From assembly GCF_000383975.1 (NCBI RefSeq), contig NZ_KB913017.1, positions 1,341,101 to 1,405,100 on the forward strand: 64,000 nucleotides of DNA, read 5' to 3'. Below are positions 1 to 64,000 of the stretch, in pieces (the stretch's first letter is position 1; the number at the start of each line of letters is the position of its first letter). The DNA comes from Natronorubrum tibetense GA33. GTDB lineage: Archaea > Halobacteriota > Halobacteria > Halobacteriales > Natrialbaceae. The notes under the pieces were generated by a model that was given only the letters and a program-made list of their open reading frames with translations, was not told the origin of the DNA and ran no database searches. Both the position numbers and the translations under genes were made by a program.

Positions 1-392
1 TCGTCCAAGAGTCCGACCGTATCCAGCGCCTCGAGGGCGCGTTGCTTTTCGGACGTCTCTTGCAACTGGAGTACGCTCTCGATGAGACCGGCCCGGTTGA
101 TGCCGCCCGAGAGGGCGTTCGAATAGGCAGTCATGTCGCCGACAATATTGTGCTGCTGAAAGATCATCGCCACCTCCGGTTGTGTGGTCACCATCGGCTC
201 ACCGTCGATCAGCACTCGGCCCTCGGTCGGTTTTGTGAGCGCGGACATACATCGCAAGAGCGTCGATTTCCCGGAGCCTGAGACGCCGAGGATGATGACG
301 AACTCACCCGCCGGAACCTCGAACGAGATATCGTCGAGTGCGACGGTATCACCGTAGGTTTTTCTGAGATTGTCGACGACGATTTTGGGCAT
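1..392 (-). CDS. phnC: Phosphonate/phosphate-type ABC transporter ATP-binding protein PhnC (partial)
   Basis: Only the N-terminal 130 or so residues are inside the window; the gene runs off the left edge. Visible are the Walker A motif GVSGSGKST near residue 37 and a Q-loop region IFQQHNIV, with the helical-domain text that follows in PhnC proteins (FQQxNxV, then a 'LSGG..R' insertion). It would energise import of phosphonate, phosphite or phosphate at the membrane. It lies 36 bp downstream of the phnD-like binding protein on the same strand, so the two form one operon; the permease should lie beyond the edge. The start is the ATG at 392. The exact substrate cannot be told from sequence. Confidence 0.85.
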   Translation of the reverse strand, partial: MPKIVVDNLRKTYGDTVALDDISFEVPAGEFVIILGVSGSGKSTLLRCMSALTKPTEGRVLIDGEPMVTTQPEVAMIFQQHNIVGDMTAYSNALSGGINRAGLIESVLQLQETSEKQRALEALDTVGLLD

Positions 393-428
393 TGGTTATT
401 CTGGGTTTTGAGTCGCGTTATTTGGGAC

Positions 429-1547
429 TTACTCTATGTCTTCGAACGCGATGCCGAGGTCGTCGGCGAAGTCACGAACCGGATCGTATGCGTCGTGGTC
501 GGCCTCGACGACGCCGCTGAACCAGAGCGTGTGGTCGTCGAAGTCCTGCCAGTCGGCTTCCTGATCCTCGTCTAAGTCGTAGTCGTCGGTGTCGAGGTCC
601 CCCTCGTTGTAGTCTTCGAGCATGTCATCGGGCAGGTCGAGTCCGAGTTCGTCGGCCAGATCGAACGCGTCGTGCTCGAGTTCCTCGGCGTCGACGCCAC
701 GCATGAACTCCTCGATATCGTACCGAATGTCCTCCTCCCAATCGGTGTTGACGACGATCGGTGCGCGCGGAATCGCCGGCGAGACATCCAGTAACTGTAG
801 TTCGGGATCGCGCGTCCCGGCGATATCGACCTCCGGAGAGATCTCGTAGAGATCCTCATACTCCCCTTCGATCTGGTCTAGAGGAACGTGCGGAATGGAC
901 GCGAACTCGCCGGCACCCGCAGCCATGACGGTGTCGTCCTCGATGAGTTCCGTAATGGCGTTGTCGTGTGCCACACCGCTGCGCCACGTGAAGCCCTCCG
1001 CGCCACCACCCTCGGGGGCGTTCCCGATGTCGAGGCCGTTTTCTTGGAGCATCCACAGCGGGGCCATACCGCCAGAGACCGAGCCGATGTCGGCCGACGC
1101 GATTTCCTCGCCCTCGAGGTCCGAAACCTCCTCGATGTCGCTTTCGGCCGTAGTAACGAGGGTTCCGAAGTACCGCTCGGCACCGAACGCTTCTCGCATC
1201 CCGACGACGTCAATTTCGTCGGGGCCGAGTTGTGGGACCGCGCCCGGTGACGTATCGGCGAGAATTCGGTCGCCCTCGCCGGCACGGTTGAGTTCCTCCA
1301 TCGTCCCGGAGTAACTCGAGGTTGGAAGTCCAGCGATTTCGACATCGAACTCGTCTTCGATCAGTTCGAACAGCGGCTGATACTGCACTTCGATGTCGAT
1401 CGTATCCTCTGCCGGGTTCATCACCCACGTGATAGAATCGTCGTCGCTGCCACCCGTACAACCAGCCAACGCGACCGCCCCCACCGCCCCGGTCGTGGTC
1501 AAAAATTTACGCCGTGTACTTGCTAACTTGCCGTGGTCGTTGGACAT
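429..1547 (-). CDS. phnD: PhnD-like phosphonate/phosphite ABC substrate-binding lipoprotein
   Basis: 372 residues. The N-terminus has a twin-arginine signal (TRRKFL at about residues 11-16) followed by a hydrophobic stretch and a lipobox LAGC, so the protein is exported folded and lipid-anchored outside the membrane. The mature part has PhnD features: a phosphonate-binding loop region (IASADIGSVSGG) and a late APIVVNTDW segment. The C-terminal 70 residues are strongly acidic. It is first in an operon with phnC. The AT-rich upstream region suggests a regulated promoter. The ligand could be phosphonate, phosphite or another oxyanion. Confidence 0.85.
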   Translation of the reverse strand: MSNDHGKLASTRRKFLTTTGAVGAVALAGCTGGSDDDSITWVMNPAEDTIDIEVQYQPLFELIEDEFDVEIAGLPTSSYSGTMEELNRAGEGDRILADTSPGAVPQLGPDEIDVVGMREAFGAERYFGTLVTTAESDIEEVSDLEGEEIASADIGSVSGGMAPLWMLQENGLDIGNAPEGGGAEGFTWRSGVAHDNAITELIEDDTVMAAGAGEFASIPHVPLDQIEGEYEDLYEISPEVDIAGTRDPELQLLDVSPAIPRAPIVVNTDWEEDIRYDIEEFMRGVDAEELEHDAFDLADELGLDLPDDMLEDYNEGDLDTDDYDLDEDQEADWQDFDDHTLWFSGVVEADHDAYDPVRDFADDLGIAFEDIE

Positions 1548-1629
1548 CTGCTAACGCATAATTAGACCATCATTAAATAATTTCTGGTAAGCGTGTGTGT
1601 TCTCGTTCTATACCCCGAGGAACGTACCG

Positions 1630-1645
1630 CTATATACCAATATAG
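1630..1645. promoter_or_regulatory. AT-rich promoter region of phnDC with an inverted repeat
   Basis: The 160 bp before phnD (1548-1710) are much richer in A+T than the rest of the window. Within them CTATAT and ATATAG form a perfect 6-bp inverted repeat around the 4-nt centre ACCA. It may be an operator or part of a TATA/BRE region. The position about 85-100 bp before the phnD start is further than a core promoter would need, which favours an upstream regulator site. This is inference from position and symmetry only. Confidence 0.35.
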
Positions 1646-1804
1646 AATATCGACACAGTATCGACAGTCCCGATATAACATAAATTTGATTTTTCAATAT
1701 CTCAACCTTGTTTGAACGATCGTTACAGTACTGCGACCGGATCCGCGCTCGTTCTTCAACTATTGAAACAGTCTCCTCCGTCGGCCATCGAACATCTGAC
1801 AGGG

Positions 1805-2536
1805 TCAGTAGCGACTCGAGCCAGCGTCGCCGATGTCGAGTGCTCGAGTTCGTTCCAGAAACAGGGTCTTGTCGTCTCCGTCCGTTTTCAGCGTGTCCGG
1901 ATCGTACTCAAGCGTCGGTTCCTCGTGACCTCCGTTTGGAAAGTGTTTGGCCAGTTCGTACCGGCCCACATCGCTGTCGGCCGCGTCGACCAGCCGTTCG
2001 TCCGCACTCGAGAGGTCGAGATCGAACGCCTCGCGGACCACCGCGGCGAGTTCGGCTTCGGCGTGCGTGTAGCCGGGCAGACTCCGCTTGACCGGCGCGG
2101 GAACGTCGGCGATGTAGGCCTCCGTGGCGTCGTGGAGCAGTCCCCAGCGAATCGCGTCCGGACTGCCACCGCGGGCTTCCACCTCGTAGCTGACGTGGAC
2201 CACGTGTCGAGCCACGCTGTAGAACTCCATCCCGTGGCCCGTAAAGCGGGTAAGATTCGAGAGTGCGTGGGCGATATCCGCGAGCGAAACGTCGTCGGGA
2301 TCGGCGGCGAGCGGCGTGATCGTCCCTCCAGTCCGTGTGTTTATCACCCCATGGCCGCCGTTCGACTCGGCGAGCACGGCCTGTAGTTCGCCCGCGACGG
2401 CCTCGAACCGGGCCCGAAGTTCGGCGTCGACCTCCTCATCCGTTGCCCGGATCGTCCGTTCGAGCGTCGCAACCTCGCCCTCGAGGCGCTCGATTTGGGA
2501 CTCGAGGGCCGCGTCCGCGTCGTCAAAAGATTCCAT
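1805..2536 (-). CDS. HD-domain phosphohydrolase (YfbR-like)
   Basis: 243 residues. The first 60 form an acidic, predicted coiled-coil extension. The rest holds an HD hydrolase core: SVARHVVHVS gives the first metal-binding His, LLHDATEAYIADVP gives the HD pair, and a late Asp lies in the VDAADSDVGRYE region. The spacing resembles YfbR-type 5'-deoxynucleotidases and phage-type HD hydrolases, which remove phosphate from nucleotides. It reads toward phnD from the opposite side of the AT-rich region, i.e. it is an independent unit. The N-terminal coiled coil is an addition to the usual family length of about 190. Nucleotide specificity is not predictable. Confidence 0.7.
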   Translation of the reverse strand: MESFDDADAALESQIERLEGEVATLERTIRATDEEVDAELRARFEAVAGELQAVLAESNGGHGVINTRTGGTITPLAADPDDVSLADIAHALSNLTRFTGHGMEFYSVARHVVHVSYEVEARGGSPDAIRWGLLHDATEAYIADVPAPVKRSLPGYTHAEAELAAVVREAFDLDLSSADERLVDAADSDVGRYELAKHFPNGGHEEPTLEYDPDTLKTDGDDKTLFLERTRALDIGDAGSSRY

Positions 2537-2662
2537 ACGAGACGTTCAAATGAAGGTACCAAAAGTGGTGCGTGATGGAGCGGGCGACGCAGTACGCAGG
2601 GGTAACACACACCCGGCTTCGCGTCGTCGTCTCGACAACCGACGATCCGGCCACGCAATAAC

Positions 2663-3274
2663 ATGAACCGACGGTCCCTCATCGCAGCGGCGACGCCACT
2701 GGCGGTGCTGAGCGGCTGTCTCGACGATATCGGATCGACCGCCGGCGAAAATAGGGCGACCGACGACGAGGCGGAAGCCGACCGATCGGAGCCACCGTTC
2801 AACGTCACGACCGTCGACGGGCCCGGCAGCGACGCCGGAACGGTCAGCGTTCCCACCGACGGGCAGGTCCAACTGGTCAATTTCACGCGACTCAACTGTC
2901 CGACCAGCAAGGCGCTCCTCCCGCGCGTCGAGGAGGCCAGAGACCGCCTCGCAGAGGCAGTCGACATCGGCCCCGACGGAACGGTCCACGTGCTCTCCGT
3001 CATCGACGGGAGCATCGGCGCACAGCCCTCGGCGACGGAGCTGGCCGACTGGTGGGCCGAACAGGACGGCGACTGGACGATCGGCAACGACGAAACCGGC
3101 GCGCTCGACGACCACTACGAGATCACGCTCCGACCGACGACGATCGCCATCGACGGCACCGGCGAAATTCACTGGCGCGACGAGGGTGGAACGACAGTGA
3201 ACACGATGGTCAGCGGCGTCGAGACGGCGCTGGAGGCCGCCGCGGAGCCCCGGACTCGAGACGACGACAACTGA
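2663..3274 (+). CDS. TlpA/thioredoxin-fold lipoprotein with single active-site Cys
   Basis: 203 residues. A signal with RR at residues 3-4 and lipobox LSGC at about 16-19 predicts an exported, lipid-anchored protein. The rest is a TlpA/ResA-like thioredoxin fold: QLVNFTRLNCPTSKALLPRV matches the active-site helix, and LRPTTIAIDGTGEI contains the cis-Pro loop. The usual CxxC is replaced by CPTS, so only one catalytic Cys remains and a simple dithiol/disulfide cycle is not possible without a partner. Roles such as peroxiredoxin-like or mixed-disulfide chemistry, or a non-redox role, are possible. It stands alone, upstream of the NucS-N gene on the same strand. Confidence 0.7.
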   Translation: MNRRSLIAAATPLAVLSGCLDDIGSTAGENRATDDEAEADRSEPPFNVTTVDGPGSDAGTVSVPTDGQVQLVNFTRLNCPTSKALLPRVEEARDRLAEAVDIGPDGTVHVLSVIDGSIGAQPSATELADWWAEQDGDWTIGNDETGALDDHYEITLRPTTIAIDGTGEIHWRDEGGTTVNTMVSGVETALEAAAEPRTRDDDN

Positions 3275-3322
3275 GCTAGCCGTGTCCTCGAGTTTATATA
3301 CCAACCCGCGGCCAGACCGTCC

Positions 3323-4099
3323 ATGATCGACGACGCGATCCGCGTGCTCGCGGGCGACTGTACCGTCATCGCCGAGACCGGAGACCGCGAGGAGTACCGC
3401 GGCCGAGTGACGACCATCGTCAAACCCGACAACACCGTCCTCGTCCACGACAGCGACGGCTACCAGCCCGTGGCGTGGCTCACTCGGGCCGACAGCGTCT
3501 CGAGCGACCGCACCGGCGACTTCACGCTCGTGGCGAAGAAGGACACCCAGACGCTACGGATCGCCGCCCACGACCAGGACGGCTTCGCGCACTATCCATC
3601 CTCTGCGGCCGGAACGCCCGTCGGGCACTGTCCCGACTGCGGCGGCGCGCTCGTGCGCTCGAACGGCGTCCACTGCGTCGGCTGCGGGGATCGGTACGGA
3701 GTGCCTCGAGACGCAACGATTCGCGAGGAACAGTGTGACTGCGATTGTGGCCTCCCCAGAATGCGCGTCGAGCGCGGGCTGGCGTTCAACGTCTGTCTCG
3801 ACCGCTCGTGCGAGTCCCTCGACGACGCCGTGCGGGAGGCCTTCGACCGCGAGTGGGACTGTCCGGAGTCGAACTGCGACGGCGACCTCCGAATCCTCCG
3901 CCGCGGTGGGCTTATCGCCGGCTGCGAGCACTACCCCGACTGCGACACCGGTTTCGCCGTCCCCGCGGGCGTCGTCGACGGCGAGTGCGGCTGTGGACTG
4001 CCGACGTTCGAAACCAAAAGCGGGACCCGGTGTCTCGACGCGACGTGTGAAGAGGTGTTAGAACGGTCGCTCGAGACCGAATCCACGGCCGGCGGCTGA
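3323..4099 (+). CDS. NucS N-terminal-domain protein with C-terminal zinc ribbons
   Basis: 258 residues. Residues 1-90 resemble the N-terminal domain of endonuclease NucS (DUF91): a beta-rich block with VLVHDSDGYQPVAWL, equivalent to the VHxDGxxxPxNW signature. The RecB-like nuclease domain of NucS is absent. Instead there are several Cys clusters: CPDCGG...CVGCGD near residue 105, and CxC and C4-type ribbons near 140-250 of the kind found at the end of topoisomerase I. A DNA-binding or damage-recognition role is plausible. A TATA element GTTTATATA about 30 nt before the ATG fits a leaderless mRNA. Family members in haloarchaea are annotated as DUF91 or topoisomerase C4 zinc-finger proteins. 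Confidence 0.65.
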   Translation: MIDDAIRVLAGDCTVIAETGDREEYRGRVTTIVKPDNTVLVHDSDGYQPVAWLTRADSVSSDRTGDFTLVAKKDTQTLRIAAHDQDGFAHYPSSAAGTPVGHCPDCGGALVRSNGVHCVGCGDRYGVPRDATIREEQCDCDCGLPRMRVERGLAFNVCLDRSCESLDDAVREAFDREWDCPESNCDGDLRILRRGGLIAGCEHYPDCDTGFAVPAGVVDGECGCGLPTFETKSGTRCLDATCEEVLERSLETESTAGG

Positions 4100-4429
4100 G
4101 AACCGGTAGTCTCGAATCGCGACCATCCACCGCGCGACAGCCGTCCGATCAGCCGCCGCTGCGGTGGGTGGGACTGAAAGGGGTTGGCGTTGAGCGGACG
4201 CTTTGCGTCCGCGATGCTCGGAAGAGCTTGCTCTTCCGTTGCGGTCCGGGAAGCCGGACGACGCAAGCACCGAAGCGACCGGAGGGAGCGAGGCGCGCAG
4301 CAAGTCCTGCGACTGGACTGGGCCAAGGGCTTTCAAAATGACCGAACCAGCCGTCACTACTCGAGTACTGACGACGAAGAATAGGAACCGATCCGCAGCC
4401 CCTTAGTCACGGCCGGCCGAACCCCGCGT
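4100..4429. repeat. Intergenic region with a string of perfect hairpins
   Basis: No gene is supported in this 330-bp gap. It holds three hairpins in a row: 4194-4212 (GCGGACGC, loop TTT, GCGTCCGC), 4219-4238 (GGAAGAGC, loop TT, GCTCTTCC, with one more outer C-G pair) and 4244-4259 (GTCCGG, loop GAAG, CCGGAC). The third is extended by TTGCG/CGCAA after a two-base bulge, ending at 4266. A TATA-like CCTTAG near 4402 precedes endA. The hairpins resemble those at 6.8, 21.8 and 62.7 kb. Confidence 0.75.
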
Positions 4430-5494
4430 ATGACACTCGAGGGGCGGTTCGACGAGGAGGCGGGCGTCGTCCGCGTGGGGAGCGACGCGCGACAGCGCTA
4501 TCACGACGCGCGGGGCTACGGCTATCCGCTCGAGGGCAACGAGATCGCCCTCGCACCGATCGAGGCGGCCCATCTGCTCTATCGCGGGGACCTCGAGGCG
4601 GTCGTCGACGGCGCGAGCGGCGACCGCATGGACTTCCGCGCCTTCGCGGCCCGCGAACCCGGCGAGAAGTTCGGCGTCCGGTTTCTGGTCTACGCCGACC
4701 TGCGCTCGCGCGGGTTCTACCTCTCGCCGGCCGCGGAGCCGTGGGTTCCCGACCCACCCGAAGGGACGGTCGATTTCGCGGTCTTCCCCCGCGGGAAGGG
4801 GCCCCGAGACGGCGAGGTCGAGTACGCGCTGCGGGTGATCGGCGAGCGAACCGACGTGCCCGCGGGCGACCTCGAGGACGGCGTCCTCGCGGTCGTCGAC
4901 GAGGAAAGCGAGATCACGTACTTCGACGTCTCGCCCCGCGATCCGTCGGGGTCGTCGACCCCCGACGCCGGGTTACCCGACGGCTGCGAGGCCGACCTGC
5001 TGGCCGATCGGGTCGTCGTCTGGGAGCCCCCGCTCTCCCTCTACGAGACCACCTTCTACGGCCAGCCACTCGAGGGCAGAGAGTACGACGAGCCGACGCT
5101 CCAGTTGTCGCTGCTCGAGGCGGCCTTCCTCGCCGAACGCGGGGCGATCGATCTCGACCCGGAGACGGTTCGCGACCGGGGCCACGAGGTCGAGGGCGAG
5201 CGGTTCGCCCGGCGGCTGGCGGTCTACACCGAACTGCGCGAGCGGGACGTCGTCCCGAAGACGGGCTACAAGTTCGGCGCGGACTTCCGGACCTACGCCG
5301 ACGTGGAGTCAGTCGAGAACCTGGGCCACTCCGAGTTGCTGCTCCGGGTGCACCCCGACGACCACGTCTTCGAACCGCGAGACCTCGCACTCGACGTTCG
5401 CCTCGCCCACGGCGTCCGCAAGACGATGGTGTTTGCGCTGGTCGGCGCAGACGGCGGAATCGACTGGTGGTCGGTGGAGCGGCTGACGCCCTGA
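4430..5494 (+). CDS. endA: tRNA-splicing endonuclease EndA
   Basis: 354 residues, the length of the homodimeric type in which each chain carries two tandem copies of the fold. It cuts bulge-helix-bulge introns out of pre-tRNAs. The first, degenerate repeat spans about residues 1-170 and the second about 200-354. The active repeat has the catalytic triad: Tyr in GADFRTYADV, His in LGHSELLLRV and Lys in GVRKTMVFAL. The N-terminal copy has the matching region GVRFLVYADLRSRGFYL without a full triad. It is monocistronic or starts a unit with the FtsZ-like gene 54 bp downstream. Confidence 0.93.
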   Translation: MTLEGRFDEEAGVVRVGSDARQRYHDARGYGYPLEGNEIALAPIEAAHLLYRGDLEAVVDGASGDRMDFRAFAAREPGEKFGVRFLVYADLRSRGFYLSPAAEPWVPDPPEGTVDFAVFPRGKGPRDGEVEYALRVIGERTDVPAGDLEDGVLAVVDEESEITYFDVSPRDPSGSSTPDAGLPDGCEADLLADRVVVWEPPLSLYETTFYGQPLEGREYDEPTLQLSLLEAAFLAERGAIDLDPETVRDRGHEVEGERFARRLAVYTELRERDVVPKTGYKFGADFRTYADVESVENLGHSELLLRVHPDDHVFEPRDLALDVRLAHGVRKTMVFALVGADGGIDWWSVERLTP

Positions 5495-5548
5495 TTCTGG
5501 CCTCGCGCGAGCGCAACGATAAAAACCCCGACGCGAGAGGGTAGCCGT

Positions 5549-6694
5549 ATGCAACTCGAGGTGATCGGCGTCGGCGGCGCGGGCTGTCGGATCGCCGACT
5601 CGATCCGAGCCGCTGAGCCGGCTGGACACGCCTTTCTCACGGACGTCTTCGCGTTCGATACCGACGAGGCCGACCTGCAGCGGACGGTGCTCCCCGAGTC
5701 ACACCGCTATCGCTACGGCACGGAATCGGCGTTCGACGACGGGCTCGAGGCCGCGACGGAGGCCGGCCAGGAACACGCCGCGGAACTGCTCGAGGTACTC
5801 GAGCGTGGCTCCCCCACCGAGGCCGACGCCTTTCTCGTCGCGGTCGGTCTCGGTGGCGTGACCGGCGGCGGAACGGTCCCCGCGCTCGTCGCGGCGCTCC
5901 AGCGGACCTACGACGAGTCGGTGTACGTCCTCGCGACGCTGCCGGCCGATCGGGAGTTCGACGCGGACGCCGGCGATCCGTCCGGCCTCGGCGGTCGCTC
6001 GAAGAGGGCGTCGACGACGGCCGGCGAGAATACGCCACCACGACCCGACGCGGCGACGAACGCGGTTCGAACGCTCGAGCGACTCGAGGGAGTAGCGAGC
6101 GCGATCGTTCCGTTCGACAACGAGACGTGGCTCCGGCCCGGCGAGGAACTCGCCGACGCGCGCGATCGGTCGAATCGAGCGCTGGCGACGCGAATCGCGG
6201 CCGTCTTCGCCGGCGGCGGCGAGTCGGATGGCCCCGTCGCCCAAACCGTCATCGACGCGAGCGACATCGAGCGGATCGTCGGCAACGAGTCGGCCATCGT
6301 GACGCTCGGCTACGCCGAAGAAACCGTCGAGACCACGAGTTCGAAGTTCGGGCTGGGGCTGTTGCCGACGGAGCGGGAGGTCGAAACGAGCGAGGCCGTC
6401 AGCGCTGTCGAAACGGTCGTCCGGAAGGGGATTCGTGGAAAGCTCACGCTCGAGTGCGAGCCCGATATCGCGGCGCGCGGCCTCCTGATCGTCGGCGGCC
6501 CGCCGGCGTGGCTCAACCGGCAGGCGATCGCCGAAGGGCGGTGGACGCTCGAGTCCGCTATCGGCGGTTCGGGGATTCTGGGCGGGGACGCGCCGCGACC
6601 CGACGGCGAGACCGTGTTCGCGGGTGTCGTGTTGGCCGACGTGGAGTCCGATCGACTCGAGCGGTTGCGGGACGTGGCCGCCCAGTCCGAGTGA
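5549..6694 (+). CDS. FtsZ/CetZ-like tubulin-superfamily GTPase (non-canonical)
   Basis: 381 residues. It starts with the nucleotide-binding strand VIGVGGAGCRIADSI, as in FtsZ and CetZ, and has a glycine-rich tubulin signature loop GGVTGGGT at about residues 102-109 in place of the canonical GGGTGTG. The catalytic T7-loop region is not obvious, so it may bind GTP but polymerise poorly or use a partner. Residues 140-170 are a low-complexity insertion. The known roles of the superfamily are cell division (FtsZ) and shape (CetZ); this divergent branch has no assigned function I can state. TATA-like GATAAAAAC lies about 30 nt before the ATG. Confidence 0.7.
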   Translation: MQLEVIGVGGAGCRIADSIRAAEPAGHAFLTDVFAFDTDEADLQRTVLPESHRYRYGTESAFDDGLEAATEAGQEHAAELLEVLERGSPTEADAFLVAVGLGGVTGGGTVPALVAALQRTYDESVYVLATLPADREFDADAGDPSGLGGRSKRASTTAGENTPPRPDAATNAVRTLERLEGVASAIVPFDNETWLRPGEELADARDRSNRALATRIAAVFAGGGESDGPVAQTVIDASDIERIVGNESAIVTLGYAEETVETTSSKFGLGLLPTEREVETSEAVSAVETVVRKGIRGKLTLECEPDIAARGLLIVGGPPAWLNRQAIAEGRWTLESAIGGSGILGGDAPRPDGETVFAGVVLADVESDRLERLRDVAAQSE

Positions 6695-7055
6695 GACAAT
6701 CGTCACACGGAGGACCGTACCGGATTCGAGCGTATAGCCGTTTGATGGACTCGAGTGATCTGTACTCCTGGCAGCAGTGATTTCCACGTCCTCCTCAACC
6801 GATTTCTGCTCACGGGTGCGAAGCACCCGTTTGCATGGTTCGCGGGACCTCCGGTCCCGCGCTAACACTCGTTCCCTTCGGTCACTCGCTCATCCACAGG
6901 AAGACGCTCCGCGTCTTCCACGCAGTCGCTCGTGGCACTCGCGACGACCTCGCGCAACTTCGCGTCGCGACTCGCTGTTCGCTCGTCGAGACACAGCGCG
7001 CGCCACCACGGGTGGTCCGGATCGATCGGTGTGAGACGCGAAAGTGAGACGCGAG
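6695..7055. repeat. Intergenic region with stable triloop hairpins
   Basis: A 361-bp gap with no supported gene. It contains ACGGGTGC-GAA-GCACCCGT at 6812-6830 (8 bp, holding GCGAAGC, a sequence known to form an exceptionally stable DNA mini-hairpin), a 9-bp stem closed by TCC at 6841-6861, and another 9-bp stem closed by TCC at 6899-6919. GTGAGACGCGA occurs twice in tandem at 7031-7053. It lies between the convergent ends of the FtsZ-like gene and the gamma-glutamyltransferase gene, so part of it may end transcription. Confidence 0.75.
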
Positions 7056-8822
7056 TTAGTCGAAATCCGACTCCGTAACCTCACCATCCGCAGTTGAGAT
7101 TCTGGGTTCGGCACCGACCTCGAGCGACTCTCCGTCGTCCTCGAGTACGATCATCGTCGCGGAGCCGACCGAGGGGGCGTCGACAACGTCGTGACCGCGA
7201 TTCTCGAGGTCCTCGCGGACGTCTTCGGGGTACTCGGCCTCCATCTCGAGCGTGTTCTCGGCCTCCCAGGGGACGGCCGTCGACGGAAACGCCGTGCTCA
7301 CGAACCGGGGGTGGTCGATGGCGTCCTGGGCGTCGTGGCCGAACTCGTGGACGTGCAGGAACTGCTGGGTCTGGCCCTGCGGTTGGGTGTCCACACCGGT
7401 ATTACCACCCAGAATGTACGGCTGGCCGTCTCGAACGGCCATGTAGGGGTTCGAGGTGTGTCGGACCTTGTACCCGGGTGTGAGTCGATTTGGATCGTCG
7501 TCCGCCACCGAGATCATCCGCATCCGGTTGTTGAGGTGGATGCCGGTGTCGCCGACGACGAGGAACTGCGCGCCCAGACTGGTCGTCACCGCGGCCGCGT
7601 TGCCGTCGCCGTCGACGACGTGGAAGGTGGTGGTGTGATCGGCGTCGCCGACGGACGAAACTGATTCCTCGTCCTCGAGTCCGGAGTCGAACGGCCACTC
7701 CATCGCACTGTCCATCTCGATTCGGTCGGCCTGCGCTTCGGCGTAGTCGTCGTCCAGCAACGTTTCGACCGGGATGTCGACCCGCTCGGGGTCGCCGACG
7801 TGGTGGTAGCGATCCGCGAAGGCGAGTTTGATCGCCTCGGCCTGCAGGTGGACAGTGTCGGCGTCGGCCGAGTCGAGGTCGTCGAAGTCGAACGCATTCA
7901 GCGTGTTCAGCGCCAGTAGCTGCGTGATTCCCTGACTGTTGGGCGGATTCTGGTAGACGTCGACATCGTCGTCGTACTCGATCGAGAGCGGGTCGACGAT
8001 CTCGGCTTCGAACTCCTCGAAGTCCGACAGCGTGAGGTAGCCGTCGTGTTCGTCGCTAAATTCGACGATTGCCTCGGCGATCGGGCCGCGGTAGAAGTAG
8101 TCTCGAGCCGCCTGAATCGCGTCGCTGCGGTCCTCATCTGCGTGTTCGTCGTACGCATCGGCGAGCGCCTCGAACGTGTCCGCCAGCTCCTCCTGGTAGA
8201 CCGTGTCGCCCTCCTCGAGGAGGTCGCCCGCGGGCTGGTAGATCTCGGCGGCGTCGGGTCGGTCGTCTATCTCGTCGGCCTCGTTCTCGAGCCAACTCCG
8301 CAGTTCCGGACTGGCGGGGTAGCCCTCTCGAGCGGTCTCGATAGCGGGTTCGAGCACGGTATCGAGATCCAGTTCGCCGTATTCCTCGAGCCACAGCATC
8401 CAGCCGTCCCAGGCACCGGGAACGACGGCCTGATGCACGCCGGCGGTCTCTGCACGTTCTTCGTAATCATCCGGTGAGGCCTCGGAGCCGACGGGACCCA
8501 CGCCGTCCAGACTGGTGATCTCCTCGTCGTCGGCGTCGTAGTAGAGCGCCCAGGTGCCACCGCCCAGCGCGGAGGAGAACCAGGGCTCGACGACGCTCAA
8601 CGCGGCGGCGACGGCGACGGCCGCGTCGGCGGCCGTGCCGCCCGCTTCGAGGACCTCGAGTCCGGCTTCGGTCGCGAGTTCGTGCTGCGAGACGACCGCG
8701 ACGGATCCGTCCTGGGCCCCGCCGGACTCCTCGACCGAGAACCCGGTGCACCCGGCAACGCTTACGGCACCGATCCCGCCGGTACCCGCGAGAAACTCGC
8801 GGCGGCGGACGTTCGTGTCCAT
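7056..8822 (-). CDS. ggt: Gamma-glutamyltransferase, Tat-exported lipoprotein
   Basis: 588 residues from the ATG at 8822. That start gives a Tat signal (NVRRREFLAG) and lipobox VAGC; an in-frame upstream extension to 9008 has no signal and is rejected. The enzyme transfers or hydrolyses the gamma-glutamyl group of glutathione-like substrates; haloarchaea use gamma-glutamylcysteine. The Ntn-hydrolase core is clear: the autocleavage site and nucleophile Thr lie in DADHTTTFHVVDGDGN, and a GGNTGVD stretch belongs to the small subunit. The predicted location is the outer face of the membrane, fitting use of extracellular peptides. Confidence 0.9.
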   Translation of the reverse strand: MDTNVRRREFLAGTGGIGAVSVAGCTGFSVEESGGAQDGSVAVVSQHELATEAGLEVLEAGGTAADAAVAVAAALSVVEPWFSSALGGGTWALYYDADDEEITSLDGVGPVGSEASPDDYEERAETAGVHQAVVPGAWDGWMLWLEEYGELDLDTVLEPAIETAREGYPASPELRSWLENEADEIDDRPDAAEIYQPAGDLLEEGDTVYQEELADTFEALADAYDEHADEDRSDAIQAARDYFYRGPIAEAIVEFSDEHDGYLTLSDFEEFEAEIVDPLSIEYDDDVDVYQNPPNSQGITQLLALNTLNAFDFDDLDSADADTVHLQAEAIKLAFADRYHHVGDPERVDIPVETLLDDDYAEAQADRIEMDSAMEWPFDSGLEDEESVSSVGDADHTTTFHVVDGDGNAAAVTTSLGAQFLVVGDTGIHLNNRMRMISVADDDPNRLTPGYKVRHTSNPYMAVRDGQPYILGGNTGVDTQPQGQTQQFLHVHEFGHDAQDAIDHPRFVSTAFPSTAVPWEAENTLEMEAEYPEDVREDLENRGHDVVDAPSVGSATMIVLEDDGESLEVGAEPRISTADGEVTESDFD

Positions 8823-9015
8823 GCCGGGTAGGCGGGTGACGCGAAGTAAAGTGGCGCCGGACGTTTCGAGACGTAGTGAGAGATTATGGGTAGGGGTGTC
8901 GAAAAGGCGGAGGCGGGATTGGGATAGACGCTCGGTACAGTTGTCCGAGCGTCGCGCGTACGGCCGCAATCGAGCGCCAACCGTCCCGAACGACATCGTT
9001 CGCCGCAACGAATGG

Positions 9016-9321
9016 TTACGCGAACGCCTCGAGGAATCGCGAACCGAGTACGACCTCCGTGCCGGCCAGCCCGACTGAACAGAACAGCGTCACGTCGTCC
9101 GCGGCCGTCCGTCCGAGAGTCGGCTCTTCGAGCACCTCGGCGAGTTCGAGGAGCCGGCCGTCGTACTGGCCCGAAACGAGATGGGGTTGGTCGGCGGCGT
9201 CGAGCTGTGGCAACGAGTCGGTCGCGATGGCGTCGGCCCGGTCGACTACCTCGAGCGGCAGTTCGTGGGCGTCCGCGAACCGCGGCCCGATCGTCATGAC
9301 ATGGGTGCCGGACTCGAGCCA
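9016..9321 (-). pseudogene. Ornithine cyclodeaminase/mu-crystallin family, C-terminal remnant
   Basis: About 100 residues match the end of the family: WLESGTHVMTIGPRFADAHEL (key W, GTHV, G), then the 'RAD.I.TDSLPQ' and 'DDVTLFCSVGLA' blocks. The first two thirds, including the substrate-binding residues and most of the Rossmann fold, are missing, and the upstream frame soon meets a stop (near 9403). No start codon gives a family-length protein. This looks like the tail of a gene lost by deletion rather than a small functional protein. Confidence 0.7.
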
Positions 9322-9457
9322 GTTACGAGGACTCGAGCGGGAGGGCCAGCCTCGAGGCGGACCTGTTCCATCGATGACTGAAACCGGGTTCGGTAAGTCG
9401 CCTTACTGAAATGACTTTCAGATTACAATTAAGCTGGGCGACACCCTCTATAACAGT

Positions 9458-9778
9458 ATGTGGAGACACTACCCGCCGCACCCCGACCCCGTCACCGGCC
9501 GCTCGATCGCTGCCGGCTTCCTCGTGGCCGCCGGCTTCGTTGCCGTGCTGGTCGCGGTCGATTACCCGACAGCCGCCGTCACCAGCCTCGCGGTGGTGAT
9601 GGCCGGGGGCCTGCTCGTTCGCCGACTCCGGCGCGCTCGGACCCTCGAGATTCCCGGCACTCGCGTCGGCCTGCAAGTCACCGTGTCGAGGTCCCGGGAC
9701 GCTGCCCCGACCGTCGCCGAGTGCTCGATCGCGCTCGTCGACAGGGACGAATCGTCTGCAGAGGGGCGACCCGGTTGA
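9458..9778 (+). CDS. Small membrane protein of unknown function
   Basis: 106 residues. Two hydrophobic segments at about 18-35 (AAGFLVAAGFVAVLVAV) and 39-53 predict a helical hairpin, followed by a basic RRLRRAR stretch that should face the cytoplasm and a polar tail. A TATA-like CTATAAC lies close to the ATG, and ATTACAATTAAG about 30 nt upstream is an alternative core promoter. I do not recognise the family. It is convergent with ogt, leaving 39 bp between them. Confidence 0.6.
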   Translation: MWRHYPPHPDPVTGRSIAAGFLVAAGFVAVLVAVDYPTAAVTSLAVVMAGGLLVRRLRRARTLEIPGTRVGLQVTVSRSRDAAPTVAECSIALVDRDESSAEGRPG

Positions 9779-9817
9779 GTCCCCGTTTCGATGATCCCCC
9801 GCTCGTGGTCATCCGGC

Positions 9818-10216
9818 CTACGTCGACTCGCCCGGAATCACCGCCCCCTCGTGCTCGAGCAACTCGCGTTTCAGGTCCAGCCCGCCACCGTACCCTGTGA
9901 GCGAGTCGACGCCGACGATCCGGTGACAGGGGACGATGATCGGAACTGGATTCCGGCCGCAGGCCTGTCCGACCGCGATCGGCGCGCTCTCGAGATCCCG
10001 CGCGATATCGCCGTACGTTCGCGTCTCGCCCGCCGGGATTTCCGCCATCGCCTGCATGACCTGCCCCGTGAAATCGTCCGGATACTCGATTCCGAGGTCG
10101 AAAGCAGTCCGCTCGCCGGCTTCGTACTCGCGGAGTTGTTCGCGGATCGTCTCCGGCTCCGCGTCGATCCTCGAGGCGGCTATCTCTCGGTCCCGACCGA
10201 AGATGCTGATCTGCAT
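9818..10216 (-). CDS. ogt: Methylated-DNA--protein-cysteine methyltransferase
   Basis: 132 residues, a short form with a reduced N-terminal domain. It removes alkyl groups from O6-alkylguanine by irreversible transfer to its own Cys. The active-site motif PCHRIVG places the acceptor at Cys97. The helix-turn-helix DNA-binding segment (TYGDIARDL, then AVGQACGRNP) precedes it, as in the family. It stands alone, head to head with the geranylgeranyl reductase gene; both promoters must lie in the 108 bp between them. Confidence 0.92.
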   Translation of the reverse strand: MQISIFGRDREIAASRIDAEPETIREQLREYEAGERTAFDLGIEYPDDFTGQVMQAMAEIPAGETRTYGDIARDLESAPIAVGQACGRNPVPIIVPCHRIVGVDSLTGYGGGLDLKRELLEHEGAVIPGEST

Positions 10217-10324
10217 TCGTGGAGCTGTTCGTCGGCTGGGCGCTTTACTCTAGGTTTCGACCGAGCCGTCACGGCGAACGTCCGAAGTATGAGTATTTTT
10301 CCCCGCTGAACCGAAGGGAGTATC

Positions 10325-11695
10325 ATGACCTCGTTCGAGTACGACGTCGCCATCGTCGGTGCGGGCACCGCCGGCTGTTACGCGGCATCGACGATTTCGA
10401 AGGCTGGATACGACGTCGTCATCGTGGAGCGAAAGGACGCCGAGGAGGCCGGACACATCGCCTGTGGCGATGCACTGAAGGGAGCCGACGAGTTCCCGGA
10501 GGCGATTCCGAAATCGGAGATTGCCGATGCGTTTACGAATACGGCCGTCGACCACGGCCGCTTCGAGATTCCACAGGAGGACGCCGTACTAGACATTCCG
10601 GTTCCGGGCGAGTTGGCGGTTATCGACCGCTGGGAGTTCGGCCGACAGCTCATCGACGCGGCCGAGCGCGCGGGCGTCGACTTCCACTACGACACCGTCG
10701 TACAGAGCGTAATTCAGGACGACGACGGCTGCGTAACGGGCTTCGAGGCGAAGCGGGCGGGTAAACGCCGAACCTACGAGGCGACCGTCACGCTGGACGG
10801 GGCCGGAGCGCTGTCGATTCTCCAGGACACGATCGACTTCGACGGAACGACGTTCGATACGAACGTGCGGTACTCGCAGTTCTCCTCGGCCTACCGCGAG
10901 ATCATCGAGGTCGAGGAGCCGGTCGAGTGGGACGACGCGCTCGTGGTCAAACCGACGAAGCGCTCTGCGGGCTATCTCTGGTACTTCCCGCGGACGCCCA
11001 CGGAGATCAACGTCGGCCTCGGCTTCCAGATGAACGAGGAGCCGATGCAGTTGGTCAGGGATCTCCGCGAGGACATCAGCCAGCGCCCGGAGCTACGGGG
11101 AGCAACGGTGAAAGACAAACTTGGCGCAGCACTGCCGACCCGTCGGCCGTACGACTCGGCGACGGCACCCGGCTACATGGCCATCGGGGACGCGGCCGCA
11201 CACGTCAACCCGATCAGCGGCGGTGGGATCGGTGGCGCGGCCTACGCCGGCCAGTACGCGGGCGAGCAGGCGATACAGGCACTCGAGGACGATGACGTGA
11301 CCGAGAAGACTCTCTGGCGATACAACGAGCGCGTGATGGACCACTACGGCGGCCGGTACGCCGCCCTCGACGTCTACAACGTCTTCGCGACGGCGTACGA
11401 CCTCGACGACCTGCTGTCGTTGCTGGCGGCGCTGCCCGGCGAGCAGCTCTCGGACGCGCTGTACTCGGGCTCGTCGAACGTCGGCCTCGGGCTGAAGCTG
11501 AAGGTGCTGTACGAGACGGTCGGCCACTGGGGGACGTTGAAGAATCTCTACGAGACGAAGGGACTCGCTGATCAGCTGCTCTCCCACTACGAAACGTACC
11601 CGTCCTCACCCGACGGCTTCGACGCGTGGCAGGCCGAACGGGACTCGATCATGGACGACATCTACGCGGCGACGGGCGCGGAAACGAAGTACTAG
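10325..11695 (+). CDS. Geranylgeranyl reductase family FAD-dependent oxidoreductase
   Basis: 456 residues. The N-terminal dinucleotide fold has VAIVGAGTAGCYAAS, and the second FAD motif is GDAAAHVNPISGGGIGGA near residue 285. The YLWYFP motif, a substrate-pocket signature of the geranylgeranyl reductase family, is present (GYLWYFPR). In archaea such enzymes saturate the isoprenoid chains of membrane lipids or of menaquinone. The C-terminal 120 residues are helical. A T-rich element (GTATTTTTCC) about 35 nt before the ATG is the probable promoter. Which isoprenoid it reduces cannot be decided, since haloarchaea have several paralogues. Confidence 0.85.
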   Translation: MTSFEYDVAIVGAGTAGCYAASTISKAGYDVVIVERKDAEEAGHIACGDALKGADEFPEAIPKSEIADAFTNTAVDHGRFEIPQEDAVLDIPVPGELAVIDRWEFGRQLIDAAERAGVDFHYDTVVQSVIQDDDGCVTGFEAKRAGKRRTYEATVTLDGAGALSILQDTIDFDGTTFDTNVRYSQFSSAYREIIEVEEPVEWDDALVVKPTKRSAGYLWYFPRTPTEINVGLGFQMNEEPMQLVRDLREDISQRPELRGATVKDKLGAALPTRRPYDSATAPGYMAIGDAAAHVNPISGGGIGGAAYAGQYAGEQAIQALEDDDVTEKTLWRYNERVMDHYGGRYAALDVYNVFATAYDLDDLLSLLAALPGEQLSDALYSGSSNVGLGLKLKVLYETVGHWGTLKNLYETKGLADQLLSHYETYPSSPDGFDAWQAERDSIMDDIYAATGAETKY

Positions 11696-11805
11696 CGCCG
11701 CCAAATACTCGTTTCGCAGCGCCATCGGTCGCTGTCGCCTCTCGTGACGGTCCAGCGCGGCGAAGCCGAAGGCTTTTGCGCGGTGGCGCGCGAAACAAAC
11801 CAGTA

Positions 11806-13434
11806 ATGACCGGAGACGACCCACTCGAGGAGTCCGAGTCAGGGGAACCGCTGACCGAAGGAGGTGAGGATGCCACAGAACCGCAGTCGGCGCTTCGAGC
11901 CGACGGCGGCGCTGCAGGCGCTGACGACGTCGCACTGGACCCCTGGGGCTCCTCTTCCGTCTCCGACTACCGGAACCTGTTCGAGGAGTTCGGCATCGAG
12001 GAGTTCGACGCGATCTTAGAGGATGTGCCAAACCCCCACTACCTGATGCGCCGGGGCGTCATCTTCGGCCACCGTGATTACCGTCCGGTCGCCGAGGCGC
12101 TGCAAAACGACGAGCCAGCGGCAGTTCTCTCAGGATTCATGCCGACAGGCGATCCCCACATCGGCCACAAACTCGTCTTCGACGAGATCATCTGGCACCA
12201 ACAGCAGGGGGCCGATGCCTACGCCCTGATCGCCGACCTCGAGGCCAACTCGGCCCGCGGAATGTCGTGGGAAGAGATCGACGAGCACGCACGCGACTAC
12301 CTGCTCTCCCTGCTGGCGCTCGGTTTCGACCCCGAGGAAGGAACGCTCTACCGCCAGTCGACGAACCGCGAAGTCCAGGACCTCGCGTTCGATCTGGGTG
12401 CGGAAGCCAACTTCTCGGAGTTTCAGGCGATCTACGGCTTCGACGGCGAGACCGACGTCTCCCACATGCAGTCGGTCGTCACCCAGATGGCCGACATCCT
12501 CTACCCGCAACTCGAGGAGCCCAAGCCGACCGTCATCCCCGTCGGTCCCGATCAGGATCCCCACGTCCGACTGGCCCGCGATCTGGCCGAGCGAATGCGC
12601 TTTTTCAAGGTGAGCGAGGCGTATGCGAGTTTCGAACTCGAGCCCGTAGAGCGAGCCCTCGTCGCCGAGTTCTACGAGCGACTGGATCCCGCGGAGTTCG
12701 ACGACGACGACCTTCGCTGTGTCCACGTCGCCGAGGCGCTCGAGGAGACGCCGCTGTCGGATATCGATGCGGACGCCGACACGCTGAGTTCGGTGCTAAC
12801 GAAGCTGAACGAGGCCGGCATGGAGCCGGTCCGGCCGCGCACCCGATTCTTCGACCGGCGGGCGACCGACGACGCCTTCGACGCGCTCATCGATGCCGTC
12901 GAGGGCGAAAAGCGGGTCTACGAGAGCCACGTCGACGCCTTCGAGATCGACCGCGCCGAGGCGGAAGAGCTCGCCCGGCAGGTCGAAGTCGACAACGGCG
13001 GCTACGGCTTCCAGCCGCCGTCGTCGATCTACCACCGGTTCATGACCGGCCTGACGGGTGGAAAGATGTCCTCCTCCGTGCCGGCGAGCCACATCTCGCT
13101 CCTCGACGACCCCGAAGACGGCTACGACAAGGTGAAATCGGCGACCACCGGCGGCCGCGGGACGGCCGAAGAACAGCGAGAGAAGGGTGGGAAGGCGGAC
13201 GAGTGCCCGGTCTACGAGCTGTACGCCTATCTGCTGGCCGGCGACGACGACGAGTTCGCCAAGCGCGTCTACGACGAGTGCGTCGGCGGCGAGCGGCTCT
13301 GTGGCGACTGCAAGGAGCAGGCCGCCCAACTCATGAAGGAGTTTCTCGCGGACCACCAGGAGAAACGCGCGGAGGTCGAGGAACTGCTCGAGAACGCGGA
13401 TATCGAACTCGAGTCGCCTCGGCGACGGTCGTAG
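11806..13434 (+). CDS. trpS1: Tryptophan--tRNA ligase (first copy)
   Basis: 542 residues from the ATG at 11806; a longer in-frame extension overlaps the upstream gene and is rejected. Class I signatures are GDPHIGHK (HIGH) near residue 117 and GGKMSSS (KMSKS) near 418-424. DPWGSSSVSDY at the start of the conserved part matches archaeal/eukaryotic TrpRS N-termini, preceded by an acidic 45-residue extension. A Cys pair CGDCKEQ lies near the end. A second, quite different trpS is at 57.4 kb. Unlike that copy, this one has no Trp-rich ORF upstream, so it may be constitutive. Confidence 0.9.
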   Translation: MTGDDPLEESESGEPLTEGGEDATEPQSALRADGGAAGADDVALDPWGSSSVSDYRNLFEEFGIEEFDAILEDVPNPHYLMRRGVIFGHRDYRPVAEALQNDEPAAVLSGFMPTGDPHIGHKLVFDEIIWHQQQGADAYALIADLEANSARGMSWEEIDEHARDYLLSLLALGFDPEEGTLYRQSTNREVQDLAFDLGAEANFSEFQAIYGFDGETDVSHMQSVVTQMADILYPQLEEPKPTVIPVGPDQDPHVRLARDLAERMRFFKVSEAYASFELEPVERALVAEFYERLDPAEFDDDDLRCVHVAEALEETPLSDIDADADTLSSVLTKLNEAGMEPVRPRTRFFDRRATDDAFDALIDAVEGEKRVYESHVDAFEIDRAEAEELARQVEVDNGGYGFQPPSSIYHRFMTGLTGGKMSSSVPASHISLLDDPEDGYDKVKSATTGGRGTAEEQREKGGKADECPVYELYAYLLAGDDDEFAKRVYDECVGGERLCGDCKEQAAQLMKEFLADHQEKRAEVEELLENADIELESPRRRS

Positions 13435-13515
13435 CGACGGCGGGCGATCGCGTTCGTTTTTTGTCGCTGAATCCGAGGAGAACACATATCAGTAGTCACG
13501 ATGTAGCCCGGGTCG

Positions 13516-14976
13516 ATGAAGACCGGCCAAGCCGGTGGCCCGAGCCGAGACGTCGTGCGCTGTGCCGATATTCTCGGCTCGTTCGGCGTCACGCCCGCCG
13601 ACGTGCGCGCCCAGCGCCGGGAGTACCACACGACGGTTCCGCCGGGCGAGGCGGGCGGCGACGCCTCGCTCGAGGCGATCATCGCGGACGTGCTCGCCGA
13701 CGAACGCGATCGGACGGCGACGGTTCGACAGCTGATCTGTCACGGCAACCGCGGCGTTACGTGTTCGGCGCGTTACGCCCAGCGAGCGCTGGGACGCGAA
13801 CTCGAGACCGTCTTCGAGTCGATCGGCTGGTCGCTCGAGTGGACGCGGACGGGGCCGGCCGAAACCGGACGCGATAGACTGGAACTCACCGCCACGGATC
13901 CGAAGGGACGCACTCGGGAGGCGACGGTCACCTACCCGCAGACGCCGCTGGCGGACGACAACCTGCCTGCCGTGTTGCACGCGGTCGACAAACGGCTACT
14001 CGCTGGAACCGGCGCGACGGTCGTCCCGCTGTCGGACGGCGTCGACCGCTGGCGGGCCGCACTCATCGAGACGGACGAACTCGAGAGCCTTCGAGACCGC
14101 TACGGCCGGCGGATTACGGCGTTCGATCGTCCCTTGCTGCCCGAGTACGACCTCGAAGCCTACGTCCCCGCAACCGACGATCTCGAGGCGGGTGCCAGCG
14201 ACGGAGACGCCGGAATCGACGCTCCGGACGGCGCGTCAGAGTCGGACCCGTGGCCGTCGTGGGCCCTCGAGCGAGCGAGTCGACGGGCAACCCCGCTCGG
14301 ACGCGGGAGCAACCACACTTCGAAGACGAGCGATACCGACACGTCGGTCGCGTCGCTTATCGAGGAAGCCGAACCTGAGAGCGGGGAAACCGCAGCGAAC
14401 GAGGGAACCGCGACGAATTCGACATCGCCGACACCGGCTCAATCGACGGAAACCGACGGCTTCGAGATCCGAGGCGGCTCGCCGACGGTCTCGAGGGTGA
14501 GCGACGATAGCGACTCGAGCCCCGAGCCGTCACCGCGGGACGTGGCCGGCGCGATGCTCGAGGAGCAACGAGAGCGAACGGCCGAGCGACGCGACGGATA
14601 TGAGCGATCCGATCCTGGTAGCGATACCGCCACATCCGACGACGGATTCGGCACGCTCTCGGGGACCTCGAAGACCGCCCGGGTCGGCAACGACTCCTTC
14701 GGGACCGACGACGAGTTCGAGACGGAACACGACCGCTACAGTGCGCTCGGAGTCGCGCTCGGTGCAGGTGGGGCAATCACGGTCGAAGGAATGCTCGAGG
14801 ACGACGAGTTCCTCCCCGAACTGCCCGCGATAGAACCCGAGGAGACCCGCATCGAGTTCGCGGAGTCGTTCGATCCCGACGCGGTGACGACGGCCAAAGC
14901 GGCCGGCGAGCAGGAGGGGTTCGAGTGGGTCGACTCCGGTGCACTCGAGACGACGCGCGTCTCGAACGGGAAGTGA
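13516..14976 (+). CDS. Haloarchaeal protein of unknown function with disordered middle
   Basis: 486 residues. The N-terminal 220 are ordered and contain CADILGSFGVTPADVR and a basic/cysteine segment QLICHGNRGVTCSARYAQRALG. About residues 225-400 are Ser/Thr/Glu/Asp-rich and likely disordered. The C-terminal 90 are ordered and acidic (EDDEFLPELPAIEPEE). No catalytic motif is recognisable. It follows trpS1 by 81 bp on the same strand and converges with the histidine kinase gene, leaving only 10 bp. No function is proposed. Confidence 0.7.
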   Translation: MKTGQAGGPSRDVVRCADILGSFGVTPADVRAQRREYHTTVPPGEAGGDASLEAIIADVLADERDRTATVRQLICHGNRGVTCSARYAQRALGRELETVFESIGWSLEWTRTGPAETGRDRLELTATDPKGRTREATVTYPQTPLADDNLPAVLHAVDKRLLAGTGATVVPLSDGVDRWRAALIETDELESLRDRYGRRITAFDRPLLPEYDLEAYVPATDDLEAGASDGDAGIDAPDGASESDPWPSWALERASRRATPLGRGSNHTSKTSDTDTSVASLIEEAEPESGETAANEGTATNSTSPTPAQSTETDGFEIRGGSPTVSRVSDDSDSSPEPSPRDVAGAMLEEQRERTAERRDGYERSDPGSDTATSDDGFGTLSGTSKTARVGNDSFGTDDEFETEHDRYSALGVALGAGGAITVEGMLEDDEFLPELPAIEPEETRIEFAESFDPDAVTTAKAAGEQEGFEWVDSGALETTRVSNGK

Positions 14977-14986
14977 CCCGTCGCTC

Positions 14987-16693
14987 TCAGGGCACGACTC
15001 CGTTCGACTCGTCGTTCGATTCCCCGGACGGGGACAACGCCGGAACCTCGATAGTGACGACCGATCCGGTCGGCTCGTTCGCCCCGAAGGTCACCGAGCC
15101 GCCCGCGATTTCGACACCCCACTTGGCCAACCAGAGGCCGAGGCCGCTCCCGTGGTCGAGCGGCGTCTCGGTCCCGCGTTCGACCGCCGATCGTTCGTAG
15201 GCGTCGATTCCGGGGCCGTTATCGGCGACACGGATCCGAACCCGGTCGTCGCCCGCCTCGACCCCGATTCGAACGAGCGGGTTCGGGCCGGTGTTGTGTT
15301 CGATGCCGTTTTCGACGAGGTTTGCCAACACGGGCTCGAGAACGTCGGCGACGTAGATGCCGTCCAGATTCGACTCGCATTCGATGCGAGCGTTCGGGTA
15401 CTCGGCACGGACGGCCGTGCTTACGTCGCCGAGAAGCACCTCGAGTGAGATGGCCTCGACCGATTCTCGACTCTGTTCGAAGACGTCGATGATTTCACGG
15501 GCTTTGGTCGCCAGCGATTCGATACGTCTCGCACTCGACGTAATTTCGTCGGCGACGTCCTGATTCGCTCCGTCTGCGAGGAGTTCCGCGTAGCTGCTGA
15601 TGACGTTCGTTTCCGTTCGGATGTTGTGCCTGAACACACGGTTCAGGACCTCGTGGCGCTGTTGCTGTCGCACGTGCTCGCTGATATCGTGAAACGTGAT
15701 GACGTGGCCGATCGTTCGATCGTGGACGTCGGTGATACTCGTCGCTGTCACGTCGTACAGCCGCTCGTCGTCTCTGCTTCGAAAGGGGCGTTGAACCGAG
15801 ACCGACCCGTCCGACGAGACGAATGAATCGTCGAGAACGGTCTCTCGAAGCGGGCTCCCCAGCACAGCACTGGGAACCGTTCCCAGAATCGCCGCACCGG
15901 TTTCGTTGATATCGACGACGTAGTTGTGTCCGTCGACGACGATGGCACCGTCCGGCATCCGCTCGAAGAGCAGTCGGCGTGCACGCGGGTTCGGCGACGG
16001 ACTCGTCCCGAAGAGTTGAAACCGCGTGAGTGCGCCGAGGCAGGCGACCCCGGAGATCGAAAAGGCGACCGGTGTAGGGTCGAGACCCGGGATCGGAATG
16101 GCTCCCAGGAGAAAGAGGAGATTACTCGCCCACGGCGCCACGATGCCGACCAGAAGGGCGGCGCTTTGCCCTCTGAACGGCAGCGAGTCGTCCCGAATCA
16201 ATCCCAGGAGTGGGACGGCTCCGAGCAGTCCGAGCAGGTACGTGTAGGCGGCGATGACCCAGAACCAGGGGCCGGGGGTCCGGCTCAACAACAGCATCCC
16301 GTCTTCGGAAACCAGTCTCGAGTCGGTATAGAGCAGGCTACTGTCGGCCAGTGCAAAGACCACGGTGAGGGCCGGAACGATCGATATGAGCGCGACGTAG
16401 CGTGGCTGGACGTACCGATCCCGGCCGGTGTACTCGAGCGAGAAGAGCAGCCAGCCGACCGGAATCGCGACGACGCCGATCCACCTGAGGTTCGCCCAGA
16501 AGACCTTCGAGCCGAGCGTCGATGCCTCCAGATCGAAAACGAGGAGGGCCGACCAGATGCACTGTCCGACGAGCATCACGACGAGTGGAACGGCGCCCGG
16601 TTCGGGTCGTTCCCTCCAGGCGAGGAGTGCCGCCGTTGCACCGACTGCCACGGTTACAAGTAATATCCCCGACAGAAGTGTAAGAGCGAACAC
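14987..16693 (-). CDS. 7TM-PAS sensor histidine kinase
   Basis: 568 residues. Residues 1-225 contain seven hydrophobic segments like the 7TM histidine kinase N-terminal domain. A PAS domain follows (LLFERMPDGAIVVDGHNYVVDINETG region). The phospho-acceptor His is in NRVFRHNIRTE, the haloarchaeal variant of the HisKA H-box. The ATPase domain has the N box (LVENGIEHN) and G boxes (DNGPGID, GSGLGLWLAK). It autophosphorylates and should signal to a response regulator, none of which is nearby. The stimulus is unknown. The start is a GTG. Confidence 0.88.
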   Translation of the reverse strand: MFALTLLSGILLVTVAVGATAALLAWRERPEPGAVPLVVMLVGQCIWSALLVFDLEASTLGSKVFWANLRWIGVVAIPVGWLLFSLEYTGRDRYVQPRYVALISIVPALTVVFALADSSLLYTDSRLVSEDGMLLLSRTPGPWFWVIAAYTYLLGLLGAVPLLGLIRDDSLPFRGQSAALLVGIVAPWASNLLFLLGAIPIPGLDPTPVAFSISGVACLGALTRFQLFGTSPSPNPRARRLLFERMPDGAIVVDGHNYVVDINETGAAILGTVPSAVLGSPLRETVLDDSFVSSDGSVSVQRPFRSRDDERLYDVTATSITDVHDRTIGHVITFHDISEHVRQQQRHEVLNRVFRHNIRTETNVISSYAELLADGANQDVADEITSSARRIESLATKAREIIDVFEQSRESVEAISLEVLLGDVSTAVRAEYPNARIECESNLDGIYVADVLEPVLANLVENGIEHNTGPNPLVRIGVEAGDDRVRIRVADNGPGIDAYERSAVERGTETPLDHGSGLGLWLAKWGVEIAGGSVTFGANEPTGSVVTIEVPALSPSGESNDESNGVVP

Positions 16694-16777
16694 CGATACC
16701 GGAAGGAAGGCTCCGTTAGCTATTAAACGTGCGGAAAAATCGAGCCATCGAAAGATGTCTTCGGTTTGTTAGTTGAC

Positions 16778-17719
16778 TCAGGTCATCGGTACGACGAACG
16801 CAAGGACGACGAAGACGACGAGATACTCGCACTCGGCAGCCTTCGCCAGCAGTCGCTCGTTCTCGTACCGACCGACCAGCGACGTGACGCCCAGGGAGTA
16901 GACGATTCCGGCGAGCAGCGGAACGGCTAGCGCGGACGGGATGTATCCGGCGTAGACTGCGAACGCGACGAGTCCGGCCGTACAGCAATCGATCCCGGAG
17001 AGGATCCTGCGCGTCCAATCGACGCCGAAGACGACCGGAATCGTCCGTACACCGATCGCCCGATCGCCTTCGACGTCACGGACGTTCGAGATCTCCGTGT
17101 TCGTGAACACCCGGAGAAAGAAGTACGTGAAGACGAACAGCGCCGACATCGTGACGGCGCCGTCGACGAACGCGAGCGGAAGAAACGTCAGCGTCACGGC
17201 CCACGCGAGTGCGACCACGACCGTGTTGAGGAGGAAGACATCTTTCAACCGACGGACGTGCATGCCAGTGTCGGGAATCCAGTCCGTGGCATAACACACC
17301 CAGAGCGCCCCCGGAAGCAGCGTTATCGCGAGCGCGACCGGACCACCGAGAACGGAGAGCGCGACGGCGAGTCCGTAGGCGACCGATGCCAGCACGTAGA
17401 GGACGTCTCGATACCGTCTGACGAACCCAGCCTGTCCGGGATTCGACATCGCGTCGGTGTCGGCGTCCGCGAGGCGGTCGTTGGTATAGACGGCGAAGAC
17501 GACCAGTCCGACGACGACCGCCGCCGGCGTCAGTGACAGCGAGAGGAGAACCGAGACGATGACCACCTCGGCCATCGCGATCATTGCCAGATACGTCGAA
17601 CTGTACACCAGTGCGTTCCAGAACCGACCGGTACTCGAGAGAAGCCGAGCGAGCAGCGCACTGTGTCGTGCTACTGTCGTTTGACTCTCGTCTGAGAGTT
17701 GATGGTTTTTTCGTGTCAT
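16778..17719 (-). CDS. UbiA-family prenyltransferase
   Basis: 313 residues with about eight to nine membrane helices. The two Asp-rich motifs that bind prenyl-diphosphate magnesium are seen as YTNDRLADADTD near residue 78 and NVRDVEGDRAIG near residue 212. Family members attach isoprenoid chains to quinone precursors, glyceryl phosphate, or act in pigment synthesis (lycopene elongase in haloarchaea). The first motif (NDxxDxxxD-like) is close to lycopene elongase/digeranylgeranylglyceryl phosphate synthase types; the acceptor cannot be decided. The upstream region is AT-rich. Confidence 0.83.
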   Translation of the reverse strand: MTRKNHQLSDESQTTVARHSALLARLLSSTGRFWNALVYSSTYLAMIAMAEVVIVSVLLSLSLTPAAVVVGLVVFAVYTNDRLADADTDAMSNPGQAGFVRRYRDVLYVLASVAYGLAVALSVLGGPVALAITLLPGALWVCYATDWIPDTGMHVRRLKDVFLLNTVVVALAWAVTLTFLPLAFVDGAVTMSALFVFTYFFLRVFTNTEISNVRDVEGDRAIGVRTIPVVFGVDWTRRILSGIDCCTAGLVAFAVYAGYIPSALAVPLLAGIVYSLGVTSLVGRYENERLLAKAAECEYLVVFVVLAFVVPMT

Positions 17720-18023
17720 AGTTGCGTTAGTATTCGAGAGCAGCCGTTCGGTGGCGGCTCCGTACTGAATATGTCGGCAATCGCAACAGATATGCGTATG
17801 TATTGCACAACTGTTACATTAACAATCGAGAGTGGACGATTGAAGTGCAGATCATTGATTAGAATAATAATTAATAATATTCGAATGAAATGCATATATC
17901 AATTATACGAGCGGTGCGATTTGGTTCGGATATGGATCGTCGCGAACGGGCACCGGCCCGGATCGAAGCGTGAGAACCGCAGTGAACGCAAGGTTTTTCG
18001 CCCGTCGTCGAGAGACGGGACAT
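17720..18023. promoter_or_regulatory. AT-rich divergent promoter region between ubiA-like gene and pheST
   Basis: No gene is supported. The part 17790-17910 is strongly AT-rich (for example AATAATAATTAATAATATTC at 17864-17883) and may carry the ubiA-like promoter or an upstream control site. Nearer to pheST, AAGGTTTTTCG at 17990-18000 lies about 30 nt before the leader ATG and could be its core promoter. A hairpin CCCGTC/GACGGG lies at 18001-18019, just before that ATG. Confidence 0.5.
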
Positions 18024-18110
18024 ATGGCACCCGAATCCCACATTCGTGCCGGTATCGGTGACCGACCGTTGCGTTGCAGTCAGGGATTCGGCTTCTTCTT
18101 CGCCCGGTGA
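18024..18110 (+). CDS. Putative Phe-rich leader peptide of the pheST operon
   Basis: A 28-codon ORF (ATG at 18024, TGA at 18108) whose last eight residues are GFGFFFAR: four Phe codons (TTC) within five positions, right before the stop. The downstream genes encode both subunits of phenylalanyl-tRNA synthetase, starting 130 nt later. The design equals that of bacterial pheL leaders, where a ribosome short of charged tRNA-Phe stalls at the Phe run and alters RNA folding. A hairpin CCCGG-TGACG-CCGGG (18103-18117) overlaps the stop codon, and GCCGCG/CGCGGC can pair further down. The peptide itself is unlikely to have a function. Translation is inferred from composition and position. Confidence 0.7.
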   Translation: MAPESHIRAGIGDRPLRCSQGFGFFFAR

Positions 18111-18240
18111 CGCCGGGCCGGTGGAGCCGCGAGCGCACACACCGTGCCCTCGCCGCGAAACCGACCGTTCGACGCGGCCCGACCGGGCAGGCAGTATCGG
18201 AACCGCTAACTGACCGACACGCAGCCATACGAACAAGCGA

Positions 18241-19767
18241 ATGCAACTTCCAGCACAACAGGTCGCGGTCTTAGAGGCCGCGAGCGCAGACGAGGCGGAG
18301 TCCGTCGACGCCCTCGCTGCGGCGACCGACCTCCCTCCCGAGACCGTCACCGGCGCGGTGTTCGAACTCGAGGAGGCGGGGCTGGTCGCCGTCGCGGAAC
18401 GCGTCGACGAAACGATCACGCTCACCGACGAGGGCGTCGAATACGCGGACGAGCGACTTCCCGAGGTTCGGCTCTACGAGGCCGCGCTCGAGGCCGGCGC
18501 AGACGGCGATCCCGTCCAGATGGGGCAGGTCATCGGCGCCTCGGGACTCGAGGGCCCGCAGGTCGACATCGCACTCTCGAACTACGCCCGCAAGGGGTAC
18601 GGCGTCATCGACAGCGGCGAGATCACGGCCGATCCGGACGCGGATCCGAGCACGGACGCGGAGGCGAACGCGCTCGCGGCGCTTCCCGGCAAGGACGCCG
18701 TGCCGGTCGACGGCACCGACGCCGACGAGGGGACGCTCGAGCAACTCGAGCGCCGCGGACTGCTCGAGCGAACCGAGTCGACCGTCCGCGAGGTGACGCT
18801 GACCGAACGCGCCGTCACCGAACTGATGGCCGGCCTCGAGACGGCCGAGACGGTCGGACAGGTCACGCCGGAACTCCTGACCAGCGGGGAATGGGAAGAC
18901 GTCGAGTTCGCCGAGTACAACGTCGAGGCCGACGCCGAGCAGTTCGAGGGCGGAAAGGTTCACATCCTCCGGCAGATGTCCGAACGCGTCAAAGACGTCC
19001 TCGTCGGCATGGGCTTCCAGGAGATGGACGGCCCGCACGCCGACGCGGACTTCTGGATCAACGACTGCCTGTTCATGCCGCAGGATCATCCCGCGCGGAC
19101 CCACTGGGATCGGTTCGCCTTAGAGCAACCGACCCATATCGACGACCTTCCCGAAGACCTCGTCGAGCGCGTCGAACGGGCCCACCGAGAGGGCATCGGC
19201 GAGGACAGCGAGGGCTATCACTCCCCGTGGGACGAGGACTTCGCCCGTGCGCTCGCGCTTCGGGGCCACACGACCTCGCTGTCGACCCGATACCTTTCGG
19301 GCGAAGAGATCGGCGAGATCGAGCCGCCAGCGCGCTACTTCAGCGTCGAGAAAGCCTATCGAAACGACACCTTAGACGCGACTCACCTGCTCGAGTTCTA
19401 TCAGATCGAGGGCTGGGTGATGGCCGAGGATCTCTCGGTTCGGGACCTCATGGGCACCTTCGAGGAGTTCTACGCCCAGTTCGGGATCGAGGACATTCAG
19501 TTCAAACCCCACTACAACCCCTACACGGAGCCCAGCTTCGAGCTGTTCGGCACCCACCCCACGACGGGCGAACTGATCGAGATCGGAAACTCCGGCATCT
19601 TCCGCGAGGAGATGCTCGAACCACTCGGTGTAGAGTGCGACGTGATGGCGTGGGGACTCGCCTTAGAGCGACTTGCCATGCTGACCACCGGCGCGGAGGA
19701 CATCCGCGACCTGCACGGGACGCTCGCCGACCTCGAGTTCCTGCGGAACGCGGAGGTGACCTACTGA
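18241..19767 (+). CDS. pheS: Phenylalanine--tRNA ligase alpha subunit
   Basis: 508 residues, the length of archaeal PheS. The N-terminal 220 residues hold winged-helix repeats that bind tRNA (QQVAVLEAASADEAESVDAL onward). The class II catalytic core covers about 240-508: motif 1 region around DFWINDCLFMPQDHPAR, motif 2 FSVEKAYRNDTLDATHLLEF, motif 3 GWGLALERLAML (here AWGLALERLAML). It forms an alpha2-beta2 enzyme with PheT. Its stop overlaps the pheT start (TGATG), so the two are translationally coupled. A Phe-rich leader ORF lies upstream. Confidence 0.95.
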   Translation: MQLPAQQVAVLEAASADEAESVDALAAATDLPPETVTGAVFELEEAGLVAVAERVDETITLTDEGVEYADERLPEVRLYEAALEAGADGDPVQMGQVIGASGLEGPQVDIALSNYARKGYGVIDSGEITADPDADPSTDAEANALAALPGKDAVPVDGTDADEGTLEQLERRGLLERTESTVREVTLTERAVTELMAGLETAETVGQVTPELLTSGEWEDVEFAEYNVEADAEQFEGGKVHILRQMSERVKDVLVGMGFQEMDGPHADADFWINDCLFMPQDHPARTHWDRFALEQPTHIDDLPEDLVERVERAHREGIGEDSEGYHSPWDEDFARALALRGHTTSLSTRYLSGEEIGEIEPPARYFSVEKAYRNDTLDATHLLEFYQIEGWVMAEDLSVRDLMGTFEEFYAQFGIEDIQFKPHYNPYTEPSFELFGTHPTTGELIEIGNSGIFREEMLEPLGVECDVMAWGLALERLAMLTTGAEDIRDLHGTLADLEFLRNAEVTY

Positions 19768-21647
19768 TGCCCACCGTCGATATCAACCCCGACGAACTGC
19801 GAGAGCTGACCGGCCGCGAGGAAAAGAGCGACGACGAACTCAAAGACGACCTGTTCGGACTCGGCCTCGAGTTCGAGGGGCTGACCGAGGACGGCGAGTT
19901 CGAACTCGAGTTCGCGCCGGACCGACTCGATCGGCTCTCGGTCGAGGGCGTCGCGCGATCGATGCGCTACCAGTACGGCGACGCCCGCGGTGTCCACGTC
20001 CCCTCACCGAACTCGGCGGAGTGGACCATCGAGGTCGACGAGTCGGTGCCGGACGAACGGCCGTACGTCACAGGCGCGGTGATCCGCGACGTGAACCTCG
20101 ACGAGGACGCCCTCGATTCGCTCATCCAGTTACAGGAGAAGCTCCACGCGACGATGGGGCGCAAGCGGGCGAAGGGCGCGATCGGAATTCACGATCTGAC
20201 GATGCTCAAGGGCGGTTCCGCGACGGAGGGGGCCTCGACCATCCGGTACGTCGGCGTCGAACCCGGCGAGGATCGGTTCGTCCCGCTCGACTCCGACGAG
20301 GAGATGACGCCCGCGGCGGTCCTCGAGACCCACCAGACCGGCCAAACGTACGCCGACCTCGTCAGCGGCTACGACCGTTACCCCGCGATCTACGACGATA
20401 TCGGGCTGTTCTCGTTCCCGCCGGTGATCAACGGTCGACGCACCGAGGTCTCGACGGACTCTCGAGACCTGTTCGTCGAGATGACGGGCACCGACCAGTG
20501 GACGATCGACAAGATGCTGAACATCGTCTGCTACGCGCTCTCGGCGCGCGGGGCGACGATCGAGGACGTCACGGTGGAATATCCCGATAGCGAGTCCGCG
20601 AACGCGGACTCGGACGGGAGCCGGACGCAGTCCGGCGGACACGAACTCGTCCGGCCGGATCTCTCGACGAAGACGAAGACGGTCGCACACAGCCGCATCG
20701 AAACCATTCTCGGGATCGATCTCGACCCCGACGAAGTGATCGATCTAGCCGAACGATCCGGACTCGATGCCACGAAAACCGAGGACGGAGAGACGGGCGA
20801 CGGCAAGGAAAGCACCATCACGCCGCTGGAGGATCGAGATGGGCTCGAGGAACGAGACGCCGCGGACAGTTCGGGCACGTCCCAGGCAACCGACGACGCC
20901 GCGTCGTCGGGCGACCTCGTCTACGAGGTCACCATCCCACCCTACCGCGTCGACGTGCTCCACCCGCTGGACGTTATCGACGACCTCGGACGGGCCTACG
21001 GCTTCAACGAACTCGAGCCGACCTACCCCGACGTGGGGACCGTCGGCGGCCGCCACGAGCGCTCACGCCTCGAGCGCGCCGTGCGCACCCAACTCGTTGG
21101 GCTCGGCTTCGAGGATCTGCTAAACTTCCACATGACCAACGAGGCGGAAAACTACGAACGTCTCGAGATAGCGCCAGGGGCGGACGCCTACGGGGCCGGC
21201 GAGCCCGCGACAATCAAGGAGCCCTACAGCGAGGACTACACAATCCTCCGGACGTGGCTGCTCCCTTCGCTCATGATGGTCCTCGAGCGAAACACCCACC
21301 GGTCGTACCCACAACACCTCTCGGAGGTCGGCTTCCGCGCGGCGCTCGACGAGAGCGAGAACACCGGGGTCGGCGAGAGCCGTCACGTCGGAGCCGTCCT
21401 CGCAAACCACGACGCGGGCTATGAGGACGCCAAGGCGCGGCTACAAGCGCTCGCACGCAACTTCGACGTCGACCTCGAGACGCCACCGACGGAGCATCCC
21501 GCCTTCATTTCGGGTCGAACCGCGTCAGTCGTGATCGACGGCGAAGATATCGGAATCGTCGGCGAAATCCATCCGAAGGCGCTGGTCGAGTACGACCTCG
21601 AGGTACCGGTTGCGGCGTTCGAGTTCGATCTCGAGGCGCTGCGGTAG
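19767..21647 (+). CDS. pheT: Phenylalanine--tRNA ligase beta subunit
   Basis: 626 residues from the ATG at 19767, which overlaps the pheS stop; a longer frame reaching back inside pheS is only an overlapping frame. B1, B5 and catalytic-like domains are recognisable: ELEFAPDRLDRLSVEGVARS, then IPPYRVDVLHPLDVIDDLGRAYG, then the C-terminal HPAFISGRTASVVIDGEDIG. Two polar insertions interrupt the archaeal pattern, at about residues 275-290 (SESANADSDGSRTQSGG) and 330-385. The first is encoded by two perfect hairpins and shares a 20-nt sequence with an unrelated gene at 43.4 kb. Confidence 0.95.
   Translation: MPTVDINPDELRELTGREEKSDDELKDDLFGLGLEFEGLTEDGEFELEFAPDRLDRLSVEGVARSMRYQYGDARGVHVPSPNSAEWTIEVDESVPDERPYVTGAVIRDVNLDEDALDSLIQLQEKLHATMGRKRAKGAIGIHDLTMLKGGSATEGASTIRYVGVEPGEDRFVPLDSDEEMTPAAVLETHQTGQTYADLVSGYDRYPAIYDDIGLFSFPPVINGRRTEVSTDSRDLFVEMTGTDQWTIDKMLNIVCYALSARGATIEDVTVEYPDSESANADSDGSRTQSGGHELVRPDLSTKTKTVAHSRIETILGIDLDPDEVIDLAERSGLDATKTEDGETGDGKESTITPLEDRDGLEERDAADSSGTSQATDDAASSGDLVYEVTIPPYRVDVLHPLDVIDDLGRAYGFNELEPTYPDVGTVGGRHERSRLERAVRTQLVGLGFEDLLNFHMTNEAENYERLEIAPGADAYGAGEPATIKEPYSEDYTILRTWLLPSLMMVLERNTHRSYPQHLSEVGFRAALDESENTGVGESRHVGAVLANHDAGYEDAKARLQALARNFDVDLETPPTEHPAFISGRTASVVIDGEDIGIVGEIHPKALVEYDLEVPVAAFEFDLEALR
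20591..20636 (+). repeat. In-frame palindromic insertion inside pheT
   Basis: Two perfect hairpins stand almost side by side within the coding sequence: CGAGTCCGCG/CGCGGACTCG around AA (20591-20612) and GCCGGAC-GCA-GTCCGGC (20620-20636). They encode a polar linker (SESANADSDG, then SRTQSG) placed between VEYPD and HELVRPD. The second hairpin with flanks (20618-20637) is identical to 43414-43433 read on the other strand, in the same frame. Confidence 0.8.
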
Positions 21648-21739
21648 CCGCTGGCAGGTTTTTGTTCTCGAGTTTAGAGACGATCCGCGGCCGCGGTCCA
21701 GCACGTTGTACCGCGAGCGAAGCCGTAGGCTGAGCGAGC

Positions 21740-21819
21740 GGCTCTTTTTGGTCCAGATTTTTGCGCTGAGTGGTTCGCTCGCGAAGCGAGCGAATCCCGA
21801 GGCGTAAAAAAGGTGGTTC
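21740..21819. terminator. Convergent terminator region of pheT and the AbrB-like gene
   Basis: Downstream of pheT, T-runs CTCTTTTTGG and GATTTTTGCG (21742-21763) fit archaeal U-rich termination on the plus strand, and TAAAAAAGG (21806-21814) does so for the opposite strand. Between them a 9-bp hairpin with GAA loop, TTCGCTCGC-GAA-GCGAGCGAA (21774-21794), contains the stable mini-hairpin GCGAAGC. Confidence 0.55.
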
Positions 21820-22017
21820 TTAGAATTCGTGTTCGACGTCCTCTTCGTCCGCTTTCTGGATGATGATCTTCCCGCCCCGGACCCGGACGAAGACTTCGTC
21901 ACCGATATCCATGCCCGCGACCTCAAGTTCGTCCTCGTGGAGGTTGAGGTGGACGTTGTGATAGTTACCGTCTTCGTCTTTCGCACCGCTTGGACTCAGC
22001 TTCTTTTTCCGTACCAT
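21820..22017 (-). CDS. AbrB/SpoVT-like swapped-hairpin small protein
   Basis: 65 residues. The pattern NVHLNLHEDELEVAGMDIGDEVFVRVRGGKIIIQKA (key: paired beta strands with GDEV) matches the swapped-hairpin AbrB/MazE DNA-binding fold. The very basic start MVRKKK is followed by an acidic end. Such proteins act as dimeric transcription factors or antitoxins; no toxin is adjacent, so a regulator is likelier. It is divergent from the MC1 gene, and two inverted repeats lie between them. A TATA-like ACTTAAGT sits about 35 nt upstream. Confidence 0.7.
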   Translation of the reverse strand: MVRKKKLSPSGAKDEDGNYHNVHLNLHEDELEVAGMDIGDEVFVRVRGGKIIIQKADEEDVEHEF

Positions 22018-22098
22018 CGCGGGATTCTATGACGAACTTCGCCGTAGGATATACTTAAGTGTTTTCGACGACACAACGGGTGACCGTGTCACGCATGG

Positions 22099-22139
22099 GG
22101 CGGGGCGAATTTGATTCCCGCCGCTGTCGTGACGACAGC
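22099..22139. promoter_or_regulatory. Two adjacent inverted repeats between AbrB-like and MC1 genes
   Basis: GGCGGG (22099-22104) pairs with CCCGCC (22117-22122) across an AT-rich 12-nt centre. Directly after it, GCTGTCGT-G-ACGACAGC (22123-22139) is a perfect 8-bp palindrome with a single central base. Both lie between divergent promoters, so they may be operators, perhaps for the AbrB-like protein, or a structured RNA. The first resembles a T-arm loosely, but no tRNA can be folded. Confidence 0.4.
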
Positions 22140-22243
22140 TGCAGATATTGCGGGAAAATGGCGTAGGCCATACACTTAAAGATACCGGCGCAGTCGGTCG
22201 GTTTTCGGGGATATCTTTATGTCGGATCGTGTGCTGAAGTAGC

Positions 22244-22567
22244 ATGGAGTCGAAAACCATGGTACGTGAAGACGGTAAACGAAACTTTGCACTGCGCGAG
22301 TCGGGCGGCGACGAGTCGAGCGTCTTCTCGGGGAACACTCCCCGTCAGGCGGCCCTCAAGGCGGCCCGACGACTCGAGCCGGGCTCGAGTGAAGACGACG
22401 CGGAACGCGTAGAGCTGAGACTACGAGAGAAAGGGACGAGCAAAGTACACATCTACGACGGCTGGGCGTGGGAGGAGACGGCCCCCGACGACAAGCCCGA
22501 CTGGATGCCCAACGAGATCACGGAGGCGAACGTCTCGAAGGAAGGGATCGAACACCTCGAAGAGTAA
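22244..22567 (+). CDS. MC1-family non-histone chromosomal protein
   Basis: 107 residues. The MC1 signature is clear: KRNFALRES, VFSGNTPRQAALKAARRLE, LREKGTSKVHIYDGWAWEE, and DWMPNEITEANVSKEGIEHLE. MC1 proteins are monomers that sharply bend DNA and help compact archaeal chromosomes. Compared with methanogen MC1 (about 93 residues) the loops are more acidic, as usual in halophiles. The ATG at 22244 is favoured over the one at 22259 because TATCTTTAT (22212-22220) lies 25-30 nt before it, fitting a leaderless mRNA. Confidence 0.9.
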   Translation: MESKTMVREDGKRNFALRESGGDESSVFSGNTPRQAALKAARRLEPGSSEDDAERVELRLREKGTSKVHIYDGWAWEETAPDDKPDWMPNEITEANVSKEGIEHLEE

Positions 22568-22977
22568 CGTGCCGACGATCGTGTTTTCTCGTTCGCCGCC
22601 CCTCGAGTGTCGACTGTTCAATTTCTAAGCCTGTAGAAAATACGGTTATTGCTCCCGTCAGTAGCTGCATCTGTCACGTTCTGAAGGGTCAACAGAAGGG
22701 GTAATGTAATTCCCATTGCGTATTATTGTTAGGTCCGAGTAAGAAACACGTTTATATGGATTCGAGCAGCCAGAGTCGGTCGTAATATGGGGCCACTCGG
22801 TCACAGAATCAAGAGAGGAGAGGGTGTTTGCGGACCCCCTTTGGGAAGTATCTCTACGGGTGAACAGTCCGGGGATAACGACCGGACCGTCAGTACAACG
22901 CGAGAGACGGTGACCGGCGGTACGTCCGTTCGATCGATCGGCCGCCCGAGTGAGGGGCCAGGGAGCGAGAGACACGC
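22568..22977 (+). promoter_or_regulatory. Long upstream region of the narK-like gene with TATA box and possible uORF
   Basis: This 410-bp gap has a clear TATA element GTTTATATGG at 22750-22759, so transcription should begin near 22780, about 200 nt before the transporter start. The leader holds an ORF 22787-22981 (64 codons) that begins a few nt after the predicted start point and overlaps the transporter ATG as ATGA. Its product (Gly/Ser/Arg-rich, MGPLGHRIKRGEG...) is not recognisable. Either a coupled uORF or an untranslated, structured leader could explain the arrangement. Confidence 0.45.
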
Positions 22978-24306
22978 ATGATCGACCGCAAGTGGGTCAA
23001 TCTGCTGCTCGCGACGGCGATGTTCAACCTCGGGTTCGTGATCTGGTTCTCGTTCGCCCCGTTCACGGGCGAGATCGCGAACGAGTACGGACTCTCGGTG
23101 GCCCAACTGGGACTCGTCTCGAGTGCGGCCGTCATCGCCGTCCCCCTCGGCCGAATTATTATCGGACCGCTCACCGACAGATTCGGCGCGCCGGTCACCG
23201 CCGGTTTCACGCTGGTGATCGTCGGCATCTTCTCGATCGTCAGCGCGTTCGCACCGAACTACGAGATCTTCACGGTCTCTCGAGTGATCGCCTCGCTGGC
23301 GGGGATCACCTTCGTCATCGGCATCCAGCACGTCGCCCAGTGGTTCGAAGCGGAGAACCTCGGCCTCGCTGAAGGGATCTTCGCCGGCGTCGGGAACGCC
23401 GGTGCGGGTCTGGGCGCGTACTTCACGCTCCCACGGATCTTCGGCGACGGCTACTCCGACGCGCTGTTCGCGTCGAACTGGCGCGCCGCGTTCTGTTATA
23501 CTGGCGTCCTCGCCATCGTCCTCGGGATCGTCTACTTCGTCGTCGGTGACGCCGCGAAGACCGAGGAGCGACGCCAGGCGGCCAAACAGGGCGTCAGCCT
23601 CCAGCAGTGGCTCTACATCGCCACCCGCCACGGCGCGGTCGTGCTCTCGGCGGCGTACATCATGACCTTCGGTCTCGAGGTCGCGATGAACGGCTGGCTT
23701 GGAACCTACTACCGCGAAGGGTTCGGACAGGGCGACCTCGTCATCGCGGCGACGTTCGCGGCGACGTTCTCGATCGCGGCCGGGTTGCTCCGCCCGCTTG
23801 GCGGGTACATCAGCGACGTGATGGCCCGCAACGAGAAAGACATCCTCCCCTGGTTCGAGGGACGCTACCGCGAGCAGTGGACGTTCGCAACGATGGCGTT
23901 CGTCGTCCTCGCGCTGTTCGGGATGACCGCAGCCGGACTGACCGGCAACATCTACATCGCCGTCTTCGCCGGCTTCCTCGTCGGCGTGGGCTGTGCGTTC
24001 TCCGAGGGAGCAATCTTCGCGCAGGTGCCCGCGATGTTCCCGGACAACTCGGGCACCGTCGCCGGCATCGTCGGCGGTATCGGAACCGTCGGCGGCTCGG
24101 TCTACCCGCTGCTGTTCGCCGCGCCGTTCCTCCCGAACCTGCACATGGGCTATGCCGTCGTCGCGCTCACCATGATCCAGATCCTGGCGCTGACCGCCTG
24201 GGTGTTCCAGCCGGGGATCGCCGAGAACGCGACTGAAGACGGCTGGTTCGTCTCCGAGAACCCGGCCGCAACCTCGAGCACCGTGAACGCACCGAGCGAC
24301 GACTGA
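22978..24306 (+). CDS. narK: NarK-type nitrate/nitrite MFS transporter
   Basis: 442 residues with about 12 membrane helices. The nitrate-porter signature region GVGNAGAGLGAYFTLPRIFG is near residue 140 (family pattern G-x-GN-x-G), and a second copy-like stretch GIVGGIGTVGGSVYPLLFA near 365. The MFS loop 2-3 motif is GRIIIGPLTDRFG. It exchanges or co-transports nitrate/nitrite across the membrane. No nitrate reductase gene is adjacent. The start overlaps the end of an upstream ORF. Confidence 0.87.
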   Translation: MIDRKWVNLLLATAMFNLGFVIWFSFAPFTGEIANEYGLSVAQLGLVSSAAVIAVPLGRIIIGPLTDRFGAPVTAGFTLVIVGIFSIVSAFAPNYEIFTVSRVIASLAGITFVIGIQHVAQWFEAENLGLAEGIFAGVGNAGAGLGAYFTLPRIFGDGYSDALFASNWRAAFCYTGVLAIVLGIVYFVVGDAAKTEERRQAAKQGVSLQQWLYIATRHGAVVLSAAYIMTFGLEVAMNGWLGTYYREGFGQGDLVIAATFAATFSIAAGLLRPLGGYISDVMARNEKDILPWFEGRYREQWTFATMAFVVLALFGMTAAGLTGNIYIAVFAGFLVGVGCAFSEGAIFAQVPAMFPDNSGTVAGIVGGIGTVGGSVYPLLFAAPFLPNLHMGYAVVALTMIQILALTAWVFQPGIAENATEDGWFVSENPAATSSTVNAPSDD

Positions 24307-24503
24307 GACTATCTGCTGTAAGTCAGTTCCGGTGGGGCCGTGACCCGTCTGACGGTCCCACCGGCAAATTGGTACAGCAAACCGTATGAGACCGGTGGCC
24401 GCCGCCTCAAGTGGATCTTCCGTCGCTGACTGATTTTCACGAGCTTTGGACAGTCTCCGTTCGGAGGATTACGCCCTTTAGCGCCCGCACTGTCGGCCAC
24501 AGT

Positions 24504-26015
24504 ATGCCGATTCGACCGCCGACGAAAGACGACCTCCGCGCATTCGGTGACTCGCTGTTTCTCGACCTCACCGACGAGGAACTCGAGTTCTTCGCCGAGA
24601 TGGCCGAGCACCGAGCCGAGGCCTACGAGACGGTTCGCTCGTACGACCCCGTCTCGCGCCTCGGCGGGAGCGAGCGCCGCGAGCGCAGCGCCGGCGTTCG
24701 CGTCCCGGACGAGGAGAACCCGCACAACGCCTGGGTGAACCGCTGTTACGTGGCCGGTGATGACGGCGGCGAACTGGACGGGATGGACGTTGCGATCAAG
24801 GACAACGTCTGCGTCGCCGGCGTCGAACTGACCTGCGGCTCGCAGGTCGTCGAAGGCTACGTCCCCGACGTCGACGCGACGATCGTTACCCGACTGCTCG
24901 AGGCCGGCGCGGACATCACCGGCAAGGCGAACATGGACGATTTCGCCATGACGACGACGGGCCATAGCGCGTTCGGCACGATCACGAACCCCCACGACGA
25001 CGACCACCTCGCGGGGGGCTCGAGCGGCGGGAGCGCCGTCGTCGTCGCGACCGGCGAGGCCGACGCAGCCATCGGCACGGACCAGGGTGGCAGCGTCCGG
25101 ATTCCGGCCGCGCTCTGTGGCGTGGTGGGCCACAAGCCGACCTACGGACTGGTTCCCTATACCGGCTGCATCGGCCTCGCACACGCGATCGACCATCCGG
25201 GACCGATGGCGTCGGACGTCGAGACCGTCGCGCGAATTCTCTCGGTGATCGCGGGCAGCAACGAACGCGACCTGCGAGCCGCGAGCCCCGTTCCGGTCGA
25301 GCCCTACCACGAAAACCTGGACGGCGATGCGTCCGATCTCTCGATCGGCCTGCTCCAGGAAGGGTTCGACCAGCCGGACGCCGACGAGCGCGTGCTCGAG
25401 TGCGTTTACGGCGGCCTCGAGACACTCGAGGAACGCGGCGCAAGCCTCGAGGACGTCTCCGAGCCGATGCACCGCGACGCGGAGGACATCCACACCGTCT
25501 GTACGGCGGAGGGCCTGCTCGACGCGATGATCGGGGAGGGGCTCGGCCACGGCTGGAAGGCCTGGTACAACACCTCCTGGATCGAGTTCTTCGGCTCGGC
25601 GCGGCGGGTACAGGCCGACGACTTCCCCGCACCACTCAAACTCTCCCTGCTCGTTGGTGCCTACGCGAACGAAACGTACCATTCGCGGTACTACGCCGAC
25701 GGGATGAACCTCGTCGTCGAATTGACCGAGCGCTACGACGCGTTACTCGAGGAACGCGACCTGCTGGCGATGCCGACGACGGTGCGGACCGCGCCCGAAC
25801 ACGAGTCCGAGTTGGATCAGTACGATCGGCTGCAAGAAGAGAAGGTCCCCGCCAACACGACCGCGTTCAACCGGACCGGCCATCCCGCGATCAGCGTTCC
25901 AGTCGGCGAGGTCGACGGACTACCAGTCGGGCTGATGCTGGTCGGGTCGCGGTTCGACGACGCGACGGTGCTCGACGCGGCGGAGAGCCTCGAGTCGGCG
26001 CTCGCGGGTAGATGA
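24504..26015 (+). CDS. Amidase (amidase-signature family)
   Basis: 503 residues from the ATG at 24504 (MPIRPPTKDD). The amidase-signature Ser-cisSer-Lys triad is visible: Lys in VAIKDNVC near residue 97, the Gly/Ser-rich GGSSGGSAVVVA near 172, and the nucleophile Ser in GTDQGGSVRIPAALCG near 196. The family hydrolyses amides; GatA of the tRNA amidotransferase is related, but no gatB/C is nearby and the N-terminus (65-residue helical) fits stand-alone amidases. It is monocistronic, with TTACGCCCTTTA near 24472 as a possible promoter. Confidence 0.88.
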   Translation: MPIRPPTKDDLRAFGDSLFLDLTDEELEFFAEMAEHRAEAYETVRSYDPVSRLGGSERRERSAGVRVPDEENPHNAWVNRCYVAGDDGGELDGMDVAIKDNVCVAGVELTCGSQVVEGYVPDVDATIVTRLLEAGADITGKANMDDFAMTTTGHSAFGTITNPHDDDHLAGGSSGGSAVVVATGEADAAIGTDQGGSVRIPAALCGVVGHKPTYGLVPYTGCIGLAHAIDHPGPMASDVETVARILSVIAGSNERDLRAASPVPVEPYHENLDGDASDLSIGLLQEGFDQPDADERVLECVYGGLETLEERGASLEDVSEPMHRDAEDIHTVCTAEGLLDAMIGEGLGHGWKAWYNTSWIEFFGSARRVQADDFPAPLKLSLLVGAYANETYHSRYYADGMNLVVELTERYDALLEERDLLAMPTTVRTAPEHESELDQYDRLQEEKVPANTTAFNRTGHPAISVPVGEVDGLPVGLMLVGSRFDDATVLDAAESLESALAGR

Positions 26016-26022
26016 TCGGACT

Positions 26023-26078
26023 CGTAGGGGCGTACTCGAGTCGGCGTTCGACCCCGTAGGGACGTGCTCGAGTCGGCG
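26023..26078. repeat. Short direct repeat downstream of the amidase gene
   Basis: A 24-nt unit beginning CGTAGGG and ending CTCGAGTCGGCG occurs at 26023-26046 and 26055-26078 with two mismatches. It sits between convergent genes and may be a local duplication. No function is evident. Confidence 0.6.
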
Positions 26079-26104
26079 GAGACGCCCCGGAAAGGTCGGG
26101 TCGG

Positions 26105-26770
26105 CTACTCGCTCGAATCCGCGACCATCGACGCGAAGTTCTCGACGACGCGAGTCGCGTTCACATCCTCGAACCCGTGATCGTCGTCCGCCCAGTCGAA
26201 ATCCGCCACGAGTCGGTCGCGCAGGTCGGCGGTGAACTCGGGGTGGAATTGGATCGTCCACAGCGGGGCCGTTCGGTGGCGCGTCGCGAACGCGTGGTAG
26301 TAGTCGGCCGAGGCGACGACCGCCATATCGTCGCCGACCTCGGTGACCACATCGCCGTGCGTGACGGGGACGACGGACGAGACGTCGTCGAAGAGCGGGT
26401 CGTCGGCGAGGTCAGCGTCGACGGGCCGCGCGGTCGTCCCGACGTGTTCGACGGTTCCACCGAGCGCCGCGTTGGCGATCTGGTGGCCGAAACAGACCCC
26501 GAGCGTTGGGAGCTCCCGGTCGATCAGTTCGCGGACGAGTCGCTGCTGGTCGGCGATCCACGGCCGCTCGTCGACCTCGTAGACCCCGGCCGTGCTCCCC
26601 GTGAGGACGACGCCGTCCGCACGCTCGAGGTCGGGGCGCTCGCCGGCGGGATAGTCGATCTCTCGGGTGCCAGGGGCGGCGCTCGAGACGAATCCCGCGA
26701 GCGCGTCGCAGTGGTACTCGGCGTCGGGATCGACCTCGTTGCGAACGACGACGATCGTCGGCGAATCCAT
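26105..26770 (-). CDS. Class I glutamine amidotransferase domain protein (GMP synthase-like)
   Basis: 221 residues. The triad of class I amidotransferases is present: Cys in LGVCFGHQIANA near residue 93, and His and Glu in IQFHPEF near 176. The domain hydrolyses glutamine to supply ammonia. It resembles GMP synthase subunit A but is longer than the usual 185 residues and lacks a partner gene, as do many stand-alone homologues (for example gamma-glutamyl-polyamine hydrolase types). The precise role is open. Confidence 0.82.
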   Translation of the reverse strand: MDSPTIVVVRNEVDPDAEYHCDALAGFVSSAAPGTREIDYPAGERPDLERADGVVLTGSTAGVYEVDERPWIADQQRLVRELIDRELPTLGVCFGHQIANAALGGTVEHVGTTARPVDADLADDPLFDDVSSVVPVTHGDVVTEVGDDMAVVASADYYHAFATRHRTAPLWTIQFHPEFTADLRDRLVADFDWADDDHGFEDVNATRVVENFASMVADSSE

Positions 26771-26894
26771 TAACGAGCGTTGGATCCATCCGAAAATAGC
26801 AGTGTCGGTCGATCGGTGTCTCCGGGAATCCGTCCGAGACGAGAACCGGTCCGTCGAGTTGCTCGTTCGAGACCGGACACGCTTTAGAACCGGC

Positions 26895-27227
26895 TCACTC
26901 CTCGGGTTCCTCGATGAGCCGTGCGATATTCATGAACGTATCGAACTTCGGAGGCGCGCCCTGAATCTGGACGGTCCCCTGCTCTCGATCGTACTGGACG
27001 AAGTCGACCTCGGCTGCTCGCGGAAGGTGCGTGTGCGTCAGCTCGATCGCGATATCTTCGAACGCATCCGCCGACGGATCCGTCGGAGTCGGCTCGTCCT
27101 CCCACTCGTCGATCCGTTCGACGAGTTCGCTGATAGCCACTGGGCCGTCTCGCTGATCGAGATAGTACAACGCGTACCGTCGGCGCTTGTCCTCGAGTAA
27201 GTCGAACACGGTACCTAAGTTCACCAT
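26895..27227 (-). CDS. Haloarchaeal winged-helix-like protein (DUF7344 type)
   Basis: 110 residues from the ATG at 27227 (MVNLGTVFDLLEDKRRRYALYYL). The pattern of an N-terminal helix, 'LLEDKRRRYALYYL', then 'VAISELVERIDEWE' and a beta wing near 'TVQIQ' is typical of the small haloarchaeal wHTH proteins grouped as DUF7344. These probably regulate transcription. The shorter start is chosen because ACCTAAATC on the coding strand lies about 26-30 nt before it; a start at 27242 would overlap the expected transcription start. Confidence 0.65.
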   Translation of the reverse strand: MVNLGTVFDLLEDKRRRYALYYLDQRDGPVAISELVERIDEWEDEPTPTDPSADAFEDIAIELTHTHLPRAAEVDFVQYDREQGTVQIQGAPPKFDTFMNIARLIEEPEE

Positions 27228-27475
27228 GCCCGAGAGTAGCACGGCGCGGATTTAGGTTCGCACGACCGTTTTTCACGGAGTTGCCACGTCAGAGACCGAT
27301 TACGGCAGCGACATAGGATGTTACCGGAGTGAGGCGGGGGAGCAACATCGGCGGAGACGGACAGAGAGTCGACGCTCGAGACACCGGTTACGGATCGGTT
27401 TCGCTGAACGGAGCCCGGCCAGCGATTGCTCCCATCCAACCGATCGGCCGGTCGATCACACAGCCGTTCGACCGA

Positions 27476-27697
27476 TTACGCCGGACTCGAGCCCGAGCGC
27501 CCGCCACCGATCAGTTTGAGCAGCCCCTGGGCGGCCAGACCGACGACCATCCACTTCCAGGCGAGGACGGCGACGCCGAGCAGCAAGATCGCCCGAAGTC
27601 GCTTCCCGTTACTGAACGACTTCTTCGCCTCCGAGAGCACCGAAACGACCGTCAGTGACCGCGTCGCGGTCGAGCCGAGGAGTTTCTTGAGTACCAT
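27476..27697 (-). CDS. Small single-span membrane protein, unknown
   Basis: 73 residues. A basic, Ser-rich N-terminal half (SEAKKSFSNGKRLRA) is followed by one or two membrane helices (AILLLGVAVLAWKWMVVGLAAQ) and a Gly/Ser tail GGGRSGSSPA. No known family can be named. It lies 87 bp downstream of the DUF368 gene on the same strand and may be co-transcribed. Confidence 0.6.
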   Translation of the reverse strand: MVLKKLLGSTATRSLTVVSVLSEAKKSFSNGKRLRAILLLGVAVLAWKWMVVGLAAQGLLKLIGGGRSGSSPA

Positions 27698-27784
27698 ACC
27701 TGTCCTTGGGGATCCGACTGGATAACGAGCGCCCCGGAGCGCGCAAGCGTCGAGCGGTCGAATCGAGAACAGCCGGAGAGCGGC

Positions 27785-28744
27785 TTATTCCGGATCGAAG
27801 CCACCGACGAGGTACTCGAGTGCGAACAGTGCGATCGCACCGAGAGCCGCCCAGCCGAAGGTCAGCGCGATCGTCTCGGTCGTCCACGCGTGCGTCTCGC
27901 CGATGTTGTGCAAGGGAGCCGGAACTGACCCGGCGATGAGACTCACCAGGAAGACGAGCGTCAGGTCCCGCTGGCGGGCCAGCGCGGCGCGGACGACGCG
28001 AGCAATCGTAACGAGTCCGACGAGGCCGCCGGCGACGAACAGTGCGACGGTCGCTCCGGGATCGACGACGGCCGCGAGCGATCCGCCACCGGCGAGATCA
28101 GCGAGCGCACCGACGAACGCGCTCAGTTCCGAGGAGAGGAAGACGTACTGCCCGAGCAGGATCAGGATCAGCGAGCCGGAGATTCCCGGCAGGATCATCG
28201 CGCTAATGGCGATTGCGCCGGCGACGAAGATCACGGTTCGGCCGCCGCCGGGAAGCTGGACGATATCGGCCGAGACCAACAGCGCGAGCGTCGCCCCTGC
28301 TACCGCCGTGACGACGTGTCTCGACGAGGCGAACTCGAGGCTCCGGCCGAGCGCGATCGCCGAGGCGGCGATCAGCCCGGTAAAGAACCCGAAGAGAGCG
28401 ACCGGGTGGGAGTCCGCGAGCGACGAGACGGCCCCGGCGATGAGCACGACCGCAGTGACCATCCCGATACCCAGCGGGATCAGGAACTGAAGATCCATCT
28501 CGACGAGAGCTTCCCGCGCTCGAGGCCGCCGGTCGGACCGATATCCACCGAGGACAGCGACGGCTCGGCGGGGCGTGAGCGCAGTGACGGCGGCTATCAG
28601 CCGGCCGTAGAAGCCGAGCAGGAGCGCGACGGTGCCGCCGGAAACACCCGGTAACGCGTCCGCTGTCCCCATACAAAGCCCGTAGCCGTAGATCCGGAGC
28701 AGTTCGAGGCGGTCGAGGGAGAGATCGGTTCGGTCGTATTCCAT
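27785..28744 (-). CDS. DUF368 membrane protein (polyprenyl-phosphate translocase candidate)
   Basis: 319 residues and about eight to nine membrane helices. The DUF368 signature ADALPGVSGGTVALLLGFYGRL is at about residues 29-50 and the second, internally repeated AMILPGISGSLILILLGQY near 183-201. DUF368 proteins in bacteria (PopT) have been linked to recycling of undecaprenyl phosphate across the membrane. In an archaeon the matching lipid would be dolichyl phosphate, used in N-glycosylation of S-layer protein; that extension is inference. Confidence 0.82.
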   Translation of the reverse strand: MEYDRTDLSLDRLELLRIYGYGLCMGTADALPGVSGGTVALLLGFYGRLIAAVTALTPRRAVAVLGGYRSDRRPRAREALVEMDLQFLIPLGIGMVTAVVLIAGAVSSLADSHPVALFGFFTGLIAASAIALGRSLEFASSRHVVTAVAGATLALLVSADIVQLPGGGRTVIFVAGAIAISAMILPGISGSLILILLGQYVFLSSELSAFVGALADLAGGGSLAAVVDPGATVALFVAGGLVGLVTIARVVRAALARQRDLTLVFLVSLIAGSVPAPLHNIGETHAWTTETIALTFGWAALGAIALFALEYLVGGFDPE

Positions 28745-29135
28745 AGATTCACTCGTGGCGTCCCGGACTCAAGTTCAGTGACGACTTCGCTGGTGGCCAC
28801 CGATCCGAGCCTGTTCGACCGGGCCGCCGGTTCGTCTGCATACGTAGTCGGTCGCCACCCGCCCGTATAAAAGTGCAACGACACCATCAGCCGCTGTGAT
28901 GGCTACGAGAAATCGTTTCAGTTGTTCCTCTCGGTAGCGACTCCCACAGACGACGTCGAGTGCCAGAGATCGTGCGCCAAGCAATAGTAGCCACTGCAAG
29001 TCAGTGCACACCTGCTCGCCAGACGGTTCGGCGATCAGTGTGTGAATCGTTGCAGTTGTTACTATACCATGTCGAGTCTCGACCACCGGGCGGGAACTTT
29101 TTCTCGCTTCGGTTTGATACGCTGCTCACGAAGCT
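28745..29135. other. Intergenic region without a convincing gene
   Basis: 391 bp with less coding-like base use than neighbours. A 16-nt element (AATCGTTKCAGTTGTT, K = T or G) is seen at 28912-28927 and 29044-29059, 132 nt apart. A minus-strand frame from 29086 to 28775 is open, but its composition is not haloarchaeal-like and no family is recognisable. It could be a decayed gene. Confidence 0.4.
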
Positions 29136-31190
29136 ATGGACCTCGAGTCGATCCCGGGCGTAGGCGAAAAGACGGCTCGGGCGCTGGACGCGCTCGAGGA
29201 ACCCGAGCGCGCGCTACGGAGCGGCGACGTCGCGACAATCGCGACCGCGCCGGGGATCACCCAGGGTCGGGCCGCACGCATCGCGCGCGGCGCGATCCGG
29301 CAGGAACACGACGATCCCGGCGGTTTCCTCGCGACCGATCGCGCGCGTGAGGTCTACCGGGACGTTCTCGCCCTGTTACAGGCACGAACCGTCACCGACT
29401 ACGCCGCCCAGCGACTCGAGACGATCTATCCCAGTCCGCGCTGGTCCCGTATCGAGGAGGTACAGGCGTTTGCAAGCGACGCTATCGAGCGCGACTACGA
29501 CGACGACGTGCTCGAGGCTCTCGACGGCGTCGAACCGCTCCGACAATCCGGCGATGTTCGGGTCCGCGAGCGCTGTCTGGCGACGACCGACGCCGAGCGT
29601 TACTCAGAGGCGCGAGAGGCGATTCCGGAGCTCTCCGTCGAGATCGTCGAGGACGCACAGGGGCTGGCCGAACTCGCGCGGGGCTACTCGACGGTATTCG
29701 CGCTCGACGAGTCCTTCGCCGGCGTCACCGTCGAGGGCGACGTACAGGTTCGGCCGGACGCCCTCGAGAATCCCGCGGAGGTCGTCCCCGAGCGGCCGCT
29801 GTCCTTCTTCGCGCGCAACCGGGATCGACTGCAGGCCGCCGTCGAGGTCCATCAGGCGGCCGGCCTCGAGCCGGCCTGTGACCTCGAAGCCCTCGAGGAC
29901 GGCCTAGCGCGACTCGACGAGGACGGCACCGTCGCGGGCGACGACGAACTCGATCGGCTGACGACCGCGGTCGACGACCTCGACACGGCAGCGAGCGCGG
30001 CCGAGAGCGTGGCCAACGACCACCTCAGACAGGCGATCCGCGAACAGGACATCACGATCGAGGGGGCCGATCTGCTCTCGCTGGTCGAACGTGGCGCCGG
30101 CGTCGACTCGCTGCTCTCGCGGGAGCTGGCGGACGAGTACGCCGCGGCCGTCGAGGCGGCTCGGGACCACCTCGTCGATGCGATCGATCTCGATCAGGGC
30201 GAGGCCGAGATCGCCCGTCGGGCGTACAGCGACGAACCGACGTTTCCGGTCGAGCGCGACGAGGCCGTCGTCTCGAGACTTCGCGAGGAGCTGACGGCCG
30301 CGAAGGAACGGCGCGCGGGTCGACTCAAGCGCGACCTCGCGGCCGATCTCGCCGACCAGCGCGAGGACGCCCGACAGCTGGTTCGGGACGCCCTCGAACT
30401 CGACGTCGAACTGGCGATCGCCCGATTCGCTCGGGAGTTCGAGTGTACGATGCCCGAGTTCGTTTCCGATGACACGCCCCACAGCGATTCCAACGACGCG
30501 GTCGGCTTCGCCATCGAGGGCGGCCGCTCGCCGCTGCTCGACGAACCGCTCGAGGCCATCGATCCCGTCGACTACGAGGTGTCGGGCGTGGCACTCCTTT
30601 CGGGCGTCAACAGCGGCGGGAAGACGTCGACGCTGGATCTGGTCGCGAGCGTCGTCGTGCTGGCGCACATGGGCCTGCCCGTTCCCGCCGAGCGGGTGCG
30701 ACTACGGCGGTTCGACGACCTGCACTACCACGCGAAGACCCAGGGAACGCTCGACGCGGGCGCGTTCGAGTCGACAGTGCGAGAGTTCGCCGACCTCGCA
30801 CAGGGCGGCGAGGGCTCGCTCGTGCTGGTCGACGAACTCGAGAGCATCACCGAACCCGGGGCGTCCGCGAAGATCATCGCGGGCATTCTCGAGGCGCTCT
30901 CCGACAACGGCGCGACCGCCGTGTTCGTCTCCCACCTGGCCGGCGAGATCCGCGAGATGGCCGACTTCGCGGTGACGATCGACGGGATCGAAGCCGTAGG
31001 ACTCGTGGACGGCGAACTCGAAGTGAACCGATCCCCGGTCAAAGACCACCTCGCGCGGTCGACGCCGGAGCTGATCGTCGAGAAGCTGGCGAACGAAGCC
31101 GGCGAGCCGGTGGCGGCCAACGGCGGGGAGCCGCCGGCCGGCGAAGCCGAGCCCGTCTTCTACGATCGGCTGCTCGAGAAGTTCGACTGA
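29136..31190 (+). CDS. MutS2/MutS5-family ATPase with N-terminal helix-hairpin-helix
   Basis: 684 residues. It opens with tandem helix-hairpin-helix motifs (SIPGVGEKTARAL and APGITQGRAARIA) that bind DNA. The middle is a MutS core/clamp-like helical region. The C-terminal ATPase has Walker A GVNSGGKTST near residue 490, Walker B LVLVDELES near 565, and the MutS signature GAFESTVREFADL between. There is no MutS mismatch-recognition domain I (no F-x-E) and no C-terminal Smr nuclease, so it is not the standard repair MutS. A role in recombination intermediates or ribosome/DNA branch binding is possible. Confidence 0.78.
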   Translation: MDLESIPGVGEKTARALDALEEPERALRSGDVATIATAPGITQGRAARIARGAIRQEHDDPGGFLATDRAREVYRDVLALLQARTVTDYAAQRLETIYPSPRWSRIEEVQAFASDAIERDYDDDVLEALDGVEPLRQSGDVRVRERCLATTDAERYSEAREAIPELSVEIVEDAQGLAELARGYSTVFALDESFAGVTVEGDVQVRPDALENPAEVVPERPLSFFARNRDRLQAAVEVHQAAGLEPACDLEALEDGLARLDEDGTVAGDDELDRLTTAVDDLDTAASAAESVANDHLRQAIREQDITIEGADLLSLVERGAGVDSLLSRELADEYAAAVEAARDHLVDAIDLDQGEAEIARRAYSDEPTFPVERDEAVVSRLREELTAAKERRAGRLKRDLAADLADQREDARQLVRDALELDVELAIARFAREFECTMPEFVSDDTPHSDSNDAVGFAIEGGRSPLLDEPLEAIDPVDYEVSGVALLSGVNSGGKTSTLDLVASVVVLAHMGLPVPAERVRLRRFDDLHYHAKTQGTLDAGAFESTVREFADLAQGGEGSLVLVDELESITEPGASAKIIAGILEALSDNGATAVFVSHLAGEIREMADFAVTIDGIEAVGLVDGELEVNRSPVKDHLARSTPELIVEKLANEAGEPVAANGGEPPAGEAEPVFYDRLLEKFD

Positions 31191-31278
31191 GTCGGAGGAG
31201 CCGGCGAGCGGCGACCGAGGCCGGTCGACGATTGCCGACTCGAGATCCCTTTTGAAACCTGCGCTCGTGGACCGAGCT

Positions 31279-32703
31279 ATGGATCTCGCGATCACGAACA
31301 CGCTCGCGTTCACGTTGGCGGACGATCGGCTCGGCATCCTCGAGGACGCGACGATCGCCGTCGACAGCGGCGAGATCGCCTTCGTCGGCCCCTCGAGCGA
31401 GTTCGACGGTAACGCCGACCGAACGATCGACGGCTCGGGTCGGGTGACGATGCCCGGGCTGGTGAACTGCCACGCACACACCGACCTCACCCTCCTCCGC
31501 GGCGGCGCCCAAGACGTCCCCGAAATCGAGTGGATGAACCGCTCTCTCGGGCCGCTCGCGGAAGCGATGACCGCCGAGGACCGGGTTGCCGGCGCTCGTT
31601 TGGGGGTCCTCGAGGCCCTCCGATCGGGGGTGACGACCGTCGGCGAGTACGCGACGGATGTCGTCGAACTCGTCGAGAACGTCTACGAGCCGATGGGCGT
31701 CCGCGTCGTCGCCGCCGAGACGATCAACGCGGTGGACGACGACGCGACTGATCTCGGCCCCGACGAGCCGTATCCGCTCGAGGAGGAACGGGGGCGGGCC
31801 GCGCTCGAGCGAACCGAGGAACTGTTCGACCGGTACGCGGACCACGAGCAGGTTTCGTGTCTGTACGGTCCGCAGGCGCTGGATATGGTTCCACCGGCGC
31901 TCCTCGAGGAGATCCGCGACCGGGCCGCGAAACGGGATCGCGGAATCCACATGCACGTCGCACAGGGCGAGCGCGAACGACGCCAGATCGAGGCGCGCTA
32001 CGGCGCCGGCGAGACGACCGTGAGCGTCCTCGAGGATCTCGGACTCGTTTCCGAGCGGTTGCTGGCAGCCCACCTCCACGGCGCGACGCCCGGCGAGCGC
32101 GAGCGACTCGCCGCGGCGGGGGTCAGGATGGTCGCGAACCCGAGTTCGATCGCGGCCATCGACGGCGTCACGCCGCCAATCGTCGAGTACCGCGAACACG
32201 ACGGCGTCGCCGGTGTCGGCACCGATCAGGCCCCGGGGCCGGGCGGCCACGACTTCCTCCGGGAGCTTCGGACGACGGCGCTGCTCGCGAAGACCGAGCG
32301 CGGAGATCCGACGGGGTTTCCGGCCTGGGCAGCCCTTCGCGTCGCGACGATCGAGGGAGCCCGCGCGCTCGGCGTCGACGACCGAGTCGGTTCGCTCGAG
32401 GCGGGCAAACGAGCCGATCTCGTCGTCTGCGATCTCGACCACCCCTCGACGGCGCCGACCGTCTCGCGGCCGCTGCACACCGCGGTGCCGAACCTCGTCT
32501 ACGGCGCGAACGCCGGCATCGTCGAGTCGGTCGTCGTGGACGGCGACCTCGTCCTCGAGGATGGTGAGGTCGTTACTGTCGACGAGGACACGATTCTCGA
32601 GGCCGCGAACGACCGCGCGGCAGCCGTCTTCGATCGAGCAGCGGACGCGTGGCGAGACGCCGATTCGGCGCTCGTCGATCGTGTCGAGACAGGCTGGCTC
32701 TGA
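31279..32703 (+). CDS. Metal-dependent amidohydrolase (SAH/MTA deaminase-like)
   Basis: 474 residues from the ATG at 31279 (MDLAITNTLAFT). Metal ligands of the amidohydrolase superfamily are visible: NCHAHTDLT near residue 62, HMHVAQGE near 224, AAHLHGA near 264, and GTDQAPGPGGHDF with the last Asp near 314. The family deaminates S-adenosylhomocysteine, methylthioadenosine or related nucleosides, or dechlorinates triazines. GTDQ instead of the common GTDGxxSNN loop sets it a little apart, so the substrate is not certain. Confidence 0.8.
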   Translation: MDLAITNTLAFTLADDRLGILEDATIAVDSGEIAFVGPSSEFDGNADRTIDGSGRVTMPGLVNCHAHTDLTLLRGGAQDVPEIEWMNRSLGPLAEAMTAEDRVAGARLGVLEALRSGVTTVGEYATDVVELVENVYEPMGVRVVAAETINAVDDDATDLGPDEPYPLEEERGRAALERTEELFDRYADHEQVSCLYGPQALDMVPPALLEEIRDRAAKRDRGIHMHVAQGERERRQIEARYGAGETTVSVLEDLGLVSERLLAAHLHGATPGERERLAAAGVRMVANPSSIAAIDGVTPPIVEYREHDGVAGVGTDQAPGPGGHDFLRELRTTALLAKTERGDPTGFPAWAALRVATIEGARALGVDDRVGSLEAGKRADLVVCDLDHPSTAPTVSRPLHTAVPNLVYGANAGIVESVVVDGDLVLEDGEVVTVDEDTILEAANDRAAAVFDRAADAWRDADSALVDRVETGWL

Positions 32704-33241
32704 GGGGAACGCACTCGCAGTCGCGGACCGCAAATCGCTCGAGGCGGTCTGTACTATGCAAGTGTAATAGCTACCCACGTCCACGGTTGATGCTATGGTA
32801 TGCCCTATCAATTCGTCTGTTCGGAGGGGAGCTGTCAGTTCATGATTCGTTCGAGCAGCGGCGACGAGGTAGAACGGCTCGTCCGGGCGCACGTGCGGAT
32901 GACCCACGGCGGCCGAATCGATTCGGCGGACCTCGAGCGCGGCATGGAACGGATCGAACTGGCCTGAGTCGGATCGATCTGTACGAGGACTGTGGTATCG
33001 CCGATCGAAATCGAGGACGACGAGCGAAGCGACGGTGGCCGGATCGAACCGGCCGGAGCGACAGGCTACGAAGTTCGAGTGTACCGGTTTGGTTGTAGAC
33101 AAGCGTCCTTCGGATTTGTGGCGTGATAGCTCGGAACGAGCGAGTACTCCGGCAGTACGCCACACGCGTCCAGCACACCCTAACGCGGCGCTTTCGGTTC
33201 GCTGCGAAGAACTAAGTAGCTACGAGAGCGTGGTGAAAGTG
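32704..33241. other. Gap upstream of orc holding a small gene and a promoter
   Basis: Apart from the DUF1059 gene (32800-32967) I see no coding sequence. A hairpin GGCCGG/CCGGCC lies at 33037-33054. AACTAAGTAG (33209-33218) lies about 26-30 nt before the orc ATG and is its likely TATA element. No copy of the haloarchaeal origin-recognition box is recognisable, so this gap is not a convincing replication origin. Confidence 0.55.
32800..32967 (+). CDS. DUF1059 small protein
   Basis: 55 residues, too short for most gene callers. It starts MPYQFVCSEGSCQFMIRS and continues VERLVRAHVRMTHGG, then SADLERGMERIEL. This is the DUF1059 pattern: a Cys pair (C-x4-C) in the first strand, followed by an amphipathic helix with a conserved His and an 'HG...' turn. 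Function is unknown; the Cys pair and His suggest a metal site or small adaptor. A TATA-like GTAATAGC lies about 30-35 nt upstream. It is a lone gene between the amidohydrolase and orc. Confidence 0.72.
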   Translation: MPYQFVCSEGSCQFMIRSSSGDEVERLVRAHVRMTHGGRIDSADLERGMERIELA

Positions 33242-34372
33242 ATGGTGGATGACCCCGACGGGGGGATGTTGTCGTGGGACGAGTCCGTGTTCAAGAACGA
33301 ACACGTCTTCGAAATCGACTACGTTCCCGAGACGTTCAAGCACCGCGAGGGCCAGACCCAGAGCCTGACGTACGCGTTACGTCCGGCAGTGCGAGGGTCG
33401 CGACCGCTGAACGTCGTGGTCCGCGGACCGCCCGGAACTGGCAAGACCACGTCCATTCAGAAACTGTTCGACGAGGTCGGCGCTCAGACCAGCGACGTCC
33501 GGACGATTCGCGTCAACTGCCAGGTCAACGCGACGCGCTACTCGGTGTTCTCGAGGCTGTTCGAGGGTACCTTCGACTACGAACCGCCCTCCTCGGGAAT
33601 CTCCTTCAAGAAGCTGTTCGGCCAAATCGCCGAGAAACTCGTCGAGGAGGACAAGGTACTCGTCGTCGCCTTAGACGATATCAACTACCTTTTCTACGAG
33701 AACGAGGCCTCGGACACGCTGTACTCGCTGCTCCGTGCTCACGAGGAGTACCCCGGTGCAAAGATCGGCGTCGTCGTCGTCTCTTCCGACCCCGCACTGA
33801 ACGTCATCGACGAACTCGACTCGAGAGTCCAGAGCGTTTTCCGACCCGAGGACGTCTACTTCCCGGTCTACGACCAGCCCGAGATCGTCGATATCCTCTC
33901 CGAACGCGTCACACGCGGCTTCCACGACGGCGTCATCTCGAGAGAGACGCTGGAACACGTCGCCGACCTCACCGCCGATAGCGGCGATCTCCGGGTCGGC
34001 ATCGACCTGCTCCGACGGGCCGGCCTGAACGCCGAAATGCGCGCCAGTCGCACCGTCGAGATGGAAGACGTCGAGAACGCCTACGAGAAGTCCAAGTATA
34101 TCAACCTCTCCCGGAGCCTCTCGGGGCTCACCGACACCGAACGGGCCTTGCTCGAGGTGATCGCCCACAACGACGGCGATCAGGCCGGCGACGTCTACGA
34201 GGCGTTCCGCGACCGAACCGATCTCGGCTACACGCGCTACTCGGAGATCGTCAACAAACTCGACCAGCTCGGGCTGATCGACGCCGACTACGCGGAGGTC
34301 GACGGCCGCGGTCGCTCGCGATCGCTCTCGTTGTCCTACGAGAAAGACGCGGTGCTCGACCGACTCGAGTGA
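33242..34372 (+). CDS. orc: Orc1/Cdc6-type replication initiator
   Basis: 376 residues from the ATG at 33242; upstream in-frame sequence is not conserved in type and lies before the TATA box. AAA+ ATPase features: Walker A GPPGTGKTT at residues 62-70, Walker B VVALDDINYL near 143, sensor 1 VVVVSSDP near 180, and sensor 2 in DSGDLRVGIDLLRRAG near 250. The C-terminal 80 residues are a winged helix that binds origin DNA. It belongs to the Cdc6/Orc1 family, of which haloarchaea have many. No origin repeats are recognised beside it. Confidence 0.93.
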   Translation: MVDDPDGGMLSWDESVFKNEHVFEIDYVPETFKHREGQTQSLTYALRPAVRGSRPLNVVVRGPPGTGKTTSIQKLFDEVGAQTSDVRTIRVNCQVNATRYSVFSRLFEGTFDYEPPSSGISFKKLFGQIAEKLVEEDKVLVVALDDINYLFYENEASDTLYSLLRAHEEYPGAKIGVVVVSSDPALNVIDELDSRVQSVFRPEDVYFPVYDQPEIVDILSERVTRGFHDGVISRETLEHVADLTADSGDLRVGIDLLRRAGLNAEMRASRTVEMEDVENAYEKSKYINLSRSLSGLTDTERALLEVIAHNDGDQAGDVYEAFRDRTDLGYTRYSEIVNKLDQLGLIDADYAEVDGRGRSRSLSLSYEKDAVLDRLE

Positions 34373-34382
34373 GCCGCCGTTT

Positions 34383-36410
34383 CTAGACGCCCCAGATGAG
34401 AACGATACCGATCGTCGTCACGACCGCCAGCAGGAGCTGTAGCGGTCCGCCGACTTTGACAAAGTCGGTGAATTTGTACCCGCCCGGTCCGTAGACCATC
34501 AGATTCGTCTGATAGCCGACCGGCGTCATGAACGAGGTCGCGGAGGCGAACATCACCACCAGGAGAAACGAGAACGGCGTTGCGCCCAGGCTCCCGGCCG
34601 CGTCGACCGCCACGGGGAGCATCAACACGACCGTCGCGACGGGGGTGATGACGTTCGCGAGGAGTCCCGTCACGATGGAGAACAGTAACAGGACTGCGAC
34701 GAGCGGAAGGAATGCGGCGGTCGAAACCAGCGCGGTAGCGATGATCTGGGAGCCGCCGGTCGCTTCGAGGGCGGCACCGAGGGGAATCACCCCCGCGAGC
34801 AAGAACACGATGTTCCACGAGACGGCGTCGTACGCGTCGGTGGTCGACAGACACCCGGTGACGATCATGAGGAAGACGCCGGCGAACGCCGCGATGGCGA
34901 TGGAAACGAGACCGAGCGCGGCGGTGGCGACCACGCCGGCCATGATCCCGAGCGCGAGCGGCGTCTTCGGCGACAACGGCGCGACGTCGTCGGCCCCCTC
35001 CTCGAGCAGTCGGTCGACGGCGTCCTCGTCGACGACGACGAGATCGCCGGTTTCGGTCGTGTGTTCGATCGTTCCGGGAACCGTCTGGACCAGGAGAAGG
35101 TCGCCGGCCCGAAGTCGGACCTCGCCGAGATCGGTCCGGAGCAACTCGCCCTCGCGACGGATCGCCAGCACGGTCGTCCGGTAGAACTCGCGGAGACGCG
35201 TCTCGGAGAGTCTCTTCCCGACGAACGACGACTTCGGTGGAACGATCGCTTTGGCGAGCACTCCCTCACCTCCGGACTCGTCGAACGTCTCCTCGGTGAC
35301 CGGCTTCCGGGGGAGTTGGTGGACGCCCTGGTTCCCGGCGAAACGGTTGACCGCCTGCAGCGTGCCATGGACCGCGAGCACGTCGCCCTCCCGGATTCGC
35401 CGGTCCGTTTCGATCGCGACGAACGCCTCGTCGCTCCGGTGAGGTCGCTCGACGGAAGCGTCGGTTTCGGCTCGCACTTCGACGCTTCCGTCATGAGCGT
35501 GTTGCTGGTCGCGCGCCGTTTCACCGAGGGGCGCGGTGTCGTCCCTCGGCACCGCGCCGTCACCGTCGTACTGGAGCACGCGCTCGCCTGCTTCGGGCCC
35601 CGCGTCGCGGTCGCCGTTTCGACGGACCTGTAGAATGCGAACGTCCGCTTCGGTTCGCTCCTCGAGTTCGTCGACCCTGAGCCCGACCGGTTCCGAATCC
35701 GCACCGACGCGGACGTGAGCGAGGTGGTCCTCGAGGTCGAACTCTTCGACGAGATCCGCGTCGACGGGGATCCGTGCGGGCGTCAGCCACCGGCCGACAG
35801 TCATGAGGTAGCCGAGGCCGACGGCCAGAATCACGATGCCGAGGAGGGTGAATTCGAACATGCCGATGGGACCTCGTCCGAGCAGGTCGACGGCGAACTC
35901 GCTGGCGAGCAGGTTCGTCGACGTGCCGACGAGCGTCAGGGTGCCGCCGAGAATCGCCGCGTACGAGAGTGGCAACAGCAGCTTCGACGGAGAGACGCCG
36001 GTCTTCTCGGCGAGATCCGAGATCATCGGGATGAAAATCGCGACCACCGGCGTGTTGTTGATGAACCCCGCGATCGGCCCCGTCGTCGCGATCGTCGCCG
36101 CCAGCGCGCGCGTTTCGTCCCCGTTCGTAAACGCCGCGAGCGAGAGTCCGAGCCGCTGGACGACCCCCGTCCGCTGGATGCCCGCACTGAGCATATACAT
36201 CGCGACAATCGTGACCGTCGCCGTGTTAGCAAAGCCCGAGATCGCCTCCCGGTGGCCGACGCCGGTCAACGGCTCGAGGACCGCCAGCGCGACGATGATC
36301 CCGATTGCCGTCACGTCGTTCGGGATGAGTTCCGACACGAACAGTACGAGCGCGACGGCGATGAGTCCGAATACCACCAGTGCACCTGCGGGGACGTCCG
36401 CACCGATCAT
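34383..36410 (-). CDS. SLC13-family permease with two RCK_C (TrkA-C) domains
   Basis: 675 residues. N-terminal helices (about 1-190) and C-terminal helices (about 470-675) form the divalent-anion:sodium symporter fold with two inverted repeats; paired NTPV-type (FINNTPVVAIFIP) and 'NVITPVATVVLMLP' loops mark the re-entrant substrate sites. Between them lie two TrkA-C domains (about 210-450), a regulatory ligand-binding module. A polar insert (about 280-330) splits the first. Likely substrates are sulfate or dicarboxylates. It converges with orc, leaving 10 bp. Confidence 0.85.
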   Translation of the reverse strand: MIGADVPAGALVVFGLIAVALVLFVSELIPNDVTAIGIIVALAVLEPLTGVGHREAISGFANTATVTIVAMYMLSAGIQRTGVVQRLGLSLAAFTNGDETRALAATIATTGPIAGFINNTPVVAIFIPMISDLAEKTGVSPSKLLLPLSYAAILGGTLTLVGTSTNLLASEFAVDLLGRGPIGMFEFTLLGIVILAVGLGYLMTVGRWLTPARIPVDADLVEEFDLEDHLAHVRVGADSEPVGLRVDELEERTEADVRILQVRRNGDRDAGPEAGERVLQYDGDGAVPRDDTAPLGETARDQQHAHDGSVEVRAETDASVERPHRSDEAFVAIETDRRIREGDVLAVHGTLQAVNRFAGNQGVHQLPRKPVTEETFDESGGEGVLAKAIVPPKSSFVGKRLSETRLREFYRTTVLAIRREGELLRTDLGEVRLRAGDLLLVQTVPGTIEHTTETGDLVVVDEDAVDRLLEEGADDVAPLSPKTPLALGIMAGVVATAALGLVSIAIAAFAGVFLMIVTGCLSTTDAYDAVSWNIVFLLAGVIPLGAALEATGGSQIIATALVSTAAFLPLVAVLLLFSIVTGLLANVITPVATVVLMLPVAVDAAGSLGATPFSFLLVVMFASATSFMTPVGYQTNLMVYGPGGYKFTDFVKVGGPLQLLLAVVTTIGIVLIWGV

Positions 36411-36875
36411 CGTCCGCGCTCCGGCCGACGTCCGTCAGTCATCGCTCGTGTATGTCTGCTGGCGGTAAATCTATGTTTGGGTGTACAGGTGCTCGATTCG
36501 TAGGACTCCCGAGAGCAATGCTCAGATGCTCGCGGTGCCTTCGGTTCCGAGTTCGTCCTCAAATTCGAGGGCGTCGAGGGCTTCTTCGACGAGTCGACGC
36601 CGGAGGAAACGTCGCCAGTGAATCCGCTGTTGCAGTAGCATCGAGGAGAGGAACGGGCGTAGCGAACGCGACGGACTCGAGGCGAGACTCGAGCACATCG
36701 ACGACGAGGACGAACGCAATGATCTGCGAGAGCGGCTCGAGGAACTCGATCTCGAGGCGGCGATTCCGGAGACGGGACCGGGCGCGCGGAGCTGATGCTG
36801 CCGCTCCCGTCGATTCAGTTGTGAAAAAGGAGACGAGGGTGTGTAGTCGAACGAGAGCGGGTCACTGATCCCGGA
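36411..36875. other. Gap between SLC13 and membrane-protein genes
   Basis: 465 bp without an intact gene. The first 90 bp are likely the SLC13 promoter. The central part shows coding-like base use on the plus strand but with a frame break (see the separate pseudogene entry). The last 80 bp, GTGAAAAAGGAGACGAG onward, carry the end of the minus-strand gene's transcript. Confidence 0.4.
36504..36795 (+). pseudogene. Possible frameshifted gene remnant
   Basis: Two plus-strand open frames abut with a +1 shift. The first (36504-36635) reads GAFGSEFVLKFEGVEGFFDE and ends PVNPLLQ-stop; the second (from about 36631 to the TGA at 36793) reads RLEHIDDEDERNDLRERLEE and ends IPETGPGARS. Both have the acidic, GC3-rich composition of genuine haloarchaeal genes, and neither has a good start. 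I do not recognise the family. A short minus-strand frame over the first half (ending GTEGTASI) is the competing reading. Confidence 0.35.
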
Positions 36876-37886
36876 TCAGCGCTGGGAACTTCTGAGGATC
36901 AGCGGCCCGATCGCGAGCGTCCGCTTCGCGGCGGTCGCGATCCGCAACACGTACGCGGTGAGGAGGAAAAACGGGATGAGCGTAATCGTAAAGCCGACCG
37001 CGACGATCCACAGCACGTTCTCGACACCAGCAGTCGTGCCGGGGGCCGTCGACGCGTCGACGAACGTGAACACCGATCCGGCGACCAGCAGCGCTGGCAT
37101 CGCCACGTAGAGGATGAGCCGCGAAAGATCGATGAGTTCCCACTGGAAGTACAGCGTCTTGACGTGCTCGCGGGCCGGTCCGAACATGACGAGCGCCGTC
37201 CGGAGCTCGTCGATAGCGTCCCGGTGGTCGTCGTCCAGTGCGTCTTCGTAGTCGTCCTCTAAGCGCTCGAGTTGAAAGATCTTCCAGGAGTAGTTGTAGT
37301 CGAGGGCCGCGTTCAGCACCTCGAAGGTGCCGAACTGCGCGCCGTCGAGCTTTTCGCGAACGGTGTCGGCGTTGCCGGTTAGGCTCTCGGTGAATTCCTC
37401 GACCTCGTCGGCCAACTCTTGATCATCGACGCCATCGACCGATGCCTGAAACTGCTCCGCTCGCGAGTCGGTAGCGTTGATGAGATTTCGTAACAGAGCC
37501 GAGGGATCCGCCGGCGACGGCTTCCCGACGAGATCAGTGACGTGATCCCGGAAATCCATCGTCTCGCTCATTCGACGGTGTTGCTCCCCGAGGGGGCCGT
37601 TCTCCTCGGAGATGATGAGCTGGCTGATCGTGACGACCAGCGTGACGCCGGTGATGAGCGCCCCGATCATCGCCGAGAACAGCGTCTCGATGACGCCGCG
37701 CTCCTCGAGCAGTACCGAAAGCGGGGGCTCGAGCTGCGAGCCGACGCCGACGAAGAGGGCGAAGAAGACGACCGAGAGCACGACGGTCACGATCGTCCGG
37801 TTCGCACTGAGCAACAACCAGAGCTTGAGCCGACTCTCGTCGGCCCGCTCGCGCATAGTGTCCTGCGTACTGACCTTGTCACTCAT
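36876..37886 (-). CDS. Four-helix membrane protein of unknown function
   Basis: 336 residues. Two membrane helices near residues 30-50 and 70-93 are followed by a long soluble, acidic helical domain (about 95-255), then two more helices near 262-282 and 290-315. The topology resembles bestrophin-like or DUF-type channels only loosely, and no signature is visible. Its start overlaps the stop of the DUF4177 gene by 8 bp, so they are co-transcribed and probably coupled. Confidence 0.7.
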   Translation of the reverse strand: MSDKVSTQDTMRERADESRLKLWLLLSANRTIVTVVLSVVFFALFVGVGSQLEPPLSVLLEERGVIETLFSAMIGALITGVTLVVTISQLIISEENGPLGEQHRRMSETMDFRDHVTDLVGKPSPADPSALLRNLINATDSRAEQFQASVDGVDDQELADEVEEFTESLTGNADTVREKLDGAQFGTFEVLNAALDYNYSWKIFQLERLEDDYEDALDDDHRDAIDELRTALVMFGPAREHVKTLYFQWELIDLSRLILYVAMPALLVAGSVFTFVDASTAPGTTAGVENVLWIVAVGFTITLIPFFLLTAYVLRIATAAKRTLAIGPLILRSSQR

Positions 37887-38082
37887 CGGTAGCGCTCCCG
37901 GGTCGCTTGAAAACGAGGTACTTCGTCCCGCCGCCAGTGTACTCGATAGTCGACACCAGTTCCCAACCGTCGGCGCCCAACTCGTTCAACTCCTTCGAGG
38001 GGTCGACGGCCTCCTCCATCGTCGGCCCGCGCGGCGGTTCGATGACCATGTACTCCCACGACGAACCGGCTGCGTGACTCAT
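37879..38082 (-). CDS. DUF4177 domain protein
   Basis: 67 residues from the ATG at 38082. The DUF4177 pattern is plain: SSWEYMVIEP at the start, LNELGADGWELVSTIEY in the middle and GGTKYLVFKRP at the end. The family is a small alpha/beta fold of unknown role. An in-frame start at 38109 is possible but lies upstream of a run without conserved sequence. It is the first gene of a two-gene unit with the overlapping membrane protein. Confidence 0.8.
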   Translation of the reverse strand: MSHAAGSSWEYMVIEPPRGPTMEEAVDPSKELNELGADGWELVSTIEYTGGGTKYLVFKRPGSATDE

Positions 38083-38211
38083 GGGCGGATCCTCTACGGA
38101 GCGACGCAAAAGGGTCGTGCGGTGATACGCCGGGTCGAGGGGGCTTGGCGCCTCGAGCCGTCCGGCATCGAACGCGCTCGAGTCAGCTGCCGGCGGGTCG
38201 TCGACGACCGG

Positions 38212-38478
38212 TCAGGCCTGATCGATCGTCTCGCGGTAGTCTTCGGTCGTCTCGATGGCCGAGTCGACCTTGTCCTTCGTGTTCCCATCGGCTTGCTGGC
38301 TAACCTGTCGAAGCGTGTTGAGCCGCTCGTCGAGGATCGCATGATCGGGTGCCGTATCGCTCATCGTGTAGTCGGCGAAGGCCTCGGCCGTTTCGCGAAT
38401 GTCGTCACGGACGTCGTCGTCTGCGGATTTGGCCGCTTCCTCGAGATCGTCGCGCGCCTGCTGGAGTTGTGCTGTCAT
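38212..38478 (-). CDS. Small helical haloarchaeal protein (DUF7553 type)
   Basis: 88 residues from the ATG at 38478. It is almost entirely helical and acidic: LQQARDDLEEAAKSADDDVRDDIRE (heptad-like), then 'DHAILDERLNTLRQV' and a C-terminal helix. The pattern matches a small haloarchaeal family (DUF7553) of unknown function. An upstream in-frame extension is Cys- and Arg-rich and is rejected. Confidence 0.65.
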   Translation of the reverse strand: MTAQLQQARDDLEEAAKSADDDVRDDIRETAEAFADYTMSDTAPDHAILDERLNTLRQVSQQADGNTKDKVDSAIETTEDYRETIDQA

Positions 38479-38725
38479 ATCCGGAGTCAGTACGAGACGA
38501 CGCATAACGATTGGGCGAGCAATGGCCACGTCCGGCCGACGACAGCAAGAGGAATCGGCACCGTCGGTCGTGTCGAGGCGCTCGAGCACGGCAGACGGCG
38601 AGCAGTACGGTCTGCCTTCCACAGGAAAGGGTATCGTACGCTGTGACTGTCGGCGAGAAACCGCGCGAGTACCAGCCTTACTGACTGACGCCTTCTTTAT
38701 CTCACCACACCACTCCTATATTGTC

Positions 38726-39586
38726 ATGCGAGTATCACGAAGAACGGCACTGAAATCGATAGGCATTGCGGGGGGACTCGCGGCAGTTCCAACCACGGTG
38801 TACGCACGCGGCGAACACTCCGACGACGAACGGAAGCCAATGAACGACGAACCCGAAGAAAAGCCGCCGGCTCCCGGAGCTGCGGTCCGCGTCGCCCACT
38901 TCTCACCGGACGCACCAGCCGTCGACGTGCTCGTAGACGGGGATCAGGTGCTCTCGAATTTCGATTACGGCGAGGTGTCGCCGTACCTCGAGATCGAACC
39001 CGGAACCTACCAGGTCACGATCACCGCGGCCGGCGATCCGGGCACGGTGGTATTCGACGACCAAGTCGACGTCGGAGAGGCGTTCTACACCGTCGCAGCG
39101 ATCGGCGAACTCGGCGCCGAGACGTTCCGGCCGGAGATCCTCGTCGACGCCGAGCCGCTGCCGGAGGACGCGGAGGCCGGCTCGGCGTTCGTCCGCGTCG
39201 CACACTTCTCGCCCGACGCGCCTGCGGTCGACATCTACGCCGACGACGCACCCCTCGTCGAGAACGTATCCTTCGGCGACGTCTCCGACTACCTCGCCGT
39301 CCCCGCCGGCGAGTACACCCTCTCGATTCGACCGGCGGGCGACCCCGAGACCGAAGTGGCGTCGTTCGACGTCGCGCTCGAGGCGGACAGGCCCTACACC
39401 GGCTACGCCATCGGCTACTTCGAGCCGCCGGCGGACGTGACGGACCGGGACTTTACCGTGGAACCGGCGATCGACGGGCCGATGGCTGCCGAAGAAGACG
39501 AACACTCGGCCGGCGAAGACGACTATGCGATGGACGACAAAGAGAAGCCGGCGGCCGACGAGAAAGCGAAGTCAACAGCCGACTAG
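38726..39586 (+). CDS. Tat-exported DUF4397 protein with two repeats
   Basis: 286 residues from the ATG at 38726. The twin-arginine signal VSRRTALKSIGIAGG predicts export, with cleavage after a TVYARG-like site and no lipobox Cys. Two DUF4397 repeats follow: VRVAHFSPDAPAVDVLVDGD (about residue 52) and VRVAHFSPDAPAVDIYADDA (about 154). The domain is a beta-sandwich seen in cell-surface proteins, sometimes called collagen-like/fasciclin-associated. The last 45 residues are Asp/Glu/Lys-rich and repetitive. TATA-like CTATATTG lies directly before the ATG. Confidence 0.85.
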   Translation: MRVSRRTALKSIGIAGGLAAVPTTVYARGEHSDDERKPMNDEPEEKPPAPGAAVRVAHFSPDAPAVDVLVDGDQVLSNFDYGEVSPYLEIEPGTYQVTITAAGDPGTVVFDDQVDVGEAFYTVAAIGELGAETFRPEILVDAEPLPEDAEAGSAFVRVAHFSPDAPAVDIYADDAPLVENVSFGDVSDYLAVPAGEYTLSIRPAGDPETEVASFDVALEADRPYTGYAIGYFEPPADVTDRDFTVEPAIDGPMAAEEDEHSAGEDDYAMDDKEKPAADEKAKSTAD

Positions 39587-39759
39587 ACGTGTTAGCGACG
39601 GCTGACGAGTGGTGAGGTTCCGCGGCTCCCGCCGTGGACGTTCACGCTCCTGTTGCGACAGAGTCACGGATCGGTCGGCGTTCCGGCTCGGAGACGGTCG
39701 CGACCTGTTCCCGCGACGCATGCGAGCGCGTAAAGTGCCTCGAACCCCTGATGCCGACA

Positions 39760-41814
39760 ATGAGTGAGACTCGAGGCCCCCTCCAGCCGGACCGTCCCGA
39801 CGTGGACCGACCGTTCGAGGTCGACGCGCCCTTCGACCCCGCGGGCGACCAGCCCGAGGCGATCGAGCAGTTAGCCGCGGGCTATCAGTCGGGGATGGAC
39901 AAACAGACCTTACTCGGGGTGACCGGCTCGGGGAAGACGAACACCGTCTCCTGGGTGATGGAGGAGGTCCAGAAGCCGACGCTCGTCATCGCCCACAACA
40001 AGACGTTGGCGGCCCAGCTGTACGAGGAGTTCCGGAACCTCTTCCCGGAGAACGCCGTCGAGTACTTCGTCTCCTACTACGACTACTACCAGCCCGAGGC
40101 CTACGTCGAGGCCAGCGACACCTACATCGACAAGGACGCCTCGATCAACGACGAGATCGACCGCCTGCGCCACTCCGCGACGCGCTCGCTCCTGACGCGC
40201 GAGGACGTGATCGTCGTCGCCTCGGTCTCCGCGATCTACGGCCTCGGTGACCCCCGGAACTACATCGACATGTCCCTGCGACTCGAGGTCGGCGAGGAAG
40301 TCGGCCGCGACGAGTTGCTCAAACGGCTGGTCGACCTGAACTACGAGCGCAACGACGTCGACTTCACGCAAGGCACCTTCCGCGTTCGGGGCGACACCGT
40401 CGAGATCTACCCGATGTACGGCCGCTACGCCGTTCGCGTCGAACTCTGGGGCGACGAGATCGATCGCATGGTCAAGGTCGACCCCCTCGAGGGCAAGACC
40501 CAGGGCGACCAGCAGGCCGTCCTGATCCACCCGGCGGAGCACTACTCGATTCCGGAGACGAAACTCGAGAACGCGATGGACGAGATTCGGGACGATCTGA
40601 ACTCACGGATTTCGTACTTCGAGCGCAAGGGCGACATGATCTCGGCCCAACGCATCGACGAGCGGACGACGTTCGACCTCGAGATGATGCAGGAGACGGG
40701 CTACTGCTCGGGGATCGAGAACTACTCGCTGTACCTCTCGGATCGGGAATCGGGCGAGGCCCCCTACACCCTGCTCGACTACTTCCCGGACGACTTCCTG
40801 ACCGTGGTCGATGAGTCCCACGTTACGCTGCCACAGGTCCGCGGCCAGTACGCCGGCGACAAGTCCCGAAAGGATTCGTTGGTCGAGAACGGCTTTCGCC
40901 TTCCCACGGCCTACGACAACCGGCCGCTCACCTTCGAGGAGTTCCAGAAGAAAACCGACCAGACGCTGTACGTCTCTGCCACGCCGGGCGACTACGAGCG
41001 CGAGGAGAGCGAGCAGATCGTCGAACAGATCGTTCGACCGACCCACCTCGTCGATCCGGCGATCGAAATCGCAGACGCCACCGGACAGGTCGACGACCTC
41101 ATGGACCGCATCGACGGCCGCATCGAACGCGACGAGCGAACGCTCGTGACGACGCTCACGAAACGAATGGCCGAGGATCTGACCGAGTATCTCGAGGAGT
41201 CCGGCGTCGACGTCGCCTACATGCACGACGAGACGGACACCTTAGAGCGCCATGAGATCATCCGATCGCTCCGACTGGGCGAGATCGACGTGCTCGTCGG
41301 GATCAACCTCCTTCGGGAAGGCCTGGACATCCCCGAGGTGAGCCTCGTGGCGATCCTCGACGCCGACCAGGAGGGGTTCCTCCGGAGCGAAACCACGCTC
41401 GTCCAGACGATGGGTCGTGCGGCCCGGAACGTCAACGGCGAGGTCGTCCTCTACGCCGACGAGCCCTCGAACGCGATGGAGTCCGCCATCGAGGAGACCC
41501 AACGCCGCCGCGAGATTCAGCGCGAGTACAATGAGGAACACGGCCTCGAGCCGACGACCATCGAGAAGGACGTCGGCGAGGCAAACTTACCCGGGAGCAA
41601 GACGGACACCTCGAGCGTCTCCGGCAAGGACCTCGCGGACGAAAACGAAGCCGCCCGTTACATCGAGGAACTCGAGGACCGGATGGAGGAGGCCGCGGGC
41701 AACCTCGAGTTCGAACTGGCGGCCGACATTCGAGATCGAATTCGAGAGGTCCGCGAGGAGTTCGAACTCGAGGGCGGCGACGAGGGAATCGCACCGCCGT
41801 CCGAGGAGTTCTGA
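39760..41814 (+). CDS. uvrB: Excinuclease ABC subunit B
   Basis: 684 residues. UvrB verifies DNA damage and positions UvrC in nucleotide excision repair. Walker A is [10 protein letters not shown] near residue 51, the beta-hairpin [10 protein letters not shown] near 108, the DEAH-like DESH near 352, motifs [13 protein letters not shown] and QTMGRAARN near 525-560, and the UVR domain ([21 protein letters not shown]) near the end. The ATG at 39760 is chosen; ATG 39751 is also possible. uvrC lies 2.3 kb downstream on the other strand. Confidence 0.96.
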
Positions 41815-41898
41815 GCGCGGAACCGAGCGATCGTCGCGTCCCGTCAGTTGTCGATCACATTCACCGTACTTATTATTCATTGCTGAGCTGTAGGGATC

Positions 41899-43101
41899 AT
41901 GAACCACTCGAGACGTCGAGTTCTCCTGACGGGTGCTGCGGCGACGGTGACCGCCAGCGCCGGCTGTACGAGTCTGCTGGACGGCGAGAACGGGGGAACG
42001 GCGGACGATGGAAACGGTGGCGAGGGTGACAGTGACGAGGACGAAACGAGCGCCGGTGAAGACGATCCGGAAATCGCGGCCGGCGATTGGCCGTCCTTCC
42101 AGCGAACGGCGGCAAACGACGGCTACACGCCGTCGACAGCACCGACAGCGGAGCCGTCCGAACGGTGGTCGACGACGCTGTCGGGGAGCATCAGCGAGCA
42201 GGTCGCGGTCGTCGACGGCACCGTCTACGTCGCGACCGACGCCGGAACCGTCCACGCGCTCGATGCGGCCGACGGCGACGAGCGGTGGTCCGAGTCGCTC
42301 GAGGGCGGCCGGTCGCAGTCTCCGTGCGTAGTCGACGGCCTGATCGTCGTCGGCACCGAGGAGGACGAACTCGTCGCGCTGGACGCAGCCGACGGCGAGC
42401 GCGAGTGGACGACTGAACTGGCCGGTCCGGTCGCGGGGCCAACCGCGGCCGATGGAACCGTCTACGTCGGCACGAGCGACGAGCCGGTCGCCTACGCCAT
42501 CGACGCCGCCGACGGCGACGAGCAGTGGTCGGCGGAGTTGTCTCTGGACGCCGTCGACTATCCTGCCGTCGCCGACGACGCCGTCTACGTCGGCGTCGAG
42601 GAAGGACTGGACGGGCGGCTCCACGCGCTCGATCGGATCGACGGTTCGGAGGCCTGGCTCCACGAAGGCGCCCGCATGCAGTCGCCGACGCTGGTCAAGG
42701 ATGATATCGTCGCACCCTCGCTCACGGTGGAGCTTCTCACCCCCGACGGCGTCTCGCACGGAGGGTTCGGGTTCGCGGGCCACGTCATCTGGTCGCCGGC
42801 GGCGACGAGCAAAGCGGTGTTCGCGGGCTCGACCGGCGGTCGATTCGCGGCCTTCGAACGGGCCGACACCGGAACGGACTGGAACGTCGAAGTCGGTCGG
42901 CGGCCGATATCGGCCCCCGCGGTCACCGACGATGCAGTCTACCTGACCGCCGGCGAGCCGAAACTGGTGGCGCTCGCCGTCGGAACCGGCGATCGGCTGT
43001 GGGCTCGGTCGCTCGAGGGCGAGTTCGCGACCGGGCCGGCGGTAGCCGACGAGGCGGTCTTCGTCGGGACGGACGAGGGACGCCTCGTCGCGTTCGAGTG
43101 A
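41899..43101 (+). CDS. PQQ-type beta-propeller lipoprotein
   Basis: 400 residues. The Tat signal SRRRVLLTGAAA and lipobox SAGC give a lipid-anchored outer-face protein, followed by a 45-residue acidic linker. Repeated blades of PQQ/BamB type occur about every 40 residues: VDGTVYVATDAGTVHALDAADG, then VGTEEDELVALDAADGE and others. Such propellers bind ligands or act as scaffolds; a dehydrogenase role would need cofactor residues that are not evident. TATA-like GTACTTATTATTC lies about 30 nt upstream. Confidence 0.88.
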   Translation: MNHSRRRVLLTGAAATVTASAGCTSLLDGENGGTADDGNGGEGDSDEDETSAGEDDPEIAAGDWPSFQRTAANDGYTPSTAPTAEPSERWSTTLSGSISEQVAVVDGTVYVATDAGTVHALDAADGDERWSESLEGGRSQSPCVVDGLIVVGTEEDELVALDAADGEREWTTELAGPVAGPTAADGTVYVGTSDEPVAYAIDAADGDEQWSAELSLDAVDYPAVADDAVYVGVEEGLDGRLHALDRIDGSEAWLHEGARMQSPTLVKDDIVAPSLTVELLTPDGVSHGGFGFAGHVIWSPAATSKAVFAGSTGGRFAAFERADTGTDWNVEVGRRPISAPAVTDDAVYLTAGEPKLVALAVGTGDRLWARSLEGEFATGPAVADEAVFVGTDEGRLVAFE

Positions 43102-43120
43102 CTCGCAGCCGACGCGGGAC

Positions 43121-43666
43121 TCACAGAGACAGCGTGTAGACCGCTTCGTCGTACTGTTCGCCCTCGATCGTGACCTCGCCGGTGTCGGTCCGTTCGAAGC
43201 CCAGCCCCTCGTAGAACCGGCGACTGGCGTCGTTGAACGCGAAGTCGAACGAGCGGACGCGGTCGACGTCGTACATCTCGAGTCGCTCGAGCAGGGATTC
43301 GTGTAGTTTAGTCCCAACCCCCTCACCCTGCGCGTCGGGCGAGACGTACATTCGGAGGATATCAGCCGTCTCGCCCTGGGCGACCGCGTGGGTGAAGCCG
43401 ATAATCTCGCCGTCGCCGGACTGCGTCCGGCTCTCATCCGCGGACCTCTGCTCCGCGCTCTCATTCACGGACCGTTGCTCCGCGCGCTCGACGACGAAGA
43501 CGACCGTCCCGGGAGCCTCGAGGGGCATCGAGTCGGTGGTGTACCAGTTGTCGACGACTCGGTCGATCAGCTCGGCCTCGAGTTCGTCGTACGTATCGTG
43601 CCACGTTTTGCGGGCGACGGCTTTGATATCCTCGAAATCCTCCGAGTTCGCTGGACGAATGTTCAT
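43121..43666 (-). CDS. GNAT-family N-acetyltransferase with repeat insertion
   Basis: 181 residues from the ATG at 43666 (MNIRPANSEDFEDI). The GNAT core is evident: DILRMYVSPDAQGEGVGTKLHE has the acetyl-CoA loop (Q/R-x-x-G-x-G/A), and RRFYEGLGFERTDTG is the last conserved motif. It transfers acetyl groups; the acceptor is unknown. Residues about 60-88 form a polar insert with a 9-residue repeat (AEQRSVNES, AEQRSADES) and SRTQSG, encoded by palindromic repeats at 43414-43484. The insert lies in the loop between strands 2/3 where length varies, so the enzyme may still work. Confidence 0.85.
   Translation of the reverse strand: MNIRPANSEDFEDIKAVARKTWHDTYDELEAELIDRVVDNWYTTDSMPLEAPGTVVFVVERAEQRSVNESAEQRSADESRTQSGDGEIIGFTHAVAQGETADILRMYVSPDAQGEGVGTKLHESLLERLEMYDVDRVRSFDFAFNDASRRFYEGLGFERTDTGEVTIEGEQYDEAVYTLSL
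43414..43484 (-). repeat. Palindromic/tandem repeat inserted in the GNAT gene
   Basis: On the plus strand GCCGGAC-TGC-GTCCGGC (43415-43431) is a perfect triloop hairpin. It is followed by a 27-nt unit in two tandem copies (43431-43457 and 43458-43484) beginning CTCTCAT and ending CTCCGCG, each able to fold through GCGGA/TCCGC. Positions 43414-43433 are the exact reverse complement of 20618-20637 in pheT. The insertion keeps frame. Confidence 0.8.
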
Positions 43667-43781
43667 GGTCTTCCTTGACAATACTGGCATAAAGTGACTT
43701 CGGCTGGCGATGCAGCCGAAAGTCGGCGTCCCGACCGCAAAATCAGAGACTGGCCGGGGCGATACCGGTCCCCACAATCGG

Positions 43782-44075
43782 CTACTCGCGAACGTCGAAC
43801 CCGCGATCGCGAAGCAGATCGGGAACACGGTCTCGGTGGTCACCCTGCAGTTCGATTCGTCCGTCGTCGACCGTCCCGCCCGTCCCCATCGAACTCTTCA
43901 GATCCGAGGCGATCGATTTGATCTCGTCCGACTCGAGATCGAACCCCTCGACGATCGTCACCGGTTTGTCGTACCGACGGCTTTCCGTCCGGATCGAGAG
44001 CATCTGCTGGGAGGTCTCGAGATCGCCCTGACTGTCGAGTTCGTCAAGCAGGTCGTCGAGGTCGTCGTTTGCCAT
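43782..44075 (-). CDS. Translation initiation factor SUI1/eIF1 family
   Basis: 97 residues, the family length. The SUI1 core includes IRTESRRYDKPVTIVEGFD, the GTGGT loop in KSSMGTGGTVDDGRIELQGDH, and a C-terminal VPDLLRDRGFDV. eIF1/SUI1 acts on the small ribosomal subunit and monitors start-codon choice. In haloarchaea, where many mRNAs are leaderless, it is expected to matter for start fidelity. It is 91 bp from uvrC on the same strand and could be co-transcribed with it. Confidence 0.93.
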   Translation of the reverse strand: MANDDLDDLLDELDSQGDLETSQQMLSIRTESRRYDKPVTIVEGFDLESDEIKSIASDLKSSMGTGGTVDDGRIELQGDHRDRVPDLLRDRGFDVRE

Positions 44076-44166
44076 AGAATGTCATAGGACGCTACGAGGG
44101 ATAGCCCTGTCCCTGCTGTCGCAACGGATTGGGTCGAGGTGGCGACGCGAGCAGCGGACGTCCCGT

Positions 44167-45924
44167 TTATAGCCTCGTTTTGAGCGTCTCGGCCGTCTTC
44201 TCGCCGACGCCGGAGACGCTCTCTAAATCCTCGAGGCTCGCCTCCCGGACGTTCTCGACGCTCCCGAACCGACCCAGCAACCGCTTTCTGGTTTCGGGGC
44301 CGATGCCCGGCACGTCGTCTAACACCGTCTTCACCTCGTCGCGAACGGTCTGGTGGTACTGCACCGCAAAGCGGTGGGACTCGTCGCGCACCCGCTGGAG
44401 GAGATGCAAGTGCGGGGCGTCGCTGGGCCAGGCGAACTCCCGTTTCGGGGTAACCACACGCTCTTCGGCCTTCGCCAGCGCGATAGCGGGCACATCCCAG
44501 CCGACCTCGCTCAGCGCGTCGCGTGCGGCCTCGAGTTGGCCCTCGCCCCCGTCGATCACCAGCAGATCGGGGTCCGGCCGATCGTCCCGGCCCTCGACGG
44601 CGCGGCTGGCGCGCCACTCGAGCAAGGCCCGCATGTTGTCGTAATCGTCGTTCTGATCGGTCAGCTTCTTCCGGCGGTAGTCCGCTTTTTCGGCGCTGCC
44701 GTCGACGAACGTGACGTTGCTCCCGACCGCCGCCTTCCCCTGGGCGTGGCTCACGTCGAAACCCTCGATCCGCCGGGCTGAGTCGATCTCGAGGGCGTCC
44801 GCGAGCATCCCGCACTCGTCGCGACCGCCGACGTTCCGTCGGGCGTTCTTCAACGCGAGTTCGACCAGTTTGGCCTCCCGCCCGGCCCCCGGTACGCGGA
44901 CGGAGACGCCTTCGGTCTCGAGCCAGGCGGCGACCTCGTCGTCCCCGTGGCGTTCGGGCAGGAGCAGGGCGTCGGGCAGGTCGCGCTCGGCGTAGTACTG
45001 GACGATAAAGGCGGCGAGGACGGCGGGGACGCCGCCCGCGTCGGTATCGCTCGCCCCGACATCTGCACCCGGGGCCTCGAGCGTGTGCCGATCGCGGTCG
45101 ACCAGTTTGCCGGTCTCGGCGCGCAGGCGGGCGACGGTCGCGTCCTCGCCCTCGATGGCGACCCCGAGCACGTCGACGGCACGTTCGTCGCTCCGTGCCT
45201 GGACCGCCTCGCCGCCCTCGCCGTGGAAGGCTTCGACGGTCTCGAGGCGATCTCGCATGTTGGCCGCGCGCTCGAAGTTCTGGTTCTGAGCAGCGTCTTC
45301 CATCTCCCGGCGCAGCGGATCCGCGAGGATGCCGGTCTCGCCCTCGAGGAAGCGCTCGACCGCGGTCACGTCCTCGGCGTAGCTCTCGAGGTCGATCTCG
45401 CGGGTGCAGGGCGCGGTACAGAGCCCCATTTCGTAGTCCAGACACGGCCGGTCGCGACCCGCGTACTTATGATCCGAACACCCGCGGATGCCGTAGGTCT
45501 CCCGCAGCGCTTTGACGACAGTCTCGACCTGCCCCTTGTTCGTGTACGGGCCGAACACCGTCGCGGACTCGTCGGGGTCGCGCGTGATCTCGATCCCGGG
45601 GGCCTCGTGGCGCGTCAGCTGCACCATCGGGTACGACTTGTCGTCCTTGAGCCGAACGTTGTACCGCGGCTGGTGGCGCTTGATCAGGTTAGCCTCGAGG
45701 AGCAGCGCCTGCGTCTCGGTGTCGATGACGGCGATCTCGATCTCGTCGGCGCGGTCGACCATCCGGCGAATCCGTGCGCTTCGCGGATCCGCGTAGGATC
45801 GGACGCGACTTCGGAGATCGACCGCCTTCCCGACGTAGAGCGTGGTTCCCTCGAGCCGAAACTGGTAGACGCCGGGCTCTCGCGGTAACGATCCCGCTCG
45901 GTCGCGAACCCCCTCGGCGTTCAT
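44167..45924 (-). CDS. uvrC: Excinuclease ABC subunit C
   Basis: 585 residues. Both nuclease centres are recognisable: an N-terminal GIY-YIG domain ([23 protein letters not shown]) and a C-terminal RNase H-like domain ([29 protein letters not shown]), with the UVR region ([21 protein letters not shown]) and a Cys-rich [21 protein letters not shown] segment between. Tandem helix-hairpin-helix motifs ([14 protein letters not shown] and [13 protein letters not shown]) end the protein. It makes the dual incisions in excision repair with UvrA/B. Confidence 0.96.
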
Positions 45925-45950
45925 CGGCGGCCCTAGAACCTCGGTGGCTT

Positions 45951-46778
45951 TCAGCCTGACTCCTCGAGGTTGTTCGTCGGGTCACCAGCCGTCCGGTCTG
46001 CGGGCGCGTCCGTATCCCTCGTATCGACATCCGCCCCATCGGCCGGTTCGTTCGCACCCTCCGTATCGGCATCCGTTTGTCCCGCGGACACGTCCGCGTC
46101 TTCGGTGTCGATATCAGTCTCGTCGGCTGGTGCGGTCGCTCCCTCCTGCTCTCCAGCCGTCTCACCCGCCGCGTCCGCGTCGGCCTCCACGACGGCGTCG
46201 CTATCCACGGGCCCCGGACCTGGCGCGATCGCCTCCTGTAGAACGATCTCTCGATCGGCCTCGAGGTCGTCGTCGCTGACCGGAACCGAGATATCGTCGT
46301 CGCCGCTCACCCGGAGGATGAGCCGGCGCGAGCGCGACCGAACGTACTGGACGAAGAACGCAACCGCGATCAGCAACAGCAAGAGTCCGATCGCGAGAAC
46401 GGTTAGATCGAACACCGTGAGGAGGGTTTCGACGGTCTCGAGCGCGCTGCCGCCGATCCCCGTCGCGTCTTCGACGTCGAAACCGTCGGCGAGACTGGCG
46501 AGGTCGTAGGTCATCGCCAGGAGCAACACGCCCAGCGCGAGAAACAGGACGATCGTTCCCCAGACGAGCGGGACCAGCGAATCCTCGGTCTCGACGGAGA
46601 CCCGGGCGACGTTCGGCCGCTCGACGGTCCAGTAGTTCGGTCCGTCGCCGCCCTCCGTGAACACGAGGACACGGTCGTTCGTGACTACGAACGTCGCCCC
46701 CTCGAGGTCGACGCGTCGCTTCACGCGTTCGCCGTCGTACAGCAACTCGTCGACGTGCTCGCTCCAAACTCCGAGCAT
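45951..46778 (-). CDS. Membrane protein with PH-like domain and repetitive acidic tail
   Basis: 275 residues from the ATG at 46778 ([23 protein letters not shown]). The first 75 residues look like a small PH-like beta domain found in bacterial/archaeal membrane proteins. Two membrane helices lie near 72-90 and 125-147, followed by an [11 protein letters not shown] basic stretch. The last 90 residues are acidic with degenerate 10-12-residue repeats ([20 protein letters not shown] and similar). A TTG start at 46889 would add 37 residues and cannot be excluded. Function unknown. Confidence 0.6.
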
Positions 46779-46898
46779 TCCGGTTCGTGGTTTCACACCG
46801 TCCGGCAAGTAGCTCGCGGCGTCTCGCGCGAATCGAGAACTCGACGTGGTACCATTCAACACAGTACATTCTCGAATCTCGGCCCCCAAAACCGGCGT

Positions 46899-47168
46899 AT
46901 GAGTGACTCGACGGTCCAGTGCTGGCTGGTCGAACGGACGTTCGACGACCGCAACCTCGTAACCATCGTCTACGCGACGCCCGACGGCTCGCGCTACCAG
47001 CAGCGCGAGCGCTCCGCGACGTCGCTACGGAACGGCGGCGAGGTCACCGCGGCGACGGAGATCGCCGAAACCGAGCTCGAGTCGGTTTCCGACGAGGAGA
47101 CCCGAAAACGGTACGCCGAGGAGGCCGAGCGGACCGCCGAGCAGTACGATCCCGGAGATCCCATATAG
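46899..47168 (+). CDS. Small conserved haloarchaeal protein, unknown
   Basis: 89 residues. It begins MSDSTVQCWLVERTFDDRN, with a beta strand pattern LVTIVYATPDGSRYQQRERS, then a mostly helical end (DEETRKRYAEEAERTAEQY). The length and the pattern suggest a compact alpha/beta protein. I cannot name a family with certainty. The start is the ATG at 46899; it is divergent from the membrane-protein gene, with a C-rich CCCCCAAAACCGG stretch before it. Confidence 0.65.
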   Translation: MSDSTVQCWLVERTFDDRNLVTIVYATPDGSRYQQRERSATSLRNGGEVTAATEIAETELESVSDEETRKRYAEEAERTAEQYDPGDPI

Positions 47169-47276
47169 GACCGATCCGACTGACCGCTAGAGAGACAGTT
47201 TGTTCCTCCGGACGGATCGGAATATCAATACAACGAAGTAACAACTCTTATCGGCGAACGGTGAGACCACACAGCC

Positions 47277-48203
47277 ATGCCAGCTATCACAGTCGATAAT
47301 CTGACCAAATCATACGGTCAGGAACTCGCGCTCCGAGACCTCTCGTTCCAGGTCGAAGAGGGCGAGGTCTTCGGCTTTCTCGGTCCGAACGGAGCCGGCA
47401 AATCGACGACGATCAACGTCATTCTGGACTTCATCCGGCCGACCGACGGCCGGGTGGAGGTGCTGGGGATGAACGCCCAAGCACACAGCCGCGAGATCCG
47501 TTCGCGGACCGGCGTCCTCCCCGAGGGCGTCGAAACCTACGACCGGCTGACCGCCCGCCAACACCTCGAGTTCGCTATCGACTCGAAGGAGACCGACGAC
47601 GATCCGCGGGAATTGCTCGAGCGCGTCGGTCTCGTCGACGCCATCGACAAAAAGGCCGGCGGCTACTCGAAGGGGATGTCCCAGCGACTCATGCTCGCGA
47701 TGGCCCTCGTCGGCGAACCGGATCTGCTGATTCTGGACGAGCCCTCGACGGGACTCGACCCAAACGGGGCTCGCGAGATGCGCGAAATCGTCCGCGAGGA
47801 GAACGCTCGCGGCGCGACGGTGTTCTTCTCGAGTCACATCATGGAGCAGGTCGAGGCAGTCTGTGACCGCGTCGGCATCCTTCGGGACGGCGAGATGGTC
47901 GCCGTCGACACCGTCGAAGGGCTCCGCGACTCCGTCGAGGGCGGGACGAGTCTGCGGGTCACCATCGATCGGATCGACGACGACGCCCTGCAGGCCGTTC
48001 GGTCGCTGCCAGACGTCAGCGACGCGGTCGTGGAGGGCGAGAGTCCGCCGACACTGATCGTACAGGTCAGCGGCTCGAAGACCGCCGTGCTGGGTGAACT
48101 CGAGGACCGCGGCGTCGAGGTCAGGGACTTCACGACGCGTGAAGCCTCGCTCGAAGACGTCTTCCAGTCGTACACCACGGGACCGGAGGTGGAAGCCCGA
48201 TGA
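47277..48203 (+). CDS. ABC transporter ATP-binding protein (ABC-2 type)
   Basis: 308 residues. Walker A GPNGAGKSTT at about residue 37, Q-loop, signature YSKGMSQRLMLAMAL near 135, Walker B LLILDEPSTGLDP near 155, and the H-loop FFSSHIMEQ near 186 are all intact. The C-terminal 80 residues form the small extension common in NatA/CcmA-type exporters. It overlaps the permease gene by 4 bp (ATGA), so the two form one exporter. TATA-like CTCTTATCG lies about 30 nt upstream. The cargo is unknown. Confidence 0.92.
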   Translation: MPAITVDNLTKSYGQELALRDLSFQVEEGEVFGFLGPNGAGKSTTINVILDFIRPTDGRVEVLGMNAQAHSREIRSRTGVLPEGVETYDRLTARQHLEFAIDSKETDDDPRELLERVGLVDAIDKKAGGYSKGMSQRLMLAMALVGEPDLLILDEPSTGLDPNGAREMREIVREENARGATVFFSSHIMEQVEAVCDRVGILRDGEMVAVDTVEGLRDSVEGGTSLRVTIDRIDDDALQAVRSLPDVSDAVVEGESPPTLIVQVSGSKTAVLGELEDRGVEVRDFTTREASLEDVFQSYTTGPEVEAR

Positions 48204-49171
48204 GCACCGAGTCAAAAACGGGATCGAGGTCGGAGTCGACCGCGAGTTCGATCAACCTCACGAGCGTCCGGGCGATCGCGAGGAAGGACTTCCAGGACGC
48301 CGTTCGATCCTGGATGTTCTGGGGCCTGAGCGTCTTCTTCTTCGTGCTACTCGTCGCCGTCACGGGAACGATCTCGTACTTCGGCGAGGATATCGCGGCT
48401 GAGGGGGCGACGACGGAGGCGCTCGTTCTCTTCGTCAGCCAGATCACGCGGCTCGTGATCCCGCTGATCGCGCTGATCTTAGGCTGGAAAGCCATCGCGG
48501 GCGAGCGCGAGACGGGCAGCATCAAGATCCTGCTTTCGTTGCCCCACTCCCGAAAGGACGTACTGCTCGGGAAACTCATCGGCCGATCGGCAGTCCTCTC
48601 GCTGTCGCTCGTCGTCGGGTTCGTGCTCGCCGCGGTCGTCGTCGCCGTGATGCTCGGCGGCTTCGACATCGTCGACTACTTCAGCCTGCTCCTGATGGCG
48701 ATCATCTACGGTATCGCCTACACGAGCATCGCCGTCTCGCTGTCGTCGCTGACCCGGTCGACGACTATCGCCGGCGCGGCGATGTTCGGCATCTTCATCC
48801 TGTTCTACGTCGTCTGGAACGCGATCCAGACCGTCTTCCAGCTCCTGATGAATCGCGGAACAATCGAGGGAGTCAGCTACACGACCGAGGGTATGGGGCC
48901 GGACGGAACCACCGAACAATTCACGTTCGAACGACTCCCAGACTGGGCGCTGTTCATCGACATGATCGATCCCGGAAACGCGTTCCAGAACACGATCACG
49001 TTCCTCGGTTCCTTCGGCGGCGAGGACATGGGCACGACCTACCCATCGGAGTGGTTCGCAAACGGCGTCCCGTTCTACCTCGAGAACTGGTTCTCGTTTG
49101 TCATCCTGCTCCTGTGGATCGTCGTCCCGATCGCGATCGCGCTCTACCGATTCGATCGCGTCGATCTCTGA
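48200..49171 (+). CDS. ABC-2 type transporter permease (NosY-like)
   Basis: 323 residues with six membrane helices. The first follows VRAIARKDFQDAVRSWMFWGLSVFFF, typical of NosY/ABC-2 permeases, and the GERETGSIKILLSLPHSR loop is a known feature of the family. A large external loop lies at about residues 220-290 between helices 5 and 6. Together with the overlapping ATPase gene it should form an exporter with two copies of each chain. No nos genes are nearby, so a copper/nitrous-oxide role is not implied. Confidence 0.88.
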   Translation: MSTESKTGSRSESTASSINLTSVRAIARKDFQDAVRSWMFWGLSVFFFVLLVAVTGTISYFGEDIAAEGATTEALVLFVSQITRLVIPLIALILGWKAIAGERETGSIKILLSLPHSRKDVLLGKLIGRSAVLSLSLVVGFVLAAVVVAVMLGGFDIVDYFSLLLMAIIYGIAYTSIAVSLSSLTRSTTIAGAAMFGIFILFYVVWNAIQTVFQLLMNRGTIEGVSYTTEGMGPDGTTEQFTFERLPDWALFIDMIDPGNAFQNTITFLGSFGGEDMGTTYPSEWFANGVPFYLENWFSFVILLLWIVVPIAIALYRFDRVDL

Positions 49172-49297
49172 GGCCGGGTCCGTTCCTATTGTGATTTTTG
49201 CGTTTCGATTCGTCTCCCTCGCGAGTTTAACTGTCGGTGGAGACACGTCTCAGTCGCTGGCACTCGGTTTAGGTAGTTGCCACGCGTACGTGAGTCC

Positions 49298-50305
49298 GTG
49301 ACCGACTGCATCTTCTACGGCGGGAAAGGCGGGGTCGGGAAGACGACCTGTGCGGCGGCGACCGGTCTCGAGTTGGCCGACGAGGGCCGCCGGACGCTGA
49401 TCGTCTCGACCGACCCGGCACACTCGCTGTCCGACTCGCTCGAGGCCGACCTCGGGCCCGAACCGAGCGAGGTCGACCTGGGGGTCGGCTCCAGTCTCGA
49501 GACGACCGACGAGGGAACCCTCGAACTCGATTCGGGCGGCAGCCTCTGGGCCGTCGAGATCGACGCCAAAACCCAGCAGGAACGCTACGAGAAGCTAGCG
49601 ACGGCGCTCGCCGCAGATCTCCGTAGCGCCGGCATCCGACTCTCGGACGACGAGGTCGAACGGATCTTCGCGTCTGGCGCACCGGCCGGCGGGGACGAAA
49701 TCGCGGCGCTTGATCTGCTCGTCGAGTACGTCGACTCGGGCGAGTGGGACGTCGTCGTCTTCGACACCGCACCGACGGGCCACACGCTCCGGTTGTTCGA
49801 CACACCCGAGGTGCTGGGACCTGCCCTCGAGACCCTCCAGTCGCTTCGCGGGCAGGCCAGCCGAATCGGCACCGCCGCGAAGTCTGCGGTGTTCGGCCCG
49901 ATGTCGATGATGACCGGCAGCAATACCGAGGGCGAGGAGAGCCTCGAGGAGTTTCAGGACCGACTCAGGCGCGCTCGAGACCTGCTGGCCGACCCCGAGC
50001 GCACGGAGTTTCGCGTCGTCCTCATTCCGGAGGGGATGGCCATCGCCGAATCAGAGCGACTGGTAGAGAAACTCCGCGACGCCGAGGTACGGGTCGATCG
50101 ACTCGTCGTGAACCGCGTCTTCGAGGACCCCGACGAGGGCTGTTCGCGCTGTCGGTCCCGGTACGAGCGACACGCGAAGCGGGTTTCGGAGGTTCGAGAG
50201 ACGTTTCCCGACCTCGAGGTCGTGACGCTGCCTGAACGCGAAGGGGAGGTGCAGGGACTCGAGGCGGTGTGGTCGATCGCCGATCGACTGCCGGCCGCCG
50301 CGTAG
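49298..50305 (+). CDS. ArsA/Get3-family ATPase
   Basis: 335 residues with a GTG start at 49298, chosen because GGTTTAGGT lies about 26-30 nt before it (leaderless) and because the P-loop then sits at residues 6-13. Motifs are FYGGKGGVGKTTCAAATG (deviant Walker A), STDPAHSLSDS (switch I), and VVFDTAPTGHTLRLFDTPE (switch II). A Cys pair CSRCRSR near residue 286 matches the zinc-binding CxxC of Get3. It probably guides tail-anchored membrane proteins rather than arsenite; no ars genes are close. Confidence 0.88.
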   Translation: MTDCIFYGGKGGVGKTTCAAATGLELADEGRRTLIVSTDPAHSLSDSLEADLGPEPSEVDLGVGSSLETTDEGTLELDSGGSLWAVEIDAKTQQERYEKLATALAADLRSAGIRLSDDEVERIFASGAPAGGDEIAALDLLVEYVDSGEWDVVVFDTAPTGHTLRLFDTPEVLGPALETLQSLRGQASRIGTAAKSAVFGPMSMMTGSNTEGEESLEEFQDRLRRARDLLADPERTEFRVVLIPEGMAIAESERLVEKLRDAEVRVDRLVVNRVFEDPDEGCSRCRSRYERHAKRVSEVRETFPDLEVVTLPEREGEVQGLEAVWSIADRLPAAA

Positions 50306-50380
50306 CCGAACTCGGCCGAAGCGCCGCGGCCGTCGCCCTCTCGAACAATGTGATGGCCCACAGCGTGAGTGCCGCCGGGA

Positions 50381-51673
50381 TCAGTCGCCGATAACCCACA
50401 GCAACGCGAACGAGCCGGCCAACACGACGCTCACCGTGGCGATCGCGGGAAACGCCGCCACGATGCCCCAGCGAGTCGAGAGGACGCCGAACACCGCCGG
50501 CCCGCTCGCGCTGCCGATGGCCGACCCGGTCTGGATGACGCCGAAGAGGCTCCCGCTCGAGCCCGTCTCGGCCTGCTGGGAGACCATCGCGTTCTTGACC
50601 GGGTAGCTGGTGTACATACCGGCGCCGATGACGGCGAACCACACCGCCAGAATCACCGTCAGGACGCCGATTGGTAGCTCGCCGAACACGGCTGCCAGCG
50701 CCAGCGTGGCGGCGACCAGCACGGCTGTGAGAAGCGAGGCCCCGATTCCCAGCGCGACCCGGTCGAACCGATCGGCGAGGTCACCCGCGTACAGGGAGGC
50801 GAGACTGCCGCCGACCAGGAGTGCGAAAAACGCGACGTTTCCGACCGACGCCGACGTTCCGGTCTCCGCGGCGACGTAGGCCGTCGTGTAGGTCTGTATC
50901 GCGCGGTGTTGCATCGACAGCACGAGCGTGACAAAAAAGAGGACGACGACGCTCTTCGTAATAGTGAGATCGAACGAGAGATCCGTCGAGCGGATCGCTT
51001 GCCGAATCGTCTTTCGGGGCTCGCCACCGTCGGTCCGTGGGTCGTCGATCCGCGAGTCGTCGGTGCCATCCGACTTCGCGTCGTCCGGGGCCTCGGCCGT
51101 GAGAAAGAGGTAGACGACCAGACAGCTCACGGCGAGTCCGATCGCGACGCCAGTGGCGAGAGCGAGTCGCCAGCCCGCGACCGCGGCGACGCCGCCGACG
51201 ATCACCGGCGCGGACATCGTCCCGAGCGCGCCGCCGAACCCGAAGACGCCCATCGCCTTCCCTTCGGTCGCCTCGGTCTCGTAATCGCTGACGAGGGCCA
51301 TCCCCGTCGGGTGGAACGCGCTGCCGCTGATCCCGGCGATGGTCTGGGCGACGAGCAACGTCTCGTAGTTCGGCGCGGTGCTCGCCAGAAAGATCCCCGC
51401 GGCCATCCCAAACAGGCCGCCGACGAGGAGGCGCTCCTTCCCGATCACGTCGGCGAGCATGCCGGCGGGAAGCTGGAAGAGGACGTACATGAGAAAGAAG
51501 ACGGTGACGAGAAAACCCGCCTGTCCGTAGGTGATCCCGAGGTCCGCGACGAGCAGCGGAATAATCGGCGGGATCACGATCGCGAAGAACTCGTTGACCC
51601 CGTGGCCGACGGTAATCGAGCCGACCGCTCTCGGCCGGGAGACGTCTCGCAGCCGCCTGAGCAGAGTCAACAC
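50381..51673 (-). CDS. MFS transporter
   Basis: 430 residues and 12 predicted membrane helices, with a GTG start. The helix 2-3 loop has the MFS pattern GMLADVIGKERLLVGG (G-x3-D-x2-G-x-[KR]), repeated as GDLADRFDRVALGIGA in the second half. The charged cytoplasmic loop in the middle (about 190-225) is long and acidic. The substrate is not predictable; similar haloarchaeal proteins are annotated as sugar or drug efflux MFS. It is convergent with the ArsA gene. Confidence 0.87.
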   Translation of the reverse strand: MLTLLRRLRDVSRPRAVGSITVGHGVNEFFAIVIPPIIPLLVADLGITYGQAGFLVTVFFLMYVLFQLPAGMLADVIGKERLLVGGLFGMAAGIFLASTAPNYETLLVAQTIAGISGSAFHPTGMALVSDYETEATEGKAMGVFGFGGALGTMSAPVIVGGVAAVAGWRLALATGVAIGLAVSCLVVYLFLTAEAPDDAKSDGTDDSRIDDPRTDGGEPRKTIRQAIRSTDLSFDLTITKSVVVLFFVTLVLSMQHRAIQTYTTAYVAAETGTSASVGNVAFFALLVGGSLASLYAGDLADRFDRVALGIGASLLTAVLVAATLALAAVFGELPIGVLTVILAVWFAVIGAGMYTSYPVKNAMVSQQAETGSSGSLFGVIQTGSAIGSASGPAVFGVLSTRWGIVAAFPAIATVSVVLAGSFALLWVIGD

Positions 51674-51746
51674 GGTGCGCTCACATCACGGTCGTCGGTA
51701 CTAAAGCCGTCGGAAGCCCGTCCGTTTGGCCGGCAGTTCTCGATGC

Positions 51747-51905
51747 TCACTCGAGGTCGATCCCGTACTCGCCGAGCAGTTCCCGGAACTCGTCCTCGTC
51801 GATGATCGGAACCTCGTTGTCCGCCGCGTCGTCGCGTTTCGTCTGGCCTGGACTCTCGCCGACGACGAGGTAGTCCGTGGTTCCTGATACGCTACCCGTC
51901 GCGTT
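51747..51905 (-). pseudogene. Second, truncated copy of the ligA 3' end (BRCT fragment)
   Basis: 159 bp match 52547-52705, the end of ligA, without gaps and with 11 mismatches (about 93 percent). The frame stays open and reads [20 protein letters not shown] and on to EYGIDLE-stop, with only three amino-acid changes (N to T, D to E, V to I); most differences are silent. Upstream of it the similarity ends abruptly and there is no start. It lies exactly 800 bp from the genuine end, with hicBA between. Confidence 0.88.
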
Positions 51906-51982
51906 GGTGGCGTTGGTTCCGACGGCCGCAGCCGAGCCGGAGCCGAACGCTTATGCGAATCGTTCCCCAATTCAGAGACATA

Positions 51983-52252
51983 ATGGCCAGTTCAGTGAGC
52001 GGTGGTGACGCCCACGACGACGAGATCCGTCTCTGGCGTGAGGAGGACTGGTGGGTTGCCACGGATGTCGAGACGGGAGTCACTAGCCAGGGCCCGACTC
52101 GAGAGACTGCACTGGAAAATCTCGACGACGCAGTTGCACTCCACAAGGGCGACAGCGGGAGCGAGCCGACCGATTCGGAGCTTCGCGAACTGGGAATAGA
52201 TCCGGCCGAGAATACGACCGGCGAGCGGGAGCCGCCGGACGTCCTCGAGTAG
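51983..52252 (+). CDS. hicB: HicB-family antitoxin
   Basis: 89 residues from the ATG at 51983. The HicB core fold is visible as IRLWREEDWWVATDVETGVTSQGPTRETALENLDDAVALH: strand, strand, then the 'G.T..EAL.NL.DAV' helix of the partially degenerate RNase H-like domain. It binds and blocks HicA. It is followed by hicA after 2 bp, the antitoxin-first order. TATA-like CGCTTATGCG (51948-51957) lies about 26-30 nt before the start. Confidence 0.85.
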   Translation: MASSVSGGDAHDDEIRLWREEDWWVATDVETGVTSQGPTRETALENLDDAVALHKGDSGSEPTDSELRELGIDPAENTTGEREPPDVLE

Positions 52253-52254
52253 GA

Positions 52255-52506
52255 ATGGGGCGGCGAACATTCTCCGGGAAAGAGGTCGTGAAAGCGCTGG
52301 TCAACGCCGGCGGATTCGAGTGGCGTCGAACGACCGGTGATCACGCGCAATTATACTACGAGCATCCGACGAACGAGGAGGACCAACGGCGCGTAACGGT
52401 CCCGTTACACGACGAACTTCGAACGGGAACACTCAGAACGATCGCCGACAGCGCTGGTGCACAGGACTTCGACGAATTCAGTGCGTGGATCGATCGCAAC
52501 TCGTAG
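52255..52506 (+). CDS. hicA: HicA-family mRNA interferase toxin
   Basis: 83 residues. The dsRBD-like HicA fold is recognisable: FSGKEVVKALVNAGGFEWRR, then the catalytic His30 in GDHAQLYYEHP, RVTVPLHDELRTGTLRTIAD and AGAQDFDEF. It cuts mRNA when free of HicB. The pair hicBA is flanked on both sides by copies of the ligA 3' end, suggesting arrival as a small cassette. Confidence 0.88.
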   Translation: MGRRTFSGKEVVKALVNAGGFEWRRTTGDHAQLYYEHPTNEEDQRRVTVPLHDELRTGTLRTIADSAGAQDFDEFSAWIDRNS

Positions 52507-52546
52507 CGTACCGTCGTTCGAATCGGTCCAAATATCCAGTGACCGA

Positions 52547-54631
52547 TCACTCGAGGTCGATCCCGTACTCGCCGAGCAGTTCCCGGAACTCGTCCTCGTC
52601 GACGATCGGCACGTCGTTGTCCGCCGCGTCGTCGCGCTTCGTCTGGCCCGGGCTCTCGCCGACGACGAGGTAGTCCGTGTTCCCCGAGACGCTGCCCGTC
52701 GCGTTCGCGCCGTGGGCCTCGACGGTCTCCTGAGCCTCGCCGCGCGTGACGCCCTCGAGCGACCCCGTAAAGACGAACGTCAGTCCCTCGAGTTCGTCGC
52801 CGCCCGTCTCGAGGGCCGATTCCTGCGGGGAGACGTACTCGAGGATGTCGTCGACGGCCTCGGCGTTGGCCTCGCTCGTGAAGAAGTCGTGGAGCTGTTG
52901 GGCGACGGTTTCGCCGACGTCGTCGACGCCCTCGAGCCGCTCCGGATCGTCCTCGGCCGTCTCGCGGAAGGCCTCGAACGTGCCGAACTCGTGGGCGAGT
53001 TCGCGGGCCGTCGTCGGCCCAACGTGGGGTATGCCCAGCGCCGAGCAGAAATCGGCGAGCGGGGGCTCGCGGCTCTCCCCGAGTTCGGCCAGCAGGTTCT
53101 CGGCGCTCGTCTCGCCCCAGCCCTCGAGTTCCGTGAGGGCCTCGCGCTCGAGTTCGTAGAGGTCGGCGACGGACTCGAGCAGACCCGCATCCACGAGTTG
53201 GCGGACGCTCTTCTCGCCCAGCCCCTCGAGATCCAACCCGTCGTCGCTCGCGTAGTACTCGATCGAGCGGCGGAGTTGAGCGTCACAGGCCAGCCCGCCC
53301 GTACAGAACGCCATCGGCCCGTCGCGCTCGACGGCGCTACCGCAGACCGGACAGTGCTCGGGGAGTTCGTAGTGGCCCTCGCTGTTCTTTTCGACGACCT
53401 CCTCGACGTAGGGGATCACGTCGCCGGCGCGCTGGACGCGGACGGTGTCGCCCACGTTGACGTTCTTCTCCGCGATCTCCTCGGGGTTGTGCAGGCTCGC
53501 TCGAGAGACCGTCACGCCCCCGACATCGACCGGCTCGAGCAGGGCAACGGGGGTCAACCGGCCCGTCCGGCCCACCTGCACCGCCACGTCGACGATCGGG
53601 GTCACCTCCGCGCGTGCGGGGAACTTGTAGGCGAAGGCGTAGCGGTCGTGGCGAGCCGTTCGGCCCAATTCCTCGCGAGCGTCGCGGTCGTCAACCTTGA
53701 TGACGGTGCCGTCGATCTCGTAGCCCAGATCGTCCCGCGCCTCGAGCATCCGGTCGCGGTAGTCGATCGCCTCCTCGATGTCGTCGGCAAATTCGACGTG
53801 CTCGGTGACCCGCAGCCCCCACTCCGGGAAGCGCTCGAGTTCCGCGCTGTGGCTGTCCTCGAGGTCGCTGGCCTCGAGCACGTCGAAGTAAAACACCTCG
53901 AGCGGCCGCTCGGCGACGATCGAGGGGTCGAGCTGGCGGATCGTCCCCGCGGTCGCGTTCCGAGGGTTCGCAAAGGGCTCCTCGCCGCGTTCGATCCGCT
54001 TGCGATTGTGTTCCTGAAACGCGTCTCTTGGCATGTAGACCTCGCCACGAACCGCCAGAAAGTCAGGGTAGTCGCCGTGGAGTTGCTGCGGTACCGAGCC
54101 GATGGTTCGGGCGTTTCGCGTGACGTCATCCCCTTCGCGGCCGTCGCCGCGGGTGACGGCGCGCTCGAGGCTTCCGTCCTCGTAGACGAACGCCATCGAG
54201 ACGCCGTCGAACTTGGGCTCACAGACGTACTCAACGTCTCCGACTTCGCGGTGCACACGATCCGCGAACTCGCGGACGTCCTCGGCCTCGCCGCTCTGGT
54301 CGATCGAAAGCATCGGTGCGACGTGTTCGACCGTTTCGAACGCCTCGAGCGGTTCGCCGCCGACGCTTCGCGTCGGACTGTCGGGATGGGTACAATCGAA
54401 GGCATCCTCGAGGTCTTGCAGACGGGAAAAGAGGACATCGTACGTTCGGTCGGCGATGATCGGATCGCCCTCGACGTAGTACCGGCGGTCGTGTTCGCGG
54501 ATGGCCTCCCGGAGTAAGTCGACCTCTCGTTCGGCCTCGTCCGCCGAGAGATCATCGACCGGCTCGAACTCAGTCGGCGGATCCCGGAGGTACGGATTGG
54601 CTTCGTCCGCGTTCTCGTCGGTGAGTGACAT
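52547..54631 (-). CDS. ligA: NAD-dependent DNA ligase LigA
   Basis: 694 residues, full length. Domains in order: Ia (RREYYVEG-like HDRRYYVEGDP), adenylation with the nucleophile Lys140 in CEPKFDGVSM, OB fold, zinc finger (HCPVCGSAVERDG..C..C), helix-hairpin-helix repeats, and a BRCT domain (residues about 605-690). Most archaea use ATP-dependent ligase; LigA in haloarchaea is known to derive from bacteria by transfer. Its last 159 bp occur a second time 800 bp away, next to hicBA. Confidence 0.96.
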   Translation of the reverse strand: MSLTDENADEANPYLRDPPTEFEPVDDLSADEAEREVDLLREAIREHDRRYYVEGDPIIADRTYDVLFSRLQDLEDAFDCTHPDSPTRSVGGEPLEAFETVEHVAPMLSIDQSGEAEDVREFADRVHREVGDVEYVCEPKFDGVSMAFVYEDGSLERAVTRGDGREGDDVTRNARTIGSVPQQLHGDYPDFLAVRGEVYMPRDAFQEHNRKRIERGEEPFANPRNATAGTIRQLDPSIVAERPLEVFYFDVLEASDLEDSHSAELERFPEWGLRVTEHVEFADDIEEAIDYRDRMLEARDDLGYEIDGTVIKVDDRDAREELGRTARHDRYAFAYKFPARAEVTPIVDVAVQVGRTGRLTPVALLEPVDVGGVTVSRASLHNPEEIAEKNVNVGDTVRVQRAGDVIPYVEEVVEKNSEGHYELPEHCPVCGSAVERDGPMAFCTGGLACDAQLRRSIEYYASDDGLDLEGLGEKSVRQLVDAGLLESVADLYELEREALTELEGWGETSAENLLAELGESREPPLADFCSALGIPHVGPTTARELAHEFGTFEAFRETAEDDPERLEGVDDVGETVAQQLHDFFTSEANAEAVDDILEYVSPQESALETGGDELEGLTFVFTGSLEGVTRGEAQETVEAHGANATGSVSGNTDYLVVGESPGQTKRDDAADNDVPIVDEDEFRELLGEYGIDLE

Positions 54632-54754
54632 TCGTTGCTCGAGGGTTGCTTCCCGGCCCCGTTAACGTTACTGACGCGTCGCCGCCGTCGATCCGACGGA
54701 CGGCGCTCGGCAGCGGTCGACCGCCACCGAGACCGAACCCGTCGGCTCGAGCGA

Positions 54755-55150
54755 CTAGCTCCAGGGACTGCCGCCGACTTCGGAGCGTACCCTCGGACCG
54801 ACCTCGACGCGGCAGTCCGCGTGGACGAGCGCGATACACAGCAGGACGTACCCCGCTCGCTGCTCGCGGTCGGTTAAGGCCGTCGGCGCGCGCCGGTAGT
54901 CGAACGCCGCCGCGGCGTCGATCGGATCGGTCGCGCGGTCGTCGTCATTCGGGGGCGCGTCGGATTCAGACTCCTCTTCGTCGATCGCACGTAGCCGACC
55001 GACACAGGCCGTACAGGTGCCCTTCCGACAATCGTACGGGAGCCGAATGCCCTCCCGGCCGGCCACCTCGAGCACCGTCTCCCGCGCCCCGACCGTGACG
55101 TGCTCGGTGCGACCGTCCGGCCACTCGAGGGTGACATCGTGCTGCGTCAT
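54755..55150 (-). CDS. [2Fe-2S] ferredoxin-type protein
   Basis: 131 residues from the ATG at 55150; a longer open frame extending over the RIO1 gene is only overlap. The plant-type cluster ligands are DCRKGTCTACVG (C-x4-C-x2-C) near residues 41-49 and the fourth Cys in GYVLLCIALVHADC near 105. An acidic insert (about 57-85) separates them, as in halophilic ferredoxins. It transfers electrons; the partner is unknown. It is divergent from the RIO1 gene. Confidence 0.87.
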   Translation of the reverse strand: MTQHDVTLEWPDGRTEHVTVGARETVLEVAGREGIRLPYDCRKGTCTACVGRLRAIDEEESESDAPPNDDDRATDPIDAAAAFDYRRAPTALTDREQRAGYVLLCIALVHADCRVEVGPRVRSEVGGSPWS

Positions 55151-55324
55151 GGCTCGCGCCCCGGCGCTCGCCGATTTGCTGTGCGACTCATACGACTGGT
55201 AGGGGACACAGCGAAAAAAGCGTGGGCGTGGCAGCATCCGACGGGTTGGGCGCGGGCCGGCGAACCGCGAACGAACGATCGATACCCAGTCTTTACCCGC
55301 ACCGCTCTCGTAGAGGCCGACTAG

Positions 55325-56200
55325 ATGGGACAGGGAACGGATACGGAGTTCGGATTGGTCGACCTCGAGGAAGTGGAAACGCCGGGCGACGAGTGGGAGG
55401 AGATCGACGTCTCGGAGACCGAAGCCGACCGGATCGCCCGCAAGCGCGACCGCGAGTTCGAGCAGTTCGAAGAGCGGATCAAAGACGCCGACCAGTTCAA
55501 AGTCGAGCAGTCGGTGTTCGACGACGCGACGCTGGCGGCGCTCTACAAACTCGTCCAGGACGGCTACGTCGAGGCCTTCGGCGGGCCGCTCTCGACGGGC
55601 AAGGAGGCCAACGTCTACCATGCGCTGGGCGACGACCGCGACGTCGCGGTCAAGATCTACCGGATCAACGCCTCGAACTTCCGGCAAATGCGCGACTACC
55701 TCGAGGGCGACCCCCGATTCGAGGGGCTGGGCGGCAAAAAGAAAGACGTCGTGCTGGCCTGGACGAAGAAGGAACTCGCCAATCTCGAGCGAGCGCAGGC
55801 TGCCGGCGTGCGGGTGCCGGAACCGATCGCCACCGAACGTAACGTGTTGGTCATGGAGTACATCGGCGACGACGAGGGTCGCGCGAAGCGACTCGGCGAG
55901 GTCCACATCGAGAACCCCCAGACCGCCTACGAGGTCATGCGCGAGTACATGCGCCGGCTCTACTCCGCGGGCATCATCCACGGCGATCTGAGCGAGTACA
56001 ACGTCGTCTTCGACGAGGGGCAACTCGTGATCATCGACGTCGGACAGGCCGTCACTGTCCACCACCCGAACAGCCGGACGTTCCTCGAGCGCGACTGCCG
56101 AAACGTCGCGAGTTTCTTCTCGCGGCAGGGGCTGGAGACGGACGAGGACGAGTTACTCGAGTTCGTGACGAGTCCGGAGCCAGATCCCTCGGGAGAATAG
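55325..56200 (+). CDS. rio1: RIO1-type serine protein kinase
   Basis: 291 residues. RIO kinase motifs: P-loop STGKEANVYHA near residue 91, Lys in VAVKIYRI near 109, catalytic loop HGDLSEYNVVF near 219, and metal-binding IIDVGQAV near 237. RIO1 acts in late maturation of the small ribosomal subunit. The N-terminal 70 residues are acidic and helical. The KH protein that often accompanies it in archaea is 4 kb downstream. Confidence 0.93.
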   Translation: MGQGTDTEFGLVDLEEVETPGDEWEEIDVSETEADRIARKRDREFEQFEERIKDADQFKVEQSVFDDATLAALYKLVQDGYVEAFGGPLSTGKEANVYHALGDDRDVAVKIYRINASNFRQMRDYLEGDPRFEGLGGKKKDVVLAWTKKELANLERAQAAGVRVPEPIATERNVLVMEYIGDDEGRAKRLGEVHIENPQTAYEVMREYMRRLYSAGIIHGDLSEYNVVFDEGQLVIIDVGQAVTVHHPNSRTFLERDCRNVASFFSRQGLETDEDELLEFVTSPEPDPSGE

Positions 56201-56247
56201 GAGATCGGCAAGCAGCGGACCTCACAGCCCGGTTGCAGACAATTTCG

Positions 56248-57105
56248 ATGAAGGACTTTCCACCGGTTCCGAACGTCACCGATGCCCCCGACCGACTGTT
56301 CGAGGAGGGGCACCTGTGGCTCCTCGAGAAGGTCGACGGAGCCGGGTTTCGCTTCCAACTCCAGCAGTCGGGCCTCCTCCGGTTCGGCGACCGGAACCGC
56401 GTATACGACGACCCCGATGCCGTTCCCGAGCCCTACCAGCACGCCGTTCGGCACGTTCGGGAGCACGTGGACCGTGAAGCGCTTCGGAGTGCCGTCGACG
56501 ACGTCGAGGACATCGTCTTCTTCGCCGAGGCGATGCACCACCACCGAATCTCGTACGACTGGGAGCGGACGCCGTCGGTTCTCGGCGTCGACGTCTGGTC
56601 GGCCGATGCGGGGAAATTCCGCCCGCCGGACGCCGTCGAAGCGATTTTCGAGGGGATCGGTCTCGAGCCGGTGAACGTCTTCGAACGGGAGTGTCGCGCC
56701 CAGTATTTCGACCCGGACTCGTACACGATTCCACAGTCCAACTGGTACGATGGCCCCGCCGAAGGCGTCGTCGTTCGGAACAAACGCGGCCAGCGCGCGA
56801 AAATACTCCATCCGGAAAGCCGAGAGCGCGACGGGCCCGAACCGATCGAGGCGTCGGCCGAGGAGGCGGCGACGACGTACGCGACTCGAGGGCGGTTCCG
56901 GAAACTCGCGATCCGACTCGAGGAACAGGGTCGGCCCGTGACGTTCGAGACGCTCTACGAGCGCGTCCTCGAGGATATCACTCGCGAGGCCCACGCCCGA
57001 CTCCACCACAGCCAGAGCGACGTGGAGATGGGGGACTTTCGCTCGGAAGTCGCCGCACTCACGCGGGAGTTCCTCGATGAGCGAACCGACGGCGCGGCGG
57101 GGTGA
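56248..57105 (+). CDS. RNA ligase (Rnl2-like) domain protein
   Basis: 285 residues from the ATG at 56248 (MKDFPPVPNVTD). The nucleotidyltransferase motif I is LLEKVDGAGFRF with Lys28 as the predicted adenylated residue; motif IIIa-like FFAEAMHHH, motif IV EGVVVRNKRG near 171 and motif V RAKILHPE follow. The family seals RNA ends with ATP. The C-terminal 90 residues are helical. It is 47 bp after RIO1 on the same strand. The natural RNA substrate (tRNA repair, introns, circular RNA) is unknown. Confidence 0.72.
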   Translation: MKDFPPVPNVTDAPDRLFEEGHLWLLEKVDGAGFRFQLQQSGLLRFGDRNRVYDDPDAVPEPYQHAVRHVREHVDREALRSAVDDVEDIVFFAEAMHHHRISYDWERTPSVLGVDVWSADAGKFRPPDAVEAIFEGIGLEPVNVFERECRAQYFDPDSYTIPQSNWYDGPAEGVVVRNKRGQRAKILHPESRERDGPEPIEASAEEAATTYATRGRFRKLAIRLEEQGRPVTFETLYERVLEDITREAHARLHHSQSDVEMGDFRSEVAALTREFLDERTDGAAG

Positions 57106-57209
57106 CGATTGCTCGAGTGTGAGAGCGATACTTTTGGCCGAATTCGAGAGCCTCTCGCTACTTCGCCTGCGATAGCCGTCGTCGAACACCACGCTGGTCC
57201 CAAACACTC

Positions 57210-57215
57210 TTTATC
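57210..57215 (+). promoter_or_regulatory. TATA element of the trpS2 leader transcript
   Basis: TTTATC lies 28 nt before the ATG of the Trp-rich leader ORF. At the usual archaeal spacing, transcription would start at or next to that ATG, giving a leaderless transcript whose first codons are the leader peptide. Confidence 0.6.
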
Positions 57216-57237
57216 GATCCGAATCGAGGTGTATCCG

Positions 57238-57321
57238 ATGGCGTCCACTCTCGAGTGGCGATGGCGCTGGCAGGATCCCTCGAGAGCGGACAGTACCCTC
57301 GCGGCTGGTGACGTGGCCTAA
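57238..57321 (+). CDS. Putative Trp-rich leader peptide upstream of trpS2
   Basis: A 27-codon ORF beginning MASTLE and containing W-R-W-R-W (TGG CGA TGG CGC TGG, 57256-57270), ending GDVA and TAA at 57319. CTCTCGAG (57248-57255) and CTCGAGAG (57279-57286) form a perfect 8-bp stem whose loop is exactly the stretch of Trp codons. A ribosome waiting for charged tRNA-Trp would open this stem. It ends 82 nt before trpS2. The product itself probably has no role. Attenuation or translational coupling is inferred; CTCGAG is common in this genome, so the stem alone proves little. Confidence 0.75.
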   Translation: MASTLEWRWRWQDPSRADSTLAAGDVA

Positions 57322-57403
57322 CCCGTCGGCTGTCGCGTCGGACGCTCCCTCTGCTCGTTTTGCACGTATCGACTTCCAGCCGCTGCAGTCAACCCCGAGA
57401 CGA

Positions 57404-58654
57404 ATGACAGAGCCAGACGAGACGCCAGACAGTACCGACAGCAGTAGCACAGCCGACTCGAGCGAATCGAACACCTGCGGTGAGTTCACCGTCACGCCCT
57501 ACGCCGTTGAGGGCGAAGTCGACTACGACAAGCTCCTCGAGCGCTTCGGTGCCGACCCGCTCACCGACGAACAAATCGCTCGCTTTCCCGACCATCCACT
57601 GCTCCGCCGCCGAACGTTCTACGCCGGCCGAGATGTCGATCGATATCTCGAGGCCGCCGCGTCGGGCGACCCGCACGCGCTCGTCACCGGCAGGGGGCCG
57701 TCGGGGCCGATGCACCTCGGACACGTCCTGCCGCTGTACCTCGCAAAGCGGTTGCAAGAGGCGACGGGCGCGACCGTCTACGTTCCGCTCTCGGACGACG
57801 AGAAGTTCCTCGCGAAGGACCAATCGTTCGCGTCGATCGGTGCGCACACGCGTGAAAACCTGCGTGATATCCTGGCCGTCGGCTTCGATCCCGAACGGAC
57901 ACGAATCGTCGTCGATACAGCCGACGCGGACGTGCTGTATCCGATCGCCGTTCGGCTCGCAACGCACCTCACGCCCGCGACGGTCGAAGCCGTCTACGGT
58001 CAGCAGGACACCGTCGGACTGCAGTTCTATCCTGCGGTGCAGGCGACTCACCTTCTGCTCCCCCAACTCGTTGCGGGCCGCCAGCCGACGCTGGTCCCCA
58101 TCGCTGTCGATCAGGACCCCCACGTTCGCGTCTGTCGTGACGTGGCCGCGAAAGAGGCCCTGCCCGTTGGGAAGCCGGGTGCCCTGCTCGGACGATTCCT
58201 CCCGGGTCTCGACGGCCCGGGAAAGATGAGCAGCTCCGGCGATGCACCATCGATCGAACTCACCGCGGACCCCGACACGGTCGCGGAAACGATCCGAACC
58301 CACGCCTATACTGGCGGGCAGGCGACGCTCAAGGGCCACCGCGAGCACGGCGGCGATCCGACCGTCGACGTCCCCTTCCAGTACCTGCGATTCTTTTTCG
58401 AGGACGACGACGAGCGACTCGAGCAAATCGCCGACGACTACCGATCGGGCGAATTGCTGAGCGGCGAATTAAAACAGATCGCGATCGACCGCATCACGGA
58501 GTTCCTGACCGGCCACCAGCAGCGACGTGCGGAACTCGGCTCGCTCGAGGCCGACCTCGAGCCCTACCGACTGACCGATCGCGAACGGCGGCGGGCGCTC
58601 GAGCGGGCCGGGGTGCCAGCAGGACTCGAGTCGGAAGGCGACCCGCGACGGTAG
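57404..58654 (+). CDS. trpS2: Tryptophan--tRNA ligase (second copy, leader-controlled)
   Basis: 416 residues from the ATG at 57404. VTPYAVEGEVDYDKLLERFG matches the N-terminal signature of archaeal/eukaryotic TrpRS. Class I motifs: SGPMHLGH (HIGH) near residue 101-107 and GPGKMSSS (KMSKS) near 273-277. It lacks the acidic extension of the first TrpRS at 11.8 kb and differs through most of its length, so they are old paralogues or one was acquired. The Trp-rich leader ORF lies 82 nt upstream. Confidence 0.92.
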   Translation: MTEPDETPDSTDSSSTADSSESNTCGEFTVTPYAVEGEVDYDKLLERFGADPLTDEQIARFPDHPLLRRRTFYAGRDVDRYLEAAASGDPHALVTGRGPSGPMHLGHVLPLYLAKRLQEATGATVYVPLSDDEKFLAKDQSFASIGAHTRENLRDILAVGFDPERTRIVVDTADADVLYPIAVRLATHLTPATVEAVYGQQDTVGLQFYPAVQATHLLLPQLVAGRQPTLVPIAVDQDPHVRVCRDVAAKEALPVGKPGALLGRFLPGLDGPGKMSSSGDAPSIELTADPDTVAETIRTHAYTGGQATLKGHREHGGDPTVDVPFQYLRFFFEDDDERLEQIADDYRSGELLSGELKQIAIDRITEFLTGHQQRRAELGSLEADLEPYRLTDRERRRALERAGVPAGLESEGDPRR

Positions 58655-58694
58655 CCCCCGAACGCATTTGGGTCTCGCAGTCGCGCCATGTAGT

Positions 58695-59198
58695 ATGAAC
58701 ATCGGGATCATTTCGGACACCCACGATAACGTCGAGGCGATCGAGCGGGCGACCGAGATTTTCGAGGAGGAGGGCGTCGAAATCGTGATCCACTGCGGCG
58801 ACTTCATCGCCCCGCTGATGATCAACTACTTCGACGGCTTCGAACTCCACGGCGTCTTGGGGAACAACGACGGCGACGTGGCGAACCTCCAGTCCGCGTT
58901 CGACTCGCTCGGAGACGAGAGCGAACTCCACGGCCGCTTCGCGAGCCTCGAGTTCGACGGCCTCTCCTTTGCCGCGTTGCACGGCGAGAGTCTCGAGGAG
59001 GTCGAAGCCATCGCGGCCGGCGAGACGTACGATTTCGTCTGTTACGGTCACCACCACGAGCGCGAGCTATCCGACGAGGGACGAACGACCGTGCTCAACC
59101 CCGGCGCGCACGTGCTGGCCAAATCCGAAGCGGATCGGACGGTTGCGGTCGTGGATACGCGTGCCGGATCGGTGCGATTCCGGTCGGTCGAGGAGTGA
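58695..59198 (+). CDS. YfcE/MJ0936-type metallophosphodiesterase
   Basis: 167 residues from the ATG at 58695. Calcineurin-like metal motifs: GIISDTHDN at the start, HCGDF near 34, GNNDGD near 56, LHGES near 97, and GHHHE near 117. The family hydrolyses phosphodiesters in small molecules such as cyclic nucleotides in vitro; true substrates are unclear. It is 40 bp after trpS2 on the same strand and may share its transcript. Confidence 0.9.
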   Translation: MNIGIISDTHDNVEAIERATEIFEEEGVEIVIHCGDFIAPLMINYFDGFELHGVLGNNDGDVANLQSAFDSLGDESELHGRFASLEFDGLSFAALHGESLEEVEAIAAGETYDFVCYGHHHERELSDEGRTTVLNPGAHVLAKSEADRTVAVVDTRAGSVRFRSVEE

Positions 59199-59275
59199 CG
59201 AGAGTCGGGTCGCCGGCGGCGGACCTGTCCGACGGCCATCAATATTAAACTACGCACCTGTGAACGCGGCTGTTG

Positions 59276-59932
59276 ATGGTGAATTCAGGCGGAAATGGAG
59301 AGAACGATCGACGAAACGAACACCGAACGAACGGACAACAGGAAAAATCGTTCGTCGACGACGTTCCGTGGAAGCAAGCGCTATTGTACGGTATCGGTGC
59401 GTTCGTTCTCGGAATGGCACTGCTTACGGGGCTGATGATCGTCGAAGGTGCACTGGACGACGCACCGACCGACGATTCCAGTACCGAGAGCATCGACGAA
59501 GACGAACCGGGATTCATGACCATCGTCAGTTGGCTTTACTTCGGGACCCAGTTCGTGGATGTCGAAATGTCGTGGGCACTCGGGACGGAGTCGATGAACT
59601 TGCTCGATGAAGCGTCCGAGGAGATGACGATCCCGACTATCGGTTACTATCTTGTTCCGATCGTCGCGCTCGTTGGCATGGGAAAACGTCTGGCCGAAAC
59701 GACACTGCCAGCGACCACCTCACCGGAGGAGGGAGCGAAACGAGGCGCGACTATCACAGCGGGCTACCTGCTCGCCGTGGTCCTCGCGGCCCAGTTGTTC
59801 ACGTGGTCCGCAACCGACGGAGAGATGACCGTGAGCGCGGGTGCAGACTTTACGCAGGCGCTCCTCCTTGCTGGACTCATCTACCCGGTGTTGTTCGGCG
59901 CGATCGGAGGCTATCTCGCGTTCCGCGAATGA
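59276..59932 (+). CDS. Four-helix membrane protein (DUF7978 type)
   Basis: 218 residues from the ATG at 59276. A polar, charged N-terminus (30 residues) is followed by membrane helices near 37-58, 128-145, 163-182 and 192-212, with an acidic external loop (DDAPTDDSSTESIDEDE). It resembles a haloarchaeal-only group (DUF7978) of unknown role. AATATTAAAC (59241-59250) lies about 26-30 nt before the start and is a good TATA element. Confidence 0.68.
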   Translation: MVNSGGNGENDRRNEHRTNGQQEKSFVDDVPWKQALLYGIGAFVLGMALLTGLMIVEGALDDAPTDDSSTESIDEDEPGFMTIVSWLYFGTQFVDVEMSWALGTESMNLLDEASEEMTIPTIGYYLVPIVALVGMGKRLAETTLPATTSPEEGAKRGATITAGYLLAVVLAAQLFTWSATDGEMTVSAGADFTQALLLAGLIYPVLFGAIGGYLAFRE

Positions 59933-60074
59933 TCGACTGAAGCGAGCGAAACGAGCCGTTTTGAGCCGTGGCGAACGGACGACAATGATGACCGAGCCAC
60001 ACTCGAGTGGCCGTCACTGGCACCCGTATCTCGCGGACCAAGCGCTTAACCTCGCTCAGCTAGTACCGTTCCGT

Positions 60075-60632
60075 ATGCAACACGTGAAGATTCCGCAGGA
60101 CCGCATCGGCGTTCTCATCGGCGAGGGCGGCGAGACGATGCGAGAGATCGAGGCGGAAGCCGAGGTGCGACTCGACATCGATTCGGAGAACGGCTCCGTC
60201 GCCGTCGATACCGTCGGCGATCCCGTGCTCGGTCTCAAGGCACCGGATATCGTCCGTGCGATCGGCCGCGGCTTCGCCCCCGAAACGGCGTTGCGGCTGC
60301 TCGAGGACGACATGATCATGTTCGATGTCGTCGACATCGACGCTGCCGCGCGCAACACGAACGACATGAAACGCAAGAAGGGACGACTCATCGGCGAGGG
60401 CGGCCGAACCCGCGAGCTCATGGAGGAGCTGTCGGGCGCCAACGTCGTCATCTACGGCTCGACGCTCGGGATCATCGGCGCGCCCCAGCAGGTCGACGTC
60501 GTCCGAACCGCCGCCGAGATGCTCCTCGACGGCGCGCCACACGGCGCGGTCTACTCCTTCCTCGAGGAGAAACACAACGAGATGAAACATCAGGGCATGC
60601 AGTACCATCGGTACCCCGGCGGCCAGTCCTGA
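60075..60632 (+). CDS. KH-domain ribosome-assembly protein (Pno1/Krr1-like)
   Basis: 185 residues from the ATG at 60075. Two KH domains: GVLIGEGGETMREIEAEAEV near residue 13 and GRLIGEGGRTRELMEELSGA near 100, each with a GxGG loop. It matches archaeal homologues of Dim2/Pno1 that bind the 3' end region of 16S rRNA during maturation and are commonly linked to RIO1 and eIF1A genes. Here RIO1 is 4 kb away on the same strand. Confidence 0.9.
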   Translation: MQHVKIPQDRIGVLIGEGGETMREIEAEAEVRLDIDSENGSVAVDTVGDPVLGLKAPDIVRAIGRGFAPETALRLLEDDMIMFDVVDIDAAARNTNDMKRKKGRLIGEGGRTRELMEELSGANVVIYGSTLGIIGAPQQVDVVRTAAEMLLDGAPHGAVYSFLEEKHNEMKHQGMQYHRYPGGQS

Positions 60633-60927
60633 TCCGTTCGCTCCGTTTTCGGGTTCGACCCTTCCTTGTCGATCGCCAAATATACTCCCGCCCGTCACCG
60701 CCGACCGACTACGGGACTGAAAGCGCAATGGTGAACGCCCCGCCGAGGACACGAGCGGAGCCACCGGTCGTCACACGGTAAATTCTCACGCTCCGGCAGC
60801 GGAGGATTGTTATAAATACCAGTAGCACGGCTGGCGGTGAACCGGCGTACTACGCCCTCGTAGTGGGATTTGACTCGCACATTCTCGAAAGGTTTATATA
60901 GAATCACAAACAATCCTTCGCTTGACT
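60633..60927 (+). promoter_or_regulatory. Thermosome promoter region
   Basis: CGAAAGGTTTATATA (60886-60900) combines a BRE-like CGAAA with a strong TATA box about 30-35 nt before the thermosome ATG; this is the arrangement known for haloarchaeal heat-shock cct promoters. A second TATA-like ATAAATACC at about 60811-60819 has no gene at the expected distance on either strand. Confidence 0.65.
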
Positions 60928-62604
60928 ATGGCACAACAGCAGATGGGCAATCAGCCCCTTATCGTTCTCTCGGAGGACAGCCAGCGGACATCCGGCAAAG
61001 ACGCGCAGTCGATGAACATTCAGGCCGGGAAGGCCGTTGCCGAGTCCGTACGGACCACGCTCGGTCCGAAGGGGATGGACAAGATGCTCGTCGACTCCTC
61101 GGGCAACGTCATCGTCACGAACGACGGCGTCACGCTCCTCTCGGAGATGGAGATCGACCACCCCGCTGCCGACATGATCGTCGAAGTTGCCGAAACCCAG
61201 GAGGACGAAGTCGGCGACGGCACCACGAGCGCCGTCGTCGTCTCCGGTGAACTCCTCAGTCAGGCCGAGGATCTCTTAGAGCAGGACATCCACGCGACCA
61301 CCCTCGCGCAGGGATACCGAGAGGCCGCCGAGGAAGCCACCGAGGTACTCGAGGACATCGCCATCGACGTCGACGAGGACGACACCGAGATTCTCGAGCA
61401 GATCGCTGCCACCGCGATGACGGGCAAGGGTGCCGAGAACGCCCGCGACCTGCTCTCCCGACTCGTCGTCGAGGCCGTCCGCTCGGTCGCCGACGGCGAC
61501 GAGGTCGACACGGACAACATCAAAGTCGAAAAGGTCGTCGGCGGCTCGATCGACAACTCCGAGCTCGTCGAGGGCGTCATCGTCGACAAGGAGCGCGTCT
61601 CCGACAGCATGCCGTACTTCGCCGAGGACGCAAACGTCGCGCTCATCGACGGAGCCCTCGAGATCAAAGAGACTGAGATCGACGCCGAAGTCAACGTCAC
61701 CGACCCCGACCAGCTCGAGCAGTTCCTCGAACAGGAAGAGGCGCAGCTGCGCGAGATGGCCGAAGCGGTCGCCGACGTCGGCGCAGATGTCGTCTTCGTC
61801 GACGGCGGCATCGACGACATGGCCCAGCACTACCTCGCACAGGAGGGTATCATCGCCGTCCGACGCGTCAAATCCAGCGATCAGGGTCAACTCGCCCGCG
61901 CGACCGGCGCCACGCCCGTCTCGAGTGTCGACGACCTGACCGAGGACGACCTCGGCTTCGCCGGCAGCGTCGCCCAGAAGGAGATTGCCGGCGACCAGCG
62001 CATCTTCGTCGAGGACGTCGACGACGCCAAGGCCGTCACCCTCATCCTCCGTGGCGGCACCGAGCACGTCATCGACGAGGTCGACCGCGCCATCGAGGAC
62101 TCCCTCGGCGTCGTTCGCACCACGCTCCAGGACGGTAAAGTCCTCGCGGGCGGCGGTGCCCCCGAAGTCGAGCTCTCGCTCGCACTGCGCGACTACGCCG
62201 ACTCCGTCGGCGGTCGCGAACAGCTCGCCGTCGAAGCGTTCGCCGACGCCCTCGAGGTCATCCCACGCACGCTCGCCGAGAACGCCGGACTCGACCCCAT
62301 CGACTCGCTCGTCGAGCTCCGCGCCGACCACGACGCCGGTGACACCAGCTCCGGGCTGGACGCCTACACCGGCGATACGATCGATATGGCCGAAGAAGGC
62401 GTCTACGAGCCGCTTCGCGTGAAGACCCAGGCTATCGAGTCCGCAACCGAAGCCGCAGTCATGCTGCTTCGCATCGACGACGTCATCGCCGCCGGCGACC
62501 TCGCGGTTGCCGACGACGACGGTGACGACGAGATGCCGCCGGGCGGCGGTGGCATGGGCGGCGGCATGGGCGGCATGGGCGGTGGCATGGGCGGCATGAT
62601 GTGA
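60928..62604 (+). CDS. Thermosome subunit (group II chaperonin)
   Basis: 558 residues from the ATG at 60928. It forms part of the double-ring folding machine in the cytoplasm. Signatures: [33 protein letters not shown] (ATP-binding Asp), [10 protein letters not shown], and [18 protein letters not shown] near the end. The C-terminal tail is a run of GGM/GGMGG repeats, as in haloarchaeal thermosomes. A strong promoter of heat-shock type lies upstream and a long hairpin follows the stop codon. Confidence 0.96.
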
Positions 62605-62606
62605 AC

Positions 62607-62657
62607 CTAAATTTTGCTCTGCGGGCGCGGCGAAGCCGCACCCTCGGCAAAATTTAG
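62607..62657 (+). terminator. Long hairpin after the thermosome stop codon
   Basis: CTAAATTTTGC (62607-62617) and GCAAAATTTAG (62647-62657) are a perfect 11-bp inverted repeat beginning 2 nt after the TGA. Inside it GCGGC-GAA-GCCGC (62627-62639) is a second stem with a GAA triloop. The whole may protect or define the 3' end of the thermosome mRNA; the T-rich arm also fits archaeal termination. Confidence 0.65.
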
Positions 62658-62971
62658 TATAAAAGCCTCCTCGCTCCGTTTCGGGACGCTCCGCGTCCCT
62701 TCACATCGCTCGTCGGCCCGAACGCTTCGCGTTCGGTGAACGGCGTCGTTCGGGTTCTTCGAACCGCTCACTCGCCGACGAACGGCCGAAGAGAGGAAGG
62801 CCAGTCCACCACCACTCGAGCCGTCGACCACTGACTCGAGTCGGCCCACACCCTATTTTCGTCGTAGCTTCAACCCGAATCAGCGTCGCACTCGAGTTCC
62901 AAATCCGGATACCGTTCTCTTCGAATCGGATCGCGCAGCCACAGAATAGCGCGGCGGCCAAGGAGTCTCAG
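62658..62971. repeat. Intergenic region with triloop hairpins
   Basis: No gene is supported. GGGACGC-TCC-GCGTCCC (62683-62699) and CCGAACGC-TTC-GCGTTCGG (62718-62736) are perfect hairpins with 3-nt loops, and GGTTC-TTC-GAACC follows near 62754. The rest, to the end of the MFS gene, shows no feature. Confidence 0.7.
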
Positions 62972-64000
62972 TCAGTCCTCGCTCTGCGCTCGAGCCCTCG
63001 GCCCCTGCCACGCGTCGAATCTCGAAATCGCAATCAGCAGGCCCCAGGAGAGCGCCATGCCGACAAGCGCGAAGCCGATCAGGAGGCCGAAGAAGGCCTC
63101 GAGACCGACGCCGAGGGCGAACCCGCCGAGGGCGATGCTCGTCGCGCCGAGGCCGAACTCGCCGAGGTAGGTGTAGCCATAGGAGAGGCCGCGGGCGTCC
63201 TCGGGCGTGTGAACTGCGACTGCCTCCTGGTAGAACGGCTGAATCGCGAAGAGGAAGAAGCCGAGGATCGCACAGAGGACGATGATCGGGCCGAGTCCCA
63301 TCTCCCGCACCGGGACGAAGGCGACCGCGAGGACGGCGAGCACGGCGAAGATTCCGGCGAGACCGCGCTCGACGCGAATTCTATCGGTGAGTTTCCCGCC
63401 GGCGTACTGGCCGGCGATGCCGACGACGAGCAGGCCGACGTAGATGTAGTCCGCGGGTTCGATCCCCTCGAAACCGGTCGGCAGGTCGAGGACGGCCATC
63501 GCCGGCGCGTCGTGGAGAATCTCGGGGAGGTAGGTGAGGATTCCGCGGTAGAACAGCCCCTCGAACGTCACGATGGCGAAGACGACGGCGAACGCGCTCG
63601 CGAACAGGGCGCGCGATCCCGAGACGAACTCCGAGAGCGAGAGCGGTTCGGAGGCGTCGGAAACGTCGTCGGCGTCGACCGCACCCGCCGGATCGAAGCT
63701 CGCACTGAGTCCGTACGCGAGACCGACGAAGCCGGGAACGGCGAGGACGGCGGCGACGAGTTGCCACTCGAGGCCGACCATCAGTAACGTCGCAGTGACG
63801 AACGGACCGAGCGCGATGCCGACGTTGCCGGCGATGCCGTGGTAGGCGAAGACCGTCGGTCGTTCCTCGACGCCGGTGCTGATCAGCGCGAGTCCAGCTG
63901 GGTGATAGACGCTCGCCGCGACCCCCCACAGAACGAGGGCGAGCGCGATCGTGGCGATCGAGTCCGCGAACGCGAGCACAACGAAGGCGAATGCCATTCC
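62972..64000 (-). CDS. MFS transporter (partial)
   Basis: At least 341 residues; the N-terminal part continues beyond the right edge. About ten membrane helices are visible. The segment VAASVYHPAGLALISTGVEERPTVFAYHGIAGNVG (key: H-P-A-G, then G-x-x-G-N-x-G) is typical of MFS proteins of the fosmidomycin-resistance type, and GGKLTDRIRVERG is the second-half loop motif. A charged cytoplasmic loop lies near residues 105-130. The substrate is unknown. Confidence 0.85.
   Translation of the reverse strand, partial: GMAFAFVVLAFADSIATIALALVLWGVAASVYHPAGLALISTGVEERPTVFAYHGIAGNVGIALGPFVTATLLMVGLEWQLVAAVLAVPGFVGLAYGLSASFDPAGAVDADDVSDASEPLSLSEFVSGSRALFASAFAVVFAIVTFEGLFYRGILTYLPEILHDAPAMAVLDLPTGFEGIEPADYIYVGLLVVGIAGQYAGGKLTDRIRVERGLAGIFAVLAVLAVAFVPVREMGLGPIIVLCAILGFFLFAIQPFYQEAVAVHTPEDARGLSYGYTYLGEFGLGATSIALGGFALGVGLEAFFGLLIGFALVGMALSWGLLIAISRFDAWQGPRARAQSED

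Follow-up and report, generated by a model that had tools for sequence, protein, structure and literature searches.

A conserved leader with in-frame tryptophan codons and alternative RNA pairings precedes tryptophanyl-tRNA synthetase genes in Halobacteria

Introduction

Attenuation by leader peptides is textbook knowledge for bacteria. One reported case concerns a tryptophanyl-tRNA synthetase (TrpRS): Vecchione and Sello reportedly described in 2010 that an auxiliary, indolmycin-resistant TrpRS of Streptomyces coelicolor is under Trp leader attenuation. T-box leaders of Gram-positive aminoacyl-tRNA synthetase (aaRS) genes bind tRNA directly and have no upstream open reading frame (uORF). For archaea, a search restricted to open-licence literature found no described case of leader-peptide attenuation; a preliminary description of the present locus knew of none in haloarchaea.

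Here we describe an element found mainly upstream of TrpRS genes in Halobacteria. Like bacterial trpL (Rfam Trp_leader), it has a short uORF in which Trp codons occur in tandem, lies upstream of Trp genes, and has a T run and alternative pairings with one common arm. Unlike trpL, it is archaeal, has a leaderless-type uORF and is used mainly on TrpRS, and one of its predicted pairings (P3, below) would not compete with a terminator stem but sequester a T-rich tract that lies outside a constant hairpin. The S. coelicolor case, although bacterial, is similar in that a leader peptide rich in Trp accompanies an auxiliary TrpRS gene. T-box leaders resemble the function proposed here in that they control aaRS genes according to tRNA charging, but the haloarchaeal element has a uORF. 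Rfam, including Trp_leader and T-box, gave no match to the element, only a sub-threshold tRNA-Sec on the other strand. The element also resembles the T-stretch/TC terminators of Haloferax volcanii in that a hairpin is followed by a T-rich tract containing C, but those lie mostly at gene ends and are not described as regulated leaders (PMC7237163). Systems of this kind are known from bacteria; the setting in archaea, the leaderless-type uORF, the topology and the wide use on TrpRS appear to be new as far as the open-licence literature goes.

The trpS2 leader

The window is a stretch of 64,000 nucleotides from Natronorubrum tibetense GA33, to which all coordinates of this section refer; every feature lies on the forward strand. 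The preliminary description had pointed to a mini-ORF with Trp codons, a TATA-like element, a stem, a T run and the distance to trpS2, and on rereading the window all of these coordinates hold. By direct reading, the mini-ORF (57238-57321) has 27 codons and encodes MASTLEWRWRWQDPSRADSTLAAGDVA followed by a stop. Its three Trp codons, at 57256, 57262 and 57268 (57256-57270 together), are the proposed sensor and are exactly the Trp codons carried in the loop of a perfect 8-bp stem, CTCTCGAG (57248-57255) with CTCGAGAG (57279-57286). The trpS2 ATG (57404) lies 82 nt past the mini-ORF stop; the gene (57404-58654, NCBIfam NF008927) encodes a tryptophanyl-tRNA synthetase that we take to be auxiliary. 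The gene 5′ of the leader (56233-57105) carries an RNA_ligase domain (PF09414) and is itself preceded by a RIO1 kinase gene.

The 8-bp stem is real, but it is only the inner part of a conserved architecture of two helices (P1 and P2) and a T-rich tract that reaches to about 57362. The stem continues outward past a single A-C mismatch (57247/57287) into TCC/GGA, so that P1 has the 5′ arm TCCACTCTCGAG (region 1, 57244-57255) and the 3′ arm CTCGAGAGCGGA (region 2, 57279-57290). The P2 hairpin (57292-57346) is closed by AGT (57292-57294) with GCT (57344-57346), and its apical GGCCTAACC (57315-57323) includes the mini-ORF stop. Region C (57344-57361), the conserved pyrimidine tract GCTCCCTCTGCTCGTTTT, ends in the T run 57358-57361, a putative termination site. 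Within region C, TCTGCTC (57350-57356) is an alternative partner for GAGCGGA (57284-57290) of the P1 3′ arm; this predicted pairing is P3.

Upstream, a BRE-like AAAC and a TATA-like TTTATC occupy 57202-57215 (-36 to -23 from the mini-ORF ATG), with TTTATC beginning 28 nt 5′ of the ATG. This promoter is position-locked across the 163 leaders assembled below, whose mean AT content peaks at -36 to -34 (BRE), -30 to -26 (TATA) and -11 relative to the mini-ORF ATG. Haloarchaea, whose transcripts are mostly leaderless, are known to have BRE, TATA and -10 elements (PMC4983044). Since the AT peaks match these elements, we infer that transcription starts at the mini-ORF ATG and that the mRNA would begin at the AUG of a leaderless-type uORF, although the 5′ end has not been mapped. 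The locking of the promoter to the ATG thus favours the leaderless mini-ORF that had been suspected from the TATA spacing alone.

Conservation of the mini-ORF across Halobacteria

The collection of TrpS2 homologues covered 125 family genomes and 391 class genomes. With further regions added there were 152 loci in all, which after orientation gave 145 TrpS2 leaders; these together with 18 leaders of TrpS1 form the counted set of 163 TrpRS leaders. Mini-ORF starts were picked by script and a few are uncertain. Counts are inflated by sequence kinship, and the Fisher and shuffle figures given below carry no correction for it.

The element of Trp mini-ORF and stem is confirmed far beyond chance. 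Mini-ORFs contain one to four Trp codons, with at least one in 163/163 TrpRS leaders and at least two in 151. Among the 145 TrpS2 leaders TGG occurs 328 times in frame compared to 47 out of frame, and throughout the counted set TGG is kept while the codons between Trp codons change. From the start codon onward, the two arms of P1 enclose the Trp codons, and GCTCMCT and then a pyrimidine tract rich in T come further downstream; the 3′ arm ends in AGYGGACAGT, near-invariant in the 145 leaders, and the spacing from AGT to GCTC is 48 or 49 nt in 130 of these. Start codon and P1 3′ arm share one frame in 151/163 TrpRS leaders. In members whose peptide ends in GERTVS, the nucleotides of GAGCGGACAGT are preserved in a different reading frame, from which we conclude that the 3′ arm is conserved as RNA and the Trp codons as codons. 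The check over Halobacteria that the preliminary description had proposed therefore finds ORF, Trp codons and stem all conserved.

Some members deviate. One leader (L006) has TGA instead of TGG at its second Trp codon, a natural loss or a sequencing error, which would truncate the mini-ORF. Five others (L073, L074, L080, L081 and L096), whose TrpS2 is about 63-65% identical to that of the window, have a shorter mini-ORF of the type MSTSPETDERRWR plus stop with a single Trp codon.

Base pairing in the leader

P1 and P2 were tested for covariation on an alignment of 62 diverse leaders (A1). In this set 84.9% of the cells are paired, compared to 38-45% when the arms are slid, 18 pairs are changed on both sides, and covariation is 0.239 compared to 0.137 for shuffled alignments; none of 500 shuffles reaches the observed value on any measure. 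In single folds P2 is closed in 95/97 leaders with a mean z of -2.7, and P1 has a mean z of -2.8. RNAalifold on the first alignment returned P1 only without RIBOSUM scoring and both P1 and P2 with it. In most members the length of P2 hardly varies and its apex carries GGCNUMACC, which pairing alone does not explain.

The segment from the P1 3′ arm to region C has P3, the pairing of these two, as its consensus fold, with 82.7% paired compared to 52-64% when slid and a covariation score of 1/500. A partner-swap test gave a small effect (3/2000), after which P3 was retested by pair counts and by a Y:R contrast. Region C has A opposite AGU arms in 7/39 cases and opposite AGC arms in 0/119 (Fisher p = 3.6e-5, uncorrected for kinship), a contrast that involves six changes on the TrpS2 tree. 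Support for the predicted P3 is thus moderate by pair counts and clearer by Y:R contrast, and the pairing is imperfect in some members. Because P1 and P3 share the 3′ arm they are mutually exclusive, and the leader has alternative pairings with a common arm, P1 being strongly and P3 moderately supported.

Besides P2, the leaders have the T-rich tract, with a T run of at least three in 95/163 TrpRS leaders compared to 16% of upstream windows. In the leaders of the window and its close relatives, P3 stops just short of the T run; in many other members the T-rich tract falls within P3.

Genomic distribution

TrpS2 is patchy, being present in 137/391 class genomes, whereas a distant TrpRS-like match of about 30% identity occurs in nearly all genomes of the family; we therefore take TrpS2 to be auxiliary. 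A covariance model of the leader (R1) matched 168 of the 391 class genomes, matches near 18-31 bits being noise and partly antisense. By our own count from the two lists, 132 of the 137 TrpS2 genomes have the leader and 5 do not. Another 27 strong matches lie in genomes without TrpS2. Of the 21 examined, 19 precede trpS1, a non-orthologous TrpRS gene (NCBIfam equivalog NF008928, as against NF008927 for TrpS2), and 2 precede GNAT genes. Nearly all genomes with the leader carry a single one, on either TrpRS. Halobacterium salinarum has the element before trpS2.

An exact-pattern scan of 84,980 prokaryote species found 76 loci, all in Halobacteria: 65 before TrpS2, 8 before TrpS1, 2 at contig edges and 1 before trpD-trpF-trpE. 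The last (L238, reverse strand, position 719) is in the metagenome-assembled genome (MAG) CSSed162cmA_517, its genes being named by reading their translations. In a relative of this MAG (G424, L315) the leader stands before TrpS2 instead. The genes downstream thus nearly always charge or make Trp, namely TrpS2, TrpS1 and, in one MAG, a trpDFE operon, and the copies before the non-orthologous TrpS1 and before trpDFE lend independent support to the idea of a Trp leader. Across the phylum, 247 genomes gave no matches outside the order of the window. A module model from the 3′ arm to region C (R2), run with positive controls, found none in 160 haloarchaeal genomes without an R1 match.

Discussion

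Comparison of the leaders demonstrates a mini-ORF with Trp codons in the loop of the predicted P1, followed by P2 and region C and nearly always upstream of TrpRS. We consider it probable that this element, placed in the 5′ part of TrpRS mRNAs, senses charged tRNA-Trp by ribosome stalling. No expression data are available, and stalling itself, the rise in TrpRS, the direction of control and its level, transcription or translation, are inferred.

Given the general footprint of the ribosome, one positioned on the last Trp codon would sit over the P1 5′ arm and leave the 3′ arm just clear. In 152/163 leaders the last Trp codon begins 11-18 nt 5′ of the 3′ arm, so a ribosome stalled there would block P1 and release the 3′ arm, so that P3 is favoured under starvation and P1 in its absence. 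When Trp-tRNA is plentiful, the ribosome would clear the Trp codons and P1 could reform; region C, beside P2, would then be free and could serve as an attenuator, with termination at the T-rich tract, perhaps assisted by FttA/aCPSF1. When Trp-tRNA is short, the ribosome would stall on the Trp codons and mask the 5′ arm of P1, leaving the 3′ arm free to pair with region C as P3, and the T-rich tract would be hidden so that transcription continues into the TrpRS gene. Shortage of Trp, or a block of the resident TrpRS, would then raise TrpRS through this readthrough.

Termination sites in H. volcanii consist of a T stretch with TC, some with upstream hairpins (PMC7237163), transcription-translation coupling in haloarchaea is supported (PMC8576121), and FttA-dependent termination with its possible exclusion by a coupled ribosome has been discussed (PMC11616081). 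Since region C resembles these sites and FttA may be excluded by a coupled ribosome, we propose region C as attenuator and P3 as antiterminator. This assignment is an inference, and the direction of control is not fixed by sequence. The model is further weakened by the moderate and in places imperfect P3, by the T run of at least three in no more than 95/163 leaders, by the TrpS2 genes without a leader (5/137) and by the TGA codon of L006.

The same sensor could be wired in reverse, with P2, P3 and the U run as terminator and P1 as antiterminator, or act on translation initiation or mRNA decay. In the window group a stable P3 and P2 run directly into UUUU, so this cannot be excluded; intrinsic termination at archaeal T stretches may also occur before region C has emerged, and in the examples read TrpRS starts about 50-65 nt past the beginning of region C. 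We nonetheless think it unlikely, since ribosomes stalled on Trp codons would leave the 3′ arm free and favour P3 on starvation, so that a terminator formed in this state would lower TrpRS, and since the T-rich tract falls within P3 in many members.

Two further explanations dispense with stalling on Trp codons. The constancy of P2 and of its apical motif would fit an RNA that binds a protein or tRNA directly, by TrpRS autoregulation or as a T-box-like sensor, with the mini-ORF incidental. Yet Trp codons are in frame in all TrpRS leaders, one RNA serves two non-orthologous TrpRS, copies before GNAT genes retain the RNA but lose the Trp cluster, and Rfam has no match, all of which makes direct binding very improbable. 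It is hardly tenable that a small protein made from the mini-ORF is the functional product and that the RNA pairing merely comes with it: a C-terminal R/GADS motif is common to many mini-ORFs, but the GAGCGGACAGT nucleotides persist in another frame and conservation tracks base pairing. The best explanation therefore remains an element functionally like bacterial trp attenuation, built from a different RNA and a leaderless uORF.

A conserved archaeal case would show that the logic of attenuation arose or persisted outside bacteria, in a setting where the mRNA is of the leaderless type, the RNA polymerase is eukaryote-like and the termination factor belongs to a different family. It would also offer a simple handle on archaeal transcription-translation coupling and factor-dependent termination.

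Copies upstream of other genes

Rare copies of the leader precede GNAT acetyltransferase genes in at least five genomes (L279 at 1500-1620, L280, L282, L284 and L320). These keep P1, P2 and region C around a mini-ORF without the Trp cluster, which agrees with the Trp codons serving the TrpRS genes. P1, P2 and region C are also kept in a copy before an MsbA-like ABC exporter gene (L286, near 3505 on the reverse strand), where the mini-ORF encodes MMSATGLGPVLWHGSTVADSALA followed by a stop. P1, P2 and region C may tentatively be read as an archaeal attenuator module with interchangeable sensor codons, Trp for TrpRS and trp genes and another stalling signal for the GNAT and ABC exporter genes, but we hold this to be possible rather than likely. 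This reading covers G132, G289, G311, G451, G041 (a different GNAT) and G328 (the ABC exporter). If true, such a module would be the first archaeal ribosome-stalling attenuation system and might respond to aaRS or ribosome inhibitors.

Finally, one leader copy (L285, 4500-4860) has only a remnant of TrpS2 downstream, 56 codons long and 62% identical.
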